Assembly (NCBI RefSeq): GCF_003149245.1
Contig: NZ_QGDL01000007.1
Coordinates: 186,001-250,000 of the forward strand
DNA length: 64,000 nucleotides
Source of the DNA: Faecalicatena orotica
GTDB lineage: Bacteria > Bacillota > Clostridia > Lachnospirales > Lachnospiraceae
Reading direction: 5' to 3'
Made by a program: the position numbers and the translations under genes. Below the pieces are notes generated by a model. It did not search any database. It saw only the letters and a program-made list of their open reading frames with translations, and was not told the DNA's origin. This document shows, piece after piece, positions 1 to 64,000 of this stretch; position 1 is the stretch's first letter; every line of letters starts with the position of its first letter.

Positions 1-2723
1 GGGCAAACGACTACATCCAGTCCGTGGAGGAGGAGACCCTTTCCGAATATCCCCTCCAGATTCAAAGCACTGGTTTCGACATTTCAGCTTTGATGGTCGG
101 AAATTCAGGGGGAGGCGGGAAAAAAGAAGATGGTGATATCCATGTGGTGCAGATGGTGACGGATATGTTTTCCACGATGAATTCCAATGACCTGGAATCT
201 CTGAAGAATTATCTGGACAGCGGTGAAAGCGGGATAGAGCCATATACAAAAGCCATCGAATACTCTTATAATGGTGTCCCCCAGATTTACCGTGAGGATG
301 GAGATAAGATCCGTCAGGTCAATCCGGATAAATCCTTCGATTCTCTTGGATTTGGCTCAGCCTCCGGTTCCAATAGTATGATGTCCTCTATGATGAGCAC
401 GGATATGTTCTATGAAATGCCGGAAAATGCCTCTCTGTATAAAGACCAGTACGATGTAAAGGCCGGGCACTGGCCGGAAAATTACAAGGAATGTGTTGTC
501 GTTCTAAACAGCAGCGGTAGCATCAGTGACTTAATGCTCTACACATTGGGGCTGAGAGATGTCATGGAACTGGATGAAATGATTCAGCAGTTTATTGATG
601 AGGAGACAATCAATACACCCGATAATATGGGCTCCTATACTTATGAAGATATTCTGGGGACTACCTACAAGCTGGTAAACAGTTCAGATTATTATGAATA
701 TGACAGTGAGCATAAAGTGTGGACGGATAAGACCGATAACAAGGATTATATGCGCACACTGGTGAAAAACGGGGAAGAGCTTAAAGTGGTTGGTATTGTG
801 CAGCTTTCAGAGGGGGCAAACGGTTCCGCACTTAAGCCGGGGATCGGATACACGGTTTCCCTGACACAGCATACTGCAAAGCAGGCGAAGAACAGCAGGA
901 TCGTACAGCAGCAGATGGCAGAAACGGATGTAAATGTGTTTACCAACGAGCCGTTCGGTGATACGGACAGTAACAAGAACTCCCTGAATATGGATTCTCT
1001 TTTTTCAATAGATACGAATGCCATACAGAATGCCTTTAAGTTTAATGAAGACGCCCTGTCCGGCGGATTCTCTGATTCGATGGACCTGTCCGGGGCTTTC
1101 CAGATGGATGGAAATTCACTGGATTTGTCCGGAATGATGAATTTCGGGGATATGAAACTGGACCTTCCGGAAATGGAAGGCCTCAGCATGGAAAGTCTGC
1201 TGAACGGACTGAATCTGACTGTTTCCAGAGACAATCTGGAACAAATGGTGGGCGGGCTTTTGAAAGGTTACCAGAACTATACTGCAGGGAATCCACAGGC
1301 AGACTACACGAAACTGAACGATGCAGTTTATACTTATCTGGTATCCGAGGAAGCGAAGGCGGTCTTAACAGAAAATATAAAAGACATGATACAGGAAAAC
1401 GGCGGGGGTGTTACCGTTTCTACAGAGCAGCTTCAGGCAATGTTTTCTGAAATCATGGCCGGTTATCAGGCATATGCAGCCAGGCAGGGGTATACGGACC
1501 CCGACCTGTTTGATGAGTACCTGATCGAGTATCTGCAGACAGCAGAAGCACAGGAAATCCTTACCCGGTGGGGAAATGAAATTTTCCAGAGCAATATCGA
1601 TGTGACGGTCACATCTGAACAGCTGCAGAAGCTGGCTTTGGAGCTGGCGGCAGGCTATCAGCAGTATGCGGCTGCCAACAGCCTGCCGGACCCGTCCTTA
1701 ATGGGACAATACTTTATGGAATATCTGAACACAGCAGAGGGCAGACAGCAGCTTTCGGACGGAATATACAGTATGGTTGATATGAACAGTTTGGAGACAC
1801 AGATATCCACGGTTATTCAGGAATATATGACAAAAACAATGGGAAGCTTTACAGAGGCAATGTCACAGACACTTCAGACGCAGATGACATCCCTGATGGA
1901 GCAGATTGTAAACCAGATCAGTGGCAGCATCGAAGGCGCCATGCAGTCAGTCATGGGCCAGATCGGTAGCCAGCTTCAGAGTGCAATGGGCGATGCCATG
2001 CAGATTGACGAGGAAGCGTTTGCAAAGGCTTTTCAGATGAATATGGATCAGGATGAAATGTCAGAACTTCTGATGTCCTTCATGACCACGGAAGGAGCCA
2101 CTTATAAAGGAAATTTGGAAAAACTGGGATACGTGGATTTCGACCAGCCGACCGGGATCAATATCTATCCGCTGGATTTTGCGAGCAAGGAACAAGTAGT
2201 CCAGATTCTGGATGATTATAACAGCCGCATGGAGGAAGAAGGAAAAGATGAGCAGGTTATTTCCTACACAGATATAGTAGGGACAATGATGTCTTCTGTA
2301 ACGAACATTATCGACATCATCAGCTATGTGCTGATCGCTTTTGTAGCGATTTCTCTCGTAGTTTCGTCTATCATGATCGGAGTCATTACATATATCAGTG
2401 TATTGGAGCGGAAAAAGGAAATCGGAATCCTGCGTGCGATCGGGGCATCGAAGGGGAATGTATCCCAGATTTTTAATGCGGAAACCTTCATCATCGGCCT
2501 CTGTGCGGGAGGGATCGGAATCATTCTGACACTTCTGATCCTGATACCGGGGAATGCACTAATCCACCATCTGGCAGGGAATTCATCCATCAGCGCAGTT
2601 CTGCCCGTACAGTATGCAGTCATACTGATCCTGCTCAGCGTGCTGCTGACGATACTGGGAGGCCTGATCCCATCCAGCAAGGCTGCGAAGAATGACCCGG
2701 TGACGGCACTTCGGGTTGAGTAA
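1..2723 (+). CDS. ABC transporter permease, FtsX/MacB type, 5' partial
   Basis: The reading frame is open to the left edge (codons begin at base 3), so the GTG at 24 is probably internal and the N-terminal membrane segment lies outside the window. The visible part is about 900 residues. A long extracytoplasmic region, rich in Met and Gln, is followed by a C-terminal FtsX domain with three or four membrane segments and the hallmark ERKKEIGILRAIGASKGNV loop, ending in the typical KNDPVTALRVE tail. Within the extracytoplasmic part a unit of about 64 residues occurs three times, marked by GYQNY, GYQAY and GYQQY near residues 413, 477 and 541 counted from the GTG. Proteins of this kind work with a LolD/MacB-like ATPase to move or release substrates at the membrane. 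The ATPase is not visible and may lie upstream. The substrate cannot be told. Confidence 0.85.
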   Translation, partial: ANDYIQSVEEETLSEYPLQIQSTGFDISALMVGNSGGGGKKEDGDIHVVQMVTDMFSTMNSNDLESLKNYLDSGESGIEPYTKAIEYSYNGVPQIYREDGDKIRQVNPDKSFDSLGFGSASGSNSMMSSMMSTDMFYEMPENASLYKDQYDVKAGHWPENYKECVVVLNSSGSISDLMLYTLGLRDVMELDEMIQQFIDEETINTPDNMGSYTYEDILGTTYKLVNSSDYYEYDSEHKVWTDKTDNKDYMRTLVKNGEELKVVGIVQLSEGANGSALKPGIGYTVSLTQHTAKQAKNSRIVQQQMAETDVNVFTNEPFGDTDSNKNSLNMDSLFSIDTNAIQNAFKFNEDALSGGFSDSMDLSGAFQMDGNSLDLSGMMNFGDMKLDLPEMEGLSMESLLNGLNLTVSRDNLEQMVGGLLKGYQNYTAGNPQADYTKLNDAVYTYLVSEEAKAVLTENIKDMIQENGGGVTVSTEQLQAMFSEIMAGYQAYAARQGYTDPDLFDEYLIEYLQTAEAQEILTRWGNEIFQSNIDVTVTSEQLQKLALELAAGYQQYAAANSLPDPSLMGQYFMEYLNTAEGRQQLSDGIYSMVDMNSLETQISTVIQEYMTKTMGSFTEAMSQTLQTQMTSLMEQIVNQISGSIEGAMQSVMGQIGSQLQSAMGDAMQIDEEAFAKAFQMNMDQDEMSELLMSFMTTEGATYKGNLEKLGYVDFDQPTGINIYPLDFASKEQVVQILDDYNSRMEEEGKDEQVISYTDIVGTMMSSVTNIIDIISYVLIAFVAISLVVSSIMIGVITYISVLERKKEIGILRAIGASKGNVSQIFNAETFIIGLCAGGIGIILTLLILIPGNALIHHLAGNSSISAVLPVQYAVILILLSVLLTILGGLIPSSKAAKNDPVTALRVE

Positions 2724-2762
2724 TTGAGTATTGACAAGAAGAGGTATGTAGGTTATGATAGT

Positions 2763-2783
2763 CATATCAAAATAATTTGATGT
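2763..2783. promoter_or_regulatory. ArsR-type operator 1
   Basis: An inverted repeat with arms ATATCAAA and TTTGATGT lies just upstream of the ArsR-family gene. The same arms occur in a second palindrome at 3153-3172 ahead of the permease gene. This type of AT-rich ATCAAA/TTTGAT dyad is typical of metal-sensing ArsR repressors, so autoregulation is inferred. Confidence 0.6.
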
Positions 2784-2797
2784 AAAGGACAGTGGAA

Positions 2798-3085
2798 ATG
2801 ACAGATTTTTCGAAAGATGTTAAAATTTTCAAAGCACTCTGTGATGAAAAGAGACTGGCTATTTTAGAACATTTAAAAGGCGGGGAAAAGTGTGCGTGTG
2901 TCCTAATTGAGTGTATGGACATGGGGCAGTCGGCTTTATCTTATCATATGAAAATACTTTGTGAATCCGGTATTGTAACAGGCAGACAGGAAGGGAAATG
3001 GACACACTACAGCCTGAATCAAAAGGGAAGTGAGTACGCTGCAAAGCGCCTTTTAGAATTGACAACGCCGGATATACAGGCATAG
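2798..3085 (+). CDS. ArsR-family metalloregulator
   Basis: Small winged-helix repressor of about 95 residues. The ATG at 2798 fits the AAAGGA ribosome site at 2784 better than the GTG at 2792, which lies almost on top of it. The DNA-binding region includes SALSYHMKIL, the recognition-helix signature of ArsR proteins, and just before it sits a CAC motif (GEKCACVLIE) where arsenic sensors carry CVC, so a trivalent metalloid ligand is likely. A third Cys (IECMDMG) follows. The next gene is an ArsP-like permease, and both have matching palindromes upstream, so this is read as a repressor that releases DNA when metalloid binds. The exact metal is not shown by the sequence. Confidence 0.85.
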   Translation: MTDFSKDVKIFKALCDEKRLAILEHLKGGEKCACVLIECMDMGQSALSYHMKILCESGIVTGRQEGKWTHYSLNQKGSEYAAKRLLELTTPDIQA

Positions 3086-3112
3086 TTAGAACATTGTGTA
3101 CCCTTGGGGGTG

Positions 3113-3142
3113 TATAAAAGTCATCGTGCGATGGCTTTTATA
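3113..3142 (+). terminator. Stem-loop after the arsR-like gene
   Basis: Arms 3113-3126 and 3129-3142 pair over 14 bases with one G-U, closed by a two-base TG loop. No long T run follows, so termination may be partial. Confidence 0.5.
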
Positions 3143-3152
3143 TATCCTCAAT

Positions 3153-3172
3153 ACATCAAAAAAAATTGATGT
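3153..3172. promoter_or_regulatory. ArsR-type operator 2
   Basis: Perfect palindrome with arms ACATCAA and TTGATGT separated by six A. It matches the dyad upstream of the regulator gene and lies 213 bases upstream of the permease start, with a palindromic element in between. Confidence 0.6.
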
Positions 3173-3182
3173 GTTGATGCCA

Positions 3183-3350
3183 GGGTCAAAAGGTCATACA
3201 ATGCATGCTCGCATGCAATTGGATGACTTTGGGACCCGTAAAACATGAGAAAGTAGCCCGATTAGGGCGGATTTCGAATGTTTTTAGGATTTTGGGAGCA
3301 CGAAGTGCGGAGAAATCCGTAGCATCAGGGGTCAAAATACCTTTTGACCC
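3183..3350. mobile_element. 168-bp MITE-like palindromic element
   Basis: The segment begins with GGGTCAAAAGGT (3183-3194) and ends with the exact inverted copy ACCTTTTGACCC (3339-3350), giving perfect 12-bp terminal inverted repeats. A CA dinucleotide sits on each outer side, which could be a 2-bp target duplication or chance. Inside are nested hairpins: an imperfect one over 3183-3238, GGATTTC/GAAATCC, GCAC/GTGC and a 10-bp hairpin at 3328-3350. There is no convincing ORF. The structure is that of a non-autonomous repeat. It separates the second ArsR-like operator from the permease gene it should control. Confidence 0.65.
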
Positions 3351-3385
3351 CAACATTATATGATAAAAAGAATGGAGGGGTTTTT

Positions 3386-4399
3386 TTGACAATTTTAAGT
3401 GATATATGGTTATTTTTTCAGGACCAGATATTAGGTATGAAATGGCTGAACAGTTTAATAGGCGGCCTTCTGTCAGCTTCGGGGCTGGACATCGAAAGCC
3501 GCATAGGGGGGAGCATTCAGTTTTTTATTTATGATGTGATTAAGATCACTATTTTGTTATGTCTGTTAATTTTTTTCATCTCGTTTATACAAAGCTATTT
3601 CCCGCCTGAAAGAAGTAAGAAAATATTAGAACGGTTTCACGGGACAGGGGCAAATATTATATCGGCTTTACTGGGAACGGTTACTCCTTTTTGTTCATGT
3701 TCTTCGATCCCTTTATTTATCGGGTTTACAAATGCCGGACTTTCTTTAGGCGTTACCTTTTCATTCCTGATATCTTCCCCTATGGTAGACCTGGGAAGCC
3801 TTGTCCTGCTTATGAGTATCTTCGGCGCAAAAGTTGCCTTTGCCTATGTACTGATTGGGTTAGTGATTGCGGTTACCGGTGGGACAATTATTGAAAAAAT
3901 GCACATGGAAAAGTATGTGGAAGAATTTATAAGGAGCGCAGGCAGTGTGGATATTAATACTCCTGCACTCACAAAAAGGGACAGAATACAGTTTGCGAAA
4001 GAACAGGTTACAGAAACATTTAAAAAAGTATTCCCCTATATTTTAGCAGGTGTCGGAATCGGGGCGGTCATTCATAACTGGATACCGGAAAGCTGGGTGG
4101 AAACAGTCTTAGGAAGCAATAACCCGTTTGGCGTCATATTAGCTGCATTAGTCGGTATCCCGATGTATGCGGACATTTTTGGCACCATACCGGTTGCTGA
4201 GGCGCTGCTTGCGAAGGGCGCGCAGTTAGGCACAATTCTGGCTTTTATGATGGCAGTTACGACTTTAAGCCTGCCGTCTATGATTATGTTAAAGAAAGCA
4301 GTAAAGCCTAAGCTGTTAGCATTGTTTATTGCTATCTGCACGGTCGGGATTATCATTGTCGGATATTTGTTTAATATATTTCATGCATATTTAATTTAA
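3386..4399 (+). CDS. ArsP-like permease (DUF318 family)
   Basis: Integral membrane permease of about 337 residues with roughly eight hydrophobic segments. The TTG at 3386 is chosen because GGAGGGG at 3374-3380 lies five bases upstream. The earlier TTG at 3344 is inside the palindromic element. The family signature TPFCSCSSIPLFIGF, with a CSC pair in a membrane helix, is clear, as is the following SFLISSPMVDLGS stretch. A second half-repeat with GIPMYADIFGTIPVAEALL follows a cytoplasmic linker. Members of this family export metalloids or organoarsenicals, or act with Cu/Zn, across the cell membrane. The upstream ArsR-like gene and shared operator support the metalloid reading. A strong terminator follows directly. 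Confidence 0.85.
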   Translation: MTILSDIWLFFQDQILGMKWLNSLIGGLLSASGLDIESRIGGSIQFFIYDVIKITILLCLLIFFISFIQSYFPPERSKKILERFHGTGANIISALLGTVTPFCSCSSIPLFIGFTNAGLSLGVTFSFLISSPMVDLGSLVLLMSIFGAKVAFAYVLIGLVIAVTGGTIIEKMHMEKYVEEFIRSAGSVDINTPALTKRDRIQFAKEQVTETFKKVFPYILAGVGIGAVIHNWIPESWVETVLGSNNPFGVILAALVGIPMYADIFGTIPVAEALLAKGAQLGTILAFMMAVTTLSLPSMIMLKKAVKPKLLALFIAICTVGIIIVGYLFNIFHAYLI

Positions 4400-4407
4400 T
4401 TAAAAAA

Positions 4408-4440
4408 GGGGATCACAGAATAGCTGTGATCTCCATTTTT
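4408..4440 (+). terminator. Rho-independent terminator of the permease gene
   Basis: Eleven-base stem (4408-4418 with 4424-4434, one G-U) and a five-base loop, followed by a T run at 4436-4440. Confidence 0.85.
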
Positions 4441-4466
4441 AACTCTTAATAGGTGGTGTTGATATT

Positions 4467-4517
4467 ATGTTTTCTTACTTTGACAAAAAGCTTGAAGTAA
4501 ATAAGCTTGATTTATAA
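4467..4517 (+). CDS. Possible 16-residue ORF or gene remnant
   Basis: A short ORF starts with ATG at 4467 behind AGGTGG at 4451 and ends at TAA 4515. It encodes only MFSYFDKKLEVNKLDL. It lies in the gap between two convergent genes and after a terminator, so it may be the stub of a lost gene rather than a real peptide. Confidence 0.2.
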   Translation: MFSYFDKKLEVNKLDL

Positions 4518-4535
4518 AAATAAAATCCGGTATTA

Positions 4536-5576
4536 CTACTCCTGCTGTATTTCTTCCGGGAGCGTTACTGTAAAAATAGTGCCGGCCCCGGCCCTGCTGG
4601 AAACTTTGATCGTTCCGTTATGCAGGTCGACGATCCGTTTTGCCAGAGTCAGCCCTAAGCCATTGCCGCCCCCGGTACGTGCGGCGTCTGCCTGATAGAA
4701 CTTTTCGTATACTCTTTTTATTGTATCTTCATCCATACCGACCCCGTTATCTGCAATGGAAACTATAATGTTTTTCTGCTTTTTTCTTAGAAGAATCTGT
4801 ATCTGTCCCTGTTGAGATACGAATTTAATCGCATTACCCAGTATATTCTGCCATACCTGCATGAGCAGTTCTTTGTTGCCGCTGTAATCCACCGAATACA
4901 GGTCGATATCCAGATCCAGTTCTTTTTGCGTCCATTGTGTTTCAAAGAGTAAGATGACTTCCCGAAGCTGTTCGTCCAGAGAATAGCTTTCTTTTTTAAC
5001 CTCAATTTCCTGATTCTCAAGCCGCGCCAGCAGGAGGATATTGCCTGTCAGTGAGGAAAGCTGCCTTGTATTGAAGAGGATTCGTTCCGTGTATTCCGCC
5101 CGTTTTTCCTCGGACAGGGATTTCTTCTGCAGGAGTGTCACATATCCCTCAATGGCAGCCAGTGGTGTTTTAAATTCATGGGAAACATTTTCTATAAAAT
5201 CTTTCCGGAAGATTTCTGTATTTGCCAGTTCTTTTACCATAACATTAAAATTATGGGCCATAGAGCTTAATTCAGTGACAGGGGTGTCTTCATCTACCCG
5301 GACGTTAAAATTTCCCTTTACCACTTCCTTCGTTGCCTCATTAATGGAGAAAATTGCCCTTAAAGGCCGTTTCCCGGCAAACTGTGAAAAAATGGTTCCC
5401 AGAATTACGCTGACCACACCAGATATGAGAAGGATCAGACCGGTCATGGGATCCTGGATGATTCCCAGATTGAGTAAGGTAATAGCTAAGAATCCCATCA
5501 ATGTCATAGTAATAGTGAGTATGATAAATACTAAAAAAGAAAACATGACGGTGGCTTTAAATGTATGTTTATTCAT
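4536..5576 (-). CDS. Sensor histidine kinase
   Basis: Membrane-bound sensor kinase of 346 residues. Two membrane segments lie at about residues 10-36 and 43-65, with almost no external loop, so it may sense the membrane or a partner protein. A HAMP-like linker follows (about 68-120), then the dimerisation domain with the phosphoaccepting H133 in NVSHEFKTPLAAIEGYV. The ATP-binding domain has the N box (QNILGNAIKFV), the G1 box ADNGVGM and the G2 box GGGNGLGLTLAKRIV. It follows its response regulator with a one-base gap, so the two are translated from one message. The fold resembles VanS/PhoR-type kinases. The signal is unknown. Confidence 0.92.
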   Translation of the reverse strand: MNKHTFKATVMFSFLVFIILTITMTLMGFLAITLLNLGIIQDPMTGLILLISGVVSVILGTIFSQFAGKRPLRAIFSINEATKEVVKGNFNVRVDEDTPVTELSSMAHNFNVMVKELANTEIFRKDFIENVSHEFKTPLAAIEGYVTLLQKKSLSEEKRAEYTERILFNTRQLSSLTGNILLLARLENQEIEVKKESYSLDEQLREVILLFETQWTQKELDLDIDLYSVDYSGNKELLMQVWQNILGNAIKFVSQQGQIQILLRKKQKNIIVSIADNGVGMDEDTIKRVYEKFYQADAARTGGGNGLGLTLAKRIVDLHNGTIKVSSRAGAGTIFTVTLPEEIQQE

Positions 5577-5577
5577 G

Positions 5578-6249
5578 TTACTTTTTCACCGCCTTATAAC
5601 CGAGTCCACGGACCGTCACGATATCAAAATCGGGATTGCTCTTGAATTTTTCCCTAAGACGGCTGATATGGACATCTAAAGTATGAGTATCTGTTTCAGA
5701 GTCAGGACCCCAGATTTCCTCCATAATCTGTCTGCGTGTGAAAATCCGGTTGGGCGAAGCGGCCAGTTTAAAGAGCAGGAGAAATTCCTTCTGGGGCAGC
5801 TCAGTTACCGAGGAACCACACCGGACGGTCAATGTATCGCAGTCAAATACAGTCGAGCCGAGCTGGGTCTTACGCTGGCTGACAATCTGTGAACGGCGCA
5901 GAAGTGCCTCTACTCTCCAGACCATCTCATTTACATCAATCGGCTTGACCATATAGTCATCAGTGCCAGACCGGAACCCCTCCTGTTTATCTGCCGGATC
6001 TTCTTTCGCGGTTATAATGAGGATCGGCATCGTATACCTTGCTTCCCGCACCGCTCTTATCATTTCGAAACCGTCCATAACAGGCATCATGACATCGGAT
6101 ATGATTAAATCTACATAAGTATGATCGAGAATATCAAACGCATTCATTCCATCTGTTGCGGGGATTGCAGTATAACCGTTGTCGGTCAGAACTGTACAGA
6201 AAAGATCCCGCAATTCTTTGTTGTCTTCTACTACTAAAATATGAAACAT
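5578..6249 (-). CDS. OmpR-family response regulator
   Basis: Response regulator of 223 residues. The receiver domain (about 1-118) has the acidic pair E8/D9, phosphoacceptor D52 in LIISDVMMP and K102-type lysine in DDYMVKPID. The C-terminal winged-helix domain (about 130-222) ends with the OmpR signature DVHISRLREK and VRGLGYKA. GGAGG lies seven bases before the ATG. It is the first gene of an operon with the sensor kinase. Targets are not evident. The nearest genes, an ArsP-like permease and a cytidylate kinase-like gene, give no clear hint. Confidence 0.93.
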   Translation of the reverse strand: MFHILVVEDNKELRDLFCTVLTDNGYTAIPATDGMNAFDILDHTYVDLIISDVMMPVMDGFEMIRAVREARYTMPILIITAKEDPADKQEGFRSGTDDYMVKPIDVNEMVWRVEALLRRSQIVSQRKTQLGSTVFDCDTLTVRCGSSVTELPQKEFLLLFKLAASPNRIFTRRQIMEEIWGPDSETDTHTLDVHISRLREKFKSNPDFDIVTVRGLGYKAVKK

Positions 6250-6531
6250 CTTCTTTACCTCCGAATTTTATTCTATCACAGTTTGGACATTTCTTCCAAA
6301 AGAAGTTATATGAGGGCAGCATGGCACAGGGAATTCTGTTACTGTATTCTATACGTTCAACCTCAAATGTACCTCAACGGTGCTAAAGGAAAGTATAGAT
6401 TACGAGTTGAAAATGACCGGAAGAAGGTATAAACTATAAGAATAGTTACACCTATAAAACAGAAAGTATACCCTTAGCTGAGGCGTGTGTTCCTGTCAAC
6501 TGGGGGCAGGCAAAAAGGAAGGCGAAGTGAA
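6250..6531. other. Intergenic region with no clear gene
   Basis: About 280 bases between divergent genes. Both flanking promoters must lie here. A small dyad AACTAT/ATAGTT occurs at 6432-6447. I see no RNA gene or riboswitch I can name. Confidence 0.4.
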
Positions 6532-7131
6532 ATGAAGTACAGTTTTATCACAATTGAAAGGGAATATGGAAGCGGAGGAACAAAGGTAGGAAGAAGACTT
6601 TCGGAGGTAAGCAAGGTCCCCTGTTACGGCATTGAGATATTGGAAATGGTTTCTCAGAAATATAATATCTCCGTTGAGAGAATCGGGAGATATGAGGAGA
6701 CAGCCACAAACAGCCTGATGTATTCTCTTTATATGATGAGCCAGGTACAGAACGGTAATGTAAATATGCTGTCCAATGAGGGACGTATTTTTCTGGAAGA
6801 GCAGAAGACCATTCAAAGGCTGGCAGATGCGGGAGAGGCAATTTTTCTTGGACATTGTGCATCAGAAGTGCTGAAGGACAGGGATGATGTGCTGAATGTC
6901 TTCATTCATGCGGAACTTCCGGATAAGAAAAAAAGGATAGCAGCAGAATATGGAATTCCGGAAGGGGATGTGGAAAGTACCATGAAGAAGTTCGATAAGA
7001 AACGTGCAAATTACTATTTTGCAAATACAGGGAAGAAGTGGGATGATCTGCGCCGCTATGATGTTGTGCTGGACAGCAGCCGGCTGGGAATAGAAGGATG
7101 CGTGGAATTTCTGGAGGGAGCCCTGAAATAG
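6532..7131 (+). CDS. Cytidylate kinase-like family protein
   Basis: P-loop protein of 199 residues. The ATG at 6532 is preceded by AAGGAAGG; the frame extends upstream to 6487 but without a ribosome site. The start MKYSFITIEREYGSGG carries a Walker A-like loop (EYGSGGTKVGRRL) as in the cytidylate-kinase-2 family. A central region FLGHCASEVL and a C-terminal RRYDVVLDSSRLG match the same family, in which members are often annotated as AAA or cytidylate kinase-like. It would phosphorylate a nucleotide or small substrate, but true Cmk activity is not established for this family. A perfect hairpin terminator lies 12 bases downstream. Confidence 0.75.
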   Translation: MKYSFITIEREYGSGGTKVGRRLSEVSKVPCYGIEILEMVSQKYNISVERIGRYEETATNSLMYSLYMMSQVQNGNVNMLSNEGRIFLEEQKTIQRLADAGEAIFLGHCASEVLKDRDDVLNVFIHAELPDKKKRIAAEYGIPEGDVESTMKKFDKKRANYYFANTGKKWDDLRRYDVVLDSSRLGIEGCVEFLEGALK

Positions 7132-7143
7132 AAGACTGCAGAC

Positions 7144-7170
7144 GGGGCAGAACCGATACGGTTCTGCCCC
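7144..7170. terminator. Bidirectional stem-loop
   Basis: Perfect 12-base stem GGGGCAGAACCG/CGGTTCTGCCCC with an ATA loop, placed between two convergent genes. Confidence 0.85.
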
Positions 7171-7180
7171 ACAAGATTTT

Positions 7181-7741
7181 CTAGCGGCAATACTCATCAT
7201 AGAGCGATTCGAAGATTCTGATATGTAGTTCTTCATCTTCGATGATTCTCTTAAGAGATTCCACAATATACTTATCCTCAATCCGGGCACACTGATTTTG
7301 ATATTTTTGTACAGCGCCCTTTTCCATGTTCACTGCGTTTACAAGCAGGGGCTTTAATTCTACGGAGTAAGTATTATATCCCGGCGTCCAGTAGACCATC
7401 CGGCTGCCGCGGTGTGTCCAGAGTCTGGGCGCTTCACCCATAATCCTTGCAATCTCCCCGAAAATATGAAGATGATGCATCTCTACTATACTGATTCCCT
7501 TGAAGATATTGGAAATCCGGTCATTCTCATCAATCAGCATATTATTATAGAGATAGAGACTTATGGTAGTCATTTCCGAATGCTGCCCTCCCATATTATC
7601 CAGCATCATTCTTCCGTAAAGGCTGTTGCGCTCACAGACCCGCACGGGAGGATAAGGGCCGGGTGCAGAAAAACTTTCTTTCGGCTGTCTGGGGACGGCA
7701 TCGTGGCCGCTGCAGCAGTTCTCTTTATTCTCATTTTGCAT
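7181..7741 (-). CDS. Ferritin-like domain protein
   Basis: Protein of 186 residues. After a polar N-terminal stretch of about 40 residues with a CCSGHD motif, the rest forms a four-helix ferritin-like bundle. Likely di-metal ligands are the Glu in GGQHSEMTTISLYLYNN, the ExxH-type EMHHLHIF, a Glu in NMEKGAVQKYQNQ and EDEELHIRIF. Proteins of this kind in Clostridia resemble rubrerythrin, bacterioferritin or CotJC-like manganese proteins and handle iron, manganese or peroxide. No rubredoxin-like Cys4 site is present, so it is not a full rubrerythrin. It shares a terminator with the preceding gene but not a promoter. Confidence 0.7.
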   Translation of the reverse strand: MQNENKENCCSGHDAVPRQPKESFSAPGPYPPVRVCERNSLYGRMMLDNMGGQHSEMTTISLYLYNNMLIDENDRISNIFKGISIVEMHHLHIFGEIARIMGEAPRLWTHRGSRMVYWTPGYNTYSVELKPLLVNAVNMEKGAVQKYQNQCARIEDKYIVESLKRIIEDEELHIRIFESLYDEYCR

Positions 7742-7831
7742 ATTTAGAACACTCCTTGTTAATGGATGTATTTAGTATACAATCTATGATAACAGGAATT
7801 TGGATATGCAGAATATTCAGGAATCACTACG

Positions 7832-8574
7832 TCAGATCCCAAATTCTTTAAACAACTGCCTCTGGTATTCTCTGTCTTTCGAGGCCTTCTCAATATCCTC
7901 ATATCTTTTATCTTCGAGGAGAAGAAGTGTAAGACGGTTGACCCTTTCTTCCCCCTCAAGCATGCCCTCGGCGTGGCCTTCAGCGATACCCTCAGCGAGG
8001 CCTTCAGCAATCCCCGCGCTTACTAATTTCTGTCCTATCCTGGTCATTTTTATTTCCTCCATGATTTCCTCGATATCCATTGATTCTAAAAACTTGTCTG
8101 CCATAGCATAGATCACCGCCTCGATTTTCCTGACTTCATCAGGATTGATTGTTGTTGCCTCCCTGGTAATTGCAAATGCAGCCCTGATCCTGTCCTTTTG
8201 CGGCATTGTTCCACCCATCAAGGGGCAGAGGGGAAGCATTACAAGGTCTTCACGCTTCAGGGGGGGCATCTTCTGCCACACATTTTTCCAGTCTGTCAAT
8301 CAGCTCGTCGGCACTCTTTTCCCGCATAATAATGGGGATGACCCGGTATGTATTCACTCCTTCTGTAAATTCAGTTACAGGATGCCGAATCGATCCGGAA
8401 AACAATACATAAGTGGTCACGGAGACATGGTACTGGTAACTGGCGAGTGCTTCGTAGGAACGGAAACGCTTTATCGTCTGCGAAGAAATGCATCATTGTC
8501 TTTAAGACTGCATCTTCGTGCTGTACAGCGGCAGGCGGCTCCTCCTGCCAAACTGTTTTGGTTGTGTTGTCCAT
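7832..8574 (-). pseudogene. PD-(D/E)XK nuclease family transposase, decayed
   Basis: Three pieces of one Rpn/PD-(D/E)XK transposase-like protein lie in different frames. The N-terminus (MDNTTKTVWQEEPPAAVQHE, from 8574) runs to MHFFADDKAF. A middle piece with RFRSYEALASYQYHVSVTTY starts in another frame at about 8475, and the C-terminal part (from MPPLKRED to LFKEFGI) starts after a seven-base G run at 8260-8266. From memory of the family, about 45 residues between the first two pieces, including the catalytic part, are deleted. The repeat AEGLAEGIAEGHAEG near the C-terminus is typical. The gene is not functional unless the homopolymer is a sequencing error, and the deletion would remain even then. 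Confidence 0.8.
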
Positions 8575-8873
8575 ATAGTATCCTTTCTATGCAACTATAC
8601 AGAGAAACTATCTGATTTTACTATAGCAAAAAATATGGGGGCAGACAATGGTATATTACTGCAAAATATAGGGGTGCTGTGTATTTCTGAAAAATTCCCT
8701 GATCATAGGGGTGACTCAAAGATCTATTAGATTATTTGAGATTGCTTATTAAGATGCTATGTGATAGTTACCATGTACAGAACCATCATCTGCGTATGCA
8801 TAAGTGTAAAAGAGGGGAAGGGAAAAGTCAAGTGCTGTTTGCAAAACCAATACACATTTCACTTGTTATTATT
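8575..8873. other. Intergenic region without recognisable gene
   Basis: About 300 bases between the transposase pseudogene and the palindromic element. Only short chance ORFs are seen. The promoter of the decayed gene would have been here. Confidence 0.4.
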
Positions 8874-9035
8874 AGAGTGTGTTTGATAATTCATTGTACA
8901 CGTCTGACCGCCCCACTTCACGCCCTATTTGAGCCAAATTTTATCAACGTAGAACCACTACGCCTCAAAAATTTGGCTCAAATATCTCGCAAAGTGGGAC
9001 AATCATCCGTATACATGAATTATCAAACACACTCT
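8874..9035. mobile_element. 162-bp palindromic MITE-like element
   Basis: Outer arms of 21 bases are perfect inverted copies (8874-8894 and 9015-9035, AGAGTGTGTTTGATAATTCA onward). Further paired blocks lie inside: CCCACTT with AAGTGGG, TTTGAGCCAAATTT with AAATTTGGCTCAAA, and CGTAG with CTACG around a short loop. The whole unit can fold into one long hairpin and has no convincing ORF. It differs in sequence from the element at 3183-3350. Confidence 0.7.
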
Positions 9036-9038
9036 GGC

Positions 9039-9073
9039 ACAGATGCCGCGCTCTCTGTAGTACGGCATCTGTA
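9039..9073. repeat. Stem-loop next to the palindromic element
   Basis: A perfect ten-base stem ACAGATGCCG/CGGCATCTGT encloses 14 bases. It lies 27 bases past the stop codon of the hydrolase gene on the minus strand, but no T run follows on either strand, so a terminator role is uncertain. Confidence 0.45.
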
Positions 9074-9099
9074 TAGATAAAGTGTTGGTTTACAATTGG

Positions 9100-10029
9100 C
9101 TAATCCTCAAGTACTCCATCCATAAATTCAATGATTCCAGCCTCGACCTCGTCTTTGATGGCGGCATAATTATGGATTTCATGACGGTAGCCGGAATATA
9201 CTTTGGTCGTAACACGGTGCCCGGTATCCCACAGCCAGTTTGATACCTCATAGATTCCTTTTCCATATTCGCCGACCGGGTCCTGATCACCGCCGATATT
9301 ATAAACCGGGAGTGATTTCGGCACTTTTTCAGCCCATTCGGTACCTTTAATTGCCTCCATCATCTGTGTAAAATCATAAAGGGAGCGGTTGCTGGTTGGC
9401 TTTGTAAAGGCATCAAAAGGATCTTCTGCATGATCCCTCTGTACATAAGGATCTGCGCAGATCCACTCATTTCCGATCGTGACATCATCACAGCGTTCGC
9501 ACATCCACCCCATCAGAGCCCCTGTAAATTCAGCATTGGAATCTTTTCCGAGTCCTTCATCTACAGCTTTCTTTAAAAGTACGGCGGCTTCGGAAGCCCC
9601 GCGGAAGGTTCCGGTAGTCCCGCAGATTGTGACCCCGGCCAGATCATCGCCGTATGCTGCGGCATAATCTCTTGCAATAAAGGACCCCATGCTGTGTCCA
9701 AAAAGAAAGTATGGAAGATCCGGGTATTTCTCGCATACCAGTTTTTTCAGGGTGTGTTCATCCTCCATCATGGTATGGAAGCCTGCATCACCCCAGTCAC
9801 CCCAGATTCCGCTGTCCATCGCGGTTTTTCCGTGTCCAACATGGTCATCCGCAGCTACAATGTAACCGGCATCCATAAATTTTACGATCATGTGCAGATA
9901 CCGTCTGGAATGTTCACCAAATCCGTGAATAATCTGGACAATGCCCTTTGGTTTTACAGCAGGGACATAGATCCAGCCCTGTACCTCGTCGCGCTTGTTG
10001 AAGGATAAAAAGTTTACCTCATGTAACAT
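9100..10029 (-). CDS. Alpha/beta hydrolase, monoacylglycerol lipase-like
   Basis: Cytoplasmic serine hydrolase of 309 residues. The start at 10029 is set by GGAGG eight bases upstream. The longer frame to 10128 has no ribosome site. The fold begins with an oxyanion-hole strand IIHGFGEHSRRY. The nucleophile elbow is FGHSMGS, the acid is probably the second Asp of GGDQDPVG, and the base is the His of GYRHEIHNY. These features match the serine aminopeptidase S33 / lysophospholipase group, which cleaves monoacylglycerols or similar esters. Substrate cannot be fixed from sequence. It stands alone on its strand, facing divergently away from the small Cys-rich gene. Confidence 0.88.
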   Translation of the reverse strand: MLHEVNFLSFNKRDEVQGWIYVPAVKPKGIVQIIHGFGEHSRRYLHMIVKFMDAGYIVAADDHVGHGKTAMDSGIWGDWGDAGFHTMMEDEHTLKKLVCEKYPDLPYFLFGHSMGSFIARDYAAAYGDDLAGVTICGTTGTFRGASEAAVLLKKAVDEGLGKDSNAEFTGALMGWMCERCDDVTIGNEWICADPYVQRDHAEDPFDAFTKPTSNRSLYDFTQMMEAIKGTEWAEKVPKSLPVYNIGGDQDPVGEYGKGIYEVSNWLWDTGHRVTTKVYSGYRHEIHNYAAIKDEVEAGIIEFMDGVLED

Positions 10030-10188
10030 AACAACACCTCCGTTTTCTATAAAATAACTACTACATTCATTGTAGAATGCGGGGGCAGGAGTGTCAAACA
10101 AATTTAGGTAAAAATGGAGCAGTAACAAAAGCTGGTTTGCATCTGCGTATAAACAGTGATATAGTAGTGTTCTAAAGGAGATGAAAAT

Positions 10189-10485
10189 ATGTCCCGGAAA
10201 GATAAGAATATAAAAGAAAAGAAATATTCATTTTTCAGCCATAAGGAATGTGAATATTTTCCATGCCATAAGACGAATGACCCGGATAATTTTAACTGCC
10301 TGTTCTGCTACTGCCCCTTATATGCATTAGGGGACAGATGTGGAGGTAATTTCAGGTATACGGACAGGGGGGTTAAGGACTGTACGAACTGCACCCTTCC
10401 CCACAAGCGGGAGAATTACGATTATGTAACAGGTAAATACAGCGAGATCAAAGAACTTGTTATGAACCAGAGAACAAAAGAATAA
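10189..10485 (+). CDS. Cysteine-rich small domain protein
   Basis: Protein of 98 residues that fits the cysteine-rich small domain family. It has about ten Cys in pairs: ECEYFPCHK, CLFCYCPLYALGDRCGG and KDCTNCTLPH, suggesting two zinc or iron-sulfur sites. Members are often found near cobalamin-related genes in Clostridia, but no such gene is near here, and the function is unknown. A weak GGAG lies 10 bases before the ATG. Confidence 0.75.
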   Translation: MSRKDKNIKEKKYSFFSHKECEYFPCHKTNDPDNFNCLFCYCPLYALGDRCGGNFRYTDRGVKDCTNCTLPHKRENYDYVTGKYSEIKELVMNQRTKE

Positions 10486-10578
10486 ATCTGGAAAAAAACA
10501 GGAATAAATTCCCAAGCCCGGCCATATAATTTAATAGAGCGTTAAATAACGTAAAAATTAGCGATAGGAGAGAAAGAT

Positions 10579-10815
10579 ATGGCGAGACAGAGGAAATCAT
10601 TAGACAACCAGATCCATGCTTTGGAAGAGCAGATAAATAAACTGCAGGACAAGCTGGATGTTCTGATGCAGCAGAAAGAAGAGCTTGAGAATAAAAAGCG
10701 GGAAGAAGAGCTCGGTGAGCTTTATAATTTTATGAAGGCGAATGAGCTGTCCATTGAGGATCTGTACGGGCTCATTGGACAGAATGAAGGGCAGGAAGAT
10801 TTGCAGACGGCCTGA
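10579..10815 (+). CDS. Small coiled-coil protein
   Basis: Charged protein of 78 residues with no recognised family. Residues 8-48 form a continuous amphipathic helix with heptad-spaced Leu/Ile (HALEEQINKLQDKLDVLMQQ), predicted to be a coiled coil. The last third (ELSIEDLYGLIGQNEG) may be a short helix-turn-helix-like element, slightly reminiscent of H-NS-type tails, but this is weak. A GGAGAGAAAG ribosome site precedes it and a strong terminator follows, so it is probably a real single-gene unit. Confidence 0.6.
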   Translation: MARQRKSLDNQIHALEEQINKLQDKLDVLMQQKEELENKKREEELGELYNFMKANELSIEDLYGLIGQNEGQEDLQTA

Positions 10816-10847
10816 CCAGTCGGAATCGTATCTGTATAATACGAATT

Positions 10848-10893
10848 AAAAAGCCGGGAACAAAAATCAAAGGATGATTGTTCCCGGCTTTTT
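10848..10893. terminator. Bidirectional rho-independent terminator
   Basis: Fifteen-base stem AAAAAGCCGGGAACA/TGTTCCCGGCTTTTT with A and T tracts at its ends, between two convergent genes. Confidence 0.92.
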
Positions 10894-10927
10894 ACCGCGA
10901 AGCAGCAATCTGCTGCTACCACGGCGT

Positions 10928-11521
10928 TCAGCCAACCGCACAGTCTGCCGGATGGTCATTTTCACATACCTGGCTGTGATATTTTTCAAATTCTGTTTCC
11001 CAGAATGCTTTATCTTCGGCCTTTGTATATGCTGTTCCCAACTGCCGGCCGTCGCGGCTGATAAAGATTGTTGTCGGTGTATCAGGAAACTGGTCCAGTA
11101 TCTGTTTGTCTAATTCATCTGAATCGAGAAGATGAATATAATGTGCATCGGTATCGGCAATTACTGCAAGTGCATCTTCATCTTTTTCTTTCGTAACTCC
11201 GCGGACGATACCGACTACCTGAATCCCTTTGCCGGAATACTGTCCGGATAGTTCTGAAAAAATTTTCATTTCATCAGGACAGGTTTCACAGGCCGGATCC
11301 CATATATTGACGACGGTAAGCTCTGCTTTCTGTAGAAGGCTGTTTAAATCGGTTTCTGTTCCATCCAGTCTTTGAAGTTTGAAGTTTTCAAAGGCGTAGG
11401 AGTCCTCTGTCATTTCTGGGGCATCCTTTTTCGTATCATCAGCACCGGTGGACTTCTGACAAGCACTCAGCATCAGGGCAGCGCAGGTCAGAATCGTGAA
11501 TAGGAAGATTCTTTTTTTCAT
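10928..11521 (-). CDS. TlpA-like thioredoxin-fold lipoprotein
   Basis: Secreted lipoprotein of 197 residues. The signal peptide ends in a lipobox LSAC at about residues 18-21, so Cys21 is lipidated and the protein is anchored outside the membrane. The thioredoxin-fold domain (about 50-190) has TVVNIWDPACETCPDEM, where CETC occupies the usual CxxC active site, and TPTTIFISRDGRQLG, with the cis-Pro segment typical of TlpA/ResA proteins. The C-terminus has two more Cys (QVCENDHPADCAVG). It may reduce or isomerise disulfides in exported proteins. It stands alone and shares a terminator with the preceding convergent gene. Confidence 0.85.
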   Translation of the reverse strand: MKKRIFLFTILTCAALMLSACQKSTGADDTKKDAPEMTEDSYAFENFKLQRLDGTETDLNSLLQKAELTVVNIWDPACETCPDEMKIFSELSGQYSGKGIQVVGIVRGVTKEKDEDALAVIADTDAHYIHLLDSDELDKQILDQFPDTPTTIFISRDGRQLGTAYTKAEDKAFWETEFEKYHSQVCENDHPADCAVG

Positions 11522-11655
11522 GGTATGGTCACCTCTTTCTGTAAATGAAATAAATACAGTTCATACTGTAATTATAGCAGTTACAGATATATGCGTCAAG
11601 TAAAAAAATTTCTATTTACGGGAAACGTATAAACAGATATATATCTAAATACTTA

Positions 11656-11743
11656 ACGAGGTATTTTACGAGTTTAGTATTTATGATATACTATTTACAC
11701 TTGGTGAGGTATTTCCGAATCTAGTGTTCATGGTAACTATTTT
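11656..11743. repeat. Imperfect tandem repeat ahead of a reductase gene
   Basis: Two related units of about 42 bases start with GAGGTATTT near 11659 and 11705 and both contain TAGT(A/G)TT(T/C)ATG(A/G)T followed by ACTATTT. They lie 55 to 140 bases before the start codon, in the promoter region. Confidence 0.5.
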
Positions 11744-11798
11744 CAGCAAGTTAAATATCCCGCGCCGCTTCATTGCCCACGGGAATAAAGGAGGCAGA

Positions 11799-12722
11799 AT
11801 GAATATGGAAATGAAAAGTGCAGCATTAATCGGACTTGGCGCAATGGGCGTGTTCTTCGCCCCGCGTATGGAGGAACATTTGGGCAGGGAGAATTTCTGC
11901 GTCATTGCCCGGGAAAAAAGAAAAGAGCGTCTGGAGAATAAGGGCGTAACCGTGAATGGAGTCAATTACCGGTTCCCGGTCTGTACACCTGAGGAAGGAA
12001 CGAAAAAAGATCTGGTCATCATGGCGGTAAAGGACATGGGACTGGACCAGGCCATTGAAGATATCCGTAATTTTGTCGGGGATGGTACCCAGATCCTGTG
12101 TGTGATGAATGGCGTGGAAAGCGAAGAGAGGGTCGCTGCTGTTTACGGCTGGGAGCATGTCCTCTATTCTTATATGCGGATGTCAATTGTGATGAGGAAT
12201 GGGAAAGCAGATTTCGACCCATACTGGGGCAAAGTGTACTTCGGAGAAGCAAAGAATGAAGTTCTGACAGAGCGTGTAAAGGCTGTTTCTGATTTGATGG
12301 AAAGGTGTGATATCCCTTATAAGGTAGAGAAGGATATGATGTGGGGGCTCTGGTTTAAATACATGTGCAATGTCGGTGAGAACCTGACCTGTGCACTGCT
12401 CGGAATCCCATTCGGGATGTTCCGGGACAGTGAGCCGGCCAATGAAATCCGCTGGGCGGCCATGAAGGAAGTACAGGCAGTTGCAAAGGCAAAGGGAATT
12501 ATCATAACAGATGAGCAGATGCGCAGGCAGTATGACACGATATGCAGGATTCCGTATGAGAATAAGCCTTCAACTCTGCAGGATCTCGAGGCTAAGAAAA
12601 AGACAGAAATCGAGATGTTTGCCGGCAGCATGGTAAAAATGGGGAAAGAAGAGGGAATCCCCACACCCATATGCTGGATGTTTTTGGAAGGAATTAAGGT
12701 TCTGGAGGAGAAGAACCGTTAA
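11799..12722 (+). CDS. Ketopantoate reductase family protein (ApbA/PanE)
   Basis: NADPH-dependent reductase of 307 residues. The ATG at 11799 is preceded by AAAGGAGG at seven bases. The upstream in-frame codons from 11724 lie in the repeat region. The N-terminal Rossmann fold has GLGAMGVFFAPRM, and VIMAVKD matches the second conserved block. The C-terminal all-helical domain has MMWGLWFKYMCNVGENL, with the catalytic-type Lys and an Asn, and ends near EGIPTPICWMF. The family converts 2-dehydropantoate to pantoate, but many paralogues have other 2-oxo acid substrates, and no pantothenate genes are nearby. It is therefore named to family only. Confidence 0.85.
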   Translation: MNMEMKSAALIGLGAMGVFFAPRMEEHLGRENFCVIAREKRKERLENKGVTVNGVNYRFPVCTPEEGTKKDLVIMAVKDMGLDQAIEDIRNFVGDGTQILCVMNGVESEERVAAVYGWEHVLYSYMRMSIVMRNGKADFDPYWGKVYFGEAKNEVLTERVKAVSDLMERCDIPYKVEKDMMWGLWFKYMCNVGENLTCALLGIPFGMFRDSEPANEIRWAAMKEVQAVAKAKGIIITDEQMRRQYDTICRIPYENKPSTLQDLEAKKKTEIEMFAGSMVKMGKEEGIPTPICWMFLEGIKVLEEKNR

Positions 12723-12788
12723 GCTGTTTTTACTATGAAAACCCACAGAATATTTTGATTTCCTATCTGGACGGGAAGATTGAGTGAG

Positions 12789-13454
12789 TCAAAGTCCCCC
12801 CTCATTCCCCGCCCGCCTGATTAACACATCCCGGTTTAGAATGTGGTATCCGCAGGCCGATTTTTCCAGTACTTTTTCGCAGCAGAGCTGGTTTAAGAGG
12901 CGCAGCATATGCCTGTAGCTCATGCCAAGGGAGTATGCGGTATCTGTCAGGGTATCACGGAAGATTCCATTGTGTGACGCGTGCAGGATATAGGAACAGA
13001 GTCTTTCTTCTCCGGTGCACAGAGAGGCGGAGATCAGACTGTGCGAACTCGTGATTAGTTTAAAAGCGAGCTCTTTCCCGATAATATTTAAAAATTCTAC
13101 ATGATTTCTCAATGCTGCAGCATTCCTCTGGTAAGGGACTGCTATGCATTCAAATTCGGTGATGGCGATAACGGTGGCAGTTGCAGTATTTGCATCTGCC
13201 ATCAGTTCGACATCCCCAAGTATCCCTTTAGACACATAATAGCATAAGACGAGATGTTTCCCGTTTGGAGTAGTAGAGCATACTTTTGCCCTGCCTGACA
13301 GGACGAGGTATAGATATTTTATGGGCATATCCTCCTGAATCAGTATTTCACCCGGATCATAGCTGAGACAAACACATGCTTCCAGCGGCAGATCAGACAG
13401 AGCGAATTCTTTTAATTTTTCATAATGTTTTTCAGTTAAAGGCCTTCTTTGCAT
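12789..13454 (-). CDS. Crp/Fnr-family regulator (YeiL-like)
   Basis: Regulator of 221 residues. The start at 13454 has GAGG eight bases upstream and gives a normal family length. The frame runs on to 13733 but overlaps the divergent gene. Residues 15-130 form a cyclic-nucleotide-type beta barrel (DPGEILIQEDMPIKYLYLVL, LGDVELM). The C-terminus has a helix-turn-helix (LTDTAYSLGMSYRHMLRLLN). There are several Cys (EACVCLSY near 30) but not the Fnr Cys spacing, so an oxygen-sensing cluster is unsure. A palindrome GACATATGTC lies between it and the divergent DMT transporter, which it probably controls. Confidence 0.8.
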   Translation of the reverse strand: MQRRPLTEKHYEKLKEFALSDLPLEACVCLSYDPGEILIQEDMPIKYLYLVLSGRAKVCSTTPNGKHLVLCYYVSKGILGDVELMADANTATATVIAITEFECIAVPYQRNAAALRNHVEFLNIIGKELAFKLITSSHSLISASLCTGEERLCSYILHASHNGIFRDTLTDTAYSLGMSYRHMLRLLNQLCCEKVLEKSACGYHILNRDVLIRRAGNEGGL

Positions 13455-13534
13455 TCTCCGTACCTCGCTTTTATCAATCCGAATGTTTTTAAATTTCTTG
13501 TCAAAATTCTTTTTTCCCGGCATCATATGATTAC

Positions 13535-13550
13535 TATGACATATGTCATA
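13535..13550. promoter_or_regulatory. 16-bp palindromic operator
   Basis: TATGACATATGTCATA is a perfect palindrome in the gap between the Crp-type regulator and the divergent transporter. It shares GACATA-GTC with the box in the yjjI promoter at 14697-14710. Confidence 0.6.
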
Positions 13551-13611
13551 TGTAAACGTCAATTCTAATTCTATAATGAATCTATAAAGTATCAGTACGG
13601 GAGGTAAGGTA

Positions 13612-14484
13612 ATGTACAACTTTTTAGCTCTTCTTTCAGGTTTGGCAATATCAGTTATGGTTTCTATTAATGGGAGTTTGTCGCAGAGACTTGGTGTTTT
13701 CTGGGCGACGGTGATTGTCCATGCGGTTGGCACCGTATTTGCCCTTCTGGTGTGTAAAGGGAAGAAGGCAGGAATACCGGGGAAGATATTCCATCCGCTG
13801 TGGATCTATGCAGGCGGTGCGGTTGGTGTCATGACGGTTGTGTTTAACAATTTCGCCTACGGGCATATCAGCATGACGAGCATCATTGCACTCGGTTTAC
13901 TGGGGCAGACCGCGGCATCTCTGGTGATCGACAGCTTCGGATTTTTTGGAATGGAAAAATGTCCTTTTCGGAAATCAGTCTTTGCAGGGCTTGCCTTTTC
14001 CATAATTGGAATCATCATCATGCTGGACCATTCCGTGACAACGGGGGTTTTGGCGGTCATCTTCTCTCTCTTTTCCGGCATTACCGTAGTGCTTTCGAGA
14101 ACAATTAATGCCCGCCTTGCACAGCAGATCGGTGAGATGCAGAGTTCCTTTGTCAACCACCTCGCAGGTTTGATTGTATCTGCCTTTACGGCACTGCTTT
14201 TCGCGGGTATCACGCCGGCATACACACTGGATTTATCAGGCACAAGGCCGTGGATGTATATGGGAGGAATGCTGGGAGTTATGGCCGTATACCTCTGCAA
14301 CATTATCGTCCCGGCACTGCCGGCATTCCGTCTGACCCTGCTGACGTTTGTAGCGCAGGTATTTACGGGGATCATTATCGACCTGTTTTTCATGAATACA
14401 TATTCGAAGACGACCTTTACAGGAGGACTGATTGTTGCCTTCGCAATGGCGCTGAATCTGATGATGGAGAAACGGCAGAATTAG
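13612..14484 (+). CDS. DMT-superfamily transporter (YdcZ/DUF606 type)
   Basis: Membrane protein of 290 residues with about ten hydrophobic helices. It is two tandem DUF606/YdcZ-like halves: the first starts with MYNFLALLSGLAISVMVSIN, the second at about residue 148 with VLAVIFSLFSGITVVLSRTIN. GGGAGG lies eight bases before the ATG. Known members are drug/metabolite-type permeases with unknown substrates. It is divergent from a Crp-type regulator with a shared palindromic operator, so its expression probably answers the same signal. A terminator with a T5 tail follows. Confidence 0.83.
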   Translation: MYNFLALLSGLAISVMVSINGSLSQRLGVFWATVIVHAVGTVFALLVCKGKKAGIPGKIFHPLWIYAGGAVGVMTVVFNNFAYGHISMTSIIALGLLGQTAASLVIDSFGFFGMEKCPFRKSVFAGLAFSIIGIIIMLDHSVTTGVLAVIFSLFSGITVVLSRTINARLAQQIGEMQSSFVNHLAGLIVSAFTALLFAGITPAYTLDLSGTRPWMYMGGMLGVMAVYLCNIIVPALPAFRLTLLTFVAQVFTGIIIDLFFMNTYSKTTFTGGLIVAFAMALNLMMEKRQN

Positions 14485-14535
14485 GTGTGCCATTTTAACA
14501 TCCCATAGTTAAATACAATATTGTGATATTTTCGG

Positions 14536-14569
14536 GGACTTTCGTTTTTTAAAATCGAAAGTCCTTTTT
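14536..14569 (+). terminator. Rho-independent terminator of the DMT transporter gene
   Basis: Nine-base stem GGACTTTCG/CGAAAGTCC followed by five T. Confidence 0.88.
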
Positions 14570-14603
14570 GTGCGTTTTTACTAAAGCAAAAATGCGATAA
14601 AAT

Positions 14604-14617
14604 AGGACACAAGTCCC
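14604..14617. promoter_or_regulatory. Upstream Crp/Fnr-like box, second copy
   Basis: AGGACACAAGTCCC resembles the AGGACATAAGTCCT box 93 bases downstream, with the same flanks (TAGGACA, GTCC, T run). It lies at about -134 from the inferred yjjI start site. Confidence 0.4.
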
Positions 14618-14696
14618 TTTTTATTTGGCGTTATTACTAAAAAATGCCTGATAATACCGTTTACTTTTCACAAAATGGATATGGATTTTTCAAAAC

Positions 14697-14710
14697 AGGA
14701 CATAAGTCCT
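14697..14710. promoter_or_regulatory. Crp/Fnr-like activator box of the yjjI promoter
   Basis: AGGACATAAGTCCT is an inverted repeat whose centre (14703.5) falls at -41.5 if transcription starts at 14745, as the -10 box at 14732 predicts. This is the normal class II activator position. The -35 hexamer is poor, as expected for an activated promoter. Confidence 0.55.
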
Positions 14711-14731
14711 TTAATCAGACGGACAAGCCGA

Positions 14732-14760
14732 TATAATTTGCTTATGAGGCGTAAGCAAAT
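14732..14760 (+). promoter_or_regulatory. yjjI -10 box and start-site dyad
   Basis: TATAAT at 14732-14737 is followed by the perfect nine-base inverted repeat ATTTGCTTA/TAAGCAAAT at 14736-14760, which overlaps the predicted start site and could bind a repressor or form a 5' stem-loop. The leader to the ATG is about 100 bases. Confidence 0.5.
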
Positions 14761-14845
14761 GAGACATAAGCGCTTATCTGAAAAAGATAAAGTACATCAG
14801 GGCATATTTGAAACGGCCGACAAATTTATGAAGAGGTGATACGTT

Positions 14846-16342
14846 ATGAGCACAGCATTCGAGGTTGTGACATCGAAGGGACTTACTTATGAACAAAAGG
14901 TAGTTGCACTTGCCCATGCGGCAGAGAATAGTCTGGATGTTTTAGACATACCGGAAAAGACAAGGCACTACATGGAGACCGGGGCCATCTGTGATCTGGA
15001 TGAGGGACATGCGCCGTACCGTCCGCGCTACATCATGCCGGATTATGAAAAAGCGGTCAGAGAGGGCTGCCAGTTTTTGAGGCTGGAACCGCCGAAAGAT
15101 CTGGATGAACTGCTTTCCTTCCTAATGATCTTTTACCGGCATGTGCCATCAATTACGAGCTACCCGGTATTCTTGGGAAATATAGACAAGTTGATTGAAC
15201 CGTTCCTGGACGGGGTATCAGACGAAGAGGCGGCGAAAAAGATAAAGCTGTTCCTGATCTATCTGGACCGGACGATTACAGACGGTTTCTGTCATGCGAA
15301 TCTGGGACCGGAAGAGACGCGGGCCGGTAAAATCATCCTGACGCTGGAAAAAGACCTGCAGAACGCAGTGCCGAACCTGACCTTGAAATATGACCCGGAT
15401 ATCACACCGGACGCTTATGCAGAACTGGCATTATATACGTCCCTGTATTGTGCAAACCCCGCGATCTGCAATCACAGGATGCATAAAGATACTTATGGGG
15501 ATTACGGGATTTCAAGCTGCTATAACATCCTTCCGATCGGGGGAGGCTCCTACACACTGACAAGGATCGTGCTGCCGAGGCTGGCGAAGGAGGCTGACAG
15601 CAGGGAACATTTCTTGAAAGAACTTCTGCCGGACTGCTTAAGGCATATGGGAGATTATATGAATGAGAGGATACGGTTCCTTGTAGAACGGTCCAATTTC
15701 TTTGAAAGTTCTTTTTTGTCCCGCGAGGGCTTTATAGACAGAGAAAAATTTCTGGCAATGTTCGGTGTTGTCGGGCTGGCAGAATGTACGAACATGCTGA
15801 TGGATGATAAAAACAAGACATATGGACATGATGCGGATGCAGATGATCTGGCAGAGGAGATCATGAACGTGATCGCGCAATATGCCGAGAATTCCGAGGC
15901 ACTATATTCCGAAATCTTCCACGGACATTTTGCCCTGCATGCGCAGGTCGGTATCGACTCAGACCACGGAATTACCTCCGGCGTCAGAATACCTGTCGGT
16001 GCAGAACCGGACAGCATGTTTGACCACCTCCGCCACAGCGCGAGGTTCCATAAGTTTTTCCCGACAGGCTGTGCAGACATCTTTTCCTTTGACCCAACCG
16101 GACGCAATAATCCCGCGGCGGTGCTGGATATCGTTAAAGGCGCGTTCAAACTGGGCGATAAATACATCAGCTTCTATGCATCCGACAGCGATCTGGTGCG
16201 GATCACAGGCTACCTTGTGAAACGCAGTGATATGGAACATTACTATAAGGGCGAGGCGGTCCTTCAGAATACAGTCTACTTAGGCGGAGATAATTACCGC
16301 AACGCGCATCTTGAAAACAGGAAGGTAAGGTCGTCGAATTGA
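14846..16342 (+). CDS. yjjI: YjjI-family glycine radical enzyme
   Basis: Protein of 498 residues close to the YjjI family length. The C-terminal glycyl radical site is VRITGY with the radical at about Gly455, 43 residues before the end. A likely active-site cysteine is in GISSCYNILP (about Cys225). It keeps the NrdD/PFL-like barrel elements, for example TSGVRIPVG and FDPTGRNNP. It would be activated by the next gene product, whose start overlaps its stop. The reaction is not established from sequence. In E. coli yjjI-yjjW lie next to the deo operon, and here they precede nucleoside transport and deo genes, so a role in deoxynucleoside or deoxyribose use is inferred. A class II Crp/Fnr-like site suggests anaerobic or catabolite control. 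Confidence 0.88.
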   Translation: MSTAFEVVTSKGLTYEQKVVALAHAAENSLDVLDIPEKTRHYMETGAICDLDEGHAPYRPRYIMPDYEKAVREGCQFLRLEPPKDLDELLSFLMIFYRHVPSITSYPVFLGNIDKLIEPFLDGVSDEEAAKKIKLFLIYLDRTITDGFCHANLGPEETRAGKIILTLEKDLQNAVPNLTLKYDPDITPDAYAELALYTSLYCANPAICNHRMHKDTYGDYGISSCYNILPIGGGSYTLTRIVLPRLAKEADSREHFLKELLPDCLRHMGDYMNERIRFLVERSNFFESSFLSREGFIDREKFLAMFGVVGLAECTNMLMDDKNKTYGHDADADDLAEEIMNVIAQYAENSEALYSEIFHGHFALHAQVGIDSDHGITSGVRIPVGAEPDSMFDHLRHSARFHKFFPTGCADIFSFDPTGRNNPAAVLDIVKGAFKLGDKYISFYASDSDLVRITGYLVKRSDMEHYYKGEAVLQNTVYLGGDNYRNAHLENRKVRSSN

Positions 16343-17196
16343 GGGCGCCGGTCAACAAGATCATCCCACTGAGCGTGGTGGATGGGCCGGGAAACCGGAC
16401 GTCCGTTTTCCTGCAGAAATGTAACATCGCATGTGCCTACTGCCATAACCCGGAGACACAGAGAATGTGCACCGGATGCGGCATCTGTGTGGAAAAGTGC
16501 CCGGTACAGGCGTTGAGTCTGGTTCAGGAGAAGGGGCGGGATTTAGAAGGGCTTCCCGTGATCTGGGATGAGAAAAAATGTGTGCAGTGTGATACATGCA
16601 TCCGGGTCTGTCCGTATTTTTCCTCACCCAAAATACACCTTATGGAGGTGGAAGAAGTTTTCAGTGAGATCAAGAAGAATCTTCCCTTCATCAGGGGGAT
16701 TACCGTGTCGGGCGGGGAATGTACACTCTATCCTGAGTTTCTGACAGAACTGTTTACACAGGTAAGGGCAGAAGGACTGACCTGTTACATCGACAGCAAT
16801 GGCTGTGTGGATTTCAGCAGGTATCCGGACCTGATGGACGTATGCGATAAAGTTATGCTGGATGTAAAGGCATGGGATGAGAATGTATTTTACAGTCTGA
16901 CAAGAAGCAGCAATGAAACTGTTAAGAAAAATCTCATTTATCTGGCTAAAAGGCACCAGCTCGAAGAAGTGCGTATTGTATGTCTGGAGCCGGAGGTAGA
17001 TGTAGAAGCCGTGATCCGGGGGATTGCAGGGAGTGTGCGGGAACACCTGGATGATTTCACATTAAAGCTTATTGCATTCCGCAGCCACGGAGTCAGGACC
17101 GCGTTAAAAGATAAGGAAATGCCATCTGGTGAACAGATGGAAAAATGGAGAGGAATTGCCGTAAACTGCGGCTTTTCGAATATACGTATTGTCTGA
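16339..17196 (+). CDS. yjjW: YjjW-family glycine radical enzyme activase
   Basis: Radical SAM activase of 285 residues. TTG at 16339 overlaps the yjjI stop by four bases, which fits translational coupling. The AdoMet-binding cluster motif is C28-x3-C32-x2-C35 (CNIACAYCHNPET). Two ferredoxin-type 4Fe-4S motifs are inserted after it: CTGCGICVEKCP and CVQCDTCIRVCP. TVSGGECTL is the GGE motif that contacts AdoMet. These features match the PflA-like class with extra clusters. It should make the glycyl radical on the YjjI partner by cleaving S-adenosylmethionine. Oxygen sensitivity means it acts only in anaerobic cells. Confidence 0.9.
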   Translation: MRAPVNKIIPLSVVDGPGNRTSVFLQKCNIACAYCHNPETQRMCTGCGICVEKCPVQALSLVQEKGRDLEGLPVIWDEKKCVQCDTCIRVCPYFSSPKIHLMEVEEVFSEIKKNLPFIRGITVSGGECTLYPEFLTELFTQVRAEGLTCYIDSNGCVDFSRYPDLMDVCDKVMLDVKAWDENVFYSLTRSSNETVKKNLIYLAKRHQLEEVRIVCLEPEVDVEAVIRGIAGSVREHLDDFTLKLIAFRSHGVRTALKDKEMPSGEQMEKWRGIAVNCGFSNIRIV

Positions 17197-17246
17197 GACA
17201 GTACAGGAAACAAAGAAACCACTATTTTTAAGGAGGAAACAAGATT

Positions 17247-18308
17247 ATGAAATTCAAGAAGGCAATGGCAATCGGACTGGCAGCAGCGATGACACTTTCA
17301 CTGGCAGCATGCGGAGGTTCAAAGGACAAAGAGGAGAAGACTTCTGACAGCAAGACATCGGATAAGAAGAGCGATTATTCCGTAGCAATGATTACGGATA
17401 CGGGCGGAATCAATGACCAGTCCTTCAACCAGTCGGCCTGGGAGGGGCTTCAGGAGTTAAGCGAAGAGACAGGCGCCGATGTAAACTATATCGAATCAAA
17501 GCAGGCATCTGATTTCGTAACAAATCTGGAGCGTCTTGGAGACAGCGGGGCAACACTTCTCTGGGGAATCGGGTATGCGTGTGCGGATGCAGTACTGGAA
17601 GCGGCAGATTCAAACCCGGACCTCCAATATGCAGTTGTGGACAACTCCTATGAGGAAACCCCGGATAATGTGACAGGTGTTATGTTCCGCGCACAGGAGC
17701 CGTCCTTCATGGTAGGCTATGTGGCAGGAAAAACGACAGAGAGCAATAAGGTTGGGTTCGTAGGCGGTATCTCATCTGGCCTGATCGACCAGTTCCAGTA
17801 TGGATACGAGGCCGGCGTACAGTATGCGGCAAAAGAGCTGGGCAAAGAGATTGAGGTTTCAGTTCAGTATGCAGAGAGCTTCAGCGATGCGGCAAAAGGA
17901 AAAGCGATTGCAAGCAAGATGTATTCCGACGGCTGTGATGTTGTATACCATGCAGCAGGCGGAAGCGGGACAGGCGTTATCGAAGCGGCAAAAGAAGCAG
18001 GCAAATGGGTCATCGGAGTGGACAGGGACCAGGCATATCTTGCACCGGATAATGTGTTGACATCTGCCCTGAAACTGGTTGGAAAAGCAGTAAAAGAAGT
18101 TTCTATGGAAGCAATGGACGGAGAAGAGATCGGCGGACAGACACTGACATTCGGACTGGAAGAAGAATGTGTCGGTATCTCAGAAGAGCATAAAAACATG
18201 CCGGAGGGCGTATATGAAGCCACTCTGGAAATCGGCGAGAAGATCAAGAGCGGGGAAATTGAAGTACCTTCTACAAAAGATGAATATGAGGCATTTATCA
18301 CAAAGTAG
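17247..18308 (+). CDS. BMP-family nucleoside-binding lipoprotein
   Basis: Substrate-binding protein of 353 residues. AAGGAGG precedes the ATG. The signal peptide ends in a lipobox LAAC (about residues 20-23), so the mature protein is lipid-anchored outside the membrane. The BMP/Med domain is clear: VAMITDTGGINDQSFNQSAW, GFVGGISSGLIDQFQYGYE and GVDRDQAYL. Such proteins deliver purine or pyrimidine nucleosides to a YufO/P/Q or NupABC-type importer. The three genes downstream encode the ATPase and two permeases, and all are co-directional with nucleoside catabolic genes. Base specificity cannot be read from the sequence. Confidence 0.92.
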   Translation: MKFKKAMAIGLAAAMTLSLAACGGSKDKEEKTSDSKTSDKKSDYSVAMITDTGGINDQSFNQSAWEGLQELSEETGADVNYIESKQASDFVTNLERLGDSGATLLWGIGYACADAVLEAADSNPDLQYAVVDNSYEETPDNVTGVMFRAQEPSFMVGYVAGKTTESNKVGFVGGISSGLIDQFQYGYEAGVQYAAKELGKEIEVSVQYAESFSDAAKGKAIASKMYSDGCDVVYHAAGGSGTGVIEAAKEAGKWVIGVDRDQAYLAPDNVLTSALKLVGKAVKEVSMEAMDGEEIGGQTLTFGLEEECVGISEEHKNMPEGVYEATLEIGEKIKSGEIEVPSTKDEYEAFITK

Positions 18309-18332
18309 GATAAGGCGAAAGGAGATAACGGT

Positions 18333-19868
18333 ATGGCTGGGGCAAGCAGCGAATACGCGGTACAGATGCATGGGATCACGAAGAGCTTCGGTTCTTTCTA
18401 TGCACTTCAGGATATGGAACTGAATGTAAAAAAGGGCAGCATCCATTCTCTGTTAGGTGAAAACGGAGCAGGGAAAAGTACATTGATGAATATCCTTTAC
18501 GGTCTGTATCAGGCTGATGAGGGAGAGATTTTAATAGACGGAAAAAAGGTAGATATTAAAAACCCGAATGTAGCGATTGAACACGGGATCGGAATGGTCC
18601 ACCAGCACTTCATGCTGGTAGACGATTTCACGGTGACGCAGAACATCATCCTGGGAAATGAAACAACGTCCCATGCGGGATTCGTGGATATGAAGAAAGC
18701 CAGGAAACAGATACTGGAGATTGTGGATAAGTATGGCCTGGAAGTCGAACCGGATGCAAAAGTCAGTGACATTTCCGTCGGGATGCAGCAAAGAGTTGAG
18801 ATTCTGAAGGCATTGTACCGCGGCGCCCAGCTGCTTATCCTGGACGAACCGACGGCCGTCCTGACACCTCAGGAAATCGAGGACCTGATCTCGATCATGA
18901 ATAATCTGGTAAAGGACGGCAAGGCAATCATTATTATTACTCATAAGCTGAAAGAAATTAAGGCATCCTCGGATACCTGTACAATCATCCGCAGGGGGAA
19001 ATACATTGATACTATCCCGGTGAAGGATGTAACCGAAAATGAACTCGCAACCCTGATGGTTGGCCATGAGGTAAATCTGGTCGTGGACAAGACACCGGCG
19101 AAACCGGGCGAAGTCGTGTTCGAGATTCAGAATCTGGTTGTGAAAAATGACCGGAAGCTGGACGCAGTCAAGGGACTGGACCTGAAGGTAAGGCGCGGGG
19201 AAATCGTCGGAATCGCAGGCATAGACGGCAACGGGCAGAAGGAACTGATTGAGGCGGTCAACTGTCTGGCCCCGGTTGTTTCCGGAAGTATTCTGATTAA
19301 CGGAAAACACATCGAAAACACCTCGCCGAGGCGGGTCATAGACAGCGGTGTCAGCACCATTCCGGAGGACCGTCAGAAGCGGGGGCTTGTACTGGACTTT
19401 ACGGTCAATGAGAATGCAGTCCTGGAGCAGTATAGAACCGCACCGTTTTCGGAAAAGGGAATCCTGAACAAGAAAGAAATGGAAGCATTTACAAAGAAGC
19501 TGATTAAAGAGTACGATGTCCGCCCGGAGGACTGCGGACCGAAGAGGGCGGGAGGACTGTCCGGAGGGAATCAGCAGAAGGTAATTATCGGGCGTGAAAT
19601 CGCGATGAACCCGGACCTGCTGATCGCAGTACAGCCTACGAGGGGACTGGATGTAGGGGCCATCGAGACAGTACATAAGACACTAATTCGGGAGAGGGAT
19701 AAGGGGAAAGCCGTGCTTTTGATCTCCTTTGAACTCGACGAGGTCATGAATGTATCTGATACAATCGCAGTCATATATGACGGAAAGATTCAGGATACAT
19801 TTGCACAGGGTACTGTGGATGAAAACACGATCGGTCTGTTGATGGCAGGAGGAAAGAATCATGGATAA
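18333..19868 (+). CDS. Nucleoside ABC importer ATPase (YufO/NupA type)
   Basis: ATPase of 511 residues with two fused ATP-binding domains, as in sugar/nucleoside importers. Domain one has Walker A GENGAGKST, signature-like ISVGMQQRVEILK and Walker B LLILDEPTAVLTPQE. Domain two (about residue 260 on) has the weaker Walker A GIDGNGQKELIE, signature LSGGNQQKVIIGRE and a degenerate Walker B in which Asp-Glu is replaced by VQPTRGLD, usual for this family. It energises transport by the two downstream permeases. Its stop overlaps the next start by eight bases. Confidence 0.93.
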   Translation: MAGASSEYAVQMHGITKSFGSFYALQDMELNVKKGSIHSLLGENGAGKSTLMNILYGLYQADEGEILIDGKKVDIKNPNVAIEHGIGMVHQHFMLVDDFTVTQNIILGNETTSHAGFVDMKKARKQILEIVDKYGLEVEPDAKVSDISVGMQQRVEILKALYRGAQLLILDEPTAVLTPQEIEDLISIMNNLVKDGKAIIIITHKLKEIKASSDTCTIIRRGKYIDTIPVKDVTENELATLMVGHEVNLVVDKTPAKPGEVVFEIQNLVVKNDRKLDAVKGLDLKVRRGEIVGIAGIDGNGQKELIEAVNCLAPVVSGSILINGKHIENTSPRRVIDSGVSTIPEDRQKRGLVLDFTVNENAVLEQYRTAPFSEKGILNKKEMEAFTKKLIKEYDVRPEDCGPKRAGGLSGGNQQKVIIGREIAMNPDLLIAVQPTRGLDVGAIETVHKTLIRERDKGKAVLLISFELDEVMNVSDTIAVIYDGKIQDTFAQGTVDENTIGLLMAGGKNHG

Positions 19869-20988
19869 AACAGCGAAAATACTGAAAAAACCATTTACGA
19901 TGACGATCATAGCCATTCTGTGCGGCTTCCTTGTGGCGGGGATTATTCTGTCCATTGCCGGATATCCGCCGTTTCATTCCCTGAGTGTGCTGATACAGGG
20001 AGTTTTTTCCGGGCCGAAGCACATATCAAATGTCATCATCAAGAGTACGCCGCTGATCCTGACAGGGATTGGTGTCGCATTTGCTTTCAAGACCGGCCTG
20101 TTCAACATCGGGGCGGAAGGCCAGTTTATCATGGGATGCGTGGCATCTACAACAGTCGGGATCGTCTGTGATTTCCCGGCCGTGATCCAGATTCCGCTTG
20201 TACTGGCAGCGGGAGTAATTGCAGGTGCCGTATTCGGCGGGCTGGTAGGGTTCCTCAAGGCTAGATTTGGGATTCACGAGGTACTGACCAGTATTATGTT
20301 TAACTGGATTGCACTGTATTTTTCCAACTGGATCTGCAACCTGGAACGGTTCCACAAACCGGATACGATCGGTACATACCCGGTAAACGAGTCCAGTTAT
20401 ACCATGATTCTTGGTAAATGGAAGACGACAAAGGAAGGGAAGGAAGCCCTCTTAAGCAGTGATTTTCTGAAAGATACCATTCTGAAGACAGACGTGAATG
20501 CAGGCTTCATCGCAGCGATTATTCTGGCAGTGCTTGTCTCATTCCTTCTATATAAAACTACGAAGGGATTCGAATTAAGAGCGGTGGGTGCCAACCGGTA
20601 TGCGGCAGAATTTACCGGTATCAACGTGAATAGAAATATCCTTCATTCTATGGTCATCTCTGGCGGAATCTGCGGACTGGCGGCTGCATTTTATATTACG
20701 GGCAACTCCCCCCACGGGATTGCCACACTGGCGGCCTTTGAAAACACAGGATTTAACGCCCTTGGCGTCTGTCTGATTGCAGGAAGTTCACCGGTTGGAT
20801 GCATTTTCGCAGGACTGCTGTTTGGAGGCCTTTTGTACGGCGGACAGTCACTCCAGTATGAAGTTGGGGCACCATCCGAGATCATTAACATTGTCATCGG
20901 CGTTATCGTATTTTTTGTGGCACTGACACATATCATTCCGCCGCTGGTGGAGAGATTTTCTAAGGGAGGGAAAAAACATGCTAAGTAG
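19861..20988 (+). CDS. Nucleoside ABC importer permease 1 (YufP/NupB type)
   Basis: Membrane protein of 375 residues with about eight to ten helices. It carries the BPD_transp_2 family stretch KTGLFNIGAEGQFIMGC and RAVGANRYAAEFTGIN, which contains the coupling loop to the ATPase. A polar segment (about 170-205) is longer than in sugar permeases, as is usual in the nucleoside group. It overlaps the ATPase gene upstream by eight bases and the second permease gene downstream by eleven, so the four transport genes are translated together. Confidence 0.92.
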   Translation: MDKTAKILKKPFTMTIIAILCGFLVAGIILSIAGYPPFHSLSVLIQGVFSGPKHISNVIIKSTPLILTGIGVAFAFKTGLFNIGAEGQFIMGCVASTTVGIVCDFPAVIQIPLVLAAGVIAGAVFGGLVGFLKARFGIHEVLTSIMFNWIALYFSNWICNLERFHKPDTIGTYPVNESSYTMILGKWKTTKEGKEALLSSDFLKDTILKTDVNAGFIAAIILAVLVSFLLYKTTKGFELRAVGANRYAAEFTGINVNRNILHSMVISGGICGLAAAFYITGNSPHGIATLAAFENTGFNALGVCLIAGSSPVGCIFAGLLFGGLLYGGQSLQYEVGAPSEIINIVIGVIVFFVALTHIIPPLVERFSKGGKKHAK

Positions 20989-21898
20989 TATCACCTTATT
21001 TATCGGCATTACACTGATGTATTCCACTCCGCTGGCGTTTGCGGCTTTGGGCGGCGTGATCTCCGAGCGTTCTGGTGTGACGAACCTTGGTATTGAGGGA
21101 ATGATGACCATCGGCGCATTTACGGGTGCAACGGTTGGCTATTTTACAGGGAGCGCATGGGGCGGTTTCCTTGCGGCAGGGATTGCAGGCGGGATGATTG
21201 CACTTCTGCATGCATTTGCATCCATCACATGCCGGGCAGACCAGACCATTTCCGGTATTGCAATCAACCTGATCGGACCCGGCGTGGCGCTGTTCCTCTG
21301 CCGCCTGCTGTTCGACGGGGCGACGATGTCCGTGCCGGTTACAAACAAGATTCCGAAATTGTTCGGCAGTGCCGGTATCACAGGCGCACTGAAGAACCTG
21401 AACGTAGATGTGACCGTAGTGCTTGCACTTGTCTTCGCAGTTGTGCTGTGGGGATTCCTTTACAAGACAAAATGGGGCCTTCATATCCGTTCCGTTGGAG
21501 AGCATCCGGCGGCAGCAGATACAATGGGGATCAATGTTTATAAAATCCGTTACCTGTGCGTCATAGCCTCCGGGATACTTGCCGGTTTCGGCGGCGCATC
21601 CATGACGCTCGCGATTATCCCGCAGTTTACACCGACAGCCATCAGCGGTCAGGGATTCATCGCCCTTGCGGCCGTGATCTTTGGAAAATGGACACCCCAC
21701 GGTGCTTACGGCGCCTGCATCCTGTTTGGTGCGGCACAGGCACTGACAGTGATACTGGGAGGCGGTTCTTTCCAGGTTCCTTCCGAAATACTTGCCATGC
21801 TTCCGTATATCATCACCATCATCATCCTGATCCTGTTTGTTGGTCGTTCCGCAGCACCAAAGGCAAGTGGACAGCCATACGAAAAGGGGGCAAGGTAA
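20978..21898 (+). CDS. Nucleoside ABC importer permease 2 (YufQ/NupC type)
   Basis: Second BPD_transp_2 permease of 306 residues with about eight helices. Typical blocks are SERSGVTNLGIEGMMTIGAF, ADQTISGIAINLIGPG, RSVGEHPAAADTMGINVYK (coupling loop) and GFIALAAVIFGKWTPHGA. It forms the heterodimeric channel with permease 1. It ends 80 bases before a Crp-type regulator gene. Confidence 0.92.
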   Translation: MLSSITLFIGITLMYSTPLAFAALGGVISERSGVTNLGIEGMMTIGAFTGATVGYFTGSAWGGFLAAGIAGGMIALLHAFASITCRADQTISGIAINLIGPGVALFLCRLLFDGATMSVPVTNKIPKLFGSAGITGALKNLNVDVTVVLALVFAVVLWGFLYKTKWGLHIRSVGEHPAAADTMGINVYKIRYLCVIASGILAGFGGASMTLAIIPQFTPTAISGQGFIALAAVIFGKWTPHGAYGACILFGAAQALTVILGGGSFQVPSEILAMLPYIITIIILILFVGRSAAPKASGQPYEKGAR

Positions 21899-21978
21899 CA
21901 CTGCCGGGGCACTTTCTTTTTGGAACTTCAGATGGTAGAATAGGGTATAACAGTAAATGACAAAATAAGGAGAGACAG

Positions 21979-22698
21979 ATGAATGAAGTTGTTGAGCTGA
22001 TCGATGAACTGCATACGAAGGAGAGAGACTACCTGAATAATTATCTGGCGAATGCACCAAAATGGCTTTTGGAGGCATTTCAGATTGTCCGCATAAAAAA
22101 AGGAAATGCATTCATTCATGAGAATGCTTATGTGGATACGGTATATATCCTTGTAGAGGGCGTGGTCAAGGCGACAGACTACCGTGTGCAGGAAATCGCC
22201 TATGACTATGCGCGGTTCTATCCGGTGGAAGTCTTCGGTGCAATGGAATTCCTGATGGGTTATGAGGAGTACAAGACCACCCTGATCACAGAGACAGACT
22301 GCCGTTTCCTGCGGGTGTCCAAGGACCAGTTTGCCAAATGGATGCTGACGGATATCCATGCGGTGTTAGAGCAGGTCAAGGCGATGAGTGTGTATCTGCT
22401 CGAGCAGGTGAGGAAGGAACGCCTTTTCCTGTTCTTACAGGGGGCGGACCGGCTTTTTCTCTTGTTCATGCAGATTTACCAGAAGTCGGCGAGACATAAG
22501 GTGTGCAGGATCAGACTCACAAGAAAGGATCTCTCCAACAGTACAGGACTATGTATCAAGACCATCAACCGCTGCGTGAAGAAGATGGAGGAGGACGGGT
22601 ATATCTCGAGGGAAGGAAGAACCATCGTGATCGACAGGGACCAGTACCAGAGAATCAAAGCGGTCGTTTCCGAAAAGATTGATGAAGTGGAAGTATAG
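21979..22698 (+). CDS. Crp/Fnr-family regulator inside the nucleoside cluster
   Basis: Regulator of 239 residues with an AAGGAGAG ribosome site. Residues 30-130 form the effector beta barrel ([31 protein letters not shown]). The C-terminal helix-turn-helix is [20 protein letters not shown] followed by a winged end [13 protein letters not shown]. No Fnr-type Cys cluster is present. It lies between the transporter and phosphorylase genes, which suggests it controls this cluster. It and the regulator at 12789 are both candidates for the GACATA-GTC box at the yjjI promoter. Its effector could be a cyclic nucleotide, a nucleoside or a sugar phosphate. Confidence 0.85.
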
Positions 22699-22714
22699 GA
22701 AGGAGCATGTAAGG

Positions 22715-23497
22715 ATGATTAATTATTCAGAAAAAGAAGGAAAACAATACCACATTCAGGTAGGAAAAGGGGATGTGGGGAAATATGTCATCATGCCGGG
22801 GGACCCGAAAAGATGTGAGCTGATTGCCAGATATCTTGACCATCCCGTTCTGATGGCGGACAGCCGTGAATATGTTACCTACACAGGGGAACTGGACGGC
22901 GTGAAGGTCAGTGTGACCTCGACCGGAATCGGGGGACCGTCTGCATCCATCGCGATGGAGGAACTGGTTATGTCCGGTGCGGATACCTTTATCCGGATCG
23001 GCACGAGCGGGGGCATGGATATTGATGTAAAGAGCGGAGATATAGTCATTGCAAACGGGGCTATCCGCATGGAAGGTACGAGTAAGGAATATGCGCCGAT
23101 CGAATTTCCGGCGGTTCCGGATTTTGATGTAACAAACGCACTTGTCAGTGCGGCGAAGAAATTAGATCAGACATACCATGTAGGTGTGGTGCAGTGCAAA
23201 GACTCCTTCTATGGACAGCACTCACCGGAAACCAAACCGGTAGGATATGAGCTGATGAATAAATGGGATGCCTGGGTAAAGCTTGGCTGTAAGGCGTCCG
23301 AGATGGAGTCTGCCGCGTTATTTATCGTAGCAAGCTATCTAAAAGTACGTGCGGGTTCCGTATTCCTTGTCCTTGCCAATCAGGAGAGGGCGAAGCAGGG
23401 ACTGGATAACCCGGTTGTGCACGATACGGATGCGGCAATCCGCGTGGCAGTGGAGGCTGTCAGAGAATTAATCAAACAAGATTTGGGAGGAAAATAG
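22715..23497 (+). CDS. udp: Uridine phosphorylase
   Basis: Nucleoside phosphorylase of 260 residues. The ATG at 22715 has GGAAGGAG nine bases upstream. The frame extends back to 22679 inside the regulator gene. Family motifs are present: phosphate-binding [25 protein letters not shown], and the PNP/UDP signature [17 protein letters not shown] late [14 protein letters not shown] matches the ribose-binding Glu-Met-Glu of this family. It would cleave uridine (and deoxyuridine or thymidine) with phosphate to uracil and (deoxy)ribose-1-phosphate, which deoB then uses. Udp of other bacteria has a similar length. A purine phosphorylase follows after one base. Confidence 0.88.
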
Positions 23498-23498
23498 A

Positions 23499-24206
23499 AT
23501 GGAAATGACACCAACCGCACATAATGGTGCTGTGAAAGGGCAGATTGCAAAAAAGGTACTGATGCCGGGAGACCCGCTTCGTGCGAAATATATCGCAGAG
23601 ACATATCTTGAGACCCCGGTCTTATTTACCACGGTCCGCAATATGTTCGGCTATACAGGAACCTATAAAGGAGAAGAAGTATCCGTCATGGGCGGTGGTA
23701 TGGGGATGCCTTCGATCGGCATTTACTCCTATGAGCTGTTTCATTTTTATGATGTGGACCAGATCATCCGCATTGGATCTGCCGGGGCGCTTCAGGACGA
23801 TGTAAACCTGATGGATGTCGTGATCGGCATGGGGGCCTGCACAGATTCCAACTACGCTTACCAGTACGCTCTGCCGGGGACCTTTGCCCCCATCGCGGAT
23901 TACGGGCTCGTCAGAAGGGCCGTGGAAGTGGCGGAAGAACAGGGAACACCGGTGGCAGTCGGCAATGTGCTGTCCTCTGACGTGTTCTACAATGCAGATG
24001 CTTCGGTTAATGATAAATGGCGCAGCATGGGTGTACTTGCGGTTGAGATGGAGGCGGCGGCCCTGTATATGAATGCCGCGGCGGCTGGGAAGAAAGCGCT
24101 CTGCATGCTGACGATCTCGGATCTGATTTATAAAGAAGGAAAATTAAGCGCCGAAGAAAGGCAGTTAGGTTTCCGCAAAATGATGGAGATTGCCCTTGCC
24201 ATATAA
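23499..24206 (+). CDS. deoD: Purine nucleoside phosphorylase, DeoD type
   Basis: Hexameric-type purine nucleoside phosphorylase of 235 residues. Motifs: AKKVLMPGDPLRAKYIA, GGGMGMPSIGIYSYEL (the PNP/UDP family signature), IIRIGSAGAL and the active-site EMEAAALYM followed by TISDLI, where the Asp is the catalytic acid of the E. coli-like enzymes. It splits purine (deoxy)nucleosides with phosphate to base and (deoxy)ribose-1-phosphate. It directly follows the uridine phosphorylase gene. A stem-loop occurs 22 bases after its stop, ahead of deoC. Confidence 0.93.
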   Translation: MEMTPTAHNGAVKGQIAKKVLMPGDPLRAKYIAETYLETPVLFTTVRNMFGYTGTYKGEEVSVMGGGMGMPSIGIYSYELFHFYDVDQIIRIGSAGALQDDVNLMDVVIGMGACTDSNYAYQYALPGTFAPIADYGLVRRAVEVAEEQGTPVAVGNVLSSDVFYNADASVNDKWRSMGVLAVEMEAAALYMNAAAAGKKALCMLTISDLIYKEGKLSAEERQLGFRKMMEIALAI

Positions 24207-24228
24207 ACTTATGAGTAACTCGTTTGTT

Positions 24229-24257
24229 ACTGTGAACACCGGAAGGGTGTTCACAGT
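24229..24257 (+). promoter_or_regulatory. Stem-loop inside the nucleoside operon
   Basis: A perfect 12-base stem ACTGTGAACACC/GGTGTTCACAGT with a five-base loop lies between deoD and deoC. It is followed by ATACTTTAATATTT rather than a clean T run. It may be a partial terminator or an RNA processing site that sets the ratio of the two halves. Confidence 0.5.
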
Positions 24258-24309
24258 ATACTTTAATATTTCGGGCAAATAGTAATTTCCCGCAGTCAGG
24301 AGGATGAAA

Positions 24310-24978
24310 ATGGATATAAAAGAGATTTTAAAATGTGTGGACCATACACTGCTCTCTCAGGGGGCAACGTGGGCAGAGATACAGAAAATATGCGATGATG
24401 CAGTGGAATACGGTACGGCATCCGTATGTATCCCGCCGTCTTATGTGGCACAGGCAAAGGAGTACGTGAAGGATAAGATGGCTGTCTGCACGGTGATCGG
24501 ATTTCCGAACGGGTACCAGACCACAAAGACAAAGATATTCGAGACACAGGATGCACTGGACAACGGAGCCGATGAGATCGACATGGTTATTAACATTGGC
24601 TGGGTGAAGGATGGAAAATATGACCTTGTGGAGGAAGAGATACGTGAATTGAAAAAAGTGTGCGGCAGCAAGGTCCTGAAGGTGATCATTGAAACCTGCC
24701 TCCTGACGGATGAAGAGAAGGTCAGAATGTGTCAGGCCGTAACAGATGCGGGGGCGGATTATATCAAGACTTCCACCGGCTTCTCCACGGCAGGGGCCAC
24801 GTTTGAGGATATCGCGCTGTTTGCGGTGAACGTAGGGGAGCATGTGAAGATCAAGGCAGCAGGCGGCATCAGCAGTCTGGATGATGCCGAGAAGTTCATC
24901 GGGCTCGGCGCTGACAGGCTGGGAACGAGCCGCATCATAAAACTGGCAAAGGAGAGTGGAGCGAATGCTGCCGGTTAA
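24310..24978 (+). CDS. deoC: Deoxyribose-phosphate aldolase
   Basis: Class I aldolase of 222 residues. The second ATG (24310) fits the CAGGAGG at 24297, while the ATG at 24304 sits directly behind it. Motifs are [45 protein letters not shown], the Schiff-base Lys in [11 protein letters not shown] and IKAAGGI with the second catalytic Lys. It splits 2-deoxyribose-5-phosphate to acetaldehyde and glyceraldehyde-3-phosphate, closing the deoxynucleoside route to glycolysis. The stop overlaps the next gene by 14 bases. Confidence 0.95.
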
Positions 24979-25378
24979 AGAATTGATTGAACAGGCAATA
25001 GACGCGATGGGATATGCGTACACACCGTATTCTGGTTTTAAGGTGGGCGCAGCGCTGCTGGCAAAAAACGGGAACGTATATCAGGGCTGTAACATAGAAA
25101 ATGCGGCATATACACCGTGCAACTGTGCCGAGCGCACCGCTTTTTTCAAGGCGGTGAGCGAAGGGGTGAAAGAATTCGAGGCGATCTGCATCGTGGGAGG
25201 CAAAAACGGCGTTCTGACAGAACTGACCCCTCCCTGCGGCGTGTGCAGGCAGGTGATGATGGAATTCTGCAGGCCAGAGGAATTCCGGATTATTCTCGCC
25301 ACGGACACAGCGCATTATGAGATCCATACGCTTCGGGAAATGCTCCCGATGGGGTTCGGGCCGGATGCTCTGGCGTAA
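24965..25378 (+). CDS. cdd: Cytidine deaminase
   Basis: Zinc deaminase of 137 residues, the tetrameric short form. The ATG at 24965 with AAAGGAG ten bases upstream is preferred over GTG 24956. Zinc site residues: the Cys and catalytic Glu in [11 protein letters not shown] and the pair in [26 protein letters not shown] and [12 protein letters not shown] bind substrate. It turns cytidine and deoxycytidine into uridine and deoxyuridine, which the uridine phosphorylase then cleaves. It starts inside deoC, showing translational coupling. Confidence 0.95.
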
Positions 25379-25411
25379 AGAAATGGAAAGATTACAGAAA
25401 AGAGGTTAACT

Positions 25412-26605
25412 ATGAGTAAATATCAGCGTATTTTTGTAATTGTTGTAGATTCCCTTGGGGCCGGTGCCGCTCAGGATGCCGCAGACTATGGCGATGCAGG
25501 GGCCGACACTCTGGGGCATATTTCGCAGAGTGTGGCTACCTTCCGCATCCCGAATCTTGAAAAACTGGGGATCGGGAATCTGCATCCTATGCGGCAGATC
25601 CCCCCGGCAGAACATCCGCTGGCATACTATACGAAAATGAACGAGATCAGCAAGGGGAAAGACACCATGACCGGACACTGGGAGATCATGGGCTTAAAGA
25701 CAGAGAAACCCTTTATAACGTTCACGGAAACAGGTTTCCCGAAAGAATTGATAGAGGAACTTGAGAAAAGGACCGGACATAAAGTGATTGGTAATAAGAG
25801 CGCCAGCGGGACGGAGATTCTGGAGGAACTGGCCGAGGAAGAGATTGCAACCGGGCATATGATTGTCTATACGTCAGCGGATTCCGTGCTCCAGATCTGC
25901 GGAAACGAGGAGACCTTTGACCTGAAAGAACTGTACCGTTGCTGTGAGATCGCAAGAGAACTGACCATGCGGGACGAATGGAAGGTAGGGCGCGTGATTG
26001 CAAGGCCGTATGTCGGAAAGAAGAAAGGCGAGTTCAAAAGAACAAGCAACCGTCATGACTATGCAGTGAAGCCCTTCGGTGAGACTGCCCTGAATGCGCT
26101 GGAGGACCACGGGTTCGATGTTATTTCCATCGGGAAGATCAATGATATTTTCGCAGGGGAAGGCATCACCAGGGCGTTGAAGTCTAAAAGCTCTGTGCAC
26201 GGGATGGACCAGACTATCGAGATCGCGGAAAAAGAAACGTTTAACGGACTGTGCTTTGTAAACCTGGTGGATTTTGACGCCCTCTGGGGACATCGCCGGG
26301 ACCCGGAGGGATATGCCCGTGAGATAGAGAAATTCGATGAAAAGCTGGGAATCCTTCTGGACAAAATGAAGGAAGACGATATGCTCATCATTACTGCAGA
26401 CCACGGCAATGACCCGACTTACACGGGAACCGACCATACACGGGAAAAAGTGCCATTTATTGCATACTCCAAATCAATGGAGGGGAGCGGGGAACTGCCG
26501 GAGACAGATACATTTGCTGCGATCGGGGCAACCGTTGCCGACAATTTCGGCGTGAAGATGCCTAAAGGAACCATAGGGACATCCATACTGGATCAGTTAA
26601 AGTAG
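25412..26605 (+). CDS. deoB: Phosphopentomutase
   Basis: Alkaline-phosphatase-fold mutase of 397 residues, normal for DeoB. The N-terminal metal and nucleophile region is [18 protein letters not shown], with Asp as first metal ligand, and [13 protein letters not shown] contains the phosphorylated Thr. The C-terminal metal ligands are in [18 protein letters not shown] and [19 protein letters not shown]. It interconverts (deoxy)ribose-1-phosphate from the phosphorylases and (deoxy)ribose-5-phosphate for deoC or the pentose pathway. It sits between cdd and add. Confidence 0.95.
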
Positions 26606-26614
26606 AGGGTTTAC

Positions 26615-27568
26615 ATGAATACAATAGAAAACTTAAAGAAATACGACCTGCACTGCCATCTGGATGGCTCCCTCAGTGCAGTGACCATCCGGAAACTTGC
26701 ATGTGAGACCGGAAGGGACCTGCCGGATGATGCCGCCCTCTCAAGCCTCCTTCAGGTGCAGCCGGACTGCCGTAGTCTGAAGGAATACCTGATGAAGTTC
26801 GACCTGCCGCTGTCATGCCTGATTACGAAAGAAAATTTCCGTACGGCAGTCAGGGAAGTACTCCATGATGCGTCTCTGGAGAACGTTGTTTATATGGAAA
26901 TTCGTTTCGCCCCGCTCTTGTCCGTCCATGAACAGCTTTCTGCAAGGGAGATTATCGAGGGCGCCATCGAAGGAATGGAAGAGGGGAAGGCGGCTTACAA
27001 TGTGGACTGCGGCCTGATTCTCTGCGGGATGCGGCATATGGCTGTGGAGAAAAATGTAGAGCTGGTAAAGACAGCAAGGGAATATATGGATGCCGGTGTC
27101 TGCGCAGTTGACTTAGCCGGTGATGAGACATCATTTCCGGTGACGGGGCAGGCGAAGATGTTTGAGACAGCGCAGCGTCTTGGAATCCCTTTTACGATAC
27201 ATGCAGGAGAGTGCGGCAGTGCGAAAAGCATCCGGGATGCACTGGAACTCGGCGCGTCACGTATCGGACACGGCATTGCGGCCGGGAAAGATAAGGAGCT
27301 GAGAGAATACTGTGCCGGAAAACGGATTTGTTTTGAAATGTGTCCGACCAGCAACCTGCAGACCCATGCGGTGGAATCTATGGAAGAATACCCGTTCCTT
27401 TCATTTCTGGAGGCCGGGATACCGGTGACAGTCAATACAGACAACCGGACGGTGAGCAATACAACGATTACAAAAGAGCTGAAACTCCTTGAAAAATATT
27501 ATAAGCTGACTTATAGTGATATGGAACAGCTGATGAAATATGCAGAAGAGGCTGCTTTTCGAAAATAA
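26615..27568 (+). CDS. add: Adenosine deaminase
   Basis: Amidohydrolase of 317 residues. Zinc ligands: LHCHLDGSL at the N-terminus, the His of FTIHAGECGSA (whose Glu is catalytic), IGHGI and the Asp of VNTDNRTVSNT. It deaminates adenosine and deoxyadenosine to (deoxy)inosine, the substrate of DeoD. It lies nine bases after deoB. The end, EEAAFRK, is shorter than the usual ASF/AAF tail that continues 10 to 20 residues in typical members. The core is intact, so activity is still likely. Confidence 0.9.
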   Translation: MNTIENLKKYDLHCHLDGSLSAVTIRKLACETGRDLPDDAALSSLLQVQPDCRSLKEYLMKFDLPLSCLITKENFRTAVREVLHDASLENVVYMEIRFAPLLSVHEQLSAREIIEGAIEGMEEGKAAYNVDCGLILCGMRHMAVEKNVELVKTAREYMDAGVCAVDLAGDETSFPVTGQAKMFETAQRLGIPFTIHAGECGSAKSIRDALELGASRIGHGIAAGKDKELREYCAGKRICFEMCPTSNLQTHAVESMEEYPFLSFLEAGIPVTVNTDNRTVSNTTITKELKLLEKYYKLTYSDMEQLMKYAEEAAFRK

Positions 27569-27636
27569 GGGACGTAAGACTACATAAATTAGAAATACTA
27601 AACTACTTAATCAGGCATATCAGGGGAGAAGCAAAG

Positions 27637-28437
27637 ATGGGGTATAAGTTTATTGCGGCGGACATGGACGGGACACTGCTGAACCAGTCCGGGAAAATCA
27701 CACCGCGCACACTGGAGGCGGTCAAAAAAGCGGCGGAGAAGGGGATTCTTTTCTCGGTATCTACAGGCCGCCCGATACAGGGGGTCGAAATCTATCAGCC
27801 TATATTGAACCTGAAAGCTCCGTTTATCACTTATAACGGGGCTATGATTGTTCTTTCTGATACCCGTAAGATCCTGTTTCAGCAGGAACTTGAAAAAGAA
27901 GATGCCCGGAAGATCCTGAAGGCGGGCAGGGAATTCGAGACGACGATGTGCGTCTGGTCTGCGAACCGGCTGTATGGGAATGTGTTAAATGACAGGATTC
28001 ATGATTATAAGAAGCTCTCAGGGGTGGAACCGGAGCTGATTGAGGATGAGGAGGCACTTTTAGAGCAGGGGATCACAAAGATCCTGTGGTACGATGATGC
28101 CGGGTCCTTACTTAAGTGGCAGGATGAACTGGCCGCATGTGATTTTCACAATGTCACGTACTGTACCTCCAAACCCGTGTTTCTGGAGTTTTTCAACAGC
28201 AAAGTGTCGAAAGCGGCGGCAATGGCAAAAATAGGAGAGATGTATCACATAAGAAGAGAAGAAATGATCGCAGTCGGAGACGGTTTCAACGACCTGTCCA
28301 TGATAGAATACGCAGGCCTTGGCGTAGCGATGGGAAATGCACCCGAAGAAGTCAAAAAGAAAGCAGCATATATCACTGCATCCAACGAAAAGGACGGGAT
28401 CGCAGAGATGATAGAAAAATTTATCCTGAACACTTAA
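27637..28437 (+). CDS. Cof-type HAD phosphatase
   Basis: HAD hydrolase of 266 residues with motif I AADMDGTLLNQ (two Asp), motif II SVSTGRP, the Lys in NSKVSKAAAM and motif IV VGDGFNDLSMIEYAGLGVAM. The large C2-type cap between motifs II and III places it in the Cof/YidA group, which dephosphorylates sugar phosphates, FMN or similar. It ends the nucleoside block and may remove phosphate from a pathway intermediate, but no specific substrate is shown. Its stop codon is in the terminator stem. Confidence 0.88.
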   Translation: MGYKFIAADMDGTLLNQSGKITPRTLEAVKKAAEKGILFSVSTGRPIQGVEIYQPILNLKAPFITYNGAMIVLSDTRKILFQQELEKEDARKILKAGREFETTMCVWSANRLYGNVLNDRIHDYKKLSGVEPELIEDEEALLEQGITKILWYDDAGSLLKWQDELAACDFHNVTYCTSKPVFLEFFNSKVSKAAAMAKIGEMYHIRREEMIAVGDGFNDLSMIEYAGLGVAMGNAPEEVKKKAAYITASNEKDGIAEMIEKFILNT

Positions 28438-28511
28438 AAAGCACTGATACACCGGACTTCTGCGGCAGGGGATGATTCCCCCGCCCGTGTTCCGTGTTTC
28501 AGTGCTTTTTT
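28436..28511 (+). terminator. Terminator at the end of the nucleoside block
   Basis: Outer stem AAAAAGCACTGA (28436-28447) with TCAGTGCTTTTT (28499-28510), enclosing a GC-rich arm. It begins in the last codon of the HAD gene. Confidence 0.85.
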
Positions 28512-28617
28512 GATTTCATAAAACGTGATGGTTCAAAATACAAATATTCAAATGGATGATAATAATCGTACACCGGAATAAAATATGTTTGGAACTATTG
28601 GTTCTATAGAAAAATTC

Positions 28618-28830
28618 TTATGCAGCGCAAACGTTGGCCGCTTTCAGCTTTCTGCTGTCTTTCGGGTCAGTCTCTGTATCAAATGTTACCTTCTGACCTT
28701 CTTCAAGGCTTTTGTATCCATTAGACACAATTGCTGAAAAATGAACGAAAACGTCATTTCCTGAATTGTCGTCTGTGATGAAACCAAATCCCTTCTGTGC
28801 ATTAAACCATTTTACTGTACCGTTATTCAT
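28618..28830 (-). CDS. cspA: Cold shock protein
   Basis: Single OB-fold nucleic acid chaperone of 70 residues. The start at 28830 is set by GGAGG ten bases before. The frame extends upstream in the leader without meaning. RNP1 is KGFGFI and RNP2 is DVFVHF, and the N-terminus [10 protein letters not shown] is typical. It binds single-stranded RNA/DNA and relieves hairpins in cold or stress. The leader is about 105 bases and contains a terminator-like hairpin with a T7 tail, suggesting control of readthrough, perhaps by the protein itself. Confidence 0.95.
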
Positions 28831-28868
28831 AATCAGTACCTCCATTTTAATATTTGTATTAACCGAAC

Positions 28869-28910
28869 AAAAAAAGAAGGACAATGAATTAATAAGATTC
28901 ATTGCCCTTC
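28869..28910 (-). promoter_or_regulatory. Terminator-like hairpin in the cspA leader
   Basis: On the minus strand a 14-base stem (28910-28897 with 28889-28876, one G-U) is followed by seven U. It lies between the inferred cspA promoter and its ribosome site, so it is either a leader attenuator or a terminator for the upstream CarD-like gene, or both. Confidence 0.7.
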
Positions 28911-28941
28911 CGGTTTTCGATTCAAATTAACAACTGTTGTT

Positions 28942-28970
28942 ACTTTACCATACAAATAAATGAATGTCAA
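28942..28970 (-). promoter_or_regulatory. cspA promoter
   Basis: Minus-strand TTGACA (28970-28965), 17-base spacer and TAAAGT (28947-28942). The start would be near 28935, giving the long 5' leader. Confidence 0.65.
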
Positions 28971-29031
28971 GAAAATTTTGAAAATTCTGAAAATTTATTT
29001 TCACAGACAACGGGCTAAAGTCTTTAATCTT

Positions 29032-29517
29032 TTATAATGCATCTTCAATCCAGCCGTGCAGCTGGTCTATCGGTACGTTCAATGCAACTGAAAATTCATA
29101 GTCGATTAATTTCCCGACTTTTTGCAGGTAGCGGTCATCGCTGACACAGAGGTGCTTTCCGGTTCCGACACGCCTGTTTTTCTCCTGAAGGATTCCCTTG
29201 AACATCTTGAGCCGTGTCAGGCAGCAGCCGTTCTTGATCACATCGAGATATTCCTTGTCTCGTTCCTTTGCATTCGGGTTATACTGTCCTTCGATCTCGG
29301 GTAGCTTTGCAAGGCAGTTGGCAGCGGTTTCACGGGAAATCACGGTGCGGAGTTTATCCTCATTCTCTAAAGTTACATAGACTACGTTTTTGGAATTTTC
29401 TAAAGATTCCAGTGTATAATATTTTCGGTCTGATTTGATAAAATCGGGAACACCGATATCTTTAATTGTATACAGGTCACCATTCTCATAAACTACGATT
29501 TCATTGATTTGATACAT
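29032..29517 (-). CDS. CarD/CdnL-like transcriptional regulator
   Basis: Protein of 161 residues. The N-terminal half (about 1-60) is a CarD/TRCF RNA-polymerase-interacting Tudor-like domain, starting MYQINEIVVYENGDLYTIKD and including KYYTLESLENSKNVVYVTLE. The C-terminal half is helical (RDKEYLDVIKNGCCLTRLKM). Such proteins bind the RNA polymerase beta subunit and change open-complex stability at many promoters. A structured leader (29557-29598) precedes it. Confidence 0.8.
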   Translation of the reverse strand: MYQINEIVVYENGDLYTIKDIGVPDFIKSDRKYYTLESLENSKNVVYVTLENEDKLRTVISRETAANCLAKLPEIEGQYNPNAKERDKEYLDVIKNGCCLTRLKMFKGILQEKNRRVGTGKHLCVSDDRYLQKVGKLIDYEFSVALNVPIDQLHGWIEDAL

Positions 29518-29556
29518 TTTTCACCCTTACTTTCTGAAACTGATTAACAAAAGGAA

Positions 29557-29598
29557 AAGCTACCCTGACAACTGCGGCAAAGTAGTCAGACGTAGCTT
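29557..29598 (-). promoter_or_regulatory. Stem-loop in the CarD-like gene leader
   Basis: Arms AAGCTAC/GTAGCTT with an inner CTGAC/GTCAG, followed on the minus strand by TTTTCCTTTTG. It lies 40 bases ahead of the start codon and may attenuate transcription. Confidence 0.45.
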
Positions 29599-29659
29599 AT
29601 TTAACTATTATAGCACAAAATTACGGAAAATTGAATAGGAAATTCAAGGAGCAGGTTCC

Positions 29660-29722
29660 ATGTCGAAGAAAAAGAAAATTAGGGCTTCCTTTTTCTTCGC
29701 ATTTGGAGTATTATGTAGTTAG
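29660..29722 (+). CDS. Possible 20-residue basic peptide
   Basis: ATG at 29660 behind AAGGAGC, encoding MSKKKKIRASFFFAFGVLCS. It ends inside a palindrome ahead of the metal-binding gene. The sequence also forms a hairpin (29665-29698), so it may be a leader rather than a translated ORF. Confidence 0.25.
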   Translation: MSKKKKIRASFFFAFGVLCS

Positions 29723-29733
29723 TTAAAACTAAC
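29718..29733. promoter_or_regulatory. Palindrome resembling a DtxR-type metal box
   Basis: GTTAGTTAAAACTAAC is a perfect 16-base palindrome 28 bases before the metal-binding protein gene. TTAGTTA-type dyads are used by DtxR/MntR-like repressors in Firmicutes. The assignment is an inference. Confidence 0.4.
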
Positions 29734-29760
29734 AAAATACAGAGAGGAAAGTGATAGATT

Positions 29761-30117
29761 ATGTCAACTGCGATTATATGTATCGTCATCATTGTTATCT
29801 GCATATTCGGTATCAGAAGTTATACAAAGCGTCTGTCCAGCGGCTGCTGTGGCGGCGGAGAGACAGAGAAGAGCGTGAAACCGGCGGATAAGAATGCGGA
29901 TCATTATCCCTACGTCAAAAAAATCAGGATTGAAGGAATGACATGTCCCAACTGTGCGAGGAGGATTGAGAATGCATTTAACAAGATTGACGGAATGTGG
30001 GCAAAGGTGGATTCTTCTTCGGGATATGGCACGATCTTGATGAAACAGGAAAAAGACGATGCGGAACTGAAGCGGATTGTACAGAGAGCCGGTTATACTG
30101 CGGCTCAGATTGAATAA
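29761..30117 (+). CDS. Membrane-anchored heavy-metal-associated protein
   Basis: Protein of 118 residues. Residues 4-20 form a membrane helix (IICIVIIVICIFGI), followed by a basic stretch and SSGCCGGGE, a Cys-rich tail like that of FeoB-associated proteins. Residues 50-116 form an HMA domain with the metal-binding loop GMTCPNCARRIENAF. The CxxC should bind Cu(I), Zn or another soft metal on the cytoplasmic side. No P-type ATPase or feoB gene is near. A palindrome upstream resembles a metal-repressor box. Confidence 0.8.
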   Translation: MSTAIICIVIIVICIFGIRSYTKRLSSGCCGGGETEKSVKPADKNADHYPYVKKIRIEGMTCPNCARRIENAFNKIDGMWAKVDSSSGYGTILMKQEKDDAELKRIVQRAGYTAAQIE

Positions 30118-30150
30118 AAAAGTACCGCGTCTATCCGTGGTACTTTTTTT
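30117..30150 (+). terminator. Rho-independent terminator of the HMA gene
   Basis: Stem AAAAAGTACC/GGTACTTTTT with seven T. Confidence 0.88.
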
Positions 30151-30340
30151 CTGCAAGTCCCTTTTTTCCTTCAGCTGGCAGATTACCGTCAGAATCTGTA
30201 CAGAATGCCTGATATAAACTGATTCTGTAATCTCTGCCATCTATTTCAATTCAGTTCATGCGTAATTGCACGCGTCAGAAAAGGTGCGATAGTAACCAAC
30301 TTCTTTTTTTCATATTTTATCCCAAAATGCAGTTATTTTT
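30151..30340. other. Intergenic region with a stem-loop
   Basis: No gene is seen. Positions 30177-30238 can fold into an imperfect hairpin (GGCAG/CTGCC, CAGAATC/GATTCTG). Its role is unknown. Confidence 0.35.
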
Positions 30341-30343
30341 TTC

Positions 30344-30372
30344 TTGACATCCTGTAACCATAAGCATATAAT
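30344..30372 (+). promoter_or_regulatory. Consensus promoter of marR-MATE
   Basis: TTGACA (30344-30349), 17-base spacer and TATAAT (30367-30372): a perfect sigma-A promoter. Its -10 box lies in the left arm of the repressor-like dyad. Confidence 0.85.
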
Positions 30373-30414
30373 AGTTGTACTGTACAACTGTTGTATTATA
30401 TAACTATTATATGC
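30364..30414. promoter_or_regulatory. Nested MarR-type operator
   Basis: Outer perfect 13-base arms GCATATAATAGTT (30364-30376) and AACTATTATATGC (30402-30414) flank an inner palindrome AGTTGTAC-T-GTACAACT (30373-30389). Both cover the -10 box and start site, so a repressor bound here would block transcription. Confidence 0.65.
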
Positions 30415-30450
30415 TAATCTCGAATACGATGGCACATGTAAGGAGTACAT

Positions 30451-30888
30451 ATGAATAACTATTATGTAAGCATCATCAGACGCAGCGAGCTGGCCTATAT
30501 CCGCAGTGAACTGGAAGCATTCGGGCTGATTCCATTGGAAGGAAGACTGATCCGTCTGTTGAAAGACCGCCGCTGCAGGCAGGAGGAACTGGGAGAGGCC
30601 CTTGATATCGATAAGGGCAGGATTGCACGTACGATCTATATGCTGGAGGAAAAGGGGCTTGTCTGCCGGATTACGAATGATAAGAACCGGCGGCAGAAGC
30701 TTGTTTCACTGACGGAAAGAGGGAACGAGATATACGGCACTATCTGCAGGATCTACGAGGCATGGGACGACATCTGCTATGAAGGCTTTACAGATGAAGA
30801 AAGAGAACAGAATCATGAATTCATAAAACGTATTTCCCAGAATGTGCTGGAATACAAAAAAGAAAATGGGGGAAAGAAAAATGGTTAA
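30451..30888 (+). CDS. MarR-family regulator
   Basis: Winged-helix regulator of 145 residues. The DNA-binding core is CRQEELGEALDIDKGRIART followed by the wing EKGLVCRITNDKNRRQKLV, both typical of MarR. Terminal helices should form the dimer interface. It overlaps the downstream MATE gene by eight bases and has a nested palindromic operator over its own promoter. It is therefore likely to repress its own operon until a drug or metabolite binds. Confidence 0.9.
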   Translation: MNNYYVSIIRRSELAYIRSELEAFGLIPLEGRLIRLLKDRRCRQEELGEALDIDKGRIARTIYMLEEKGLVCRITNDKNRRQKLVSLTERGNEIYGTICRIYEAWDDICYEGFTDEEREQNHEFIKRISQNVLEYKKENGGKKNG

Positions 30889-32239
30889 AAATCTTACGAA
30901 CGGCAGACCCTTGAAGCTGCTGTTTTTCTTTGCACTGCCGATGGTACTGGGAAACCTGTTCCAGCAGCTTTATAATATGGTCGACTCGATGGTGGTCGGG
31001 AAATTTGTCGGTGAGGATGCGCTGGCGGCGGTTGGTTCTTCCTTCCCTGTTGTATTTTTGGCCGTAGCGGTAGCAGCAGGGCTGTCAATGGGATGTACAG
31101 TTGTTATTTCCCAGCTTTTTGGTGCGGGACAGATCAAAGAGATGAAGACGACGATTTACACGGCGCTGATTGCTTTGGGTGTCATCGGACTTGTGATCAT
31201 GGCAGCAGGAGAAATAATCTCACTGCCGCTTCTGAAACTTCTTGGGACCAATCAGGAAATTCTGGCAGACTCACTGACATATCTGAGAATTTATTTCGGC
31301 GGGGCAGTCTTCCTTTTTCTATATAATACACTGAACGGTATTTATAACGCACTCGGGGACAGCAACACACCCCTGAAGTTTTTGATGGTATCTGCACTGA
31401 CAAACATCGGCCTGGACCTACTTTTTGTTATTAAATTCGGTATGGGGGTTGCAGGCGTTGCATGGGCGACTCTGATTGCACAGGGACTGTGTGCGGTCAT
31501 TTCATTTACCGTGCTGATGAGGAGGCTCAGAAAGATGGAGAATGAACCCGCATATGCAGATCAGAAACCGGGGCTTTTTGAGTGGGCTGCGGCGAAGAGG
31601 ATTGCGAAAATCGGTGTGCCTTCCATGATCCAGCAGTCCATCGTTTCCATCAGCATGATGCTGATGCAGGGGCTGGTGAATTCTTACGGCAAGGTATTCG
31701 TGGCAGGCTATACGGCGGCTACAAAGATAGATACACTGGCAATGATGCCGAATATGAACTTCTCCAATGCCATGTCCAGTTATACGGCCCAGAATATCGG
31801 GGCGGGAAAAGAGGACAGGGTGATACAGGGTTATAAGGCGAGCCTCTTGATGGTCCTGATCTTTTCTGTTATTATTACAGGTGTTATCTTCCTGTTCGGA
31901 CCGAACCTTCTGGGGCTTTTCCTGAATGCCGGTTCAGCCGGAAGTGCAATGGCATATGGTATGAAATATATGAAAACGGTATCTGTATTCTATGTGCTGA
32001 TGGGATTCATGTTTGTAGGAAACGGAATGTTAAGAGGAGCCGGTGATATGGGGGCATTCATGTTGAGTTCCATGTCCAATCTGGTTGCACGTGTCATCAT
32101 CGCGTACCTGCTGGCACACTTCATCGGTTCCAGTGCAATCTGGTGGTCAATACCGATTGGATGGGGGATCGGTGCGATCTTCTCATTCCTGCGGATCAGG
32201 AGCGGGAAGTGGAAAACGAATAAACTTCTGAAAGAATAG
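30881..32239 (+). CDS. MATE-family efflux transporter (MarR-linked)
   Basis: Multidrug/toxin extrusion protein of 452 residues with twelve expected helices in two homologous halves. The ATG at 30881 has GGGGGAAAG ahead. The frame extends upstream to 30842. MATE signatures: PMVLGNLFQQLYNMVDSMVV in half one and SMIQQSIVSISMMLMQGLVN in half two. It exports drugs or metabolites by Na+ or H+ exchange. It is cotranscribed with the MarR regulator that probably controls it. Confidence 0.92.
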   Translation: MVKNLTNGRPLKLLFFFALPMVLGNLFQQLYNMVDSMVVGKFVGEDALAAVGSSFPVVFLAVAVAAGLSMGCTVVISQLFGAGQIKEMKTTIYTALIALGVIGLVIMAAGEIISLPLLKLLGTNQEILADSLTYLRIYFGGAVFLFLYNTLNGIYNALGDSNTPLKFLMVSALTNIGLDLLFVIKFGMGVAGVAWATLIAQGLCAVISFTVLMRRLRKMENEPAYADQKPGLFEWAAAKRIAKIGVPSMIQQSIVSISMMLMQGLVNSYGKVFVAGYTAATKIDTLAMMPNMNFSNAMSSYTAQNIGAGKEDRVIQGYKASLLMVLIFSVIITGVIFLFGPNLLGLFLNAGSAGSAMAYGMKYMKTVSVFYVLMGFMFVGNGMLRGAGDMGAFMLSSMSNLVARVIIAYLLAHFIGSSAIWWSIPIGWGIGAIFSFLRIRSGKWKTNKLLKE

Positions 32240-32268
32240 GAAAACCGTCAGTATCATCCGGAGGGCAT

Positions 32269-32934
32269 ATGATCAGAATTTTGTTAATCGAAGATGATGA
32301 GACAATTTCATTTGGCATTACAGCAGCATTAAAACGAAAAGGATATATGTGTACAGCCTGTTCCACGGTTAAAGCGGGGAAACAGGCTGTTTCCGATGAG
32401 TTTCAGCTTATCCTGCTCGACCTCAATCTGCCGGATGGCAGCGGCTATGATTTCTGCAGATGGGTAAAGGAACGATTTAAGACTCCGATCATTTTCCTGA
32501 CGGTCCGGGATGATGTCCGGGATATTACGAAAGGGCTGGATATGGGGGCCGACGACTATGTGACGAAACCGTTCCATATTGAAGTTCTGGAGTCGAGGAT
32601 GAAAGCCGTACTCAGAAGGGTGCCGGAAGAAAAGCAGAACCTGCTGTCGTGCGGGGACATCTGTCTCGATAAGGATAAGATGCAGGTCAGCATAAACGGG
32701 GACGAGGTGGAACTGACGGCTCTGGAATACCGCCTTCTGTGCGTGCTGCTCGAGAATAAGGGCAGGACTCTGCCGAGAAATCTGATACTCGATAAACTGT
32801 GGGATGCGGAAGGCAATTTCGTTAATGATAATACACTAACAGTCACTGTAAAACGGCTGAGGAAGAAACTGTCCGGCACAGAGCTTATCGTTACGATACG
32901 CGGTATCGGTTACAGGATGGAGGATAAAGCATGA
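32269..32934 (+). CDS. OmpR-family response regulator
   Basis: Response regulator of 221 residues. Receiver: E8/D9/D10 acidic pocket, phosphoacceptor D51 in LILLDLNLPDGSG and Lys in DDYVTKPFH. The winged-helix C-terminal domain contains LTALEYRLLCVLLENKGRTL and ends VTIRGIGYRMED. It overlaps the kinase gene by four bases. The convergent ABC exporter downstream suggests it belongs to a regulator-kinase-transporter module of the BceRS/VraRS or VanRS type. Confidence 0.93.
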   Translation: MIRILLIEDDETISFGITAALKRKGYMCTACSTVKAGKQAVSDEFQLILLDLNLPDGSGYDFCRWVKERFKTPIIFLTVRDDVRDITKGLDMGADDYVTKPFHIEVLESRMKAVLRRVPEEKQNLLSCGDICLDKDKMQVSINGDEVELTALEYRLLCVLLENKGRTLPRNLILDKLWDAEGNFVNDNTLTVTVKRLRKKLSGTELIVTIRGIGYRMEDKA

Positions 32935-34112
32935 AACAGCGGGGAATGAAAGCATTTCTGATCTCCTTCATACTCTGGCTCATCCCCGTCTTCGCGGGAG
33001 GTTTCGTGACAGCTGCATTTTTAAGCGCACACGAATATAACATGACGGCAAATCTGGCAGAAGCAGTTCAAAGGGAGGGGTCCCTTCCGGAGGCACTGAA
33101 AGATGCCTATAGAAAAGGAGACGAAGCAGGCAGCAGCGCCCGGGCATACTTAAAGAGGTATGGATACAGAAGGCTGGGAAGGTTTACGGATAATCTTCCA
33201 TTCACTCTTATGCTCAATCTGGTACTGTTTGAGACAGCGGGCTGCATCGTATTTTTTGCAGAAGGAAAACGTAAGAAGAAACAGGCAGAGAGAATTACAG
33301 AACTGACCAATTACTTAAAAGCGGCAGACCAGGGCAGGGCGGCCGTACTCATGCGGAAAGAGGATGCATTTTCCCATCTGGAAGATGAGATTTACAAGAC
33401 CGTTGCCGAACTTTACGGTACAAAAGAAGAGGCAGTGAAAGACCATGAAATACTGGCAGCGAGGATTGCCGATATTGCACACCAGTTAAAAACGCCGCTT
33501 ACGTCTATGTCGCTGATGACGGAATTACTGGAACCTTCCCAGAAGGAAGAACAGGAATATCTTGAACGGCTGAAGCATCAGGTCGAACGGCTGAAAGGTC
33601 TGGTAGACGGACTTCTGGCACTTGCGAAGCTGGATTCCCATACACTTAAGCTGCATATGGAGGCAGCAGACATGGAAGACCTGTTGGATGCCGCTAAAGA
33701 GCCGCTTCAGGATATGCTGGACAAAAGGCAGGTAAAACTGGATGTCCGGCCGCCGGAAAGCGGGCAGGAAATCTGGATAAATGCAGATATGCAGTGGACA
33801 TCCGAGGCCATTTTAAATGTATTTAAAAATTGTGCGGAGCATACGCCACAAGGCGGAGTGATCCGCATAAACTATGAGCAGAATCCGTTATATACGGAGC
33901 TGCTGATTGAAGACGGAGGCACCGGCTTTTCCAAGAAAGACATGCCTCATTTATTTGAACGGTTTTACAGGGGGGAACGTGCCGGAAAAGACAGCGCCGG
34001 GATCGGGCTTGCGCTTACCAAACTGATTTTGGAAGAACAGAACGGGCAGATCCGTGCAGAGAACTCTGCTGACGGACATGCCCGGTTCTGTATAAGATTC
34101 TATAAAAAATAG
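32931..34112 (+). CDS. Sensor histidine kinase next to an ABC exporter
   Basis: Kinase of 393 residues. Membrane helices lie at about 8-30 and 89-110, with an external loop of about 55 residues. The phosphoacceptor is H184 in DIAHQLKTPLTSMSLM. N box NVFKNCAEHTP, G1 EDGGTGF and G2 SAGIGLALTKLIL follow. The medium external loop differs from the very short loops of true BceS kinases, so it may sense a ligand itself. The gene ends four bases before the stop of the convergent permease gene. Confidence 0.92.
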   Translation: MKQRGMKAFLISFILWLIPVFAGGFVTAAFLSAHEYNMTANLAEAVQREGSLPEALKDAYRKGDEAGSSARAYLKRYGYRRLGRFTDNLPFTLMLNLVLFETAGCIVFFAEGKRKKKQAERITELTNYLKAADQGRAAVLMRKEDAFSHLEDEIYKTVAELYGTKEEAVKDHEILAARIADIAHQLKTPLTSMSLMTELLEPSQKEEQEYLERLKHQVERLKGLVDGLLALAKLDSHTLKLHMEAADMEDLLDAAKEPLQDMLDKRQVKLDVRPPESGQEIWINADMQWTSEAILNVFKNCAEHTPQGGVIRINYEQNPLYTELLIEDGGTGFSKKDMPHLFERFYRGERAGKDSAGIGLALTKLILEEQNGQIRAENSADGHARFCIRFYKK

Positions 34113-34115
34113 GTG

Positions 34116-36794
34116 TCAGATGGTATCATCCTTGATTGCAGAGATGATATTCTGCCTTTGAATTCTTCTGCCGCCTGTATAATAGGCTCCGGTGACTGCG
34201 AGGAGGACTAATCCGGTGTATCCAAGCAGTGCCCCGAAAGGTGCATAAGGCAGGTATTCCAGTATACTGACCTCGTTTATATTCAGAAAGACTGCCAGAA
34301 TGGCGATCTGGAATGGAAGGCTGTAGAGCAGGGGTTTCAGCCCGAGGGTCAGGCCTTCCAGAAACAGCATCCGCCAAAGCTGTGCGGGTGATAGTCCTGC
34401 CGACTTCAGCATGGCAAATTCACGGCTTCGCTGTCTTAAATTGCCAGAGATACTTGCCCAGATGTTGGAGAGGCCGATCAATGCAAGAAGCCCGGTCAGA
34501 AAAGCAACGATTTTGGCCATCACACCGTTTGTCTCCTTACTCATTTCTTCTTTTTCTGCCAGATCTGAGAGCATATAGTCACCACTCCCATAGTAATGTC
34601 CCACAATCTCCCGGATTCTGGAGGTCGTTTTCTCAATCAGCGGATAGGAAACGCCCCCTGAGGTATCTGTTATAAAATTCCCATATACGGAAGCTGCCCT
34701 GAGGCGTCTCTTTTCACTACAGGAGGCCGCCAGATCCATTACGTGTTCCATAGGCATGACTGCTGCCAGCGTAAATCTGGACAGGCCCAGTCCCTCGGAA
34801 GGCAGTTCTGTTACAATATCTCCTGCTGTCAGCTGGAATTCAAAATCCCCGGTGTCCTCATCATAGGCCCGTTCTGTAAATGGGATGGTCTGTCCAGTTT
34901 CCAGCTTCAGCATCTCGCGGTATACATTCTCCCTGCGTGTGCTGGCGTATGGATCAGCGGTCTGGTTATAGATAATTGCTTTGGAGGAATCTTCATAGTA
35001 TGCTTCCGGATCGATCCCCAATTGCCGGCAGTATTCACGGAAACTATCGTCTTCCAGACCGATCAGTGTAGAAAAAATCCGGTATTTCCCGTCCCTCTCG
35101 ATTGGTGAATACTTCTTCTCAGAGACAATCTTATCAAATCCCCCCAAATGGGTCTCAATATCATCGGAGGCCTGATCCGGTGTAATCCAGGTGGCACAGG
35201 GCATTTGGTCATATAATACATATTTCTGTACGCCGGGAACTTCCTTCAACTCATCAAGCGCCTTCTGCTCGGGCGCCCTGCCGTCACTGATAGACAGAAA
35301 AATATGCCCTTCTGCTTCATCCTGTGTCCGATACACTTCTCTTGCCGCATTCTGGGCAGTAAAAATATATAAAAACCCAGTCAGGAGCAGGAAGGAGAGA
35401 CAGAGTGAAATCGTGGCAGTCCGGTAAGACTTTTTTCGTGCTGTCAGGGCATTCGAGGCCAGTTCACCGCTGATTCCAAAATGGCCGGAGATACGGCTCT
35501 GCCTGATTTTCTTCCCTTTCAGTGTCTCCACCTGTCTCAGTGCTTCTACAGGCATCATTTTGGCAACTTTTCTGGCAGGTATCCTGGCGGATAACCATGC
35601 CGTAATGATGGAAAGTACCGCAGCGGGCAGAACCGCGGGAATCCCAAATGTCAGTACAATGTCGGGAGCCGTCCTGCCGATGTCATTAGCGGCATTGATC
35701 AGGCGGAATAATTCTATATCCAGCAGCCAGCCGCATAGAAGGCCAAGCGGAAGCGGAATGATCAGGAGCATCATTGCCTCAGAGGATACGGCCGATTTGA
35801 TCTGTTTCGGGGAAGCCCCTATCCCTGCGAGTGTACCGAGCTGCGTCATTTTTTCATTTGCAGACAGGGCGAATGCATTGTGAATGACCAGTACAAATAC
35901 GGCAATCAGAAGCGCAGCCAGTACAAGGAACATAAGAGGTACGGCCAGGATGTTCAGACTGGTGATGCTTATAATCTGGTCAGGCGGAAGGACTGCATAT
36001 TTCAGGAGCAGGTCTGTATTATATCTGAGGTTATAGTTTCCATATTCATCCTTCTGGTATCCGATTGATTCGGCAAGGGCGGGAAGCTCCCTGTATGTGC
36101 TGCGTATTGAGTCAAAGCGCAGGTAAACGGTAATATTGTCTTCCGGTTTAATCGTTTCTTCGTCCAGAAAGCCAAGTCCTGTATAGGCAGGAACAGAAGA
36201 GGAGGTAGCGACATCCATGATTCCAACCAGTTTATAAGTCTTTGTCCCTGTCTGGCGGAAGGTCTCACCGTCACGCCATATATCTGTTTCCATGCACACC
36301 CTGCCGTCATAGATCCTCTGGCCTACAGGAAGCGTGAGCGTGTCTCCCAGAGAGGCCTCGGGGTGGTCATCGAAGTATTGTTTTGAAAGGGCAAGTTCAT
36401 CCTCGGCCTCCGGAATACGCCCTTCAATGACGGTGCTTTTTTCCGGCATGGAATTCCAGTATTCCTCATTCGCCCCGCGTGTAATCAGGTACATTCTTCT
36501 GCCTTCATCCTCCAGCTTTGCGGCTTCCCAGGCTCCTTTGAGCAGTACCGCGGATACGGATGCATAATTTTTAATGTATTCAAGGTCTTTTGCACTTGTA
36601 TTGTCAAACAGCTCCCCATGCCAGTTTCCGTTTTCGTTGACCGACAGGGCGATGGAATCGGTCCACATCGTATACACGAAACCACTGAAGCAGGACATCA
36701 TCGTGGTCATGAGGAAGAGAGCCGTCATAATGGCCAGACTCGTTCTTTTATTCCGCCTTAATGTATCCCATACATATTCTCGTATAATCTTCAT
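34116..36794 (-). CDS. ABC transporter permease with two FtsX domains
   Basis: Membrane protein of 892 residues. One helix at about 19-40, then an external domain (50-280), then FtsX helices at about 290-405 with SANEKMTQLGTLAGIGASP, a second external domain after the helix at about 455, and a final FtsX block with QRSREFAMLKSAGLSPAQL. The layout, two FtsX units with large outer domains, fits the BceB/YtrF/MacB-like peptide resistance or lipoprotein export families. Its ATG overlaps the stop of the ATPase gene by one base. It is likely an antibiotic peptide detoxification or export permease controlled by the adjacent two-component system. Confidence 0.9.
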   Translation of the reverse strand: MKIIREYVWDTLRRNKRTSLAIMTALFLMTTMMSCFSGFVYTMWTDSIALSVNENGNWHGELFDNTSAKDLEYIKNYASVSAVLLKGAWEAAKLEDEGRRMYLITRGANEEYWNSMPEKSTVIEGRIPEAEDELALSKQYFDDHPEASLGDTLTLPVGQRIYDGRVCMETDIWRDGETFRQTGTKTYKLVGIMDVATSSSVPAYTGLGFLDEETIKPEDNITVYLRFDSIRSTYRELPALAESIGYQKDEYGNYNLRYNTDLLLKYAVLPPDQIISITSLNILAVPLMFLVLAALLIAVFVLVIHNAFALSANEKMTQLGTLAGIGASPKQIKSAVSSEAMMLLIIPLPLGLLCGWLLDIELFRLINAANDIGRTAPDIVLTFGIPAVLPAAVLSIITAWLSARIPARKVAKMMPVEALRQVETLKGKKIRQSRISGHFGISGELASNALTARKKSYRTATISLCLSFLLLTGFLYIFTAQNAAREVYRTQDEAEGHIFLSISDGRAPEQKALDELKEVPGVQKYVLYDQMPCATWITPDQASDDIETHLGGFDKIVSEKKYSPIERDGKYRIFSTLIGLEDDSFREYCRQLGIDPEAYYEDSSKAIIYNQTADPYASTRRENVYREMLKLETGQTIPFTERAYDEDTGDFEFQLTAGDIVTELPSEGLGLSRFTLAAVMPMEHVMDLAASCSEKRRLRAASVYGNFITDTSGGVSYPLIEKTTSRIREIVGHYYGSGDYMLSDLAEKEEMSKETNGVMAKIVAFLTGLLALIGLSNIWASISGNLRQRSREFAMLKSAGLSPAQLWRMLFLEGLTLGLKPLLYSLPFQIAILAVFLNINEVSILEYLPYAPFGALLGYTGLVLLAVTGAYYTGGRRIQRQNIISAIKDDTI

Positions 36795-37474
36795 CAGGAC
36801 ACCACCTCGTCATGCAGGATTTTTCCATCCTCCAGTGTAATGATGCGGTCTGCCTTGAGGGCGGTCTTTTCGTCATGGGTGATCAGCAGGATGGTCTGTC
36901 CGTACTGCCGGTTGGAAAGCTTCAGCAGGTCGATGGTTTCTTCTGAGTTCTTTCTGTCCAGATTGCCGGTAGGCTCATCAGCCAGCAGGATTGCCGGACG
37001 GTAGATCAGGCTTCTTGCGATTGCGACACGCTGCTGCTGTCCGCCGGAGAGTTCGCTTGGCAGGTGTGTCAGACGTTCCGTGAGACCCAGCGTGGAGACA
37101 AGATGGCGGAATCGTTCCTCATCCGGCGTCTGGTTATCCAGAAGGACCGGCAGCAGAATGTTTTTCCGGACATTGAGGGTGGGGATCAGATTATAAAACT
37201 GGTAAACAAGCCCCACCTTCCGCCGCCTGAAGACGGCAAGCTGCTCCTGACTGAGTGCAGAGATATCAGTATCTTCTATGAATATGTTTCCTTTGGTCGG
37301 ACGGTCCACCCCTCCTAACATGTGTAACAGGGTTGATTTCCCGGAACCCGATGCCCCTACGATGGCGGTGAAGCTCCCCCTTTCGAGAGAAAGACTGACA
37401 TCATCAAGGGCGGATACGGTATTCGAACCACTTCCATAAGTTTTTGTAAGATGGCTGCAGCGCAGTATTTCCAT
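36794..37474 (-). CDS. ABC transporter ATP-binding protein (MacB/LolD/BceA type)
   Basis: ATPase of 226 residues with Walker A GASGSGKST, Q-loop region VYQFYNLIPTLNV, signature LSGGQQQRVAIARSL, Walker B ILLADEPTGNLD and switch His in LLITHDEKTAL. The QQQR signature and overall length are typical of the LolD/BceA/FtsE-like exporter group. GGAG lies nine bases before the start. It heads the operon with the large permease. Confidence 0.94.
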   Translation of the reverse strand: MEILRCSHLTKTYGSGSNTVSALDDVSLSLERGSFTAIVGASGSGKSTLLHMLGGVDRPTKGNIFIEDTDISALSQEQLAVFRRRKVGLVYQFYNLIPTLNVRKNILLPVLLDNQTPDEERFRHLVSTLGLTERLTHLPSELSGGQQQRVAIARSLIYRPAILLADEPTGNLDRKNSEETIDLLKLSNRQYGQTILLITHDEKTALKADRIITLEDGKILHDEVVS

Positions 37475-37509
37475 AGTTTCTAACTCCTTTCCAGATTCAT
37501 AACACGTAT

Positions 37510-37584
37510 CCGGCCAGAACAGGAACAGGTACGCCGAAAAGATTTACAAATCGCTTTTGGCGATGGTGTTGGCCGGTTCTGGTC
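37510..37584. repeat. Long imperfect hairpin upstream of the ABC operon
   Basis: CCAGAAC (37514-37520) pairs with GTTCTGG (37576-37582), and GCCGAAAAG (37533-37541) with CTTTTGGC (37554-37561). It is in the gap between divergent genes and may be a palindromic repeat or a leader structure of the ABC operon. Confidence 0.5.
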
Positions 37585-37647
37585 AGTTACGATGATATCA
37601 TATTAGCTTGGGAAAGTGACAGGAAAGTGACAAAAAAGATTTTGGAG

Positions 37648-37697
37648 CATGTAAAATCTGTTACGAATTTTACATGTAAAATCTGTTACGAATTTTA
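37648..37697. repeat. Perfect 25-bp tandem duplication
   Basis: Two adjacent identical 25-base units (37648-37672 and 37673-37697) each start CATGTAAAATCTGTTACGAA. They lie just upstream of the ddh promoter. A shorter direct repeat GGAAAGTGACA occurs just before. Confidence 0.85.
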
Positions 37698-37699
37698 AA

Positions 37700-37728
37700 T
37701 TGTGCATCACGCCCTCATATGTTATACT
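37700..37728 (+). promoter_or_regulatory. Probable ddh promoter
   Basis: TTGTGC and TATACT separated by 17 bases, 50 bases before the ddh start and directly after the tandem repeat. Confidence 0.55.
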
Positions 37729-37777
37729 AATTATCGGTTAAAACTTGTGATATGAAGATTGGAAGGAAGGATATACG

Positions 37778-38764
37778 ATGGAGAAAATCAGAATTGGAAT
37801 TGTGGGATATGGCAACATCGGACGTGGTGTGGAGCTTGCAGTGGAGCGCAATGAGGATATGGAACTGAAGGCAGTCTTTACAAGACGTGCACCGGAGTCT
37901 GTAAAGATTCTTACAGAAGGCGTGCCGGTGGTACATATGGATGATATGTCCGGTATGAAGGATGAGATTGATGTTATGATTTTATGCGGGGGTTCTGCGA
38001 CAGACCTTCCGGTGATCGGACCACAGATTGTTAAGAATTTCAACACAATCGACAGTTTTGATACTCATGCGAAGATTCCGGAGTATTTTGCAAACATGGA
38101 CAAGGCTGCAAAAGAGGGTGGTAATATCGGAATTATCTCTGTAGGCTGGGACCCGGGAATGTTTTCCCTGAACAGAATCTACGCGGAGTCTATCCTTGTA
38201 GATGGAGATACCTATACATTCTGGGGCAAGGGCGTTAGCCAGGGACATTCAGATGCAATCCGCCGTGTAGCGGGTGTGAAGAATGCTATTCAATATACTG
38301 TGCCTGTTGAAGAAGCAGTGAAGAAGGTACGCAGCGGATGTGGACCGAAGCTGACAACAAGAGAAAAGCATTTGAGAGAATGCTATGTGGTAGCCGAGGA
38401 GGGTGCAGACCTCAAGGAGATCGAAGAGACAATCAAGAATATGCCGAACTATTTCTCAGATTACGACACAACGGTTAAATTTATCACGGAAGAAGAGCTG
38501 AAGGCGAACCACAGCAAGATGCCTCACGGCGGATTCGTGATCAGAAGCGGTGAGACCGGACGTGATGGAAATAAAAATGTGATCGAATACTCCCTGAAAC
38601 TGGATTCTAATCCGGAATTTACATCCAGTGTCCTTGTATGCTATGCGAGGGCTGCTTACAGATTAGCTAAGAACGGGGAAGCGGGAGGAAGGACTGTATT
38701 CGATATTGCTCCGGGAATGCTTTCCATGAAATCTGCGGAGGAACTCAGGGCAGAACTGCTGTAA
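37778..38764 (+). CDS. ddh: meso-Diaminopimelate dehydrogenase
   Basis: NADP-dependent dehydrogenase of 328 residues, the usual length. N-terminal Rossmann motif IGIVGYGNIGRGVE, then FTRRAPESV, CGGSATDLPVIGPQ, TIDSFDTHAKIPEYF, and the substrate loop GWDPGMFSLNR, all typical of Ddh. It forms meso-diaminopimelate in one step from tetrahydrodipicolinate and ammonia, for lysine and peptidoglycan. It stands alone with its own promoter and terminator. Confidence 0.96.
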   Translation: MEKIRIGIVGYGNIGRGVELAVERNEDMELKAVFTRRAPESVKILTEGVPVVHMDDMSGMKDEIDVMILCGGSATDLPVIGPQIVKNFNTIDSFDTHAKIPEYFANMDKAAKEGGNIGIISVGWDPGMFSLNRIYAESILVDGDTYTFWGKGVSQGHSDAIRRVAGVKNAIQYTVPVEEAVKKVRSGCGPKLTTREKHLRECYVVAEEGADLKEIEETIKNMPNYFSDYDTTVKFITEEELKANHSKMPHGGFVIRSGETGRDGNKNVIEYSLKLDSNPEFTSSVLVCYARAAYRLAKNGEAGGRTVFDIAPGMLSMKSAEELRAELL

Positions 38765-38794
38765 GGCCAGAGTGTGTTAAAAGATTAGGATTGA

Positions 38795-38846
38795 AAAATG
38801 CCGTCTGTGAGGATCAATATGTAAAGGTCCTCACAGGCGGCATTTT
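38795..38846 (+). terminator. Terminator after ddh
   Basis: Nineteen-base stem with one G-U, from AAAATGCCG to CGGCATTTT, between convergent genes. Confidence 0.85.
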
Positions 38847-38882
38847 AAATCCTACTGAATCAGGTTCTTTTTCTTAAACATA

Positions 38883-39647
38883 TCATAAACAGAGTGCACA
38901 GTCAAAAGCGAGAGTCATGTATATTTCTGCACCTTTTAGTCCATATTCTATCAGGTCATTAGGTTCCCAGTGTTCCCCGGACAGGCTGTCGGCCCCATAC
39001 AGGAACTGGGCAAACGGAACCTGCCTGAATTGTGTGACGGCGAGGGCGGCGGAGCACTCCATTTCTACGGTCAGGCAGCCCTGCTTTCTTCGTTCTTCGA
39101 TTCGTTTAGGAGTCTCCCTGTAAATGGCATCGGTGGTCCATGTTTTTCCGGTTACATATGGAACGTTCTTCCTGCAGAAGCATTCCTTTAGGACTTCAAC
39201 GGAATGAGGGTCGGCATTGATGGTTTCACTGGAGGGCAGATAGTGGTAGCTTGTGCCCTCATCCCTGACAGCGGACACTGGGATCATGAGTTTCCCCTGC
39301 GTGGCGGTGTCATCGAGCATTCCGGCGCAGCCGAACATCACCAGTTTTTCGGCCCCTAATGCGATGATTTCCTCAAGACCTGCTATACAGGCAGGTGCAC
39401 CGACCCGTGAGAGGAAGAAAGCGATCCGGTGTCCAGCATAGTTTATCTCATAGACGGGGAGAATGCCGTTCGCCGAGTATAAGTTTGTAATGACCTGTAC
39501 GCCCTTCACGGAGGCAAATTTCTGAATGATATTTTCTGAAAATGTTGTGACACACCTCTTTGGAAAGCCGGGAATTGGTTTGGTAGAATCCTGTGGATTG
39601 ATGTATGCCTGCCTTGTATCGTCGTAATGCTGGAATATAGTTGCCAT
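38883..39647 (-). CDS. Nucleoside phosphorylase-like protein
   Basis: PNP/UDP-family protein of 254 residues. The start at 39647 has AAGGAGG upstream, lying in the end of the TetR gene. Motifs: the glycine-rich FLSRVGAPACIAGLEEI, VMFGCAGML and TVEMECSAALAVTQF (ribose-binding Met-Glu). It is distinct from the two phosphorylases in the main nucleoside cluster, and its N-terminal part (YINPQDSTKPIPGFPKRCV) is longer, so its substrate could be another nucleoside or a nucleosidase-type substrate. It is coupled to a TetR regulator two bases upstream. Confidence 0.78.
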   Translation of the reverse strand: MATIFQHYDDTRQAYINPQDSTKPIPGFPKRCVTTFSENIIQKFASVKGVQVITNLYSANGILPVYEINYAGHRIAFFLSRVGAPACIAGLEEIIALGAEKLVMFGCAGMLDDTATQGKLMIPVSAVRDEGTSYHYLPSSETINADPHSVEVLKECFCRKNVPYVTGKTWTTDAIYRETPKRIEERRKQGCLTVEMECSAALAVTQFRQVPFAQFLYGADSLSGEHWEPNDLIEYGLKGAEIYMTLAFDCALCL

Positions 39648-39649
39648 AA

Positions 39650-40243
39650 TTATACGTCCTCCTTGGGAATGACTAAGATTTTGCGGATTTCCCCCAGTAT
39701 GCGTGAGGGGATTGTTTCGTCTATGGGCATGAGGCAGCTGTACATCCTGACGCCCTGATAGGAAAACAGAAGCAGGTCGATGACGGCCCGGACATCGGCC
39801 GGATAGAATTCTTTTCTGTCGATCCCGTATTGTATCAGACTTTGCCACATTTCAGAGGAAAGCAGGTATTGTTCATAGATGCTGTTTTCTTTTGTGCCAT
39901 GTTCCTGCATACTAAAGTATTCAAAGATTGCCACACTCAAAGAAGCCGCACTGTCGGTCATCTCGATTTGATACCGGTTCAGGACTTCATCCAGAATCGT
40001 AACCGCAGATATGCCGCTGTTGAGTCTTTCTTGGAAATCCTGGTCCTGCCTGCTCATAAGGTCATGGATGATCTCTGAAAAAATCTGCCCGGTACCGGTA
40101 TAGTGGCAGTAGAGTCCGCCTCGGCTCAAACCTGTGGCTTCACAGATATCCTTCATGGTGACTTCTTTGAATCCTTTTTCTGCGAAAAGCAGGTAAGCTT
40201 TTTCTTTGATTGTCTGTCTGGTTGCTTCACCTTTTTTATTCAC
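39650..40243 (-). CDS. TetR-family regulator
   Basis: Regulator of 197 residues. GTG at 40243 is chosen because GGAGG lies eight bases upstream. The frame extends to 40309 across the operator. The helix-turn-helix is EVTMKDICEATGLSRGGLYC, within the N-terminal 50 residues. The rest is an all-helical ligand and dimer domain. It is cotranscribed with a nucleoside phosphorylase and has two palindromes around its promoter, so autoregulation with a nucleoside-like ligand is plausible. Confidence 0.88.
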   Translation of the reverse strand: MNKKGEATRQTIKEKAYLLFAEKGFKEVTMKDICEATGLSRGGLYCHYTGTGQIFSEIIHDLMSRQDQDFQERLNSGISAVTILDEVLNRYQIEMTDSAASLSVAIFEYFSMQEHGTKENSIYEQYLLSSEMWQSLIQYGIDRKEFYPADVRAVIDLLLFSYQGVRMYSCLMPIDETIPSRILGEIRKILVIPKEDV

Positions 40244-40274
40244 TTGATTTCCTCCTGGATTATTTTTTGAAAAA

Positions 40275-40326
40275 CCGACACTTGTGTCTGTAAATTTATT
40301 GTACGACATATGTGTCGGAAAATCAA
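40275..40326 (-). promoter_or_regulatory. TetR promoter with two operators
   Basis: Minus-strand TTGATT (40326-40321) and TACAAT (40303-40298) with a 17-base spacer. The dyad GACATATGTGTC (40305-40316) fills the spacer, and a second dyad GACACTTGTGTC (40277-40288) lies past the start site. CCGACA and TGTCGG mark the outer ends. Confidence 0.65.
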
Positions 40327-40484
40327 GACGGGATGACTACCATTTCTGGTAATATGAATCTTCGGAGTTACTGTTCACCCCGTGCCGTGCACGCTGAGTG
40401 TGCACAATAATTCTGTGGGTGCAATTTACCGGGGAATCGGTTATAATAGTGAAGGTTATAAATTTTAAGAAAAGGATTGACAGC

Positions 40485-41504
40485 ATGAAAAAACTATTTC
40501 AATTATTAGAAGAAACTCTGCGGCAGGGGCAGGATGCGGTGCTTGTGACGATTATTGCAAGTTCCGGCTCCACACCGCGCGGCACAGGTGCACGTATGCT
40601 GGTCACATCTGCAGGCAGGATCGGCGGCACGATCGGCGGAGGGGCTGTGGAGTATTACAGTGAGGAAGCGGCGCTGGAGGTTCTTGCCGAAAAGGATTCA
40701 CGTACAGAGCACTACAGCCTGAAGAAAAATGAAGTTCAGGACCTTGGCATGATCTGCGGCGGTGATGTAGATGTGTATTTTCAGTTTCTTTCTGCCGCTG
40801 AACCGCAGAATACTGCGCTTATGCAGCATATAGAAGCACTGTACCAGACAGGGGAAGAATTCTGGATCATCAATGAACTTTCGGCGGGGGCACAGGGTTC
40901 CATGTCAGTTTATGCGCAGACAGGAGGACTGGTTGGACAGCCGGTGCCCGATGCTGTCATCGAAAGTCTCGGGGAGAAGGCGAAACAATTTGAGGCCGGG
41001 GGCAGGATTTTTTACTGTGAAAAAATGATGAAATCGGGAAGGGTTTATATATTCGGTGGGGGCCATGTCTCTCAGGCGCTTGTCCCGGTGCTGAAGTCTG
41101 TGGATTTTCGCTGCGTTGTTCTGGAGGACCGGAAAGAATTCAGCCGCCCGGAGTTATTTCCGGGAGCGGAGGAAGTGCTTTTGATTGAGAACAGCCATAT
41201 CGCGGACTATGTGGATATCGGGGCATCGGATTATGTCTGTATTATGACGCGGGGGCACAAGGATGATCTGGAAGTACAGGCGCAGGTCCTCCATACGCAG
41301 GCGTATTATATCGGGGTGATTGGCAGCAGGCATAAGAAGGCAGGCGTGTTTGAAAAGTTGAGGGGCATGGGTTTCACGGATGCTGATCTCGACAGAATTA
41401 CGACGCCCATCGGCCTTTCCATCGGCGCTGAAACTCCGGCCGAGATCGCGGTGAGCATCGCGGGGCAGCTGATAGAGAGGCGGGCTCAGAAAGATGAGCG
41501 CTAA
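40485..41504 (+). CDS. XdhC/CoxI-family protein
   Basis: Protein of 339 residues. The ATG at 40485 has AAAAGGA ahead. The N-terminal XdhC/CoxI domain has VLVTIIASSGSTPRGTGARM and GTIGGGAVEYY. The C-terminal Rossmann domain has VYIFGGGHVSQALVPVL and YIGVIGSRHKK. XdhC proteins insert or sulfurate the molybdenum cofactor of xanthine dehydrogenase-type enzymes. No such enzyme gene is in the window. Its stop overlaps a MATE gene by eleven bases. Confidence 0.88.
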   Translation: MKKLFQLLEETLRQGQDAVLVTIIASSGSTPRGTGARMLVTSAGRIGGTIGGGAVEYYSEEAALEVLAEKDSRTEHYSLKKNEVQDLGMICGGDVDVYFQFLSAAEPQNTALMQHIEALYQTGEEFWIINELSAGAQGSMSVYAQTGGLVGQPVPDAVIESLGEKAKQFEAGGRIFYCEKMMKSGRVYIFGGGHVSQALVPVLKSVDFRCVVLEDRKEFSRPELFPGAEEVLLIENSHIADYVDIGASDYVCIMTRGHKDDLEVQAQVLHTQAYYIGVIGSRHKKAGVFEKLRGMGFTDADLDRITTPIGLSIGAETPAEIAVSIAGQLIERRAQKDER

Positions 41505-42888
41505 AAAATCAGGTGATATGACAAGTGGGAGCCCGGTCAGGCTGATGATCGGGTTTATGGTCCCCATGTTTTTAGGAAATGTATTCCAGCAGTTTTACAA
41601 TATTGCGGATTCTATCATTGCGGGACAGTTCCTCGGGGTGAATGCGCTTGCAGCGATCGGAAGTACCGGCTCTTTGATGTTTATGGTTACGGGATGGATC
41701 AGCGGGATTAGCAGCGGATTTGCGATTCTGGTGGCTCAGTGGTTCGGTGCCCGCAAATATGACCGGATGCGGCATTTTACGGCGATGTCTGTCTATCTGA
41801 CGGCCGGGATTACGGTCCTTATGACCGTGGGTCTTCTGGCGGCGAATAAACCAATCCTGCGGCTGATGAATACGCCGGGGGAGCTGATGCCGGATGTGAG
41901 CGGTTACATGGCAGTGATTTATACAGGACTGATCGTGACGGCGGCCTATAATTCCCTTGCAGCCGTGATGAGGGCGCTGGGGGATTCCAAATCGCCCCTG
42001 TATTTTTTGATTATCTCTGCCATGATCAACATATTTCTGGATATTGTTTTCATTGCATGGTTCCATATGGGGGTTGTCGGATGCGGGTATGCAACCGTGA
42101 TCGCACAGGGAATATCGGCATTGTTATGTTTTTTGTATATCAGGAAGAAGTTTCATATCCTGCATTTAAAACGGGAGGATTTCCGGATATCATGGGACAG
42201 CATTAAAAAGCTGCTGGCGCTTGGGATTCCGATGGGGCTCCAGTTTTCCATTACCGCCATCGGTACGATCATTGTCCAGGGCGCTGTTAATATTTACGGT
42301 GCAGTTTATATAGCCGGTTTTGCGGCGGGAGCAAAGATACAGAATCTGGTTGTCAGTGTTTATGTTGCGTTTGGAGCTACGGCGGCGACCTTTGTAGGGC
42401 AGAACTGGGGTGCAGGAAAGCTGGACAGGGTGAAGAAAGGTATTTTGTATACACAGATCATGATACTGGTCAGCAGTGCAGTTCTGATGGCAGTTATTTT
42501 CTTTTTCGGCAGATATCTGGTGCTGATGTTCGTATCGCCGTCTGAAACGGGAGTGATCGATGCGGCGGTTACATATTTTATGGCAGTGTTCTGGTGTTAT
42601 CCGTTTCTGGGAAGCATTTTCGTGTACCGGAATGCGCTCCAGGGCATGGGATACGGACTTGTGCCCATGCTGGGAGGTGTATTCGAACTTGCGGCCCGTG
42701 CTGCGGTTGTGGCCGTGCTCGCGGGGAGGACGAGTTACTTTGGAGTCTGCCTCTCTGACCCGGCGGCATGGCTTGCAGCGCTGATCCCACTGGTGCCTTA
42801 CTATTTTTACAAGATGAAGAAAGCATCCAAATTAGAAGATCAAAATCAGAAATCAGAAAAAGCGTCGAAATCATCCGTTTTTAGTTGA
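41494..42888 (+). CDS. MATE-family efflux transporter
   Basis: MATE protein of 464 residues with twelve expected helices. PMFLGNVFQQFYNIADSIIA in half one and GIPMGLQFSITAIGTIIVQG in half two are typical. The C-terminal tail is charged (QNQKSEKASKSS). It overlaps the XdhC gene, so the two are cotranscribed, perhaps for purine or cofactor-related efflux, though this is only inferred. The BMC promoter -35 box begins in its stop codon. Confidence 0.9.
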   Translation: MSAKKSGDMTSGSPVRLMIGFMVPMFLGNVFQQFYNIADSIIAGQFLGVNALAAIGSTGSLMFMVTGWISGISSGFAILVAQWFGARKYDRMRHFTAMSVYLTAGITVLMTVGLLAANKPILRLMNTPGELMPDVSGYMAVIYTGLIVTAAYNSLAAVMRALGDSKSPLYFLIISAMINIFLDIVFIAWFHMGVVGCGYATVIAQGISALLCFLYIRKKFHILHLKREDFRISWDSIKKLLALGIPMGLQFSITAIGTIIVQGAVNIYGAVYIAGFAAGAKIQNLVVSVYVAFGATAATFVGQNWGAGKLDRVKKGILYTQIMILVSSAVLMAVIFFFGRYLVLMFVSPSETGVIDAAVTYFMAVFWCYPFLGSIFVYRNALQGMGYGLVPMLGGVFELAARAAVVAVLAGRTSYFGVCLSDPAAWLAALIPLVPYYFYKMKKASKLEDQNQKSEKASKSSVFS

Positions 42889-42913
42889 AATCGTTTGAAC
42901 AGTTATATATAAT
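42885..42913 (+). promoter_or_regulatory. Promoter of the microcompartment gene pair
   Basis: TTGAAA (42885-42890), 17 bases and TATAAT (42908-42913). The -35 box overlaps the stop codon of the MATE gene. It gives the shell gene pair its own promoter, with a leader of about 65 bases. Confidence 0.7.
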
Positions 42914-42983
42914 AAAAATATTAGCAGGGCAGTAAGAAGAAAAACAGTAATGGGAAGAGCTGTTCTGCAGTCAGGAGGAAATT

Positions 42984-43283
42984 ATGGCCGGACAGTATGA
43001 AGGTATGGCGATAGGTGTATTTGAGCTGGACAGCGAGTGTGCATGTTTTGTAGCATTAGATGCGGCAGCCAAGGCTGCGGATGTGAAGATCCAGGCAGTG
43101 GAGAGGAACCGTCTGGGAGCGGGCGCATGCGTAAAGCTGCGTGGGAATGTTTCTAATGTAAAAGCGGCAATGGAAGCAGCACTTAGAGTGGCAGAACCGA
43201 TTTCAAAGATTGTTTCGCATACAGTGATCGCAGCACCACTGGCAGAGGCAGAACCAGCAATCACAATGACGATTAATAAGTAA
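42984..43283 (+). CDS. Bacterial microcompartment shell protein 1
   Basis: Single-BMC-domain protein of 99 residues, behind AGGAGGAA. The fold is shown by MAIGVFELDSECACFVALDA, AADVKIQAVERNRLGAGACV (pore loop RLGAGAC) and the GNVSNVKAAMEAALRVAEP helix. Such proteins form hexagonal tiles of protein organelles. No enzyme, encapsulation or other shell gene is nearby, and only one other BMC gene follows. It may supply tiles to a microcompartment encoded elsewhere or form a reduced shell of its own. Confidence 0.87.
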   Translation: MAGQYEGMAIGVFELDSECACFVALDAAAKAADVKIQAVERNRLGAGACVKLRGNVSNVKAAMEAALRVAEPISKIVSHTVIAAPLAEAEPAITMTINK

Positions 43284-43299
43284 GGAAGAGGTATTAGTT

Positions 43300-43587
43300 A
43301 TGGCATATGGAGCATATGGACTGGTAGAAGTTCTGGGAGAAGCTAATGCTGTGCTGGTGACGGACCAGATGCTGAAAGCAGCAGATGTATCATACGAGAC
43401 ACAGGATACAAAGTGCGGGGGACATGCCCTGATCTTTATCAGCGGCAGCGTATCGGCAGTGAGCGCCGCAGTGGAGAGCGTAACAGTGGCTCCGCCGTGT
43501 AAAGTATTCAACTCAGCAGTCATCTCTAATCCGTCAGAAGAGATGGTGAACATCGTAGAGGGATTCAAAAACAGAAAGAAAAAATAA
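43300..43587 (+). CDS. Bacterial microcompartment shell protein 2, Cys pore
   Basis: Second BMC-domain protein of 95 residues, 16 bases after the first. YGLVEVLGEANAVLVTDQML begins the domain. In place of the common KIGSG-type pore loop it has TKCGGHA, which puts a Cys (about residue 44) next to the expected sixfold pore. A further motif APPCKVFNSAVI has a second Cys. Shell proteins with a pore Cys are known to bind iron-sulfur clusters in some glycyl-radical compartments (the GrpU type), so this is a candidate for a metal or electron-conducting pore. A terminator follows. Confidence 0.85.
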   Translation: MAYGAYGLVEVLGEANAVLVTDQMLKAADVSYETQDTKCGGHALIFISGSVSAVSAAVESVTVAPPCKVFNSAVISNPSEEMVNIVEGFKNRKKK

Positions 43588-43618
43588 TTGTACATACAGT
43601 ATGAACAACAGAATCAAT

Positions 43619-43665
43619 AAAAAGCAGCGGTTAGAGACTTTCAAGAGTCCGGCCGCTGCTTTTTT
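43619..43665 (+). terminator. Terminator of the BMC pair
   Basis: Stem AAAAAGCAGCGG/CCGCTGCTTTTT with a T tail. Confidence 0.9.
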
Positions 43666-43689
43666 GTGACTATTCTGAAAACGGACCGC

Positions 43690-43708
43690 AAAAGGGTCTG
43701 ACCCCTTT
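43690..43708. repeat. GGGTCTGACCCC palindrome, copy 1
   Basis: AAAGGGTCTGACCCCTTT lies between two convergent genes and reaches into the stop codon of the deacetylase gene. It matches copies at 46602-46658 and 48571-48609. Confidence 0.65.
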
Positions 43709-44591
43709 ACAGTTCCTGCAGTGTTTTGAAGGTATACCCCATTTCTTCCCACTTGGTCAGCAGTTCATCTAATATTTCCCCGTTTGTTTTGGAGGTGCTG
43801 TGCAGCAGGACGATTGCGCCGGGGTGGATTCTGCCGAGGAGTTTTTCGAAGGCTTCTTCTTTGGTGGGCTGGTCGTTTTCGTACCAGTCGACATAGGCGA
43901 GGCTCCAGAAGAATGTTTTGTATCCCAGGTCTTTTGCCATCTGCAGGTTTGATTCGCTGTATTTGCCTTGCGGCGGACGATAGAATTTCGTCATTTCTTC
44001 TCCGGTGGCCTCTTTGTATGCGGCTTCTACATCTCCAAGCTCCTTCTGGAAGGCTTCTTTGGTCGAGATCTGCGACATATCGGGGTGATGGTATGTATGG
44101 TTTCCTACGGTGTGGCCTTCTGCCGTCATCCGTTTTACGAGGTCGGGGTTTGTTGAAATGAATGTGCCGACGACGAAAAATGTGGCGGAGACGTTGTGTT
44201 TTTTCAGTGCATCCAGGATTGCGGGCATATTTCCGTTTTCAAAGCCTGCATCGAAGGTAAGGTAGATGACTTTTTCATCTGCATTTCCAGTATAGTATGC
44301 ATCGTATTTTTTCAATTCCTCAGAGGTTGCGTTGGCGACCGGCGGCTGTCCCTCCTGCTGGAAGCTCAGTCCCCAGTTTCCGTCCGCGGAGGTAGCAATC
44401 TCTGCAGAGGCGGCGCTGCCTTCAGGAATGGTATCGGCCGAGGTGATTGTTTCGGCGGCATCGGGAGAGAAGTGGTCCTGCACCTTACCGGCGGCAGTTC
44501 CGGCGAGGAAAGCGGCTGCAAACAGCAGCAGTGTTTTCGCGCCTTTCTTTAAAAGCGTTTTCTTTTCCAGATTTTTCAGATTGATTTTCAT
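43707..44591 (-). CDS. Polysaccharide deacetylase (PdaA-like)
   Basis: Exported protein of 294 residues with one N-terminal membrane anchor at about 15-35. The NodB domain (about 105-290) has VIYLTFDAGFENGN with the TFDAG metal Asp, the His pair in GHTVGNHTYHHPD, and YRPPQGKYS. TFDAG with this layout is typical of PdaA-like delta-lactam-forming de-N-acetylases, which modify muramic acid in spore cortex, though other peptidoglycan deacetylases are possible. Its stop codon is in the GGGTCTGACCCC palindrome. Confidence 0.85.
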   Translation of the reverse strand: MKINLKNLEKKTLLKKGAKTLLLFAAAFLAGTAAGKVQDHFSPDAAETITSADTIPEGSAASAEIATSADGNWGLSFQQEGQPPVANATSEELKKYDAYYTGNADEKVIYLTFDAGFENGNMPAILDALKKHNVSATFFVVGTFISTNPDLVKRMTAEGHTVGNHTYHHPDMSQISTKEAFQKELGDVEAAYKEATGEEMTKFYRPPQGKYSESNLQMAKDLGYKTFFWSLAYVDWYENDQPTKEEAFEKLLGRIHPGAIVLLHSTSKTNGEILDELLTKWEEMGYTFKTLQEL

Positions 44592-44786
44592 TTTATCACC
44601 AGAATCTTATTCTCTACAGTATATGTCGGAATCACAGAAATATTTTCGGTTGAGGCAAATATGTAAAGTAATGGGAGGAATCGGGAATTTTTTGTGCGGT
44701 ATAGAAATGGATTTTTTACGGAAATAGTGTTAAAGTGGTAGAGTGAGATTAAAAAATGAAAGAAAATAGGATGACAGGAGATATTT

Positions 44787-45578
44787 ATGAAGAAGGCAGC
44801 GTTATTTTTTGATATTGACGGTACGATATTAAGTGAGATTACGAAGGAAATACCACAGAGCGCTCTGGATGCCATGCTTGCGGCAAAGAAGGCGGGGCAT
44901 CTGCTTTTTATTAATACAGGACGAACACTATGCAGTATTCCGGCGCAAATAAAACAGTTTCCGTTTGATGGATTTTTATGCGGGTGCGGAACATATCTGA
45001 CGTATCAGGATGAGATTCTGTTTGCAAGTTCGATTCCGGAACAAAGAGGGCGCGAAATCATCCGGAAGATGATGGAATGTAAAATTGAAGGGATTATAGA
45101 GGCAGTGGACGATGTTTACCTGCCGGAACGGATTTCCCGGTTTGACAGGCTCGAAAGTTCAAAAAGATACTTTCGAAGTGAAGGGCTGGGGATGGAAACG
45201 TATCTGGAAACAGGAAATTTTATCTACGACAAGCTGTTTGTCTACGCGGATAAAAAGAGTGATAAGGAGGCATTTTTCAAGTTTATCGAGAAGGACATTG
45301 AACCAATTGACCGGGGCGAAAATACTTATGAGTGTATTCAAAAAGGATATTCTAAGGCAACGGCATGTGAGTTTATAATGAATAAATTCAGAATGGAGCG
45401 GGAGCAGGCGTATGTGTTCGGTGACAGCACGAATGATATATCTATGTTTGAATATGCAGTGCATACAGTTGCGATGGGGAACCATGCAGAAGAACTGGAC
45501 CCCTATACAGAATATGTGACGGCAAAAGTGGAAGAAGACGGGATTGCCCGGGCGGTCAGGCACTATGGATTGATGTAG
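44787..45578 (+). CDS. Cof-type HAD phosphatase
   Basis: HAD phosphatase of 263 residues. Motif I ALFFDIDGTILSE, motif II LLFINTGRT, a Lys in QKGYSKATACEF and motif IV VFGDSTNDISMFEYA. A C2-type cap puts it in the Cof/YidA group. ACAGGAGA precedes it. It and the hydroxyacid dehydrogenase are co-directional with a 38-base gap, so they may be cotranscribed. The substrate is unknown. Confidence 0.88.
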   Translation: MKKAALFFDIDGTILSEITKEIPQSALDAMLAAKKAGHLLFINTGRTLCSIPAQIKQFPFDGFLCGCGTYLTYQDEILFASSIPEQRGREIIRKMMECKIEGIIEAVDDVYLPERISRFDRLESSKRYFRSEGLGMETYLETGNFIYDKLFVYADKKSDKEAFFKFIEKDIEPIDRGENTYECIQKGYSKATACEFIMNKFRMEREQAYVFGDSTNDISMFEYAVHTVAMGNHAEELDPYTEYVTAKVEEDGIARAVRHYGLM

Positions 45579-45616
45579 AATACTAGAATCAAACACACTC
45601 CAGGGAGGGATAAGAG

Positions 45617-46600
45617 ATGAAGATTTTTGTGTATAATTACAGGGAATTTGATGAAGCAGTGTTTTTTCAGAAATTTTCAAAAGAATATGAGGTGGAGCTT
45701 GGCATCTGCCATGATGATCCATGTATGGAGAATGCGCACCTTGCGGCAGGATATGAATATATCAGTATCATAACGACAAAGATCGATGAGGAACTGATGG
45801 CGAAGTTCCACGAATTGGGCGTCAGGATGATTTCCACAAGGACGATTGGATATGACCATATCGATCTTGGGGCGGCAAAGAAGTATGGCATGAAGGTAAG
45901 CAACGTGTCGTATTCGCCTGAGTGTGTTGCTGATTATACGGTTATGCTGATGCTGATGGCGGTCCGCAAGATGAAACGAATCATGCAGAGAGAGGAGATC
46001 AACGACTTTTCCCTTCCCGGGATACAGGGCGTGGAAATGCACAACCTGTCGGTCGGTGTGATCGGTACAGGAAGGATCGGACAGGCAGTGATCCGCGACC
46101 TGAGCGGCTTTGGGTGTAAGATATACGCCTATGATCATCATCAAAATGAGAGTGCTGCAAAATATGCAGAATATGTAGATCTGGAGACCCTTTATAGGAC
46201 ATGTGACATGATTACCCTTCACATGCCGTTGAATGATGATAATTTCCATATGATTGATGCAGAGGCAATTAATAAGATGAAGGACGGCGCCGTGCTGATT
46301 AACACTGCCAGAGGCGGGCTGGTCGATACAAAGGACCTGATTGACGCGCTGGAATCTGAGAAAATCGGGGCAGCGGCTATGGACGTGATCGAGGATGAGT
46401 TCGGTATGTATTATTATGACAGAAAGTCAGATATCCTGAGCAAGCGGGACCTGTATATACTCAGGGGATTCCCGAATGTGATCGTAACCCCGCACATGGC
46501 TTTTTATACGGACCAGGCGGTGAGCGATATGGTGAAGCATTCGATAGAGAGCTGTTGTATGAATGAGAAGGGGGTTAAAAATCCCTGGGAGATCGTTTGA
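45617..46600 (+). CDS. D-2-hydroxyacid dehydrogenase (D-lactate dehydrogenase-like)
   Basis: NAD-dependent dehydrogenase of 327 residues. NAD-binding VGVIGTGRIGQAVIRDLSGF, ITLHMPLNDDN, catalytic Arg in LINTARGGLVDT, Glu in VIEDEFGMYY and His in VTPHMAFYTDQA. The VSYSPECVADYTVMLML stretch matches the D-lactate dehydrogenase/VanH group. It would reduce pyruvate or another 2-oxo acid. Its stop codon lies two bases before a 57-base perfect palindrome. Confidence 0.88.
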   Translation: MKIFVYNYREFDEAVFFQKFSKEYEVELGICHDDPCMENAHLAAGYEYISIITTKIDEELMAKFHELGVRMISTRTIGYDHIDLGAAKKYGMKVSNVSYSPECVADYTVMLMLMAVRKMKRIMQREEINDFSLPGIQGVEMHNLSVGVIGTGRIGQAVIRDLSGFGCKIYAYDHHQNESAAKYAEYVDLETLYRTCDMITLHMPLNDDNFHMIDAEAINKMKDGAVLINTARGGLVDTKDLIDALESEKIGAAAMDVIEDEFGMYYYDRKSDILSKRDLYILRGFPNVIVTPHMAFYTDQAVSDMVKHSIESCCMNEKGVKNPWEIV

Positions 46601-46601
46601 A

Positions 46602-46658
46602 AATTCTGACAATGGCGCGCAAAGGGGTCTGACCCCTTTGCGCGCCATTGTCAGAATT
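46602..46658. repeat. 57-bp perfect palindrome with GGGGTCTGACCCC core, copy 2
   Basis: Two 28-base arms (46602-46629 and 46631-46658) are perfect inverted copies around a central T. The centre is GGGGTCTGACCCC flanked by AAA and TTT. It contains the last codons and stop of aroE and lies between two convergent genes, so it may also serve as a bidirectional terminator. Confidence 0.9.
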
Positions 46659-47481
46659 GTTTTGCTAATTCGTCGTGAATATGATTTCCCATATTGTAAT
46701 CCAGCTTTTTATTAAACCAGATTTCTTCTGATCCAATCGCCTGATCGACTAGCATCATCAGTCCGGTAACGATCTGCAGGCCTTCGTCTTTTGCGATTCT
46801 CAAAAATTCTGTTATCAGAGGATTATACACAATATCAGCAGCAGCCTTGAATTGTCTGATAACGGAAGCATCTACCGGGCTCTCACCGGCATTCGGATAC
46901 ATGCCGACAGGGGTGGTATTGATGAGAATGTCCCCCGCAGGAACCTGATCCAGATGACAGGTGTGTATATAAGGGAACAGGTCTTCCAGATATTGTGTTG
47001 CCTCATGGTTGCGAGCGGCGACAGTGATGTTGGAGGCCCCCTCCATGTGGAAACCGTAAATCAGGGCTTTTGCGGCGCCGCCGGACCCGAGGATGACAAT
47101 ATCTTTCCCGGACAGGCTGACCCCGGCCTTTTTAAACATGCTGACTACGCCGATGTAGTCTGTGTTATATCCGTAGAAAAGGCCGTCTTTCATAAAAATG
47201 GTGTTTACGGCCCCGATTTTTCTGGCATGTGGATCGAGTATGTCCACAAGGTGGTAAGCCACTTCTTTGTAGGGCATGGTTACGTTCATTCCGATGATGT
47301 TTTCCTCTTTCATGACGTCCAATATATGAAGGACTTCATTTTCATCCATCTCATATTTCTTGTAGATTCCCCGGATATTCTGTTGTTTCAGTAAGTCATA
47401 ATGAATCTCGGGGGAAAGGCTGTGCCCTAATTTTTCACCCAGAACCCCGAGACGGAGTATGTTTTCATTTTCTGTATTCAT
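46651..47481 (-). CDS. aroE: Shikimate dehydrogenase
   Basis: NADP-dependent enzyme of 276 residues. Substrate-binding GEKLGHSLSPEIHYD, catalytic Lys in NVTMPYKEVAY, NTDYIGV and cofactor-binding VILGSGGAAKALI are typical. VNTTPVGMYP-like NTTPVGMYPN and GLMMLVDQAIGSEEIWF are present. It reduces 3-dehydroshikimate to shikimate. It is the last gene of the aroF-aroB-aroE operon, one base after aroB. Its last residues (AKQF) are written by the palindrome. Confidence 0.95.
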   Translation of the reverse strand: MNTENENILRLGVLGEKLGHSLSPEIHYDLLKQQNIRGIYKKYEMDENEVLHILDVMKEENIIGMNVTMPYKEVAYHLVDILDPHARKIGAVNTIFMKDGLFYGYNTDYIGVVSMFKKAGVSLSGKDIVILGSGGAAKALIYGFHMEGASNITVAARNHEATQYLEDLFPYIHTCHLDQVPAGDILINTTPVGMYPNAGESPVDASVIRQFKAAADIVYNPLITEFLRIAKDEGLQIVTGLMMLVDQAIGSEEIWFNKKLDYNMGNHIHDELAKQF

Positions 47482-47482
47482 A

Positions 47483-48538
47483 TCAAATCATTCCTGCTGT
47501 TTTGAAAAAATCAAGGTTAGTCGGGTAAACATAGCTGTCACCAATGCTATGGAGGAGAACCACATTCAGATGATTATCCAGATTTTTTTTATCCAGTTTT
47601 ATGGCATCTGTCAGGTCAGACACAGGCAGCCCGCACTGGAAGGGGAGCCCATATGTGTTCAGTACACTTCGTATCCTTTCGGCCTCACCTGGCACGGAAA
47701 GTCCGGCTTTCTCAGATAATCTGGTGATCTGGTACATTCCTATAGCAACAGCTTCCCCGTGGCTTTCGCGTTCATAGTGGTAATATTGTTCTATGGTATG
47801 CGCCAGTGTGTGTCCAAAATTCAGAAGCATCCGCTCCCCGGTGTCGAACTGGTCATTTTCCACCACGGCACGTTTGATGTCCACGCAGCGGTAAATGATG
47901 GAAGAGAGCTGGTCCTTCAAGTCTTCGAAAGAGTGGCGGCTGTTTAATGTCTCAAATAATGCGGCATCCCGGATGCATCCGTATTTGATCACTTCGCCCA
48001 TGCCGTCAGTAATATAACGTTCCGGCAGAGTATCCAGAACATCCGGATCAATCAGGACAAGTTTTGGATGATAAAAAGCACCGACCAGGTTCTTGCCCTG
48101 AGGAAGGTCAACGGCCACTTTCCCCCCGACAGAGGAATCAACCTGTGCAAGGAGGGAGGTCGGAATCTGTACCAGTTTTACACCCCTCAGGAAGCTGGAT
48201 GCCGCAAAACCTGCCAGATCGCCTATAACGCCGCCGCCCAGTGCAATCACAAGGTCACTTCGCGTAATCTGGTTCTCCAGCATAGCCGTATATATCAGGG
48301 GAAGCGTCTTAAAACTTTTTGTCGTTTCACCATGAGGAAGAACAAGATGGCTGCACGCAAAAGACGGCAGTGCCTGAATCAGTTTCTGTCCATACAGGGG
48401 AAAGACATGGTCATCCGAAATAATCATGATCCGCTTTCCACGGAAGACCTGTGTGATATATTGTTCCGCTTTCTCAAGAATTCCAGATTCAATATAAATA
48501 GGATAGCTGTTTTTATCTAAATTAACTTTTAATTCCAC
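47483..48538 (-). CDS. aroB: 3-Dehydroquinate synthase
   Basis: Enzyme of 351 residues starting at GTG 48538 with GGAGA upstream. NAD-binding ALGGGVIGDLAGFAASSFLRG, the metal/substrate region TDGMGEVIKYGCI and the His-containing LNFGHTLAHTIE and RESHGEAVAIGM are typical. It cyclises DAHP to 3-dehydroquinate, the second shikimate step. A double GGGGTC(A/T)GACCCC palindrome separates it from aroF. Confidence 0.95.
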   Translation of the reverse strand: MELKVNLDKNSYPIYIESGILEKAEQYITQVFRGKRIMIISDDHVFPLYGQKLIQALPSFACSHLVLPHGETTKSFKTLPLIYTAMLENQITRSDLVIALGGGVIGDLAGFAASSFLRGVKLVQIPTSLLAQVDSSVGGKVAVDLPQGKNLVGAFYHPKLVLIDPDVLDTLPERYITDGMGEVIKYGCIRDAALFETLNSRHSFEDLKDQLSSIIYRCVDIKRAVVENDQFDTGERMLLNFGHTLAHTIEQYYHYERESHGEAVAIGMYQITRLSEKAGLSVPGEAERIRSVLNTYGLPFQCGLPVSDLTDAIKLDKKNLDNHLNVVLLHSIGDSYVYPTNLDFFKTAGMI

Positions 48539-48570
48539 GAATATTCTCCTTTTTATACAAAACGGTGTTC

Positions 48571-48609
48571 AAAGGGGTCAGACCCCTTTGCAGAAGGGTC
48601 TGACCCCAA
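48571..48609. repeat. Double GGGGTC(A/T)GACCCC palindrome, copies 3 and 4
   Basis: CAAAGGGGTC-A-GACCCCTTTG (48571-48591) is a perfect palindrome and is directly followed by a partial second copy AGAAGGGTCTGACCCCA (48593-48609). Both lie between aroB and aroF inside the operon. Confidence 0.8.
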
Positions 48610-48627
48610 TGGCTCCCTGCAAGTTAT

Positions 48628-49641
48628 TTAAACGATTTTTCCGACCACGGAAGCAATTTGTTTGATTTGTTTCAGCAATTGGTCATAATTTGAGGGCTTT
48701 AATGACTGGGCCCCATCGCAAAGTGCACTCTCCGGGTCGTTATGTACTTCGACCATGAGTCCGTCGGCCCCGGCTGCCACAGAAGCCTTTGCCATTGGTT
48801 CTACGAGCCACCACTTTCCGCCGGCATGACTTGGATCTATGATGACCGGAAGATGGGTCTTCTTTTTCAGGACAGGGATGCACTGTAAGTCCAGAGTATT
48901 CCTTGTATAAGTCTCGAAGGTACGGATTCCGCGTTCACAGAGGATGACGTTCTCGTTACCGGATGCCATGATATATTCAGCGGACATAATCCATTCTTCA
49001 TAGGTTGCATTTAAACCACGTTTCAGAAGGATTGGGCGGTCGAGCTGCCCGAGCTGTTTGAGCAGGTCAAAGTTCTGCATGTTTCTGGCACCGATCTGGA
49101 TCAGGTCAACCTTCTCGTTGAACACATCCAGATAGTCAGGAGACATCAACTCTGTTACAATAGGAAGACCGACTTCTTCTCTTACTGCACAGAGGATATC
49201 AAGACCTTCCATTCCCAGTCCCTGGAAAGAATACGGGCTGGTCCTTGGTTTGAAGGCACCGCCCCTTAACAGATTGGCACCGGATGCTTTTGCCGCTTTT
49301 GCGATCTCCAGAACCTGATCATGGGATTCTACAGAGCAGGGGCCCGCAATCAGGGCAAGGTGGTCGCCGCCCACTTTGACGCCGGATACATCAATGATGG
49401 AATCCTCCGGGTGAAAAGCGCGGTTGGCAAGTTTGTAAGGTTCCTGCACGTGCATAACCTTGTCGACGGATGCATCGACTTCAAACAGCTTCGCGTCGAT
49501 TGCGGTTGTATCCCCAATACAGCCGATAATCGTCATCTCCGCGCCTCTGACGATGTGTGTGTCCAGTCCGCGCTTCTTAATCAGGCTTTCTACACGGTTA
49601 ACGTTATCTTCCGATGTGTGTGGTTTTAAAACGATGATCAT
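48628..49641 (-). CDS. aroF: 3-Deoxy-7-phosphoheptulonate synthase (DAHP synthase, AroF/AroA(G) type)
   Basis: Enzyme of 337 residues. Start at 49641 with GGGAGG nine bases ahead. The N-terminal 70 residues (MIIVLKPHTSEDNVNRVESL) form the ferredoxin-like regulatory domain of this type. The barrel has IAGPCSVES, RGGAFKPRTSPYSFQG, QIGARNMQNFDLL, LKRGLNATYEEW and IDPSHAGGKW. It makes DAHP from PEP and erythrose-4-phosphate and commits flux to aromatic amino acids. It heads the operon with aroB and aroE. Confidence 0.95.
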   Translation of the reverse strand: MIIVLKPHTSEDNVNRVESLIKKRGLDTHIVRGAEMTIIGCIGDTTAIDAKLFEVDASVDKVMHVQEPYKLANRAFHPEDSIIDVSGVKVGGDHLALIAGPCSVESHDQVLEIAKAAKASGANLLRGGAFKPRTSPYSFQGLGMEGLDILCAVREEVGLPIVTELMSPDYLDVFNEKVDLIQIGARNMQNFDLLKQLGQLDRPILLKRGLNATYEEWIMSAEYIMASGNENVILCERGIRTFETYTRNTLDLQCIPVLKKKTHLPVIIDPSHAGGKWWLVEPMAKASVAAGADGLMVEVHNDPESALCDGAQSLKPSNYDQLLKQIKQIASVVGKIV

Positions 49642-49712
49642 ATTTATTTCCTCCCAATTACAATGACTTCGCACTGTAAAATTTTAACTGTTTAAAGTGT
49701 GAAAACATATGT

Positions 49713-49741
49713 ATCATAAAACATCCTTCGCAGAATGTCAA
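49713..49741 (-). promoter_or_regulatory. Promoter of the aro operon
   Basis: Minus-strand TTGACA (49741-49736), 17-base spacer and TATGAT (49718-49713), about 70 bases ahead of the aroF start. Confidence 0.75.
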
Positions 49742-49781
49742 TAAGTTTGGGGAAATAAAGTAGAAATATTTACCGGTCTCT

Positions 49782-50021
49782 TCAGCAGTCACCGGAGTAA
49801 TAGTTTACAACATCTATGTAATCCCTTGGAACCGGGATATCGAGGCAGATTGTTGTGTATCTCTTGTTTTTCTCATGCTCTGACAGCAGGAGCTTCTGGA
49901 TGCCGTATTTCTTATTGATATCAGTCTTTTTGCCATCCTGCGAGACCATATAGACGGATCCGGTACATGCGTTTACAGTTTCTAAAAATGATTTCATATT
50001 AATAATATTCATAATGATCAT
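49782..50021 (-). CDS. Small protein of unknown function
   Basis: Protein of 79 residues not assigned to a named family. The start at 50021 has GGAG at nine bases; the ATG at 50027 is too close to it. The N-terminus (MKSFLETVNACTGSVYMVS) looks like the short Lachnospiraceae proteins with a helix followed by small beta strands. The end YSGDC has a Cys next to the last residue. It stands between the aro operon and an AraC-type regulator. Confidence 0.6.
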   Translation of the reverse strand: MIIMNIINMKSFLETVNACTGSVYMVSQDGKKTDINKKYGIQKLLLSEHEKNKRYTTICLDIPVPRDYIDVVNYYSGDC

Positions 50022-50112
50022 ATTCATATCCTCCTATCCATATCTTTTACTGCAATATCATTATAGTGCATAAAAAAACAGGAAGATATCAAATTACTGT
50101 ACAATCATATCA

Positions 50113-51021
50113 TTATTCCGCCATTTTCCTGCGGTACTCCATCGGCGTGCAGCCCATGCGTTCACGAAAGACCTTTCCGAAATAACTGCTGCTTCCCAGC
50201 CCGCAAAGCTGACAGATCAGGGTAACCGGTTCGTCCGTTCCGGCCAGCATATAGCAGGCCCTCTGCATACGGTATTCCAGAATATATTCTGCGGGGGAAG
50301 TGTTCAGGCAGTTTCTGAAAAGCCGGAAGCACTCGCGCTCACTGATAAAAGCAGCTCCGGCAATTTTTGCGACGGTGATTTTATCAGCATAATGTTCGTG
50401 AATAAAAATCAGCATGGCCTTAATCTTATCATTCACTCTGTCCGAATGCATGCTCCTTATACCAGAGTCTATCAGCGGGCGGGCCGTATCAAGCAGCTTA
50501 CACCACATTTCTGAAAGAATGGTGCGAAGATGCAGCTCATAATCATAGCTCTTCTCGTCCAGCGAAAAAGATCCCTTCAGCATTTCAAGCAGGTGGCTGT
50601 GTGCCGGGACCTCTGGTGACAGACGAAAGATTTCCATCTGGGAGGCGGAGGTCAGCGGCAGGACGTATTTCTGGTCAATGCGGCTGCCCTTTGATCCGCT
50701 GATCAGAACCGGATCGAATAAATGCAGCAGGGCAGTTACATTTGACTTGCTTCCGACACGGGTCATGTGCAGGACGTTGGAGTTGACGAAACCTCCTGAG
50801 CCGGCAGGGAAAAGCGTCTTTCCGCCGGGGCTGTTATATTCCACAGTTCCCTGTTCTACATAAAAAAGTTCGACTTCCTTATGCCAGTGCCACGGAGCAG
50901 AACCGCCGATGTAGCGGTCCAGTTCAACACGTGATGCAATATAAGGAAAATCTTCTGAAAAATCAGGGAGAACCTCTTCCTGGCTTCCCGGTTTTAATTC
51001 GATCCCCCGAATAATTTTCAT
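50113..51021 (-). CDS. AraC-family regulator
   Basis: Regulator of 302 residues, start at the second ATG (51021) because GGAGGG abuts the first. The N-terminal cupin domain (about 30-120) has WHWHKEVELFYVEQGTVEY with metal-like His/Glu. The C-terminal AraC helix-turn-helix pair has ISERECFRLFRNCLNTSPAE and LGSSSYFGKVFRERMGCTP. It is divergent from cidA/lrgB-like genes with a gap of 200 bases, so it probably controls them. Confidence 0.9.
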   Translation of the reverse strand: MKIIRGIELKPGSQEEVLPDFSEDFPYIASRVELDRYIGGSAPWHWHKEVELFYVEQGTVEYNSPGGKTLFPAGSGGFVNSNVLHMTRVGSKSNVTALLHLFDPVLISGSKGSRIDQKYVLPLTSASQMEIFRLSPEVPAHSHLLEMLKGSFSLDEKSYDYELHLRTILSEMWCKLLDTARPLIDSGIRSMHSDRVNDKIKAMLIFIHEHYADKITVAKIAGAAFISERECFRLFRNCLNTSPAEYILEYRMQRACYMLAGTDEPVTLICQLCGLGSSSYFGKVFRERMGCTPMEYRRKMAE

Positions 51022-51220
51022 AGCCATCCCTCCACGATAAATAAATCAGAAAAATAAGTTATTATAGAAAGAATAATCAATCATCATACGAAAAGCAAGC
51101 GAAAGTTGACAATTCCTTTCTACAGGTGTATTTTAAGTACTGTTCGTGAACACAGTCATGTACTATATTTACGATCCGCCGGCATCATACTTAAATATAA
51201 AACGAAAGAGAGTCTGAGGA

Positions 51221-51580
51221 ATGAAAATTATTAAGCAAATCGGTATTATTTTTACAGTCTGCTGGCTGAGTCAGGTCATAGCACATTTCCTGCCGTTTGA
51301 TTTTCCCGCCAGTGTGATTGGCATGATATTCCTGTTCCTGTGCCTGATGACAGGGGTGCTGAAGATCAGTCACATTCAGGAAAAATCAGATTTCCTGCTG
51401 GGGAATATGGCGTTTTTCTTTGTGCCTGCAGGAGTGAGCATTATGAACTATTTTGACCTGCTTAAAAACAGTGCGGTCAAACTGATTATTATCTGTGTTG
51501 TTTCAACAGTAATCACATTTGCGGTGACAGCATTCAGCGTCACATTTACAATAAAACTTATGAACAGGAGGAAGAAGTGA
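51221..51580 (+). CDS. CidA/LrgA-family membrane protein
   Basis: Membrane protein of 119 residues with four helices. FPASVIGMIFLFLCLMTGVL matches the CidA/LrgA family. A holin-like role in autolysis control or in pyruvate uptake has been described for this family. Its stop overlaps the start of the LrgB-like gene. Confidence 0.87.
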   Translation: MKIIKQIGIIFTVCWLSQVIAHFLPFDFPASVIGMIFLFLCLMTGVLKISHIQEKSDFLLGNMAFFFVPAGVSIMNYFDLLKNSAVKLIIICVVSTVITFAVTAFSVTFTIKLMNRRKK

Positions 51581-52257
51581 TGGAAGCTTTATATACGTCC
51601 CCCTATTTTGGCGTGGCGCTCAGTGTCATTACCTTCGGGATTGGGGTGAAGCTGCAGCAGAAAACAAAATCAGCTGTCTGCAATCCACTGATTATTGCGA
51701 TCGTTCTTACCATTGGAGTACTGCTCGTATTGAGAATTCCTTATGAATCCTACAATAAAGGCGGAGAGATCATCAACATGTTCCTCGCACCGGCCACGGC
51801 ATGCCTCGCTGTTTCTATCTATACGAAGCTTTCTGTCTTGAAAAAATACTGGCTTCCTATTATAGTAGGATGTATAGCAGGTTCTCTTGCGTCTATGGGA
51901 AGCGTATATGTAATGTGCAGACTGTTTCGTCTGGATGAGAGCCTTACGATGTCCATGCTTCCGAAGTCTGTCACGACACCGATTGCGGTTGGCGTGGCGC
52001 AGGCCCACGGAGGCGTTATTCCGATTACGGTCGTTGCAGTTATTTTTACAGGCATTCTGGGGAGCATTATGGCCCCCATGCTTATTCGACTGTTCCGTGT
52101 GTCCGACCCGGTGGCGGCCGGCCTGGCAATCGGGTCGTGCAGCCATGCCGTAGGAACGTCGAAAGCGATCGAGATCGGGGAAATAGAGGGTGCAATGAGT
52201 GGTCTTGCAATCGGCATCTGCGGGATCGTGACGGTTCTGCTCTCCATGTTCATCTGA
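51580..52257 (+). CDS. LrgB/CidB-family membrane protein
   Basis: Membrane protein of 225 residues with seven or eight helices. ATG at 51580 overlaps the TGA of the preceding gene and has CAGGAGGAAG ahead. MLPKSVTTPIAVGVAQAHGG, GLAIGSCSHAVGTSKAIEIG and MSGLAIGICGIVTVLL are family hallmarks. LrgA and LrgB form a pair that moderates murein hydrolase activity or carries pyruvate. Control by the divergent AraC-type gene is inferred. A GC-rich hairpin without a T run follows at 52258-52296. Confidence 0.9.
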   Translation: MEALYTSPYFGVALSVITFGIGVKLQQKTKSAVCNPLIIAIVLTIGVLLVLRIPYESYNKGGEIINMFLAPATACLAVSIYTKLSVLKKYWLPIIVGCIAGSLASMGSVYVMCRLFRLDESLTMSMLPKSVTTPIAVGVAQAHGGVIPITVVAVIFTGILGSIMAPMLIRLFRVSDPVAAGLAIGSCSHAVGTSKAIEIGEIEGAMSGLAIGICGIVTVLLSMFI

Positions 52258-52348
52258 CGATGCCGCGGGGAAAATCCTTTCCCCGGACATCATCGGGTAC
52301 AGGTATTGTAAAAGCAGGTTTCTAGGAAAAGATTAGGGGGAAAATATT

Positions 52349-53917
52349 TTGAAGAAGGATACTTCACATACGATTAAGAGGGCGCAGCGTTTTCCTGTGA
52401 TTCTGATTAGTGAGGGGCTTCTGGTAGGCGCGGTCGGCGGCCTGATCGTGCTGTTGTATCGCGTTGCACTGACTTATGCAGGAATCTGGCTGGAAAAGAT
52501 TCTTTCCTATGTGAGAGGGAACCCGCTGCGTATTGCGGCTTGGTTTGCGGTACTCATGCTGATGGCATTCATTGTGGGACGGCTTGTAAAATGGGAACCG
52601 ATGATCTCGGGTAGTGGAATTCCCCAGGTTGAGGGGGAAGTAACAGGGAAACTGGCCCAGAACTGGAAAAAAGTGCTTCCGGCAAAGTTTATCGGTGGTT
52701 TTTTATGTCTGTTCGGCGGACTGTCCCTGGGACGGGAAGGCCCGTCTATCCAGCTTGGGGCGATGACCGGGCAGGGAATCTCCAGACTGCTTGACCGGGG
52801 GAAGACGGAGGAAAAATACCTGATGACATGCGGCGCCAGTGCAGGACTGGCAGCGGCTTTCCACGCGCCGCTCGCCGGGATGATGTTTGCACTGGAGGAG
52901 ATCCATAAAGGGTTCTCGATGTCCATCCTGATCTCCGTCATGACGGCGTCTGTGACAGCAGATTATATCTCATCCTATATCATTGGTCTGGACCCGGTGT
53001 TCCAGTTTAGGCTTGACTATGTGCTGCCGCAGAGTTATTACTGGATGCTGATCCTTCTGGGAGCCATACTGGGAGTCATGGGGGCATTTTATAACTGGGC
53101 CATGTTAAAGGCGCAGGACCTGTATAAAAAGCCGAAATTCCTGAATGAAACAACCCGGCTGATGATCGCGTTTGCCGCGGCAGGGGTGCTGGGGCTTCTC
53201 ATGCCGTCTGTTTTAGGCAGCGGGCACGAACTGATCGTTTCACTCACGAATGGGGAGATGGTTCTGGGACTGGTTGTCCTGACTTTTATTGTAAAATTCA
53301 TTTTTTCGGCGGTCAGTTTCGGTTCCGGCGCACCGGGCGGTATTTTCTTCCCACTGCTTATTCTTGGGGCTATGATCGGCGGTATTTTTGCCATGACAGG
53401 GGTACAGTTTTTCGGTCTGGACCCGGTATACATCAATAATTTTGTACTGCTCGCGATGGCAGGATATTTTACGGCCATCGTGCGTGCCCCGATCACGGGG
53501 ATTATTCTCCTGTTTGAGATGTCCGGTTCGGTCAGCCAGATGCTTTCACTTGCGATTGTGTCGGTTACCGCATATATTATCGCGACACTGCTGAAGTCGG
53601 AGCCGATCTACGAGAGCCTGCTCGACAGGATTTTGAAGAGCCATAAAAAGAATCAGGCAGGCATCAAAGGGTCCAGCCAGAAGGTATTGAGCAATTTTGT
53701 CATCATGAATGGTTCCGTACTGGAAGAAAAAATGGTACAGGACATTACATGGCCGGATAACTGCCTTCTTGTTGCGCTTGAGCGGGGCGGAAAAGAGCTG
53801 ATACCGAAGGGCAGGACGAAGCTGATGGCGGGGGATACGCTGACAACGATGACAGATGAAAGAGATGCCGGATATGTGCATGACAAAATGGAAAAGTTAT
53901 GTTATACTTCATTTTAG
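52349..53917 (+). CDS. ClC-type chloride channel/antiporter with RCK_C domain
   Basis: Channel protein of 522 residues starting at TTG with AGGGGGAAA ahead. The ion filter motifs are GSGIPQVEGE (62-70s to 80s), GREGPSIQLG, GAPGGIFFPLLILGA and a Tyr near 403 region. The C-terminal 70 residues (SQKVLSNFVIMNGSVL and AGDTLTTMTDE) form a TrkA-C/RCK_C domain. The Glu in GREGPS indicates the proton/chloride exchange type. Its function is anion balance or acid resistance. It is transcribed alone. Confidence 0.93.
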   Translation: MKKDTSHTIKRAQRFPVILISEGLLVGAVGGLIVLLYRVALTYAGIWLEKILSYVRGNPLRIAAWFAVLMLMAFIVGRLVKWEPMISGSGIPQVEGEVTGKLAQNWKKVLPAKFIGGFLCLFGGLSLGREGPSIQLGAMTGQGISRLLDRGKTEEKYLMTCGASAGLAAAFHAPLAGMMFALEEIHKGFSMSILISVMTASVTADYISSYIIGLDPVFQFRLDYVLPQSYYWMLILLGAILGVMGAFYNWAMLKAQDLYKKPKFLNETTRLMIAFAAAGVLGLLMPSVLGSGHELIVSLTNGEMVLGLVVLTFIVKFIFSAVSFGSGAPGGIFFPLLILGAMIGGIFAMTGVQFFGLDPVYINNFVLLAMAGYFTAIVRAPITGIILLFEMSGSVSQMLSLAIVSVTAYIIATLLKSEPIYESLLDRILKSHKKNQAGIKGSSQKVLSNFVIMNGSVLEEKMVQDITWPDNCLLVALERGGKELIPKGRTKLMAGDTLTTMTDERDAGYVHDKMEKLCYTSF

Positions 53918-53986
53918 AATAACTGTAACTGTCCAGAATTATGAACAGCTGCAGACTAACTACAGAATTTGAAGGAGCTAGGACAT

Positions 53987-54682
53987 ATGAAAAGAGTATT
54001 GTTAAAGCTGAGTGGAGAAGCACTTGCAGGAGATAAGAAGACAGGCTTTGATGAGGCTACCTGCATTGATGTTGCGAAGCAGGTAAAACAGCTTGCCGAT
54101 GAAGGAATTCAGGTAGCGGTTGTGACCGGCGGGGGCAACTTCTGGAGAGGGCGCACGAGTGAGACAATAGACCGCACGAAGGCGGACCAGATCGGGATGC
54201 TTGCCACGGTTATGAACTGTATTTATGTATCAGATATATTCAGGCATGTGGGAATGAAGACAGAGGTTTTCACACCATTTGTATGTGGTGCATTTACATC
54301 TCTGTTTTCCAAGGACGCAGCGGTGGCTGCGATGGAAGAGGGAAAGGTTATCTTTTTTGCAGGAGGGACGGGACACCCGTATTTTTCAACAGATACAGGC
54401 GCCGTGCTCCGCGCAATCGAGATAGAGGCAGATGCCATGCTTCTTGCTAAGGCGATCGACGGAATCTATGACAGTGATCCAAAGGTAAACCCGGAAGCTA
54501 AGAAGTATGATGAGATCTCCATTCAGGAAGTCATTGACCAGAAACTTGCGGCAGTGGATCTGACCGCATCTATTCTCTGTATGGAGAACAAGATGCCGAT
54601 GCTGGTATTCGGGCTGAATGAAGAGAACAGTATTGCTGAGACGATGAGTGGGACATTTACAGGGACAAAAGTGACAGTATAA
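53987..54682 (+). CDS. pyrH: UMP kinase
   Basis: Amino-acid-kinase-fold enzyme of 231 residues. The ATG at 53987 has GGAGCTAGG ahead, rather than the earlier TTG at 53969. RVLLKLSGEALAG, VVTGGGNFWRGR, FAGGTGHPYFSTDTGAVLRA and AKAIDGIYDSDPK are typical. It converts UMP to UDP in pyrimidine synthesis. It starts the conserved operon pyrH-frr-uppS-cdsA-dxr-rseP. Confidence 0.97.
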   Translation: MKRVLLKLSGEALAGDKKTGFDEATCIDVAKQVKQLADEGIQVAVVTGGGNFWRGRTSETIDRTKADQIGMLATVMNCIYVSDIFRHVGMKTEVFTPFVCGAFTSLFSKDAAVAAMEEGKVIFFAGGTGHPYFSTDTGAVLRAIEIEADAMLLAKAIDGIYDSDPKVNPEAKKYDEISIQEVIDQKLAAVDLTASILCMENKMPMLVFGLNEENSIAETMSGTFTGTKVTV

Positions 54683-54696
54683 GGAGGATATAAGAC

Positions 54697-55248
54697 ATGG
54701 ATGAAAGATTAAACGTATACGAAGAGAAGATGACTAAGACACTGGCAAGTCTGGAGAGCGAACTGGTTACGATCCGGGCCGGACGCGCCAATCCGCACGT
54801 ACTTGACAAGCTGGTAGTTGACTATTACGGATCACCGACACCGATCCAGCAGGTAGCCAATATTTCTGTACCCGAGGCGCGCCTGATCCAGATTCAGCCG
54901 TGGGAAAAGAGCCTGTTAAAGGCGATCGAGAAAGCAATCAATATGTCTGATATCGGGATCAACCCGACGAACGACGGTTCCACGATCAGACTGGTATTCC
55001 CGGAACTGACTGAGGAACGCAGAAAAGAACTTGTAAAAGATGTTAAGAAAAAAGGGGAGGCAGCCAAGGTTGCAGTCCGCAACATCCGCCGCGACGGTAA
55101 TGAAGCCTTTAAGAAGCTCAAAGGCAGCGAGGTTTCCGAAGACGCGATCAAGGATATGGAAGATTCCCTTCAGAAGATGACTGATAAGTTTATCGAAAAG
55201 GTTGACAAGGCAATCGATGCAAAATCCAAAGAAGTACTTACTGTTTAG
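54697..55248 (+). CDS. frr: Ribosome recycling factor
   Basis: Protein of 183 residues in AAGGAGG context. [20 protein letters not shown] and [19 protein letters not shown] mark the three-helix and beta domains of RRF. It splits terminated ribosomes together with EF-G. It follows pyrH as in most Firmicutes. A terminator-like hairpin at 55266-55295 follows it before uppS. Confidence 0.97.
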
Positions 55249-55265
55249 AGAGTAGTCAGAGAATA

Positions 55266-55295
55266 AGAGGGGCTTGTAATATGCAGCCCCTCTTT
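55266..55295 (+). terminator. Hairpin between frr and uppS
   Basis: GAGGGGCT/AGCCCCTC with four T. It may reduce readthrough into uppS. Confidence 0.7.
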
Positions 55296-55335
55296 TGCTC
55301 TTTGAAAAAACATACAGTTTTAGGAGGATATATCA

Positions 55336-56052
55336 ATGAATGTACCGCAGCATGTGGCAATCATACTGGACGGCAACGGCCGGTGGGCAAAGTCCAAGGG
55401 GATGCCGAGAAATTACGGTCATGCACAGGGCAGCAAGAATGTAGAGCGCATCTGTGAGGAGGCATGGCGGATGGGGATTAAATATCTGACTGTCTATGCT
55501 TTTTCGACAGAGAACTGGAACCGTCCGAAAAGTGAAGTGGATGCTCTTATGAAACTGCTCCGCAATTATATGAAGACCTGTCTGAAGACTGCAGAGAAGA
55601 ATGACATGAAAATCCGTGTAATCGGGGATGTTACTGCATTGGATGATGACATTAAGGGAAGAATAAAGGAACTGGAAGAAGCGAGTAAAGATAACGGCGG
55701 ACTGAATTTTACAATTGCGATTAATTATGGAAGCCGTGATGAGATGATACGCGCAGTCAGGAATCTGGCACAGGACTGTGCCGATGGAAAGGTGGATCCG
55801 GCGGGCATCGATGAGACGTTTTATGAGACGTATCTGGATACCCACGGGATTCCGGACCCGGACCTGCTGATCAGGACGAGCGGGGAACTCAGGCTTTCAA
55901 ACTTCCTTCTCTGGCAGCTGGCCTACTCGGAATTTTATTTTACAGATGTTCTGTGGCCGGATTTCACAAAAGAGGAATTGGTCAAAGCTATCGGGCAGTA
56001 TAATAGCAGAGACAGACGTTACGGAGGGATAAAGGAGGAACGGGATGTTTAA
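55336..56052 (+). CDS. uppS: Undecaprenyl diphosphate synthase
   Basis: cis-prenyltransferase of 238 residues. MNVPQHVAIILDGNGRWAKS has the catalytic Asp, then HAQGSKNVERIC, YAFSTENWNRP, GDVTALDDD-type strand, and RTSGELRLSNFLLWQLAYSE at the end. It makes the C55 carrier lipid for peptidoglycan. Its stop overlaps the cdsA start by eight bases. Confidence 0.96.
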   Translation: MNVPQHVAIILDGNGRWAKSKGMPRNYGHAQGSKNVERICEEAWRMGIKYLTVYAFSTENWNRPKSEVDALMKLLRNYMKTCLKTAEKNDMKIRVIGDVTALDDDIKGRIKELEEASKDNGGLNFTIAINYGSRDEMIRAVRNLAQDCADGKVDPAGIDETFYETYLDTHGIPDPDLLIRTSGELRLSNFLLWQLAYSEFYFTDVLWPDFTKEELVKAIGQYNSRDRRYGGIKEERDV

Positions 56053-56854
56053 GACACGGTTATTGAGTGGGATACTTCTGGTGATCATTGCTCTTTTTAC
56101 AGTTATTTCCGGCGGCAGCATCCTTTTTGCGACATTGTTCATCATCAGTCTGATCGGAATGTCAGAACTGTACAAGGTTTTTGATATCCATACAAAAGCA
56201 CCGGGAATCTGTGGTTATCTGTTTGCGGCGGCATACTATGCGCTCATTTTTCTGAAGCCCGTCCTGCCGGAGACGACAGACTGGTTTTTGCTGCTGTTCA
56301 TGGCGTTTTTAATCTGCATGATGGGAGTCCTTGTATTTTCTTATCCGAAGTACCGGACAGAACAGATACTGGCCGCATTTTTTGGGTTGTTCTACGTGGC
56401 AGTGATGCTGTCCTATATTTACCAGACAAGGATACTTCCGGGAGGCGTCTTTACCGTATGGCTGGTATTCATCTGCTCCTGGGGCTGTGATACCTGTGCA
56501 TACTGCGTGGGGATGCTCATTGGGAAACATAAGATGGCTCCGAAGTTAAGCCCGAAGAAATCCATTGAGGGCGGTATCGGCGGTATCGCGGGGGCGGCTC
56601 TTTTGGGAGTGCTCTATGCGCTGGCTATCAATAAGTGGGGGAATGCCGGAGCCGGTATTGTAAGATATGCCATCATCGGGGCGGCCGGCGGCGCGATCTC
56701 ACAGGTTGGGGATCTGGCGGCATCCGCGGTCAAGAGGTTCCACGATATTAAAGATTACGGAAAACTGATACCGGGACACGGCGGTATTCTGGACAGATTT
56801 GACAGCGTAATATTTACGGCGCCGATCATTTACTATCTGGCAGTGCTGCTGTAG
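56045..56854 (+). CDS. cdsA: Phosphatidate cytidylyltransferase
   Basis: Membrane enzyme of 269 residues with seven to eight helices. The CdsA signature KRFHDIKDYGKLIPGHGG, followed by ILDRFDS, is intact. It makes CDP-diacylglycerol, the precursor of most phospholipids. It overlaps uppS and precedes dxr by 20 bases. Confidence 0.96.
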   Translation: MFKTRLLSGILLVIIALFTVISGGSILFATLFIISLIGMSELYKVFDIHTKAPGICGYLFAAAYYALIFLKPVLPETTDWFLLLFMAFLICMMGVLVFSYPKYRTEQILAAFFGLFYVAVMLSYIYQTRILPGGVFTVWLVFICSWGCDTCAYCVGMLIGKHKMAPKLSPKKSIEGGIGGIAGAALLGVLYALAINKWGNAGAGIVRYAIIGAAGGAISQVGDLAASAVKRFHDIKDYGKLIPGHGGILDRFDSVIFTAPIIYYLAVLL

Positions 56855-56874
56855 AAGACAAGAGAGGTTTTGAG

Positions 56875-58017
56875 ATGAAAAAGATAGCAATACTTGGCTC
56901 CACAGGTTCCATCGGGACCCAGACACTGGAGGTTGTAAGGGAGAACGGGGATATCGAGGTGACTGCGCTGGCTGCGGGAAGCAACATTGCACTTCTGGAA
57001 CAGCAGATCCGGGAATTTTCCCCGAAGCTTGCGGCGGTATGGTCCGAGGAGAAGGCTCTGGAGCTGAAAGAGAAAGTCCGCGATCTGGACGTGAAGGTCT
57101 TATCCGGTATGGACGGACTTCTTGAAACTGCAGTGCAGCCGGATGCGGAGATTCTTGTGACGGCGATCGTGGGGATGATCGGGATTCTGCCGACCATTGA
57201 GGCAATCAAGGCAAAAAAAGATATCGCGCTGGCGAATAAGGAAACACTGGTTACGGCCGGTCATATTATTATGCCGCTTGCAAAGGAGTATGGTTCGGCC
57301 ATACTGCCCGTGGACAGCGAACACAGTGCCATCTTCCAGTCCCTGCAGGGCGGACAGAGGAAGGCGCTGCACAAGATCCTGCTGACGGCATCGGGAGGTT
57401 CATTCCGGGGGAAGACAAGGGAAGAACTTGAAAACATTCAGGTTGAGGATGCACTGAAGCACCCGAACTGGGAGATGGGACGGAAGATTACGATTGACTC
57501 ATCTACAATGGTCAACAAAGGGCTGGAAGTGATTGAGGCGAAGTGGCTCTTTGATGTGTCTGCCGACCAGGTGGAAGTGGTAGTTCAGCCGCAGAGTATC
57601 ATCCATTCGATGGTGGAATACGAGGACGGGGCAATCATAGCCGAACTGGGAACGCCGGATATGAAGCTTCCGATACAATATGCACTTTATTATCCCGAGA
57701 GGAGATACCTGCCGGGTGACAGGCTGGATTTTTCAAGTCTCTCGCAGATTACGTTTGAAAAGCCGGATATGGATACGTTTTATGGACTGAAGCTGGCATT
57801 TGAAGCGGGCAGACGGGGAGGTTCACTTCCAACTGTGCTCAATGCCGCTAATGAAAAAGCCGTGGCTATGTTTCTGGACAGGAAGATCCGCTACCTGCAG
57901 ATTCCTGAAATTATCGGGACTTGTATGGAACATCATAAAATAATTGAGAATCCGTCCGTGGAAGAGATACTAAATACAGAACAGGAAACATATGAATTTA
58001 TTAAAAACAGGTGGTAG
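56875..58017 (+). CDS. dxr: 1-Deoxy-D-xylulose 5-phosphate reductoisomerase
   Basis: Enzyme of 380 residues. NADPH-binding ILGSTGSIGTQTLEVV at the N-terminus, ANKETLVTAG, metal and substrate residues in LPVDSEHSAIFQSL, TASGGSFR and SSTMVNKGLEVIEAKWLF are typical. It makes MEP for isoprenoid synthesis, supplying precursors for UppS in the same operon. Confidence 0.97.
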   Translation: MKKIAILGSTGSIGTQTLEVVRENGDIEVTALAAGSNIALLEQQIREFSPKLAAVWSEEKALELKEKVRDLDVKVLSGMDGLLETAVQPDAEILVTAIVGMIGILPTIEAIKAKKDIALANKETLVTAGHIIMPLAKEYGSAILPVDSEHSAIFQSLQGGQRKALHKILLTASGGSFRGKTREELENIQVEDALKHPNWEMGRKITIDSSTMVNKGLEVIEAKWLFDVSADQVEVVVQPQSIIHSMVEYEDGAIIAELGTPDMKLPIQYALYYPERRYLPGDRLDFSSLSQITFEKPDMDTFYGLKLAFEAGRRGGSLPTVLNAANEKAVAMFLDRKIRYLQIPEIIGTCMEHHKIIENPSVEEILNTEQETYEFIKNRW

Positions 58018-58020
58018 TTT

Positions 58021-59055
58021 ATGGGTATAATCTTAGCAATACTTTTGTTCAGTGCGATTATTATATTCCATGAGCTGGGGCATTTTACCCTGGCAAAGTT
58101 AAATGGAATACGCGTGGACGAATTTTCACTGGGACTAGGTCCTACAATCATAGGAAGGGAAATCGGGGGGACAAAGTTTTCATTGAAGCTTCTGCCGTTT
58201 GGCGGGGCGTGCATGATGGGTGAAGATGATGTGGATGACCAGTCGGAAGGCAGCTTTAATACGAAGTCTGTCTGGGCCAGAATCTCTGTTATCGCGGCAG
58301 GCCCTGTATTCAACTTCATCATGGCTCTGGTATTTTCCATCATCATGGTCGCATGGATCGGATATGATGCACCTGTACTGTCAGGGGTGGATGAAGGGTA
58401 TTCGGCGATGGAACAGGGAATGAAGGAAGGGGACGTCATTACTGAGATGAACGGTAAGAGCATCCACCTCTGGAAGGAAGTGACCCTGTTTAATCTGATG
58501 AATGGAGACAGCGATTCAGTTACTGTAACTTACGAAAGAGACGGTCAGGAACATACTGTCACAGTGGAACCAAGGCAGCTGGAGGGTGATGCTAATAAGA
58601 GGCTCGGAATCCGGGGGACCGGAGAGTATACCAAAGCCGGTTTCCTGAAATCCGTGCAGTACGGGGCGTATACGCTGCGCTACTGGGTGGACTATACGTT
58701 TGACTGTCTGAAGCTGCTTGTGACGGGTCAGGTGGGCATTAAGCAGATGTCGGGCCCTGTGGGGATCGTCAACGTGGTGGATGGAATCTATAAAGAATCC
58801 GCCCCGGCAGGATGGCAGGCCGTGGTGCTGAACCTTCTGAACATCGCGATTCTGCTGTCAGCCAACTTAGGGGTTATGAACCTGCTCCCGCTCCCGGCAC
58901 TGGACGGCGGAAGGCTTGTGTTCCTGTTTGTGGAAGCTGTGCGGCGCAAAAGAGTGCCCCCCGAGAAAGAGGGTATGGTACATTTTGCGGGATTTGCACT
59001 GCTGATGATACTCATGGTTGTAGTTATGTTTAATGATATCCGGAACCTTTTCTGA
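58021..59055 (+). CDS. rseP: Site-2 RIP metalloprotease RseP
   Basis: Membrane zinc protease of 344 residues. HELGH (residues 17-21) gives two zinc His and the catalytic Glu. The third ligand is in the late LPLPALDGGRLVFLF motif. A single PDZ domain (about 115-185, YSAMEQGMKEGDVITEMNGK) lies between membrane helices. It cleaves anti-sigma factors or signal peptides within the membrane. It closes the conserved operon. A terminator-like stem overlaps its end (59040-59074). Confidence 0.94.
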   Translation: MGIILAILLFSAIIIFHELGHFTLAKLNGIRVDEFSLGLGPTIIGREIGGTKFSLKLLPFGGACMMGEDDVDDQSEGSFNTKSVWARISVIAAGPVFNFIMALVFSIIMVAWIGYDAPVLSGVDEGYSAMEQGMKEGDVITEMNGKSIHLWKEVTLFNLMNGDSDSVTVTYERDGQEHTVTVEPRQLEGDANKRLGIRGTGEYTKAGFLKSVQYGAYTLRYWVDYTFDCLKLLVTGQVGIKQMSGPVGIVNVVDGIYKESAPAGWQAVVLNLLNIAILLSANLGVMNLLPLPALDGGRLVFLFVEAVRRKRVPPEKEGMVHFAGFALLMILMVVVMFNDIRNLF

Positions 59056-59074
59056 TGAAAGGGCTCCGGATTGT
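59040..59074 (+). terminator. Terminator-like stem at the end of rseP
   Basis: CCGGAACCTTT and AAAGGGCTCCGG pair imperfectly across the rseP stop codon, followed by a T-rich stretch. Confidence 0.55.
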
Positions 59075-59141
59075 TTGAATTTGTAATCATGGGAAGGGAT
59101 TCTGCATATATATAATAGAAATGATTTTTGCGAGGAAATCT

Positions 59142-59858
59142 ATGACTTCTATAAAAGCAATGCAGAATAACGCCGTAGATAAAGGACGGCTGCAGATCAA
59201 TGTGACATCGGACATTACATCTTTTCCTGTATCGGGTGCTAGTATCACGATATCATATACAGGAGTGCCGGACAGTACACTAGAACAGCTGAGCACGGAT
59301 GCATCGGGTCAGACAGAAGAAGTGGAACTGGCTACGCCGCCTCTTGAATACAGTCTGAATCCATCTATTGAAGAGATGCCATATGCCGAATACACATTTG
59401 ATGTCAGCGCACCGGGATTTGAACCAGTCAGTATATCAGGCGCAGAGCTTCTGCCGGAAGTGAAGGCAATACAGAATGTAAGGCTGCGTCCGAGCGAACA
59501 GCAGCAAAATGAGGAAGTGTTCGTGATTCCCGCACATACCCTGTACGGAGAGTATCCGCCGAAGATAGCGGAGGAGGAGATCAAGCCGATCAATGAGACC
59601 GGGGAGATCGTGCTGAGCAGGGTCGTTGTGCCTGAATATATTGTTGTCCACGACGGATCTCCGAGAGACACCACGGCACAGAACTATTATGTAAAATATA
59701 AGGACTATATTAAAAATGTCGCATCCAGTGAGATCTACGCAACCTGGCCTGCCGACACCATACGGGCAAACGTGCTGGCTATTATGTCCTTTACATTGAA
59801 CCGCGTATACACGGAGTGGTCACTCCGTATAAGGTCATTCAGGGTCATAGTAAGGTAG
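59142..59858 (+). pseudogene. SleC-like peptidoglycan-binding spore protein, 3' truncated
   Basis: The N-terminal half of a Clostridial peptidoglycan-binding protein related to the SleC N-terminus. ATG 59142 has GAGGA ahead. The N-terminal beta domain (DKGRLQINVTSDITSFPVSG) is followed by VPEYIVVHDGSPRDTTAQNY and IKNVASSEIYATWPADTIRA. The homology ends at FTLNRVYTEW (Trp codon 59817-59819). In full-length relatives this is followed by a further 250 or so residues with peptidoglycan-binding repeats, which are missing. The last 13 codons belong to foreign DNA. The gene is cut by an inserted element (see the island). Confidence 0.85.
59808..59832. other. Left junction of the foreign island
   Basis: Host-like coding sequence stops at 59819. 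The junction lies in a dyad, CGGAGTG-GT-CACTCCG (59812-59827). A core with inverted repeats is typical of recombinase sites. The right-hand copy is not in the window. Confidence 0.5.
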
Positions 59859-59992
59859 TAAAACAGCCAGAAATAAATACATCTAATGGTCTGGCTTCCT
59901 ATATGCTCATGCACAGTTGCCGGAATCTGATTATCAATGAATTGATTATCAAGATATTAAGTAAATCTAAATATTCTATCGAATATAAATAA
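59819..59992 (+). pseudogene. Possible C-terminal ORF remnant at the island edge
   Basis: A frame of about 57 codons is open from the junction to TAA at 59990, ending in KILSKSKYSIEYK. No start codon or ribosome site precedes it within the island, so it could be the tail of a gene cut at the junction, or chance. Two direct repeats of TGATTATCAA lie within it at 59928 and 59943. Confidence 0.25.
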
Positions 59993-60026
59993 GAATACCC
60001 TCTAATTTCTCTTAAAAGGGTATTTT
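59993..60026 (+). terminator. Terminator-like hairpin 1 at the island start
   Basis: AATACCCT pairs with AGGGTATT, then TTTCTTT. Confidence 0.65.
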
Positions 60027-60343
60027 CTTTCAATTTTCACGTTGTGCAATTTTCACAAATATTTATGCGTTTCATGGCAATAAAATCCGTTTTTCAGTTC
60101 GTTTAAGCTGTAAAACGGATTATTTTTTGTGCAATATAGTGAAAACATTGAATTATCAGACAATATTTCAAATAGTCAGACTCGTTAACAGTAATGAAAG
60201 CAACACGAGCAGGGAGGTGACATGTTTGATTTACAGATGTAATTCACATAATATTATCTCAAATGTACGAGGACCACCGATACGAAATGTATAATCAGCA
60301 GACGTTTGAGTAGAACTTTTGAAAGGAGATAAGCAAAAAGAGC
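60027..60343. other. Leader region upstream of the reverse transcriptase gene
   Basis: About 310 bases without a gene. It has the terminator at 60084-60128 and, from 60130 on, a stretch with CAGGGAGGTGACATG and GAGGACCACCGATACG that could fold, as the 5' RNA of a group II intron or retron would. I cannot identify the canonical intron start GTGYG with a matching domain V downstream. Confidence 0.35.
60084..60128 (+). terminator. Rho-independent terminator 2 at the island start
   Basis: AATCCGTTTT pairs with AAAACGGATT, then a T6 tract. Confidence 0.8.
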
Positions 60344-61594
60344 ATGAAAATGTATACTACTCCTGACAAAGCTAGTCGTTGGGAAGATATTAACTTCAAA
60401 ATGGCAGAGCAAAAGGTTAAAAAGCTGCAAAAGCGTATTGCTGTGGCTTTTGGGAACGATGATTTTGATAAAGTTGCATTGTTGCAGAATATGATAATAC
60501 ATTCGTTTTATGCTAAAGCCTTAGCGGTGAAAATAGTTACTTCTAATAGAGGCAGATACACTGCCGGAATTGATAATGTTGTATGGATTACTCCTGAGGA
60601 GAAATTTGATGCAATATACAATTTATCCCGTAGGGGTTATAAGGCTATGCCATTGAAACGGATATTCATACCGAAGTCCAATGGAGATATGCGACCTCTA
60701 AGTATACCTACGATGAAGGACAGAGCTATGCAGACTTTATATAAGTTTGTATTGGAACCAATCGCAGAGTTTACAGGTGATATGGATTCCTATGGCTTTC
60801 GTCTGAATCGTTCTGCTAAAGATGCAGTTGTAAGATATATTGATATACTATTGAACTTTCCATATCTTAAATGGGTTATGAAAACAGATATTAAATCATG
60901 TTTTGATAATATAAGCCATGAATGGGTGATGAAACATATCCCTATGGATAAAGAAATATTACTTAAATTTCTGAAATGTGGATATATGAGCCATTCGGTA
61001 TATCATCCGACTGAAAAAGGAGTCCCGCAAGGTGGGAGTATATCTAATGTCATTTGTAATATGGTTCTTGATGGGTTGGAAATTTGCCTTGATGACCACT
61101 TTGGCAGTTCTCTATATATGATTCGATATGCTGATGATATTGTCATCGTTGCTGATAGCCAAAAAATTTTGGTACAATCGGTTGTCGCTGTGATTGAGCA
61201 TTTCTTGTTGGAGCGTGGTTTACAACTCTCACAGGAGAAAACTATGGTTTCCCATGTGGAAAATGGAATCATTTTTCTCGGATTTGAGATATACCGAGAA
61301 AATAAAGTAGTAGTCTGTGTACCAGCAAGGAAAAGTGTAACTTCTCTAATGAGTAAAGTGGACTGTATTTTGTCTGCTGTATCAAAGGTATATTTTGATA
61401 AGATACCTGATGAAATACTGTGGAAGTTATGTAATTCCTTAAAATTGGTCATAAGGGGGTGGTTAAATTATTATGCAGATATAGTAACTACACAATCTCT
61501 TCGTGATGTAAAATATGAACTTGTTTCTCAAGTAAACAAATCAACAGGAGATAACCGCATTGCAGAATTTATAAAAAAACTTTTTAAAAAATAA
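60344..61594 (+). CDS. Group II-type reverse transcriptase/maturase, no endonuclease domain
   Basis: Reverse transcriptase of 416 residues. RT blocks in order: RIFIPKSNGDMRPLSIPTMK, KTDIKSCFDNISHEW, GVPQGGSISNVICNMVLD, catalytic MIRYADDIVIVAD and LGFEIYRENK. A maturase-like X domain follows, with IRGWLNYYADIV. The N-terminal ASRWEDINFKMAEQKVKKLQ matches intron-encoded proteins. The D and HNH endonuclease parts that usually follow are absent, and the gene ends at the X domain. G+C is well below that of the host genes. A ribosome site GAAAGGAGA lies 14 bases before the ATG. It could be an intron protein that has lost or never had its intron RNA, or a domesticated RT. A small gene follows after 15 bases. 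Confidence 0.85.
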   Translation: MKMYTTPDKASRWEDINFKMAEQKVKKLQKRIAVAFGNDDFDKVALLQNMIIHSFYAKALAVKIVTSNRGRYTAGIDNVVWITPEEKFDAIYNLSRRGYKAMPLKRIFIPKSNGDMRPLSIPTMKDRAMQTLYKFVLEPIAEFTGDMDSYGFRLNRSAKDAVVRYIDILLNFPYLKWVMKTDIKSCFDNISHEWVMKHIPMDKEILLKFLKCGYMSHSVYHPTEKGVPQGGSISNVICNMVLDGLEICLDDHFGSSLYMIRYADDIVIVADSQKILVQSVVAVIEHFLLERGLQLSQEKTMVSHVENGIIFLGFEIYRENKVVVCVPARKSVTSLMSKVDCILSAVSKVYFDKIPDEILWKLCNSLKLVIRGWLNYYADIVTTQSLRDVKYELVSQVNKSTGDNRIAEFIKKLFKK

Positions 61595-61609
61595 AAGGGG
61601 GACATAATA

Positions 61610-61849
61610 ATGTCAAAAATAATGAAAAAAAATAATGCAAGAGTCGAAGAAAGAGATTTCAGGGATTCCATCGAATTCTGGAGATACAAGGATGAAGTAC
61701 TTGGTGATATTTTAGAAGCACAAAACTATTTTATGGAAGTGATACTAGCAATTGAAGAAGTTCCATCACTAAGGATATTTGAACATTCATTGGTCTCAGG
61801 GTATGATGAACTTATTAAAGCAATATATGATCTTTGCTCCCCTAAATAG
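61610..61849 (+). CDS. Small acidic protein next to the RT
   Basis: Protein of 79 residues with no recognised family, behind AAGGGGGAC. It is mostly helical and acidic (SIEFWRYKDEVLGDILEAQN). It lies 15 bases after the RT gene on the same strand and before a terminator, so the two form an operon and the protein may assist the RT. Function unknown. Confidence 0.55.
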   Translation: MSKIMKKNNARVEERDFRDSIEFWRYKDEVLGDILEAQNYFMEVILAIEEVPSLRIFEHSLVSGYDELIKAIYDLCSPK

Positions 61850-61855
61850 AGATTT

Positions 61856-61899
61856 AACAGCCGTTAAAATCGAAAGCATTACGATTTCAACGGCTGTTT
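61856..61899 (+). terminator. Terminator after the RT operon
   Basis: AACAGCCGTT pairs with AACGGCTGTT and AAATCG with CGATTT, then TTTC. It has a loop of nine bases, so it is not a group II domain V (no GNRA tetraloop, wrong size). Confidence 0.7.
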
Positions 61900-62380
61900 C
61901 TTGTAGTGTTTTTGATGTAAAGAATACGTAAGTTCCTTCTGGCTCAAATCACATTTCTTTCGGTATTCTTTTTACCAATTCAGGACTTATCATTCTTTGT
62001 TCCCATATGTTCACTACCTTTACACATAGTATTAGCGAGTATTAATATATATCTAATAATATTAGGTGTTGATTTCAGTTAGTAATTGTTTCATAGTAGA
62101 TATCCCTTTCTCTTAGGCGTAATCTCCTTTTTAACCCTGTTATGCTATTACCTTGGTAATTCTCCACACAAGTAATGTTCTTTTCATCTAGGTTAGATGT
62201 CCTTTGTTCTACATGGTAATCTGACAGTTTCAGAATACTTACGCTGAACAAAATGAAAACAGTCTTAGAATGGCTCTGCATATATACAAGGTTTTTATAG
62301 GGATTTCTAGATTTTGATGGGTGTTTATCTATAAAACAATGTATAATTATCAACCTATATATTTCGTTTGTGAAAATCTA
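61900..62380. other. AT-rich stretch with no clear gene
   Basis: About 480 bases. The only long frame (62075-62353, minus) has no ribosome site and no known domain, and I do not call it. There may be decayed sequence or a recombination region. Confidence 0.35.
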
Positions 62381-62725
62381 CTATGATGATATTTTTTGTA
62401 TTTCTTTTTCCTGATGATTTATCCGTACAAAGACTTTGCATTGTTCAATACAAATGTACTTCTGTTCTTCTGTTAAAGAACGAAAAATCCGCAGTAATTC
62501 ACTTTCTTGATGTGTATTAGTTTTTTTCGTACAGTGATCTAACAGATAATCAATAGAAACATCGAAATACTCTGCTAATAGTTTTAAAGTAGAAAAATCT
62601 GGTTCACGTGTATTCTGAACGTAACTTCCCATTGTAGACGGAGCTATGTTTAAATATGTAGCCAATTCTTTTTGCGTCATATTCCGTTCTTCAATCAAAG
62701 TACGTAAGTTATTGCCAAAACTCAT
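62381..62725 (-). CDS. XRE-family repressor
   Basis: Regulator of 114 residues, start 62725 with GGAGG seven bases ahead. The N-terminal helix-turn-helix (1-65) has MTQKELATYLNIAPSTMGSY and EPDFSTLKLLAEYFDVSIDY, a phage-like Cro/CI signature. The C-terminal 45 residues (LTEEQKYICIEQCKVFVRIN) are a helix for dimers. It is divergent from the glycosylase-like gene. Two identical 16-base repeats lie between them and over that gene's promoter, so it is the likely repressor of that gene and its partner. Confidence 0.9.
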   Translation of the reverse strand: MSFGNNLRTLIEERNMTQKELATYLNIAPSTMGSYVQNTREPDFSTLKLLAEYFDVSIDYLLDHCTKKTNTHQESELLRIFRSLTEEQKYICIEQCKVFVRINHQEKEIQKISS

Positions 62726-62783
62726 GTCATTTACCTCCTATCTCTCTCACATTTTAATTGATAGGTATTGTAATTTCCCTAGT

Positions 62784-62826
62784 AACTACTATACGAGTTG
62801 ACAAACTACTATACGAGTTATAGAAT
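62784..62826 (+). promoter_or_regulatory. Promoter of the glycosylase-like gene with two operators
   Basis: TTGACA (62798-62803), 17-base spacer and TAGAAT (62821-62826). The repeat AACTACTATACGAGTT occurs at 62784-62799 and again at 62804-62819, exactly filling the spacer. Each repeat is a dyad AACT-NN-TATA-NN-AGTT. This fits a repressor that blocks RNA polymerase binding. Confidence 0.75.
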
Positions 62827-62878
62827 ATAATTAACATATCTTACTTTTTAAAAATCATACAAAAGAGAGGAAATCACA

Positions 62879-63733
62879 ATGAGAGCATACATAGAGAATA
62901 TTAGCAAAATAGTCGAACAAATGGATATTCAGTTACGAACAAATCTATTAATAAAGGATGGTCAGATTCAAGAGAAAAAATTGTGGGAAAATACGTATAT
63001 TAAACACCAAAAAGATAGGCGAGATAGAAAAGAGGGATTTTCCATTAGCGACCACATCCGAGGGATGGTGTATGCAATGTTAAGTTCAGGGATTGCATGG
63101 GAACGGGTTGAAAATAGTATTGATATATTGACCGGAAAAATAGAAACAATAGATGAAATCTTTCATCAATATAATCCTCAGATACTATTGGAATGTTCTC
63201 CAGAAGAATTAAGTGATAAAGTAAAGCATCTTCACTGTGCAAGTCAGAGTACAAAAAAGCAAATGAACGGATTGATACATACAAACATTGAGAAGTTAAT
63301 GCAGTTAGAAAAAGAATACGATAGTATTGACGGTTTTTATCAAAGATTTATTGATAAAGACAGTTCATACAAAACATTGATAAAAACACTTTCCGATTCC
63401 GACAGTGTGAATAAAATGGTAGAAATGGGAGAAGCCTTAAACGCTGAATATTTGCGTAATGTAGGTTATGACATGGCAAAACCTGACAGGCATATCCGAA
63501 GAATTTTAGGAAGTAATGTACTAGCTTGTTCAGAACATGAAATAGTTCCATTATTTCAAACCTTTGATATAGTCAAAGATATTGCAGATGAATTAGGAAA
63601 ATCTGTGGCAGAGGTTGATTATATTCTATGGTCTTACTGCTCAAAAGGTTATGGGGAAGTATGTACAGTAATTAACCCCAAGTGTAGTATATGCGTTGCC
63701 AGACAGATTTGTAGAAAACATGTTGAAAAATAA
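62879..63733 (+). CDS. HhH-GPD-like protein with EndoIII-type 4Fe-4S motif
   Basis: Protein of 284 residues, behind GAGAGG. The first half (about 1-150) is helical and unassigned. The second half has NVGYDMAKPDRHIRRILG near residue 200: a hairpin-like loop followed by Asp203 in PDRH, where HhH-GPD DNA glycosylases have a catalytic Asp in VDTHV or DRHV. The C-terminus carries C262-x6-C269-x2-C272-x5-C278, exactly the spacing of the cluster loop of endonuclease III and MutY. So it is probably a DNA-damage or modified-base enzyme. The repressor next to it, tight promoter control and island location suggest a phage-defence or element-maintenance role, but no catalytic activity is proven. Confidence 0.6.
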   Translation: MRAYIENISKIVEQMDIQLRTNLLIKDGQIQEKKLWENTYIKHQKDRRDRKEGFSISDHIRGMVYAMLSSGIAWERVENSIDILTGKIETIDEIFHQYNPQILLECSPEELSDKVKHLHCASQSTKKQMNGLIHTNIEKLMQLEKEYDSIDGFYQRFIDKDSSYKTLIKTLSDSDSVNKMVEMGEALNAEYLRNVGYDMAKPDRHIRRILGSNVLACSEHEIVPLFQTFDIVKDIADELGKSVAEVDYILWSYCSKGYGEVCTVINPKCSICVARQICRKHVEK

Positions 63734-63742
63734 AGGGGGATT

Positions 63743-64000
63743 ATGATGGTTGAAAATAAATATTTATTATACTCTCATTACGGCATAAAAGAAAATGCTA
63801 CCTGTTCAGAGATCATAGTAAGGGCTGCGAAAAAATCTTATCTGGAATTTTGCAGAAGGGTTTCATTCGAGAAAAATATATCTGTAGATGACAGACGAAC
63901 GTTTGAGTTTGAAGTTGAGAAGTTACTGGCTAATATGATTCCAAGATTAATAGAAGAAATCGTAAATGAGGATGAAAATCAAGAGTTATTTGACAGAAAA
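63743..64000 (+). CDS. Unknown protein, 3' partial
   Basis: ATG 63743 (or 63746) behind AAAGGGGGA, nine bases after the stop of the glycosylase-like gene, and open to the window edge. The visible 86 residues begin MMVENKYLLYSHYGIKENAT and are charged and helical. I do not recognise a family. It is in an operon with the glycosylase-like gene and could be its partner. Confidence 0.7.
   Translation, partial: MMVENKYLLYSHYGIKENATCSEIIVRAAKKSYLEFCRRVSFEKNISVDDRRTFEFEVEKLLANMIPRLIEEIVNEDENQELFDRK

Follow-up and report, generated by a model that had tools for sequence, protein, structure and literature searches.

What becomes of a spore gene whose reading frame is cut off midway by foreign DNA? This question is raised by the right-hand part of the stretch of Faecalicatena orotica DNA analysed here (the window; 64,000 nucleotides), in which the coding sequence of a SleC-like protein stops prematurely. 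SleC opens the wall of the spore when it germinates, and germination requires this enzyme where the matter has been studied. The host is a putative gut-type spore-former. An earlier note on this DNA had proposed that a foreign island lies inside the gene.

The interrupted sleC gene and its missing half

We compared the interrupted frame with those of relatives and found that it tracks them up to FTLNRVYTEW, the last base of the TGG codon being position 59819, after which it enters AT-rich DNA and runs to the end of a stop codon at 59858; this is the break point that the earlier note had read. The note had placed the right end of the island beyond the window, and extension of the source contig (C7; window-equivalent numbering continues past 64,000) recovered the missing 3' half 10,659 bp downstream of the 5' half, next to a second junction that shares the core GGT with the first. 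Uninterrupted versions of the gene exist among relatives, e.g., in genome G001 (about 428 amino acids). When joined in silico, the two F. orotica halves yield a complete SleC with an exactly restored frame, and the rejoined product aligns end to end with the G001 protein, with one single-residue gap that does not lie at the junction. The halves from genome G121 likewise rebuild a full reading frame.

The intact G001 protein matches the solved pre-pro-SleC (PDB 9h68; E 6e-135), and the homology is co-linear over the full length, including the C-terminal peptidoglycan-binding domain; the F. orotica halves align in turn to G001. By this homology, the interrupted gene is sleC, and its product is predicted to be the spore cortex-lytic enzyme SleC. 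A search of the F. orotica genome found no second copy of sleC. The features of the locus are:

59121..59819, + strand: 5' half of sleC, covering G001-numbered codons 1-234 (alternative later start at 59145)
59795..59850, + strand: attL, with host half ...CGGAGTGG and element half TCACTCCGTATAAGGTCATTCAGGG; core GGT
59819..59992, + strand: predicted in-frame C-terminal tail of the element's recombinase in the excised circle (VTPYKVIQG...NELIIKILSKSKYSIEYK)
59820..64000, strand not assigned: left 4.2 kb of the element, within the window
60344..61594, + strand: cargo, group II intron-type reverse transcriptase (RVT_N and RVT_1)
61610..61849, + strand: cargo, 79-aa ORF
62381..62725, - strand: cargo, XRE-type helix-turn-helix regulator
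62879..63733, + strand: cargo, 284-aa protein, weakly DNA glycosylase/OGG-like at its C-terminus
63743..64000, + strand: cargo, 238-aa ORF truncated by the window edge
Past the window: cargo, LRR protein, small resolvase, nucleotidyltransferase/substrate-binding pair and 100-aa ORF
C7:245820-256478 (window-equivalent 59820-70478): whole intervening element, 10,659 bp (~10.7 kb)
C7:254786-256561: large serine recombinase (LSR) gene, followed by attR and the sleC 3' half
C7:256479-257063 (window-equivalent 70479 onward): sleC 3' half, same contig

The intervening element and its junctions

The inserted DNA has a GC content of 33.4%, compared with 47.5% in the remaining locus; this contrast, the two gene halves and the recombinase-type junctions agree with the island proposed earlier. 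The LSR gene sits at the right end of the element. Within the cargo, the reverse transcriptase scores under the NCBIfam cut-off of the maturase family, and the 79-aa ORF matched no Pfam or NCBIfam family. Among the 12 larger ORFs, neither Pfam nor NCBIfam revealed phage structural genes, and we rejected the classification of this element as a prophage on that basis. Elements found elsewhere in sleC have the size of prophages or are phages. Several are reduced to about 2-3 kb, with their recombinase gene still open.

The junctions resemble att sites of a recombinase: a short GT-containing core recurs in them, as do outer arms of the type CCCGAAT...ATTCRGGG. The central GT of attL occupies 59819-59820, and the dyad CGGAGTG-GT-CACTCCG that the earlier note had described (59812-59827) does have its GT on the junction. 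It is near-perfect in F. orotica and G121 but is not a general property of these sites: most other left ends displayed have only part of it or lack it. A phage attP (locus L160) and an integrated attL (locus L137) are available for LSR genes identical at 1643 of 1644 nucleotides.

Split sleC genes across the family

Both halves of sleC are present but separated in 27 of the 255 family genomes with a sleC match, F. orotica included, as classified by hand. This count derives from 45 genomes that were hand-picked for weak or multiple matches and searched again, the other 210 being scored intact from one strong match. Twelve re-searched genomes were dropped because they showed contig breaks or frameshifts, involved a paralog or were unclear (G068, G083, G091, G093, G104, G114, G115, G147, G163, G167, G218, G221), and six with one half only were tallied separately (G059, G149, G160, G179, G220, G244). 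The splits fall at three positions (site A, 8; site B, 17; site C, 2), and doubly split genes, with two breaks in one gene, occur as well; across the family, sleC is hit at three or more sites. The break codon is constant across genera. A search with queries drawn partly from the same loci placed serine recombinase sequence no more than 500 nucleotides from a junction in 25 of the 27 genomes and no more than 1.8 kb away in the remaining two; the 25 include the main split copy of G331, which has only a recombinase relic by its 3' half. Pfam confirmed Resolvase and Recombinase domains in all eight recombinase proteins scanned (seven loci). As a weak comparison gene we used rseP, which gave a match in 383 of 397 genomes, the set also used for sleC; the matches listed are single near-full-length open frames, with genomes having two or three matches left out.

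We also scanned species genomes with the LSR alone and obtained 78 loci. In 76 of them sleC is broken at codon 234/235 (74 by tblastn; two read NRVYTEW on the other strand at a contig end), and in the remaining two the sequence ends inside the LSR. Overlaps in the left orientation number 14 of 21. A small ORF fitting a loose motif lies just before the LSR in 62 of 79 cases. Phage contigs that carry the LSR without sleC exist, and phage relatives have an intact attP. Matching records from named phages (190) and named plasmids (68) are all below 60% identity, and at 21-27% among the matches listed. The LSR family of site B is not exclusive to sleC: 150 genomes contained 21 matches at E <= 1e-120, six of which adjoin sleC on the fetched locus, with a seventh in G017.

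Both separated halves are under purifying selection. The 3' halves (60 rows, 56 distinct) contain no stops, and the 5' halves (50 rows, 48 distinct) contain stops only beyond the junction; median dN/dS is 0.055 for 3' halves (10 pairs, one pair counted twice) and 0.092 for 5' halves (8 pairs). In three pairs, L119/L120 (dS 0.65 and 0.44), L084/L086 and L128/L138, LSR and sleC have diverged to a similar degree, and these pairs appear to have diverged in the split state.

Proposed excision in the mother cell and its alternatives

We consider it likely that the insert is a sleC-specific intervening element of the skin/SPbeta kind, excised in the sporulating mother cell. Pointing this way are the two halves, both junctions, the adjoining recombinase, the rebuilt frame, the codon-fixed LSR family, the phage attP and the purifying selection. 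A phage-type LSR would have inserted a reduced mobile element into one fixed sleC site, codons 234/235. During sporulation, the recombinase would act together with a directionality factor, possibly the small protein whose ORF directly precedes the LSR gene, and excise the element from the DNA of the terminal mother cell. This would rebuild sleC early enough for the spore to receive SleC, and the germ line would retain the element, in the manner of skin (in sigK) and SPbeta (in spsM). PMC5025042 lists sleC of C. difficile as a sigma-K (mother-cell) target. Same-spot splits in dozens of relatives suggest that DNA editing is required for a working gene, and the indirect support for a skin-like role is strong, given dozens of cases in one sporulation gene, two halves under purifying selection and open recombinases kept in several 2-3 kb elements.

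Alternatively, phages and their relics might use a conserved, vegetatively silent gene as a safe attB, leaving sleC broken until unprogrammed, chance loss of the insert. Horizontal transfer is clearly recent in some cases (L080/L081/L082, L109/L151, L098/L099; L080 is from Sellimonas caecigallum and L081 from Mediterraneibacter catenae, both commensals): species whose sleC genes share 71-79% identity have LSRs that are about 99% identical, which indicates recent movement of the elements, and since many moved recently, the integrity of sleC could partly reflect recent arrival. Prophage-sized IMG/VR contigs among the site B elements, the relic beside the split G331 copy and the occurrence of the split in only 27 to 33 of 255 genomes having the gene would fit as well. 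So would the consensus scan upstream of the small ORF-LSR operon (n = 60), which gave no excess of sporulation promoters over shuffles: sigma-E-, sigma-K- and sigma-G-like sites numbered 2, 1 and 0 of 60, against shuffle means of 0.9, 0.8 and 1.4. However, 56 distinct 3' halves without decay and with low dN/dS, pairs apparently diverged while split, a still open recombinase in elements of about 2-3 kb and the single sleC copy found in F. orotica make this unprogrammed use of sleC unlikely.

That the halves belong to a decayed or misassembled gene is very improbable. Although they lie on different contigs in 12 of the 27 genomes, and contig breaks alone accounted for candidates such as G091, G093 and G115, the 15 same-contig pairs, including that of the single-contig genome G335, already contradict this reading, as do the shared break codon and the stop-free frames. 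The group II-type reverse transcriptase might hint that the insert is an intron spliced from the sleC messenger, a proposal whose probability we regard as close to nil: an Rfam search of the element (E up to 0.5) detected no RNA of a group II intron and no intron RNA domains around the reverse transcriptase gene, the boundaries are serine-recombinase sites, and other same-site elements (e.g., in G204 and the G331 paralog) have no reverse transcriptase among their listed ORFs. We rejected intron splicing accordingly.

The sleC element shares coding halves, a serine recombinase by the att site and in silico frame restoration with the skin, SPbeta and gin type. In sigK of B. subtilis and C. difficile, skin likewise interrupts a sporulation gene of the mother cell and contains an internal LSR, and in both elements excision would restore the frame. 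The two differ in the gene and site that they occupy; for skin, excision and its directionality factor were demonstrated (PMC5025042), whereas for the sleC element excision is predicted and the factor is a candidate. SPbeta in spsM (B. subtilis) offers a phage-type LSR, att sites within a spore gene and phage forms. PMC8270828 places its attP between sprA and sprB, with sprB under SigK/SigE control; sleC elements, in contrast, often have attP inside the recombinase gene, and our scan found no sporulation promoter. PMC5595907 and PMC10747680 describe two further elements: gin, in the small spore gene gerE (B. cereus), carries serine recombinases and is not a phage, and yin is prophage-like and interrupts yabG (C. 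botulinum), the gene for a protease that processes pre-pro-SleC in C. difficile. There, yin is called unique to one strain, whereas sleC is hit family-wide, with a dedicated LSR family at one site.

The location of attP within the LSR gene, seen in many elements, is a second novelty beside sleC splitting, since integration then swaps the C-terminus of the LSR. From the free circle, the LSR would be made with the conserved tail NELIIKITGKSxYxIEYR at its C-terminus, the coding sequence of which lies at the opposite end of the element. Upon integration, this tail would be lost and host-encoded residues would take its place, so that the LSR would record its own integration state and toggle between integrating and excising forms. 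In an AlphaFold model of the phage LSR with its tail, the tail has a pLDDT of about 30 and is uninformative. Mycobacteriophage BPs also has its attP inside a coding gene (PMC4557955), and integration trims the C-terminus by 33 residues, yet the shortened protein there is the repressor, in integration-dependent immunity, whereas in the sleC elements it is the integrase itself. It is quite possible, if short of probable, that many spore-forming gut Lachnospiraceae need programmed excision by dedicated recombinases with attP in their own gene to produce SleC, the tail swap acting as the integration-state toggle.

Developmental DNA excision in spore-formers has so far been described gene by gene; new here is a germination gene hit repeatedly across a family of gut bacteria, at multiple sites and at times twice per gene. 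An att site within the recombinase gene provides a new, testable route by which an integrase may sense its own state. If excision is programmed, predictions of spore transmission would go wrong wherever a pipeline scores split sleC as a pseudogene, and the germination competence of many gut commensals would rest on a mobile recombinase.

The split sleC gene and its junctions

The earlier note had claimed that a foreign, AT-rich island splits a SleC-like spore gene at position 59819 of the window, and its reading of this junction is borne out. The window corresponds to G000:C7:186001-250000. The frame of sleC, the gene for the spore cortex-lytic enzyme, can be followed from 59121 as far as the TGG codon that ends at 59819, where homology is lost and unrelated DNA takes over. 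The predicted missing 3' half lies to the right of the window, in frame from C7:256479 on the contig that carries the 5' half; the element spans C7:245820-256478 (10,659 bp), with a GC content of 33.4% versus 47.5% for the remainder of the locus. An uninterrupted gene with an empty junction site is present in a relative from the same family (G001). When the flanks of the source genome (G000) were joined in silico, the resulting SleC was co-linear with the intact G001 protein from end to end, with a single one-residue gap and a gap-free junction. GGT is common to both G000 junctions.

Junction sequences (slash, break point)
attL (G000): ...CGGAGTGG/TCACTCCG...
attR (G000): ...GAATCGG/TACAGGAAC...
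Empty site (G001, intact sleC): ...CAGAGTGG/TATCGGAAC...

The intact G001 protein matches the pre-pro-form of the spore cortex-lytic enzyme (PDB 9h68; residues 21-427, E 6e-135), and its C-terminus holds a PG_binding_1 domain. Since the break at codon 234/235 (G001 numbering) falls inside the conserved stretch LNRVYTEWYRNKGY, well upstream of this domain, we infer that neither SleC half works alone. Homology searches of the G000 genome found no second copy of sleC.

Cargo of the G000 element includes:
Window 60344-61594: group II-type reverse transcriptase ORF
XRE regulator
LRR protein
Small resolvase
Nucleotidyltransferase/substrate-binding pair
100-aa ORF
Last gene: large serine recombinase (LSR), with Resolvase and Recombinase domains; PHROG integrase

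No group II intron RNA was detected around the reverse transcriptase ORF, and no phage structural genes were found among the scanned ORFs of the element. The nucleotidyltransferase and substrate-binding pair at L002:8783-9461 resembles MntA/HI0074-type modules and is perhaps a toxin-antitoxin or defence pair.

We found no paper that tells of an interrupted sleC in its title or the opening of its abstract, in a search that reached a minority of subscription journals. Targets named in passages of PMC5595907, PMC10747680, PMC5025042, PMC8270828, and PMC4557955 are sigK, spsM, spoVFB, spoVR, gerE, and yabG.

Recurrence of split sleC genes

A sleC match at E <= 1e-15 was present in 255 of 397 genomes of the family, G000 included. 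From these, 45 with weak or multiple matches were chosen, re-searched and sorted by hand, yielding 27 genomes with two separated halves (sharing a contig in 15, on different contigs in 12) and six further genomes with a single half only. The splits fall at site A (codon 234/235) in eight genomes, at site B (about codon 302) in 17, and at site C (about codon 170-185) in two; site B has a distinct core, TGACC in most elements read. In 25 of the 27, a junction has serine recombinase sequence no more than 500 nt away; the distance is 992 nt in G335 and 1757 nt in G017. The match beside the main split copy of G331 is a relic. All eight recombinase proteins scanned (from sites A, B, and C and from the split sleC paralog of G331) possess Resolvase and Recombinase domains. 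Genome G114 has ten sleC-like matches at E <= 1e-10 on several contigs.

A scan blind to sleC, using a profile built from seven LSRs of site A, covered 84,980 species genomes and gave 78 loci; only relatives with either of two short peptide motifs are visible to it. A sleC piece with a break fitting codon 234/235 was found by tblastn in 74 of them, and the last few tens of bases of L111 and L112 encode NRVYTEW on the opposite strand, bringing broken sleC genes to 76 of 78; the records of L142 and L155 break off within the LSR. The two surveys have four records in common (L080, L087, L088, L100). The sleC piece lies at most 200 nt from the LSR end in 63 loci, 42 with the 3' half downstream and 21 with a convergent 5' half. 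The L098/L099 LSRs share 89% nucleotide identity with that of L156 and are integrated at the same codon but facing the other way; the palindromic nature of the site, GGTACC, may explain this. For 31 site A elements (one record twice), a single fetched locus contains both ends; these measure 2.0 to 14.1 kb, a range skewed to small elements by the 6 kb flanks of the fetched loci.

In several loci, sleC appears to be split twice, and L138 may be a further case. Sites A and B both appear occupied in L101 and L126, each with a second recombinase, and, from their reading, in L094, L098, L141, L158, and L159; L137 combines sites A and C, and genes already split at site A have a fourth break point near codon 311 in L108, L116, and L135. 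In G331, a second sleC paralog is also split, by a 2.0-kb element whose sole contents are a 51-aa ORF and an open LSR. On one viral IMG/VR contig (L158/L194), one end carries a site A LSR and a 68-codon middle sleC piece, and the opposite end an LSR of site B type, as though a doubly split sleC bounded the contig.

Two further IMG/VR contigs, at 68 kb (L160) and 146 kb (L161), encode the LSR together with phage tail or appendage-type proteins, and neither record yielded a sleC match. The attachment site attP is intact in L160 and the same site is joined to sleC in L137, their LSRs being identical at 1643 of 1644 nt. At site B, 16 of 80 kept IMG/VR loci contain a sleC half starting or ending at codon 300-304. 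Of the 16, seven seem to be a single phage.

The recombinase tail and candidate control elements

The stop codon of the LSR is found 20 or 11 nt into host sleC in 27 of 42 rightward cases, and about 28 nt into it in 14 of 21 leftward ones; the last residues of the integrated LSR are therefore host-encoded in those cases. When element ends are joined as in the circle, the LSR frame continues into the opposite end of the element, which supplies a tail with a terminus resembling NELIIKITGKSxYxIEYR, in 10 of 32 two-ended elements (one record twice; two tails partial): L002, L025, L081, L085, L086, L108, L116, L156, and, in the other orientation, L098 and L130, whose frame was derived by arithmetic on coordinates. 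In L096, a second LSR copy runs uninterrupted into the tail, and in phage L161 the LSR frame crosses attP and continues into a tail that is related but shorter. No recognizable tail was found in the other 22 elements or in phage L160, and an LSR structure model was uninformative about the tail.

Before the LSR, a small ORF with a loose shared motif occurs in 62 of 79 cases; as a guess, we take it as the candidate directionality factor. No excess of sporulation promoters was found before it. In L091 and L096, a TTGACA-type promoter next to repeated, operator-like CCACAAAAAGTGG motifs lies upstream of this ORF. The 2-kb G331 element has no terminator-like hairpin between the sleC 5' half and the small ORF and LSR, and read-through from sleC could therefore drive the gene's own repair there; repair by this route is unlikely in the 10.7-kb G000 element because many genes intervene.

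Selection, movement, and possible long inheritance

Stops were counted in halves aligning as one block, leaving out pieces cut by a second split. The 3' halves, 60 rows of which 56 are distinct, have none, and the 5' halves, 50 rows of which 48 are distinct, have none before the junction; ten of the 5' rows have one beyond it. Median dN/dS was 0.055 for 3' halves (maximum 0.25; 10 pairs, one in duplicate) and 0.092 for 5' halves (maximum 0.29; 8 pairs), all at dS under 1.2.

LSRs at least 98.9% identical occur in hosts whose sleC genes are 71-79% identical (L080/L081/L082, L109/L151, L098/L099), and the elements therefore move; L121/L123 also share near-identical LSRs, but their sleC is identical as well, making this pair uninformative on movement. 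In three other pairs, LSR and sleC have similar dS values (L119/L120, 0.65/0.44; L084/L086, 1.11/0.93; L128/L138, 1.08/0.71), which would fit, rather than prove, long inheritance while split.
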